Shown here: one piece after another, positions 1 through 7,550 of the stretch
Numbering within the stretch: position 1 is the stretch's first letter
Layout: every line of letters starts with the position of its first letter
Made by a program: the position numbers and the translations under genes
DNA from: Peptococcaceae bacterium BRH_c23
GTDB taxonomy: Bacteria; Bacillota_B; Desulfitobacteriia; Desulfitobacteriales; Desulfitobacteriaceae
Assembly: GCA_000961805.1 (NCBI GenBank)
Contig: LADV01000089.1
Span: forward strand, 1 to 7,550
Length of the DNA: 7,550 bases
Direction: 5' to 3'
Notes under the pieces: model-generated
The model's input: only the letters and a program-made list of their open reading frames with translations
Databases searched by the model: none
Told to the model about the DNA's origin: nothing

Positions 1-881
1 TATTTGGGATTATTCTCAGTTACTTTACAAGCCGTCGACTCGTCGCTCCTCTCAAACGATTAACGAAAGCTGCTGATCGTATTGGTCATGGGCACCTTGA
101 CGAACGCGTTTCCGTTCGCTCCAAAGACGAGGTAGGGCAACTAGCGAACGCTTTTAATATGATGGCCGACAATTTGGATCGCCAAGAAACCCTCCGCAAA
201 CAGTTTACCGCCGATATCGCCCACGAACTGCGCACTCCCTTGACCTCGATCAAAAGCTATATTGAAGCCTTTCAAGATAACGTCCTTCCAGCTAATCAAG
301 AAAATCTCTCCTCCATTCATGAGGAGATTGACCGATTAGTAGACTTGTCCAGCGATCTAAAAGACTTAAATATAGCAGAAATCGGTGCTTTAAAGCTAAT
401 CCTCGAACCTGTGGACTTAAAGCTTCTTCTTGAAAAAATCATTCGCAGCCTTTATCCCCTCATCCAGGAAAAGGAATTAACTCTAAATTGGAACGTCTCG
501 GAAGAATCCGTGACTACGTCCGGAGACGAGCGCCTTCTGACCCGGCTCTTCTACAATCTGGTGCATAATGCTTATCGGTACTCTAACGCAGGCGGTCAGG
601 TTACCGTCGTGCTTACAGAAACACCGGATTTTGCTGAAATTAAGATTACAAACACAGGTATAGGCATCTCGGAAGACGACCTTCCTTTAATATTCGAGCG
701 TTTTTACCGAGCTGACAAATCTCGAACCCGTGAGACAGGGGGAACTGGAATTGGTCTGGCGCTGGTCCGCCAAATTATAGACCTCCATCAAGGCACGATC
801 ACCGTACAGAGTGAAGTCGGGCATGAGACTGAATTCATCGTCCAGCTTCCTAAAGAGATAAAAGTAGTGGCTGAGGATTAG
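1..881 (+). CDS. Sensor histidine kinase, BaeS-like, 3' part (5' end outside window)
   Basis: The open frame enters from the left edge (first full codon at base 3) and gives 292 residues before the stop. In order: the end of a transmembrane helix (FGIILSYF); a HAMP linker (about residues 10-60, including PLKRLTKAADRIG and DEVGQLANAFN); a HisKA dimerisation domain with H-box DIAHELRTPLTSIK, whose phospho-accepting His is coded at 222-224; and a HATPase_c domain with N-box (LFYNLVHNAYRYS), G1 (NTGIGI), F-box (FERFYR) and G2 (GTGIGLALV). All catalytic boxes are intact, so this part should be functional. The ATG at 159 is internal: HAMP sequence continues upstream in the same frame. Such kinases autophosphorylate on His and pass phosphate to an OmpR/PhoB-type regulator, usually encoded just upstream, here outside the window. 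The ligand cannot be read because the sensor domain is missing. Confidence 0.95.
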   Translation, partial: FGIILSYFTSRRLVAPLKRLTKAADRIGHGHLDERVSVRSKDEVGQLANAFNMMADNLDRQETLRKQFTADIAHELRTPLTSIKSYIEAFQDNVLPANQENLSSIHEEIDRLVDLSSDLKDLNIAEIGALKLILEPVDLKLLLEKIIRSLYPLIQEKELTLNWNVSEESVTTSGDERLLTRLFYNLVHNAYRYSNAGGQVTVVLTETPDFAEIKITNTGIGISEDDLPLIFERFYRADKSRTRETGGTGIGLALVRQIIDLHQGTITVQSEVGHETEFIVQLPKEIKVVAED

Positions 882-902
882 ATTTCCTCAGCCACTACTT
901 TT
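860..902. terminator. Bidirectional terminator shared by the kinase gene and Met-rich gene 1
   Basis: A perfect 18-bp inverted repeat (860-877 with 885-902) surrounds a 7-nt loop. The stem has an A-run on its left side and a T-run on its right, so it can act in both directions. The last codons and the stop of the kinase lie inside the hairpin. The Met-rich gene converges on it from the right and has no other obvious terminator. Confidence 0.85.
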
Positions 903-931
903 ATGTTTCCATTTATGCCACTTCTTAGGAC

Positions 932-1408
932 TTATCTTCCCATGGATCCCATCATATTGTTGCCGCTTGATTTTTGGGCTGGCTGTTGAGAAGCGTTAGA
1001 ATTGTTCGGTTTGTTCGTTCCAGTCATTCCTTGCGTGTGTTGGGAACTATTCATCTGGTCATTCATTTGAGTGTTCATAGGCATATTTTGCATTTGAGTA
1101 TTTATCGGCATGTTTTGCATCTGAGTATTTACTGGCATGTTTTGCATTTGATCATTCATGGACACGGCGGAACTCCTCATTTGATCGTTGACATCTGTCT
1201 TGGATGGAACTGTTTGATCAGGCTGAGTGGTTTCTACCTGCTCAACTTCGGTGCTTGTGACATCATTGTTGTTCATATAGGCCTGTGCAGTCGAAGCTTT
1301 TGGCTGCATATCCGTGGTATTTTTGCCAATTGTAGTAGCGTTTACGATCCCTGCCAATCCAAGTACCATAACCATTGATAATGAAACCATTAAAACTCTC
1401 TTCTTCAT
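932..1408 (-). CDS. Secreted Met/Gln/Asn-rich protein, copy 1
   Basis: The product has 158 residues. A Sec-type signal peptide (MKKR, then a hydrophobic stretch ending GIVNA) suggests cleavage near residue 24. The mature part has no Cys, is low in complexity, and has about 17 Met. Its core is three copies of QMQNMPxNT (x = V, I, M), followed by QMNDQMNSSQ and a tail NNMMGSMGR. Spaced Met motifs are typical of extracytoplasmic Cu(I)/Ag(I) binding, so a copper buffering role is plausible, but I recognise no named family. The start is ATG 1408, with AAAGGA about 12 nt upstream, a longish spacing. The leader carries a SigI-like promoter and an isolated strong Shine-Dalgarno. A close paralogue lies at 6698-7129; the main differences are two extra 9-residue units here and one fewer GSM triplet at the C-terminus. 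Confidence 0.8.
   Translation of the reverse strand: MKKRVLMVSLSMVMVLGLAGIVNATTIGKNTTDMQPKASTAQAYMNNNDVTSTEVEQVETTQPDQTVPSKTDVNDQMRSSAVSMNDQMQNMPVNTQMQNMPINTQMQNMPMNTQMNDQMNSSQHTQGMTGTNKPNNSNASQQPAQKSSGNNMMGSMGR
1066..1146. repeat. Three 27-bp tandem repeats inside Met-rich gene 1
   Basis: Units at 1066-1092, 1093-1119 and 1120-1146 differ by a few bases each. On the minus strand they encode QMQNMPxNT. The paralogue has a single matching unit at 6841-6867, so copy number has changed in frame since the duplication. Confidence 0.9.
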
Positions 1409-1497
1409 AATTCATTCAAATCCTTTCATAATTCGTAACTTGGTGTTTACTTTGTAACTCTAATACTTGAAGCAATTTGTGATCTTCAGTCTGGCTG

Positions 1498-1506
1498 TCA
1501 CCTCCT
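1498..1506 (-). promoter_or_regulatory. Isolated strong Shine-Dalgarno in the leader, STAB-SD-like
   Basis: The minus strand reads AGGAGGTGA, a near-ideal match to the 16S anti-Shine-Dalgarno. It lies about 90 nt before the Met-rich start codon and only about 10 nt from the predicted 5' end. No usable start codon follows at normal spacing. The nearest candidate is a CTG, and its frame is not conserved between the two copies. Known 5' stabiliser Shine-Dalgarno sequences (for example in Bacillus cry3A) bind 30S subunits and shield mRNA from 5' exonuclease. A similar role here is inference. Confidence 0.5.
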
Positions 1507-1521
1507 GTAGTCGCTAAAGTA

Positions 1522-1550
1522 TTCGTACACCTGTTTAATTATCAAGGGGT
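1522..1550 (-). promoter_or_regulatory. SigI-like promoter of Met-rich gene 1
   Basis: On the minus strand ACCCCT (1550-1545) is followed by 19 nt and then CGAA (1525-1522). This resembles the SigI promoter pattern described in Bacillus subtilis (ACCCCC-type -35, CGAA -10). The same arrangement lies before copy 2, and a variant lies before sigI. A weak SigA reading (TTGATA, 17 nt, ATACTT) overlaps it and cannot be excluded. Confidence 0.6.
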
Positions 1551-1571
1551 AGGTTGAAAAAATTTTTTAAA

Positions 1572-1655
1572 AGTCAGGCATGAGACTGAATTCATCGTCC
1601 AGCTTCCATAAGAGATCAAAGTGGCTGAGGAATAGCTCCTCAGCCACTTTTATTT
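1572..1655 (+). pseudogene. Decayed duplicate of the kinase 3' end
   Basis: This segment closely matches 814-903, the last codons and terminator of the kinase gene. In the old frame it still reads RHETEFIVQLP, then hits a premature TAA, continues as EIKVAEE and stops. The hairpin is shortened on both arms symmetrically, so pairing is kept. No other kinase sequence precedes it, so it is a fragment left by a duplication rather than a gene. Confidence 0.85.
1618..1650. terminator. Terminator hairpin carried by the kinase-tail duplicate
   Basis: A perfect 14-bp stem (1618-1631 with 1637-1650) has a 5-nt loop and is followed on the plus strand by TTTTATTT. On the minus strand it lies just past the small ORF ending at 1654, so it could also end the copZ transcript, though its T-run in that direction is short. 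Confidence 0.65.
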
Positions 1656-1746
1656 AGAACATATGCGATATCAGATTCACCAACTCATGGACAAAAATCT
1701 GTCGCCTCAGTTGATTCTGCCTTAGAATATATATGGATCTCAGCAT
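1654..1746 (-). CDS. Possible 30-residue small protein downstream of copZ
   Basis: ATG at 1746 is preceded by GGAG with a 7-nt spacer. The frame encodes 30 residues beginning MLRSIYILRQNQLRRQ and ending NLISHMF. It starts 25 nt after the copZ stop on the same strand, and a hairpin lies just past its end, which would fit a two-gene transcript. The peptide is basic and hydrophobic with no motif I recognise, so no function is offered. It could equally be a chance frame or the remnant C-terminus of a lost gene. Conservation has not been tested. Confidence 0.3.
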   Translation of the reverse strand: MLRSIYILRQNQLRRQIFVHELVNLISHMF

Positions 1747-1771
1747 ATTGTTACTCCAGATGTTTAGTCTA

Positions 1772-2035
1772 TTAACTGTTTATGACTTTATAACCAGCAT
1801 CTTCTACGGCCTTAATAAGTAATGAACGTTCAGTCGTTCCTAAAACTACTGCTTGTTTACTAGCTAAATCGACTTCTGCTTGAGTAACACCAGGTACATT
1901 TGATAACGCTTTTTCAACTGAACTCTTGCAGTGACCACAAGTCATTCCCTCAATTTTTAATACAGTACCATCTTGTGGATTCAACGCATTCCCTCCAGAA
2001 TGACCTTTATTCGAATGTCCACAGCAACCACTCAT
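1772..2035 (-). CDS. copZ: CopZ-type copper metallochaperone (HMA domain) with Cys/His-rich N-terminus
   Basis: The product has 87 residues. Residues about 23-87 form a heavy-metal-associated domain with the Cu(I)-binding loop GMTCGHC and the usual pattern: SSVEKAL helix, VPGV turn, AEVDL strand, AVEDAGY helix. CopZ proteins carry Cu(I) in the cytosol to P1B-type ATPases or copper regulators. The first 20 residues are unusual: MSGCCGHSNKGHSGG adds two adjacent Cys and two His, probably an extra metal site. The start is ATG 2035, with AAGGAGAG upstream at good spacing. No copper ATPase or CsoR-type regulator is adjacent in this window, so the partner must lie elsewhere. The substrate is inferred from the family; zinc or mercury relatives share the fold. 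Confidence 0.88.
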   Translation of the reverse strand: MSGCCGHSNKGHSGGNALNPQDGTVLKIEGMTCGHCKSSVEKALSNVPGVTQAEVDLASKQAVVLGTTERSLLIKAVEDAGYKVINS

Positions 2036-2271
2036 TTCAACATCTCTCCTTTTTTAAAAGGTAAAATCTTTGGCTTGTTATCTCCCTTTGCAATGAACCA
2101 AATATATCGTACAAACTGGTGTTATGATTCCAAAAATCAGCTCAAAATATCCTTATTTAAAGTTAGAACTTGAATTAACACAATTTAATTTTGTAAGGAA
2201 CACAATTCATTGCCAACTTAAACACAACGGAGTCTTGAAGTCGGGGTCTTCTTGCTAACGTTTGATAAAAT

Positions 2272-2338
2272 TATGTTCAAAAAAACCGTAAATTTCTCAT
2301 GAAGAAAGGACCCTGATTGATGTTCAGGATCCCTTCTT
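2272..2338. repeat. Dispersed hairpin repeat, copy A
   Basis: This segment aligns with 5974-6039. Shared blocks include GATAAAA, an A-rich run, C(C/T)GT(A/G)AATTT and CTGATTGAT inside the hairpin. The other copy lies upstream of the YGMMGG gene. Confidence 0.6.
2302..2338 (-). terminator. Terminator-like hairpin after the NlpC/P60 gene
   Basis: The arms 2302-2316 and 2324-2338 pair fully over 15 bp as minus-strand RNA (two G-U wobbles). As plus-strand RNA the same two positions are mismatches. This strand bias suggests selection on the minus transcript, which ends at 2384. The T-rich stretch after the stem (TTTCTTC) is only a modest terminator tract. Confidence 0.55.
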
Positions 2339-2383
2339 ATATGCAACGCATCCAACTGTCCGGCATTACTAGTCTACATTTTC

Positions 2384-3181
2384 TTATCGAATCCGTCGAG
2401 CGCCTAGATAACGTTTTGCCCAATAGCTATCCGACAAGCTCTGAATATCTACTCCTTTACTAGCAGCTCCGATTGTACGCCCTCCACCAATATATATCCT
2501 CACATCCGTAGCACCAGGGGCATAGGTTTGGAAAAAAACGAGATCTCCAGGTCTTAACTCATTACGGCTGACAGGTGTGCCAAGTTTGTACTGATCGGCG
2601 GCAACTCGAGGTAGAGTAATCCCGGAAGCTTTGAACACATATTGCACAAATCCGGAACAATCAAATCCTTTTAGACTCGTTCCGCCCCAAACATAAGGAA
2701 TCCCTTGTAAACTTAGGGCACGGCTAATGAGCTTGTCAACATCTAAACTTCCCCTAGACACTTGGGATACTGGAACCTGTTTAGTCCCAGAGGCCACCTT
2801 CAGCGAAGAAGCGCTAGGCTTTTTAACGGTCTGAGGTTTTTGAGTCGTCTTGTCCACGGTCGCTGGAGTTTTCGTTTCAACAGGAGTTGACGTTTGCTTT
2901 TCGTCAGGAAGATTATTACTTTCAGGTTGTGACACGTTCGTTTTGACCTCGATCTTAGGTGTCCAATTAAATGCCTCACGCATTCTCTCAGAATATACTT
3001 TCGATGTGGAAACTGCTAAAGAAGGATTTTTGAGTAAGGTAGTTTGAACTGTATCAAACTTTGGGACATCCTGAGAATTGAGCATTGCAGCTTGAGATGG
3101 GGTTATCCCCGTTAAGCTGCTTGTCAAAATAACACCCGCAAGGGCAACCCCACTAAACCACTTTTTCTTGGGAATTAACAC
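2384..3181 (-). CDS. Secreted NlpC/P60-fold protein with degenerate active site
   Basis: GTG at 3181 is preferred over an in-frame GTG at 3193: AAAGGTGG sits 8 nt before 3181 but overlaps 3193. This gives 265 residues. A signal peptide (LIPKKKW, then a hydrophobic stretch ending PSQA) is followed by a Thr/Lys/Pro-rich linker (about 85-140) and a C-terminal NlpC/P60 domain (about 150-265) with GIPYVWGGTS, the nucleophile motif FDCSGF and RPGDLVFF. NlpC/P60 enzymes cut peptidoglycan stem peptides using Cys, His and a third polar residue. Here the usual HVGIYIG reads DVRIYIG, and the residue 12 further on, normally His, is Gly. Only Cys remains, so peptidase activity is doubtful. Expression is probably set by the c-di-AMP riboswitch upstream. 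No dedicated SH3 or LysM wall-binding domain is visible. Confidence 0.88.
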   Translation of the reverse strand: MLIPKKKWFSGVALAGVILTSSLTGITPSQAAMLNSQDVPKFDTVQTTLLKNPSLAVSTSKVYSERMREAFNWTPKIEVKTNVSQPESNNLPDEKQTSTPVETKTPATVDKTTQKPQTVKKPSASSLKVASGTKQVPVSQVSRGSLDVDKLISRALSLQGIPYVWGGTSLKGFDCSGFVQYVFKASGITLPRVAADQYKLGTPVSRNELRPGDLVFFQTYAPGATDVRIYIGGGRTIGAASKGVDIQSLSDSYWAKRYLGARRIR

Positions 3182-3199
3182 TAAGTTGTCCACCTTTCT

Positions 3200-3316
3200 T
3201 TACTTACGAGGTTAGTTGACGGATTCGGGCTAAGGTGTAAGCCCTACATGTTCTACACATGATTCACCCCACATGAAATCCCCCGTTCTGAGCATCCAAA
3301 AGCTCAGATTCAGCAC
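3200..3316 (-). promoter_or_regulatory. c-di-AMP riboswitch (ydaO/yuaA type) before the NlpC/P60 gene
   Basis: On the minus strand the leader shows the ydaO-type signature blocks in order: GCTGAATCTGAG near 3313, ACGGGGGA near 3280, GTGGGGTGAATC near 3270, a GGGCT...AGCCC stem (3244-3227), then AGCCCGAATCCGTC and AACTAACCTCGTAAG (about 3231-3203). This class binds c-di-AMP, usually lowers expression, and often controls cell-wall hydrolases, matching the gene downstream. The ribosome binding site follows only about 6-8 nt after the last conserved block and no terminator fits between, so control may act on translation. The outer P1 helix looks weak by eye. Confidence 0.9.
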
Positions 3317-3323
3317 TTTAATT

Positions 3324-3352
3324 ATTATGTTTCACATTAAAGGTAATGTAAG
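3324..3352 (-). promoter_or_regulatory. SigA-type promoter of the riboswitch/NlpC transcript
   Basis: On the minus strand CTTACA (3352-3347) and CATAAT (3329-3324) are separated by 17 nt. The start site would fall near 3317, right at the first riboswitch block, which supports both calls. Confidence 0.6.
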
Positions 3353-3414
3353 AATGGAATGAAACGATCTCAACCCCCTTCTGAATACCACTTAATGATA
3401 CTACACAAATATGA

Positions 3415-3433
3415 ATTCCCCATGAACGGGAAT
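3415..3433. repeat. Inverted repeat upstream of the oxidase promoter
   Basis: ATTCCC (3415-3420) and GGGAAT (3428-3433) flank 7 nt and end 6 nt before the -35 box of the oxidase promoter. The position suits an operator, but I do not recognise the site. Confidence 0.35.
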
Positions 3434-3439
3434 CTCTAA

Positions 3440-3468
3440 TTGACGATCACTTCACGCGAACCTATTCT
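3440..3468 (+). promoter_or_regulatory. SigA-type promoter of the multicopper oxidase gene
   Basis: TTGACG (3440-3445), a 17-nt spacer and TATTCT (3463-3468). The start site would lie near 3475, giving a leader of about 40 nt that contains AAAGGA at 3500-3504. Confidence 0.55.
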
Positions 3469-3516
3469 CAGACTCGAACATATACTTTCCTAAAATGCTA
3501 AAGGACGTGAACGGAT

Positions 3517-4410
3517 ATGGTGGTCTCGCCAGATCTCCCCAGCTTACCCTTTATTTTGAGAAATGGAGTAAAATACTTTGAGTTAATTGCCCAACCCGTA
3601 CAACGGGAGATTCTTCCTGGACTCTACATTAATGCTTGGGGATATAATGGTAGTACACCCGGACCGACTATCCATGTTTATCCAGGGGACTTTGTCAATA
3701 TTCGTGTTTTCAACAGGCTTCCCGAATCAACTAGCGTGCACTGGCACGGTTTAGATGTTCCAAACGTCATGGATGGTGCCCCTGGTATGACAACTAGCCC
3801 TGAGATTGGACCCGGAAACTATTTTGACTATCAATTTCAGATTAATAATCCACCCGGTACTCACATGTATCACGCTCATTTGGATGCGCTGCGTCAGGAA
3901 ATGATGGGCCTACAAGGCGGCCTGATTATTTTGGAACCAGACCAACCAAGCTGCGTTCATCGTGATTACTTCCTCATGTTCCAGGAGTTCCATGTCGACA
4001 AACAGCCCATGCGAGGATATACACCCGGTGTCTATGATCTCGATCCTTACAATATGGACTATAATTTCTTTACAATTAATGGGCGATGTTTTCCAGACAC
4101 CACGCCACTAGAAGTCTGTATTGGTGAGAATGTTCGCATTCGTTTGAGTAATGCCATGGAAACCGCCCACCCAATCCATCTCCACGGCCATCAATTCTAT
4201 GTAACCGCTTCTGATGGCAACACGATTCCTCTTGGTCAACGACTTTTGCGAAGCAATATATTAGTTGCTTCTGGAGATACTTGGGATATTGAGTTTTCGG
4301 CTAATAATCCCGGTCAGTGGCCTTTTCACTGCCATATACCGCACCATATGACCAATAACATGTCTAAATCGGGAGGCGGGATGATGACAACGGTTCTTTA
4401 TAAACAGTGA
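3517..4410 (+). CDS. Two-domain multicopper oxidase (laccase-like)
   Basis: The product has 297 residues, about the length of a two-domain oxidase rather than the roughly 500 of three-domain laccases. Two cupredoxin domains carry all four copper motifs: HWHG (75-78), HMYHAH (116-121), HPIHLHGH (218-225) and HCHIPHH plus four residues and Met (271-282). Cys272, His218, His277 and Met282 fit the type 1 copper ligands; the His pairs fit the type 2/3 cluster. Domain 1 has Met117 instead of a Cys, so type 1 copper sits only in domain 2, as in small laccases, which act as trimers. These enzymes couple one-electron substrate oxidation, including Cu(I), to O2 reduction. The N-terminus has no signal peptide, and a stop closes the frame just upstream of ATG 3517, so a cytosolic, spore-coat or otherwise exported location is open. 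The substrate is unknown. Confidence 0.93.
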   Translation: MVVSPDLPSLPFILRNGVKYFELIAQPVQREILPGLYINAWGYNGSTPGPTIHVYPGDFVNIRVFNRLPESTSVHWHGLDVPNVMDGAPGMTTSPEIGPGNYFDYQFQINNPPGTHMYHAHLDALRQEMMGLQGGLIILEPDQPSCVHRDYFLMFQEFHVDKQPMRGYTPGVYDLDPYNMDYNFFTINGRCFPDTTPLEVCIGENVRIRLSNAMETAHPIHLHGHQFYVTASDGNTIPLGQRLLRSNILVASGDTWDIEFSANNPGQWPFHCHIPHHMTNNMSKSGGGMMTTVLYKQ

Positions 4411-4447
4411 ACTCGTTCAGCTAAAGCTGAACATCGAGGCTTCAGGT

Positions 4448-4526
4448 ACGAAAGCCTCCTGAGACGATAGTCTCCAGTAACGAAAGCCTCCGGTAACGAT
4501 ATTCTCCAGTACGATAGTCTCCAGTG
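4448..4526. repeat. 16-bp tandem repeat, five units
   Basis: Units start at 4448, 4464, 4480, 4496 and 4511 (the fourth is 15 nt). The consensus is about ACGATAGTCTCCAGTA; odd-position variants read ACGAAAGCCTCCGGTA. The last unit pairs with the following GGAGAGTATCG to form a hairpin (4512-4536). Confidence 0.8.
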
Positions 4527-4530
4527 GAGA

Positions 4531-4687
4531 GTATCGCCGAAGCCGCAAACCCTCAAAGGAATACCTACCGGCGTAGGATAGAGTATCGCCGAAAGCGCAC
4601 AGTCTTTAACAAATACATTCGCGCTGAGGATTGGTTTCGCCGAAGCAGTCTATCCAATAAGGAACACTCCGCGGCGAAGGATGGACT
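4531..4687. repeat. Three degenerate repeats of about 52 bp with a pairing core
   Basis: Units begin at GTATCGCCGA (4531), GTATCGCCGA (4583) and GTTTCGCCGA (4634). Each ends in a GG-containing segment such as GTAGGATAG or GAAGGATGG. In the third unit TTCGCCG (4636-4642) pairs perfectly with CGGCGAA (4672-4678), and AGTCTATCC (4647-4655) pairs with GGATGGACT (4679-4687). Confidence 0.65.
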
Positions 4688-4778
4688 CTAACCCCACCTC
4701 TGAAGTTTACGAAGAACTTGCTAGATAACAAACAACGGTATGTCTGGTACTAAAGAGAGAATAGCTGTTAGCTAATAA

Positions 4779-4815
4779 AAAAGGGCAGTTTCTCCCATGG
4801 GGTAACTGCCCTTTT
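4779..4815. terminator. Bidirectional terminator after the YGMMGG/PepSY gene
   Basis: A 12-bp perfect stem (4779-4790 with 4804-4815) has AAAAAA on its left and TTTT on its right. As minus-strand RNA it reads into TTTTTTATTA, a strong terminator 27 nt past the stop at 4842. It could also stop transcription coming from the oxidase side. Confidence 0.85.
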
Positions 4816-4841
4816 GTTGCTTTCGCTGGCCAATTCCCTTT

Positions 4842-5840
4842 TTACTTTGCGTCAATAGTATTTAGAATCGGTCCCTGCCAGTTTTCAAACCAAACCTGAC
4901 CTGTGTATCCATTAACATCAAGTTCCGCGTAATCCTTACCATCTTTCTGAACCATAAATTCATAGTAACCAGGAGCCAGTTCCGGTTTTCCGATTGAATA
5001 TCCTTGGCCCAATTTGGATACGAACTCTTGAGCACTCTTCGTGGCCTGTTCTTCGCTGACTGTAACCGCCCCGTTATTTCCCCAATTCATATGTCCATAT
5101 TTTGTATTCCACATAATATTTGGACCCATGTCAGTTATGATCTGTCCGCCATTCTTGTAAACCATAACTTCATAGGCTTTAGCCCCTGTCGCTCCCTCTT
5201 TGAGCTCTACTTCATATCCATTTGCAAATTCATAAAGTTCGGCCACAACGACGTCTTGGTTAAATTTTTGAATATATGCCTTAGCAATGGCTAGTGCTTG
5301 ATCAGATGTGGTGACTTCGCCATTTGTGAGGTCTACACCTAAGCTTTTTGCATCATAGCCGCCTCCCATCATGCCATAACCGCTACCGCCCATCATACCG
5401 TAACCGCTACCGCCCATCATACCGTAACCGCTACCGCCCATCATACCGTAACCGCCACTGTATCCATTAGCACCGAAACCTCCCATCATGCCATAACCAC
5501 CACCATATCCATTAGCACCGAAACCTCCCATCATCCCATAGCCTCCACCATTCCCATTAGTACCGAAGCCTCCCATCATTCCATAGCCTCCACCATATCC
5601 GTTGGGTCCTGGAGTGGTAAGCACATCAGAGTTATCATTTGGGGAAGACAGTGCTAAAGTTATAGGTTGAGGTGTCCCAAGCTGACTACTCTGTGTCGTT
5701 GTTTCAACTGTCTGTGTGAATCCAAGAGTTTGTCCCAACGATTTCACGGCACCTGAACCAGAGGTTAGGGCGAAAGCCGTACCCGAAAGCGCTATCACGC
5801 TTGCAATTGAGAGTCCTACAATCCATTTTGTCTTGTTCAT
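4842..5840 (-). CDS. Secreted YGMMGG-repeat protein with PepSY-like C-terminal domains
   Basis: The start is ATG 5840: AAAGGAGGA lies 7 nt before it. An in-frame TTG at 5864 would place that same Shine-Dalgarno inside the gene. The product has 332 residues. A signal peptide ends near TAFA (residue 24). Residues about 80-161 are Gly/Tyr/Met-rich with seven YGMMGG motifs: 15-residue units (GGGYGMMGGFGANGY type), then three 8-residue units (YGMMGGSG). The C-terminal half holds two PepSY-like modules (about 177-235 and 260-325), each with a Ser-x-(D/E)-(Q/E)-A helix start (TTSDQALAIA, VSEEQATKSA) followed by paired strands (YEVELKEG/YEVMVYKN and YEFMVQKDG/YAELDVNG). Paired Met could bind Cu(I), but that is inference. 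PepSY assignment is by eye. Confidence 0.8.
   Translation of the reverse strand: MNKTKWIVGLSIASVIALSGTAFALTSGSGAVKSLGQTLGFTQTVETTTQSSQLGTPQPITLALSSPNDNSDVLTTPGPNGYGGGYGMMGGFGTNGNGGGYGMMGGFGANGYGGGYGMMGGFGANGYSGGYGMMGGSGYGMMGGSGYGMMGGSGYGMMGGGYDAKSLGVDLTNGEVTTSDQALAIAKAYIQKFNQDVVVAELYEFANGYEVELKEGATGAKAYEVMVYKNGGQIITDMGPNIMWNTKYGHMNWGNNGAVTVSEEQATKSAQEFVSKLGQGYSIGKPELAPGYYEFMVQKDGKDYAELDVNGYTGQVWFENWQGPILNTIDAK
5377..5448. repeat. Three identical 24-bp tandem repeats
   Basis: Units 5377-5400, 5401-5424 and 5425-5448 are exact copies encoding an 8-residue YGMMGGSG-type unit. Exact identity at synonymous positions suggests recent expansion or ongoing copy-number change. Confidence 0.95.
5461..5595. 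repeat. Three 45-bp tandem repeats
   Basis: Units start at 5461, 5506 and 5551, each encoding a 15-residue Gly/Tyr/Met unit. They differ at several bases, so they are older than the neighbouring 24-bp array. A partial fourth unit follows from 5596. Confidence 0.9.
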
Positions 5841-5903
5841 TTCTTTTTCCTCCTTTAATTTCAACCAAGAATGTTTTCACAGCAACCCTGTCTTTATGTC
5901 TTA

Positions 5904-5957
5904 AGTATATTTAATCAATTCGATTATGCTGTGAATGAGTTATGAATTTCTTATGAA
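5904..5957 (-). promoter_or_regulatory. YGMMGG gene promoter with three 11-bp-phased boxes
   Basis: On the minus strand TTCATA, TTCATA and TTCACA start at 5957, 5946 and 5935, exactly 11 bp apart. The last box overlaps the -35 position, and a -10 TATACT lies at 5909-5904. Direct repeats with an 11-bp period are typical of OmpR/PhoB-family regulators (compare the PhoP box, TT-A-ACA type). The kinase at the left edge is a natural candidate for the cognate system, but that link is inferred. Confidence 0.65.
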
Positions 5958-5973
5958 TTTTCTCTCGAATTCG

Positions 5974-6039
5974 ATAAAACTCATAACAAAACTGTGAATT
6001 TCCCATTAAATAAGGGACTCTGATTGATTCAGAATCCCT
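5974..6039. repeat. Dispersed hairpin repeat, copy B
   Basis: This aligns with 2272-2338. The hairpin 6013-6023/6029-6039 pairs over 11 bp as minus-strand RNA with one G-U wobble. No gene ends just upstream of it on the minus strand, so it looks like a terminator left from a lost or moved gene. Confidence 0.55.
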
Positions 6040-6198
6040 CTAAGCAATAAACTGATTCGAACTCCACAGTGCTGAAGTCCAATTGAGTCGATAACGTGCG
6101 CCATCCCCTCGAAAATCCTAATCCGAACCGTTCTCTTCTGACGTTAATGGCTCAATTTTATGACAATTGCAAAAAAATCAAGTATAACAACCTTCTTT

Positions 6199-6221
6199 GC
6201 CCAAGCCCCTGGGCTTTTTTT
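6199..6221 (+). terminator. Orphan plus-strand terminator
   Basis: GCCCA (6199-6203) pairs with TGGGC (6210-6214) around 6 nt, followed by seven T. No plus-strand gene precedes it within 350 bp, apart from non-coding sequence, so its transcript is unknown. Confidence 0.6.
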
Positions 6222-6319
6222 AATTCCATAAACACCTGATAATCTTCCGTGCTGCCAGTGGAAGCTAGGACTAGCTACCATAATTTCTCTAATAGAACCA
6301 AACAATATTATGGCTTCTG

Positions 6320-6373
6320 TTCACAAGAAATTCATAAGTTTTTCATAGTAAGTTCATAAAAATCTGGTATCTT
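6320..6373 (+). promoter_or_regulatory. Promoter with four 11-bp-phased TTCACA/TTCATA boxes
   Basis: TTCACA at 6320 and TTCATA at 6331, 6342 and 6353 are exactly 11 bp apart. A possible -10, TATCTT, lies at 6368-6373. Box 3 stands 20 nt before this -10, the same distance as the nearest box in the YGMMGG promoter. No protein gene follows, so the target is unclear. Confidence 0.6.
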
Positions 6374-6379
6374 GAGTCT

Positions 6380-6455
6380 AGGGCTCCCCATGACAATGCA
6401 AGATTGGAAATCACGTGGCTTCAATTACTCCAGCAGGAAGACTTAGTCTTCTTTT
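6380..6455 (+). ncRNA. Candidate small RNA from the four-box promoter
   Basis: Starting from the predicted -10, a transcript of about 75 nt would end in the hairpin GAAGAC-TTA-GTCTTC (6437-6451) followed by TTTT. It also contains an 18-codon frame from ATG 6390, which lacks a Shine-Dalgarno and ends inside the hairpin. The terminator is weak. This rests on promoter and hairpin placement only. Confidence 0.25.
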
Positions 6456-6547
6456 CTATTGCTACGAGATTGTCGCTCATGTTGACTCTATAAATATTCT
6501 AATCGTCCAAGCAAACTTGACTGGATTTCTAAAACTCGGAAATATTC

Positions 6548-6587
6548 GGAAAGGCTCAGACCCTGAATAATCGGTCTGAGCCTTTCC
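6548..6587. other. Perfect 15-bp stem hairpin
   Basis: GGAAAGGCTCAGACC (6548-6562) pairs perfectly with 6573-6587 around a 10-nt loop. No T-run follows on either strand, so it is not a standard terminator. It could be an RNA 3' end, a processing site or a protein-binding dyad. Confidence 0.6.
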
Positions 6588-6658
6588 AGATCTTACGGCA
6601 TTCGTCCGTACACCTACGGCACATATATTCACCTTCCTGACAATGATTATCTTTCATT

Positions 6659-6691
6659 GAAAAAATCAAGCAGCCATGTAAGCTGCCTGAT
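6659..6691 (-). terminator. Terminator of Met-rich gene 2
   Basis: As minus-strand RNA, ATCAGGCAGC (6691-6682) pairs with GCTGCTTGAT (6674-6665), with one G-U pair, and runs into TTTTTT. It lies 7 nt past the stop at 6698. Confidence 0.85.
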
Positions 6692-6697
6692 CTCAAC

Positions 6698-7129
6698 TTA
6701 TCTTCCCATACTTCCCATGGATCCCATCATATTGTTGCCACTTGATTTTTGGGCTGGCTGTTGAGAAGCGTTTGAATTGTTCGGTTTGTTCGTTCCAGCC
6801 ATTCCTTGCGTGTGTTGGGAATTAATCATCTGGTCATTCATTTGAGTGTTCATAGGCATGTTTTGCATTTGATCATTCATGGACACGTTCGAACTCCTCA
6901 TTTGATCGTAGACATCTGTCTTAGATGGAACTGTTTGATCCGGCTGAGTGGTTTCTACCTGCTCAACTTCCGTGCTTGTAATATCATTGTTGTCCATATA
7001 AGCCTGTGCGTTCGAAGCTTTTGGCTGCATGTCCGTGGTATTTTTGCCGATTGTAGTAGCGTTCACGATCCCTGCCAATCCAAGTACCATAACTATTGAT
7101 AGTGAAACCATTAAAACTCTCTTCTTCAT
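6698..7129 (-). CDS. Secreted Met/Gln/Asn-rich protein, copy 2 (next to sigI)
   Basis: The product has 143 residues and is a close paralogue of the protein at 932-1408: near-identical signal peptide (cleavage near NA-TT), Glu/Thr/Asp-rich middle and Met-rich end. It has one QMQNMPMNT unit where copy 1 has three, and an extra GSM triplet in its tail (GSMGSMGR). It has no Cys and about 14 Met after the signal. Copper or silver binding outside the membrane is plausible from the Met spacing but unproven, and no named family is recognised. It is divergent from sigI across a 236-bp intergenic region, with its own SigI-like promoter and terminator. This complete context, unlike that of copy 1, suggests it is the parental locus. 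Confidence 0.8.
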   Translation of the reverse strand: MKKRVLMVSLSIVMVLGLAGIVNATTIGKNTTDMQPKASNAQAYMDNNDITSTEVEQVETTQPDQTVPSKTDVYDQMRSSNVSMNDQMQNMPMNTQMNDQMINSQHTQGMAGTNKPNNSNASQQPAQKSSGNNMMGSMGSMGR

Positions 7130-7218
7130 AATTCATTCAAATCCTTTCGTAATTCGTTACTTAGTGTTTGCTCTGTAACTCCAATACTTGAAGCAATTTG
7201 TGATCTTCAGTCTAGCTG

Positions 7219-7227
7219 TCACCTCCT
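7219..7227 (-). promoter_or_regulatory. Isolated strong Shine-Dalgarno in the copy 2 leader
   Basis: Minus-strand AGGAGGTGA at the same place as in copy 1, about 90 nt before the start codon and near the predicted 5' end. No start codon follows at normal spacing. Confidence 0.5.
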
Positions 7228-7242
7228 GTAGTCGCTAAAGTA

Positions 7243-7271
7243 TTCGTACACCTGTTTAATTATCGAGGGGT
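7243..7271 (-). promoter_or_regulatory. SigI-like promoter of Met-rich gene 2
   Basis: On the minus strand ACCCCT (7271-7266), 19 nt, CGAA (7246-7243). Compared with copy 1 the spacer differs at one base, which weakens the alternative SigA -35 (TCGATA instead of TTGATA) but leaves the SigI elements intact. Confidence 0.65.
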
Positions 7272-7310
7272 AGGTTGAGAAATTTTCTTGACAAACTTTT
7301 TTCACTGGGT

Positions 7311-7340
7311 ACCCCCTTAAATTTCTGATACATATACGAA
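7311..7340 (+). promoter_or_regulatory. SigI-like promoter of sigI (autoregulation)
   Basis: ACCCCC (7311-7316), 20 nt, CGAA (7337-7340), followed 25 nt later by the start codon. This closely matches the SigI consensus known from Bacillus subtilis, where sigI is autoregulated. Confidence 0.7.
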
Positions 7341-7365
7341 AATATCCATAAGTGGAGGGGTAGAA

Positions 7366-7550
7366 GTGCCAGAATTAACGATTCAGCAAACTTTACTACT
7401 AGCCAAAGAAGGAAACGAACTTATTAGAGAAGAGTTTATACAAAATCACAAGCCATTTATCATGAAAATCTGCTTCAACATCTGTAAACGCTATCTCACC
7501 TGGGGACATGATGACGAGCTAAGCATCGCTCTAGTCGCTTTTAATGAAGC
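7366..7550 (+). CDS. sigI: RNA polymerase sigma factor SigI, N-terminal part (runs off the window)
   Basis: GTG 7366 follows GGAGGGG by 5 nt. The 61 visible residues read through to the edge without a stop. They carry the N-terminal SigI pattern: an AKEGNELIREEFI helix, NHKPFIMKI, ICKRYLTWGHDDELSI and LVAFNEA, corresponding to sigma region 2 of the SigI family. SigI directs core RNA polymerase to ACCCCC/CGAA promoters. In Clostridia it is usually held by a membrane anti-sigma factor, RsgI, encoded just downstream, which would lie outside the window. The motif before this gene and the two Met-rich genes fits an autoregulated regulon. The identification is strong despite truncation. Confidence 0.88.
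   Translation, partial: MPELTIQQTLLLAKEGNELIREEFIQNHKPFIMKICFNICKRYLTWGHDDELSIALVAFNE

Follow-up and report, generated by a model that had tools for sequence, protein, structure and literature searches.

The window, by which we mean the whole stretch of 7,550 nucleotides analysed here, ends inside a sigI gene. Facing away from this gene lies one for a secreted protein rich in methionine (Met-rich), and a paralogue of the latter is found towards the other end; Table 1 collects these genes, their neighbours and the sites discussed below. The Met-rich protein next to sigI has 12% Met, no Cys and a single His, and the Met content of the two Met-rich proteins is 12-13%. The window's Met-rich protein is identical to that of the Desulfosporosinus MAG UBA8487; the DNA of the two loci is not letter-identical. 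The rsgI gene lies beyond the window, and the gene order in the closely related locus L001 is sigI then rsgI. By eye, the segment at ~1570-1650 is a near-copy of the kinase 3' end and terminator at 815-905: the paralogous Met-rich gene is thus flanked by two copies of the kinase 3' end, which suggests a local duplication. A plasmid or phage origin of the window was considered and rejected, with no plasmid match and no relative among viral contigs.

Table 1. Genes and sites of the window, in order of position, with the basis of each assignment.
Feature	Position	Strand	Basis or remark
Histidine kinase, 3' part	3..881	+	Pfam; relatives with Met-rich sensor loop
Paralogous secreted Met-rich protein, 158 aa	932..1408	-	Translation, alignment; no Pfam family
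Start-less AGGAGGTGA, leader of the paralogue	1498..1506	-	Alignment
SigI-type promoter of the paralogous Met-rich gene, spacer 19, without sigI alongside	1522..1550	-	Motif search and alignment
CopZ-like HMA protein, neighbour	1772..2035	-	PF00403
Multicopper oxidase, neighbour	3517..4410	+	PF07731/PF07732
PepSY protein with YGMMGG repeats, neighbour	4842..5864	-	Pfam, translation
Secreted Met-rich protein, 143 aa	6698..7129	-	Apparent signal peptide and low-complexity chain; no Pfam family
Start-less AGGAGGTGA, Met-rich leader, 15 nt past CGAA	7219..7227	-	Candidate mRNA-stabilising Shine-Dalgarno
SigI-type promoter of the Met-rich gene, ACCCCT-N19-CGAA	7243..7271	-	Motif search; ACCCC and CGAA invariant in 12/12 intact orthologues/paralogues
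SigI-type promoter of sigI, ACCCCC-N20-CGAA	7311..7340	+	Motif search and related loci
sigI start, 61 aa inside the window	7366..7550	+	NCBIfam NF006175, E 9e-24; full gene and rsgI seen in L001

The initial annotation had noticed that, between the two divergent genes, both strands carry ACCCC(C/T) followed by CGAA. Both sites are confirmed, at the coordinates of Table 1, and this part of the annotation is stronger than it was stated: the window contains three matches to ACCCCY-N18..22-CGAA, against 0.10 expected, and none of 200 shuffles of the window reached three. The third site (1522-1550) and the paralogous gene (932-1408) were absent from that annotation. A chance motif is rejected on these shuffles, together with the shuffled and resampled upstream regions of class B described below. 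The Bacillales consensus given in PMC4711584 is ACCCCC--AA-15N-CGAA----T. Both divergent promoters have its T at five bases past CGAA; the promoter of the Met-rich gene departs from it by a T at the sixth base and by a spacer that opens with CGAT instead of --AA, and the sigI promoter by a spacer that is longer by one base. When one mismatch is permitted, with the CG of the box kept, the search adds a plus-strand site at 6034-6061 with no gene directly downstream, a site at 7011-7039 that is internal to the Met-rich gene, the sigI site again, displaced by one base, and nothing further. No site with at most one mismatch was found upstream of the PepSY gene or of the window's NlpC/P60 gene.

The survey covered 45 genomes of the family, in which a match at E <= 1e-5 was taken as a member of the Met-rich family, and a match above 419 bits as a SigI of class A. 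The Met-rich gene is present in 11 of the 12 genomes that have a class A SigI and in none of the 33 others (Fisher 1.2e-9, uncorrected for kinship). The twelfth genome, G017, has a class A SigI-RsgI pair with copper genes (L084), yet no Met-rich gene was detected in it.

Relatives of the Met-rich protein led to ten genome loci; the upstream regions of nine of these were aligned with that of the L001 paralogue (L001b), the region of L008 being shown apart. This alignment has a conserved block around ACCTACCCC(T/C)...CGAATA, which is also retained without sigI alongside (L001b, L010) or with sigI moved or decayed (L002-L004). The initial annotation had suggested looking for the motif ahead of orthologues in related genomes, and it is indeed there: in the family search, the strict box ACCCC-N20/21-CGAA lies upstream of 12/12 intact Met-rich genes. 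It is also kept by genes whose sigI is not directly adjacent (the paralogue L001b, L010, and the genes of G003 and G024). Over the 12 intact genes, mean column identity reaches 1.00 in both ACCCC and CGAA; it is 0.82 across the spacer, 0.61 in the upstream flank and 0.63 in the part of the leader past the Shine-Dalgarno. The Met-rich gene of G009, which reaches a contig end, is the same gene as that in L010, where the box is present, and a shortened thirteenth copy (G007, L027) also carries it.

Several loci show apparent rearrangements around these boxes. A Met-rich copy of G007 with an inverted first part has kept the -35 and not the -10 element; at L008 ~9740-10013 (D. sp. HMP52), the start of the Met-rich gene and its -35 element are in opposite orientations, through either a true inversion or a misassembly. 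A relict sigI promoter with no adjoining sigI is seen on the minus strand at L002:9788-9817 and L003:9788-9817; at L002 the next gene, GGDEF-like by eye, may now be SigI-controlled. From L143:2233 onwards (the same site as in L128), a sigI-type promoter is followed by a reading frame that fuses the first SigI residues to RsgI, apparently through an internal deletion. In G024 (L083), sigI and the Met-rich gene are ~13 kb apart, and both have retained their promoters.

The SigI of L001 aligns to C. thermocellum SigI1 (8i23) over residues 8-220, with E 2e-34, and to SigI6 (8i24) over residues 9-220. The residues of SigI6 that read CGAA are described in PMC10575876, and their positions were transferred from it by spacing. 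The corresponding pattern [RK]RL[IV]DxxR, loosened from an earlier regular expression, is found in 16/16 class A loci, which represent 15 distinct genes (L033 and L081 are one gene), in 18/20 class B loci and in 0/10 class C loci. Judging by these sequences, class A SigI would keep the residues thought to read CGAA. A SigI-consensus promoter also stands before the window sigI and before the sigI of every class A locus that includes upstream DNA. The proposal of the initial annotation that the Met-rich gene is a direct target of SigI is thus well supported, as a predicted control, by the conserved footprint, by the co-occurrence of 11/12 against 0/33, and by the residues of SigI.

How far this predicted control extends was estimated by scanning eight related genomes, the window's own genome being outside the eight, for ACCCCYN18-19ACGAA; this strict form leaves out TCGAA and GCGAA sites, such as those of both G018 partners. 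The scan yields 59 sites, of which, by our own tally, 14 stand before sigI, 3 are remnants of sigI promoters, and 13 stand before secreted partners; the rest are 6 other intergenic sites and 23 within open reading frames at least 120 aa long. Outside such reading frames, 30 of 36 strict sites belong to modules of SigI and a secreted partner, where the partner site at L126, which overlaps an over-long sigI reading, is counted as a partner. The 5.6 Mb genome of D. lacus (G003) contains four strict sites: that of sigI, that of the Met-rich gene, and two within reading frames. The reversed pattern, used as a control, has 14-20 matches per genome, against 3-12 for the true one. Since the reversed pattern is the commoner of the two, the motif is rare rather than enriched genome-wide, and the case rests on where the sites are located. 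With these sites, SigI in Desulfosporosinus and close relatives is predicted to act mainly on its own operon and on the secreted Met-rich protein.

A second conserved element lies in the leader: AGGAGGTGA is found 14-15 nt past CGAA in 12/12 leaders of intact class A Met-rich genes, and a start codon at usable distance behind it in only 3 of the 12. A conserved leader peptide behind the element is rejected on this count. The shortened G007 copy has AGGTGG in its place. Among 23 class B leaders, 14 contain G(G/A)GGTG(A/G) no more than 45 nt from the box. Stabilising start-less Shine-Dalgarno sequences (STAB-SD) are known from Bacillus, and by analogy AGGAGGTGA looks like such a sequence at the predicted 5' end of the mRNA. 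If the -11 numbering given in PMC10575876 holds, the element would begin near +5 of the predicted transcript.

We now turn to class B, defined as SigI matches of 290-336 bits, which occur in 13 of the 45 genomes. Twenty class B regions were retrieved, one of them (L073) holding a more distant match of 213 bits. A SigI-type site precedes sigI in 16 of the 20, with none at L066, L068, L073 and L076. Where the divergent neighbour is a low-complexity secreted protein, it has its own site at L063, L069, L070, L077 and L078, and a site with one mismatch at L076; for neighbours of other kinds, such as a ZIP-like transporter, other small secreted proteins, a CsoR-family protein and an FtsW-like one, the nearest 600 nt show no minus-strand site. 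Matches to the partner alignment A3 occur in 14 of the 45 genomes. Twelve of these have a class B SigI, which the other two, G009 and G018, lack; G019 has a class B SigI with a partner seen in L078 that is below threshold.

Of the 32 partner matches, 30 have a locus, and five of these that do not start at the protein N-terminus were set aside (L177, L178, L181, L182, L183). Within 420 nt of the 25 class B partner genes, the box is strict in 17 cases, has one mismatch in 7 and two in 1 (L167): 24/25 thus have a box with at most one mismatch, which lies 245-279 nt upstream of the gene at L175 and L173. Once L169, whose sequence is the same as that of L161, is dropped, there are 24 distinct upstream regions. 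The strict box is present in 16 of them, against a shuffle mean of 0.04 and maximum of 1, with an opposite-strand site in 3; the box with at most one mismatch is present in 23, against a resampled mean of 0.95 and maximum of 3. By sequence comparison, the Met-rich/sigI pair belongs to a larger group of paralogous SigI-RsgI modules with secreted low-complexity partners.

Three features of individual class B loci are worth recording. At L069:1-1540, a module whose tail and partner are richer in Met adjoins the Met-loop two-component system also found with class A, although its genome (G036) has no class A SigI. At L061 and L071, sigI is divergent to a ZIP-like transporter, as seen by eye, and at L059 and L075, to a CsoR-family repressor (PF02583 in L059). 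Such neighbours are hinting at other metals for class B.

The anti-sigma side of the module was examined through RsgI. The domains RsgI_N and RsgI_M are present in 3/3 class A RsgI scanned, whose gene adjoins sigI and which have one transmembrane helix; no further Pfam domain, such as a carbohydrate-active C-terminal one, was found in these three. In one AlphaFold model of a class A RsgI, the periplasmic domain matches RsgI of B. subtilis and C. thermocellum (8t9n, E 5e-7; 8hdj), at 16-20% identity across ten RsgI entries. Residues 258-338 of the model have a pLDDT under 50, and the tail is probably disordered. Among 61 class A homologues, tails contain 6.4-16.7% Met, with a median of 10.4, in 60/60 that could be scored, and 48/61 have MM among their last eight residues, often as HxMM.

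The Asn-Pro autocleavage dipeptide does not occur in every RsgI. The loop in question was located by alignment to 8hdj chain B, the second residue of which pairs with the serine after the loop, and we take the aligned position to be the Asn-Pro autocleavage point. No NP dipeptide was found in the 51 scorable loops of the 61 class A homologues, and DINPS is kept in 9/10 class C loci. The absence of the dipeptide would mean that class A RsgI signals without the known autocleavage. PMC12203970 presents C. thermocellum RsgI8 as a protein without the self-cleavage motif and with an unidentified initial signal; class A RsgI may resemble it.

The composition of the RsgI tails can be compared with that of the secreted partners. 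In the paired set, Met content is 7-15% in class A tails and 8-14% in their partners, and 0-7% and 0-6%, respectively, in class B; across both classes, tail and partner Met correlate with rho 0.76. The following tests are post hoc and exploratory, on sequences that are kin. For class B, they use the 7 pairs with an assignable partner, those with a tail cut by a contig end or with no adjacent partner being omitted; for G014 one partner was picked from several, and the partner of G005-C23 is ~2.8 kb away. In class B, the summed own-pair composition distance ranks within the lowest 2 out of 5040 permutations (p 2/5040), the own partner being ranked first in 4/7. For the tail ends, taken as the last 15, 25, 40 and 60 residues, p is 0.009, 0.0004, 0.0008 and 0.0002. 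The effect is weak in the 10 class A pairs, with p 0.028 and the own partner ranked first in only 2/10. Within class B, the correlations are not significant for Met (rho 0.43, p 0.34) or for His (rho 0.68, p 0.09). A Trp-ended partner is found in 6/6 genomes with a Trp-ended tail, against 1/6 others (p 0.015), with end labels assigned by hand and G028 omitted. The likeness in composition between RsgI tails and secreted partners is best treated as a lead.

The initial annotation had also supposed that the Met-rich protein might bind copper. A gene for CsoR, CopA, CopZ or a multicopper oxidase lies within 5 kb in 9/14 class A loci (tblastn, E <= 1e-8); none was found in the available DNA of the other five (L005, L006, L009, L081, L082), nor at the three class A loci with sigI only (L079, L080, L085). 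G001 and G018 each contribute two loci to this count, which accepts a CopA at 39% identity (L010); P-type ATPases of 25-29% near L061, L066 and L071 were excluded. For class B, the same search gives 0/20, and 2-3/20 when CsoR-family proteins are counted: the small protein beside sigI in L059, missed by tblastn, is of this family, L075 has a like protein, and L062 has, by eye, pieces of one. The contrast between classes is weaker because the L059 neighbour is of the CsoR family; ignoring kinship, its Fisher p ranges from 4e-5 to 0.07 depending on whether class B is counted as 0, 2 or 3/20 and on whether the three sigI-only loci or L010 are included, and it compares flanks of up to 10 kb in class A with flanks of ~4.5 kb or less in class B.

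A Met-repeat sensor loop is present in 7 kinases recovered from class A genomes (L001, L006, L007, L081, L084, L146, L153), the kinase of L082 having been missed by the search pattern; the class B kinase of L069 shares this loop, and those of L059 and L063 do not. The spacing of Met in the two Met-rich proteins was compared with shuffles: p is 0.17 and 0.12 for MxxM, 0.04 and 0.12 for MxxxM, and MxM is below the shuffled mean. On these figures, copper motifs of the form Met-x-x-Met are not convincing, the spacing being hardly above what composition gives. The idea of copper binding has circumstantial support from the neighbouring genes, the kinase loops and the Met-rich RsgI tails, and hardly any from the Met-Met spacing; a copper role of the SigI/Met-rich pair is plausible.

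Taken as a whole, the likely explanation is a small, largely self-contained module of sigma and anti-sigma factors, in which SigI drives its own operon and the secreted Met-rich gene. RsgI, a membrane protein, would hold SigI; SigI would act directly on its own operon, on the divergent Met-rich gene and on the orphan copy. The sensor would be the Met-rich, often HxMM-ended and probably disordered tail of RsgI, and the signal, copper in the envelope or another thiophilic metal. The Met-rich protein would buffer the metal and, resembling the tail, shut the response off, and the start-less Shine-Dalgarno near the 5' end of the mRNA would make the transcript long-lived.

A different reading, possible and yet well short of likely, keeps the promoters SigI-dependent and takes cell-envelope stress as the signal: the Met-rich chain would be a wall-associated filler, and the copper neighbours coincidental. 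SigI of B. subtilis works in cell wall homeostasis, NlpC/P60 genes lie near several modules, and class B modules are arranged in the same way, most of them with no close relative of a class A copper gene in the vicinity. However, this reading must set aside the copper genes near 9/14 class A loci, the high Met content shared by class A tails and partners, and the Met-loop kinase that adjoins the Met-richest class B pair, that of G036; the window's NlpC/P60 gene, moreover, is without an upstream SigI site. It is improbable that a different sigma factor, either a SigI of another class or an ECF factor, reads the ACCCC...CGAA boxes, with their nearness to sigI being incidental. Several genomes have 2-5 SigI paralogues, and the class A promoters of sigI and of the Met-rich gene are dissimilar beyond the core; but in G002, G003, G004, G009 and G024 the distant class C is, besides class A, the only SigI match at E <= 1e-30, and the presence of the Met-rich gene follows class A, not class B or C. 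A chance motif preserved by shared ancestry, in a region conserved for another cause (a binding site, for example, or the divergent arrangement), is very improbable: the spacer is fairly conserved too and the genomes are kin, but ACCCC and CGAA are invariant in paralogues and relocated copies, and a different secreted family elsewhere has the box (16/24 strict, 23/24 with at most one mismatch).

The preferred explanation can be extended to a whole family of switches, a step that we regard as doubtful: the disordered tail would mimic the secreted product and bind the same ligand, and the exported product, by stripping the tail of it, would close the loop. Equally tentative are the ligands that this extension would assign, namely copper for the Met-rich class, and other metals or ligands for the His-, Trp/Asn- and Thr/Pro-rich classes.

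If the preferred explanation is true, SigI/RsgI is more than a heat, wall or polysaccharide system: it would also be a modular route to a dedicated secreted low-complexity protein, and in sulphate reducers one such module may be geared to metal stress. The paralogous pairs of tail and product would then allow one to ask how a low-complexity tail senses, and if RsgI is able to signal without autocleavage. No description of a SigI module of this kind was found among the titles and opening lines of abstracts listed from the openly licensed PMC literature, a corpus that subscription papers are mostly outside of.

The module resembles SigI/RsgI of B. subtilis and other Bacillales in the SigI family itself, in the adjoining gene with its RsgI_N, transmembrane and RsgI_M succession, and in the ACCCCC...CGAA-type promoter of the operon. 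The extracellular tail of Bacillales RsgI is disordered, as the class A tail would be. The differences are a divergent secreted Met-rich target, a Met-rich tail, the lack of Asn-Pro in the scorable class A homologues, a small predicted regulon, and several paralogous modules in some genomes. The Met-rich protein, for its part, can be likened, by description only, to PcoE, SilE, CopM and CrdA, which are secreted Met- or His-rich copper proteins: it is also small, exported, Met-rich and near copper genes. Unlike them, it has no Pfam match, and its predicted control is by a sigma factor instead of a copper two-component system.

The biomass-sensing SigI/RsgI systems of C. thermocellum are like the modules described here in that a genome has several pairs and every pair has targets of its own. 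In C. thermocellum, the sensor part of RsgI resembles what the targets carry, namely carbohydrate modules. Here, in contrast, the tails are of low complexity, and not carbohydrate-binding modules or glycoside hydrolases, and the partners are low-complexity secreted chains instead of cellulosome enzymes. The nearest C. thermocellum case without a self-cleavage motif is RsgI8 (PMC12203970).
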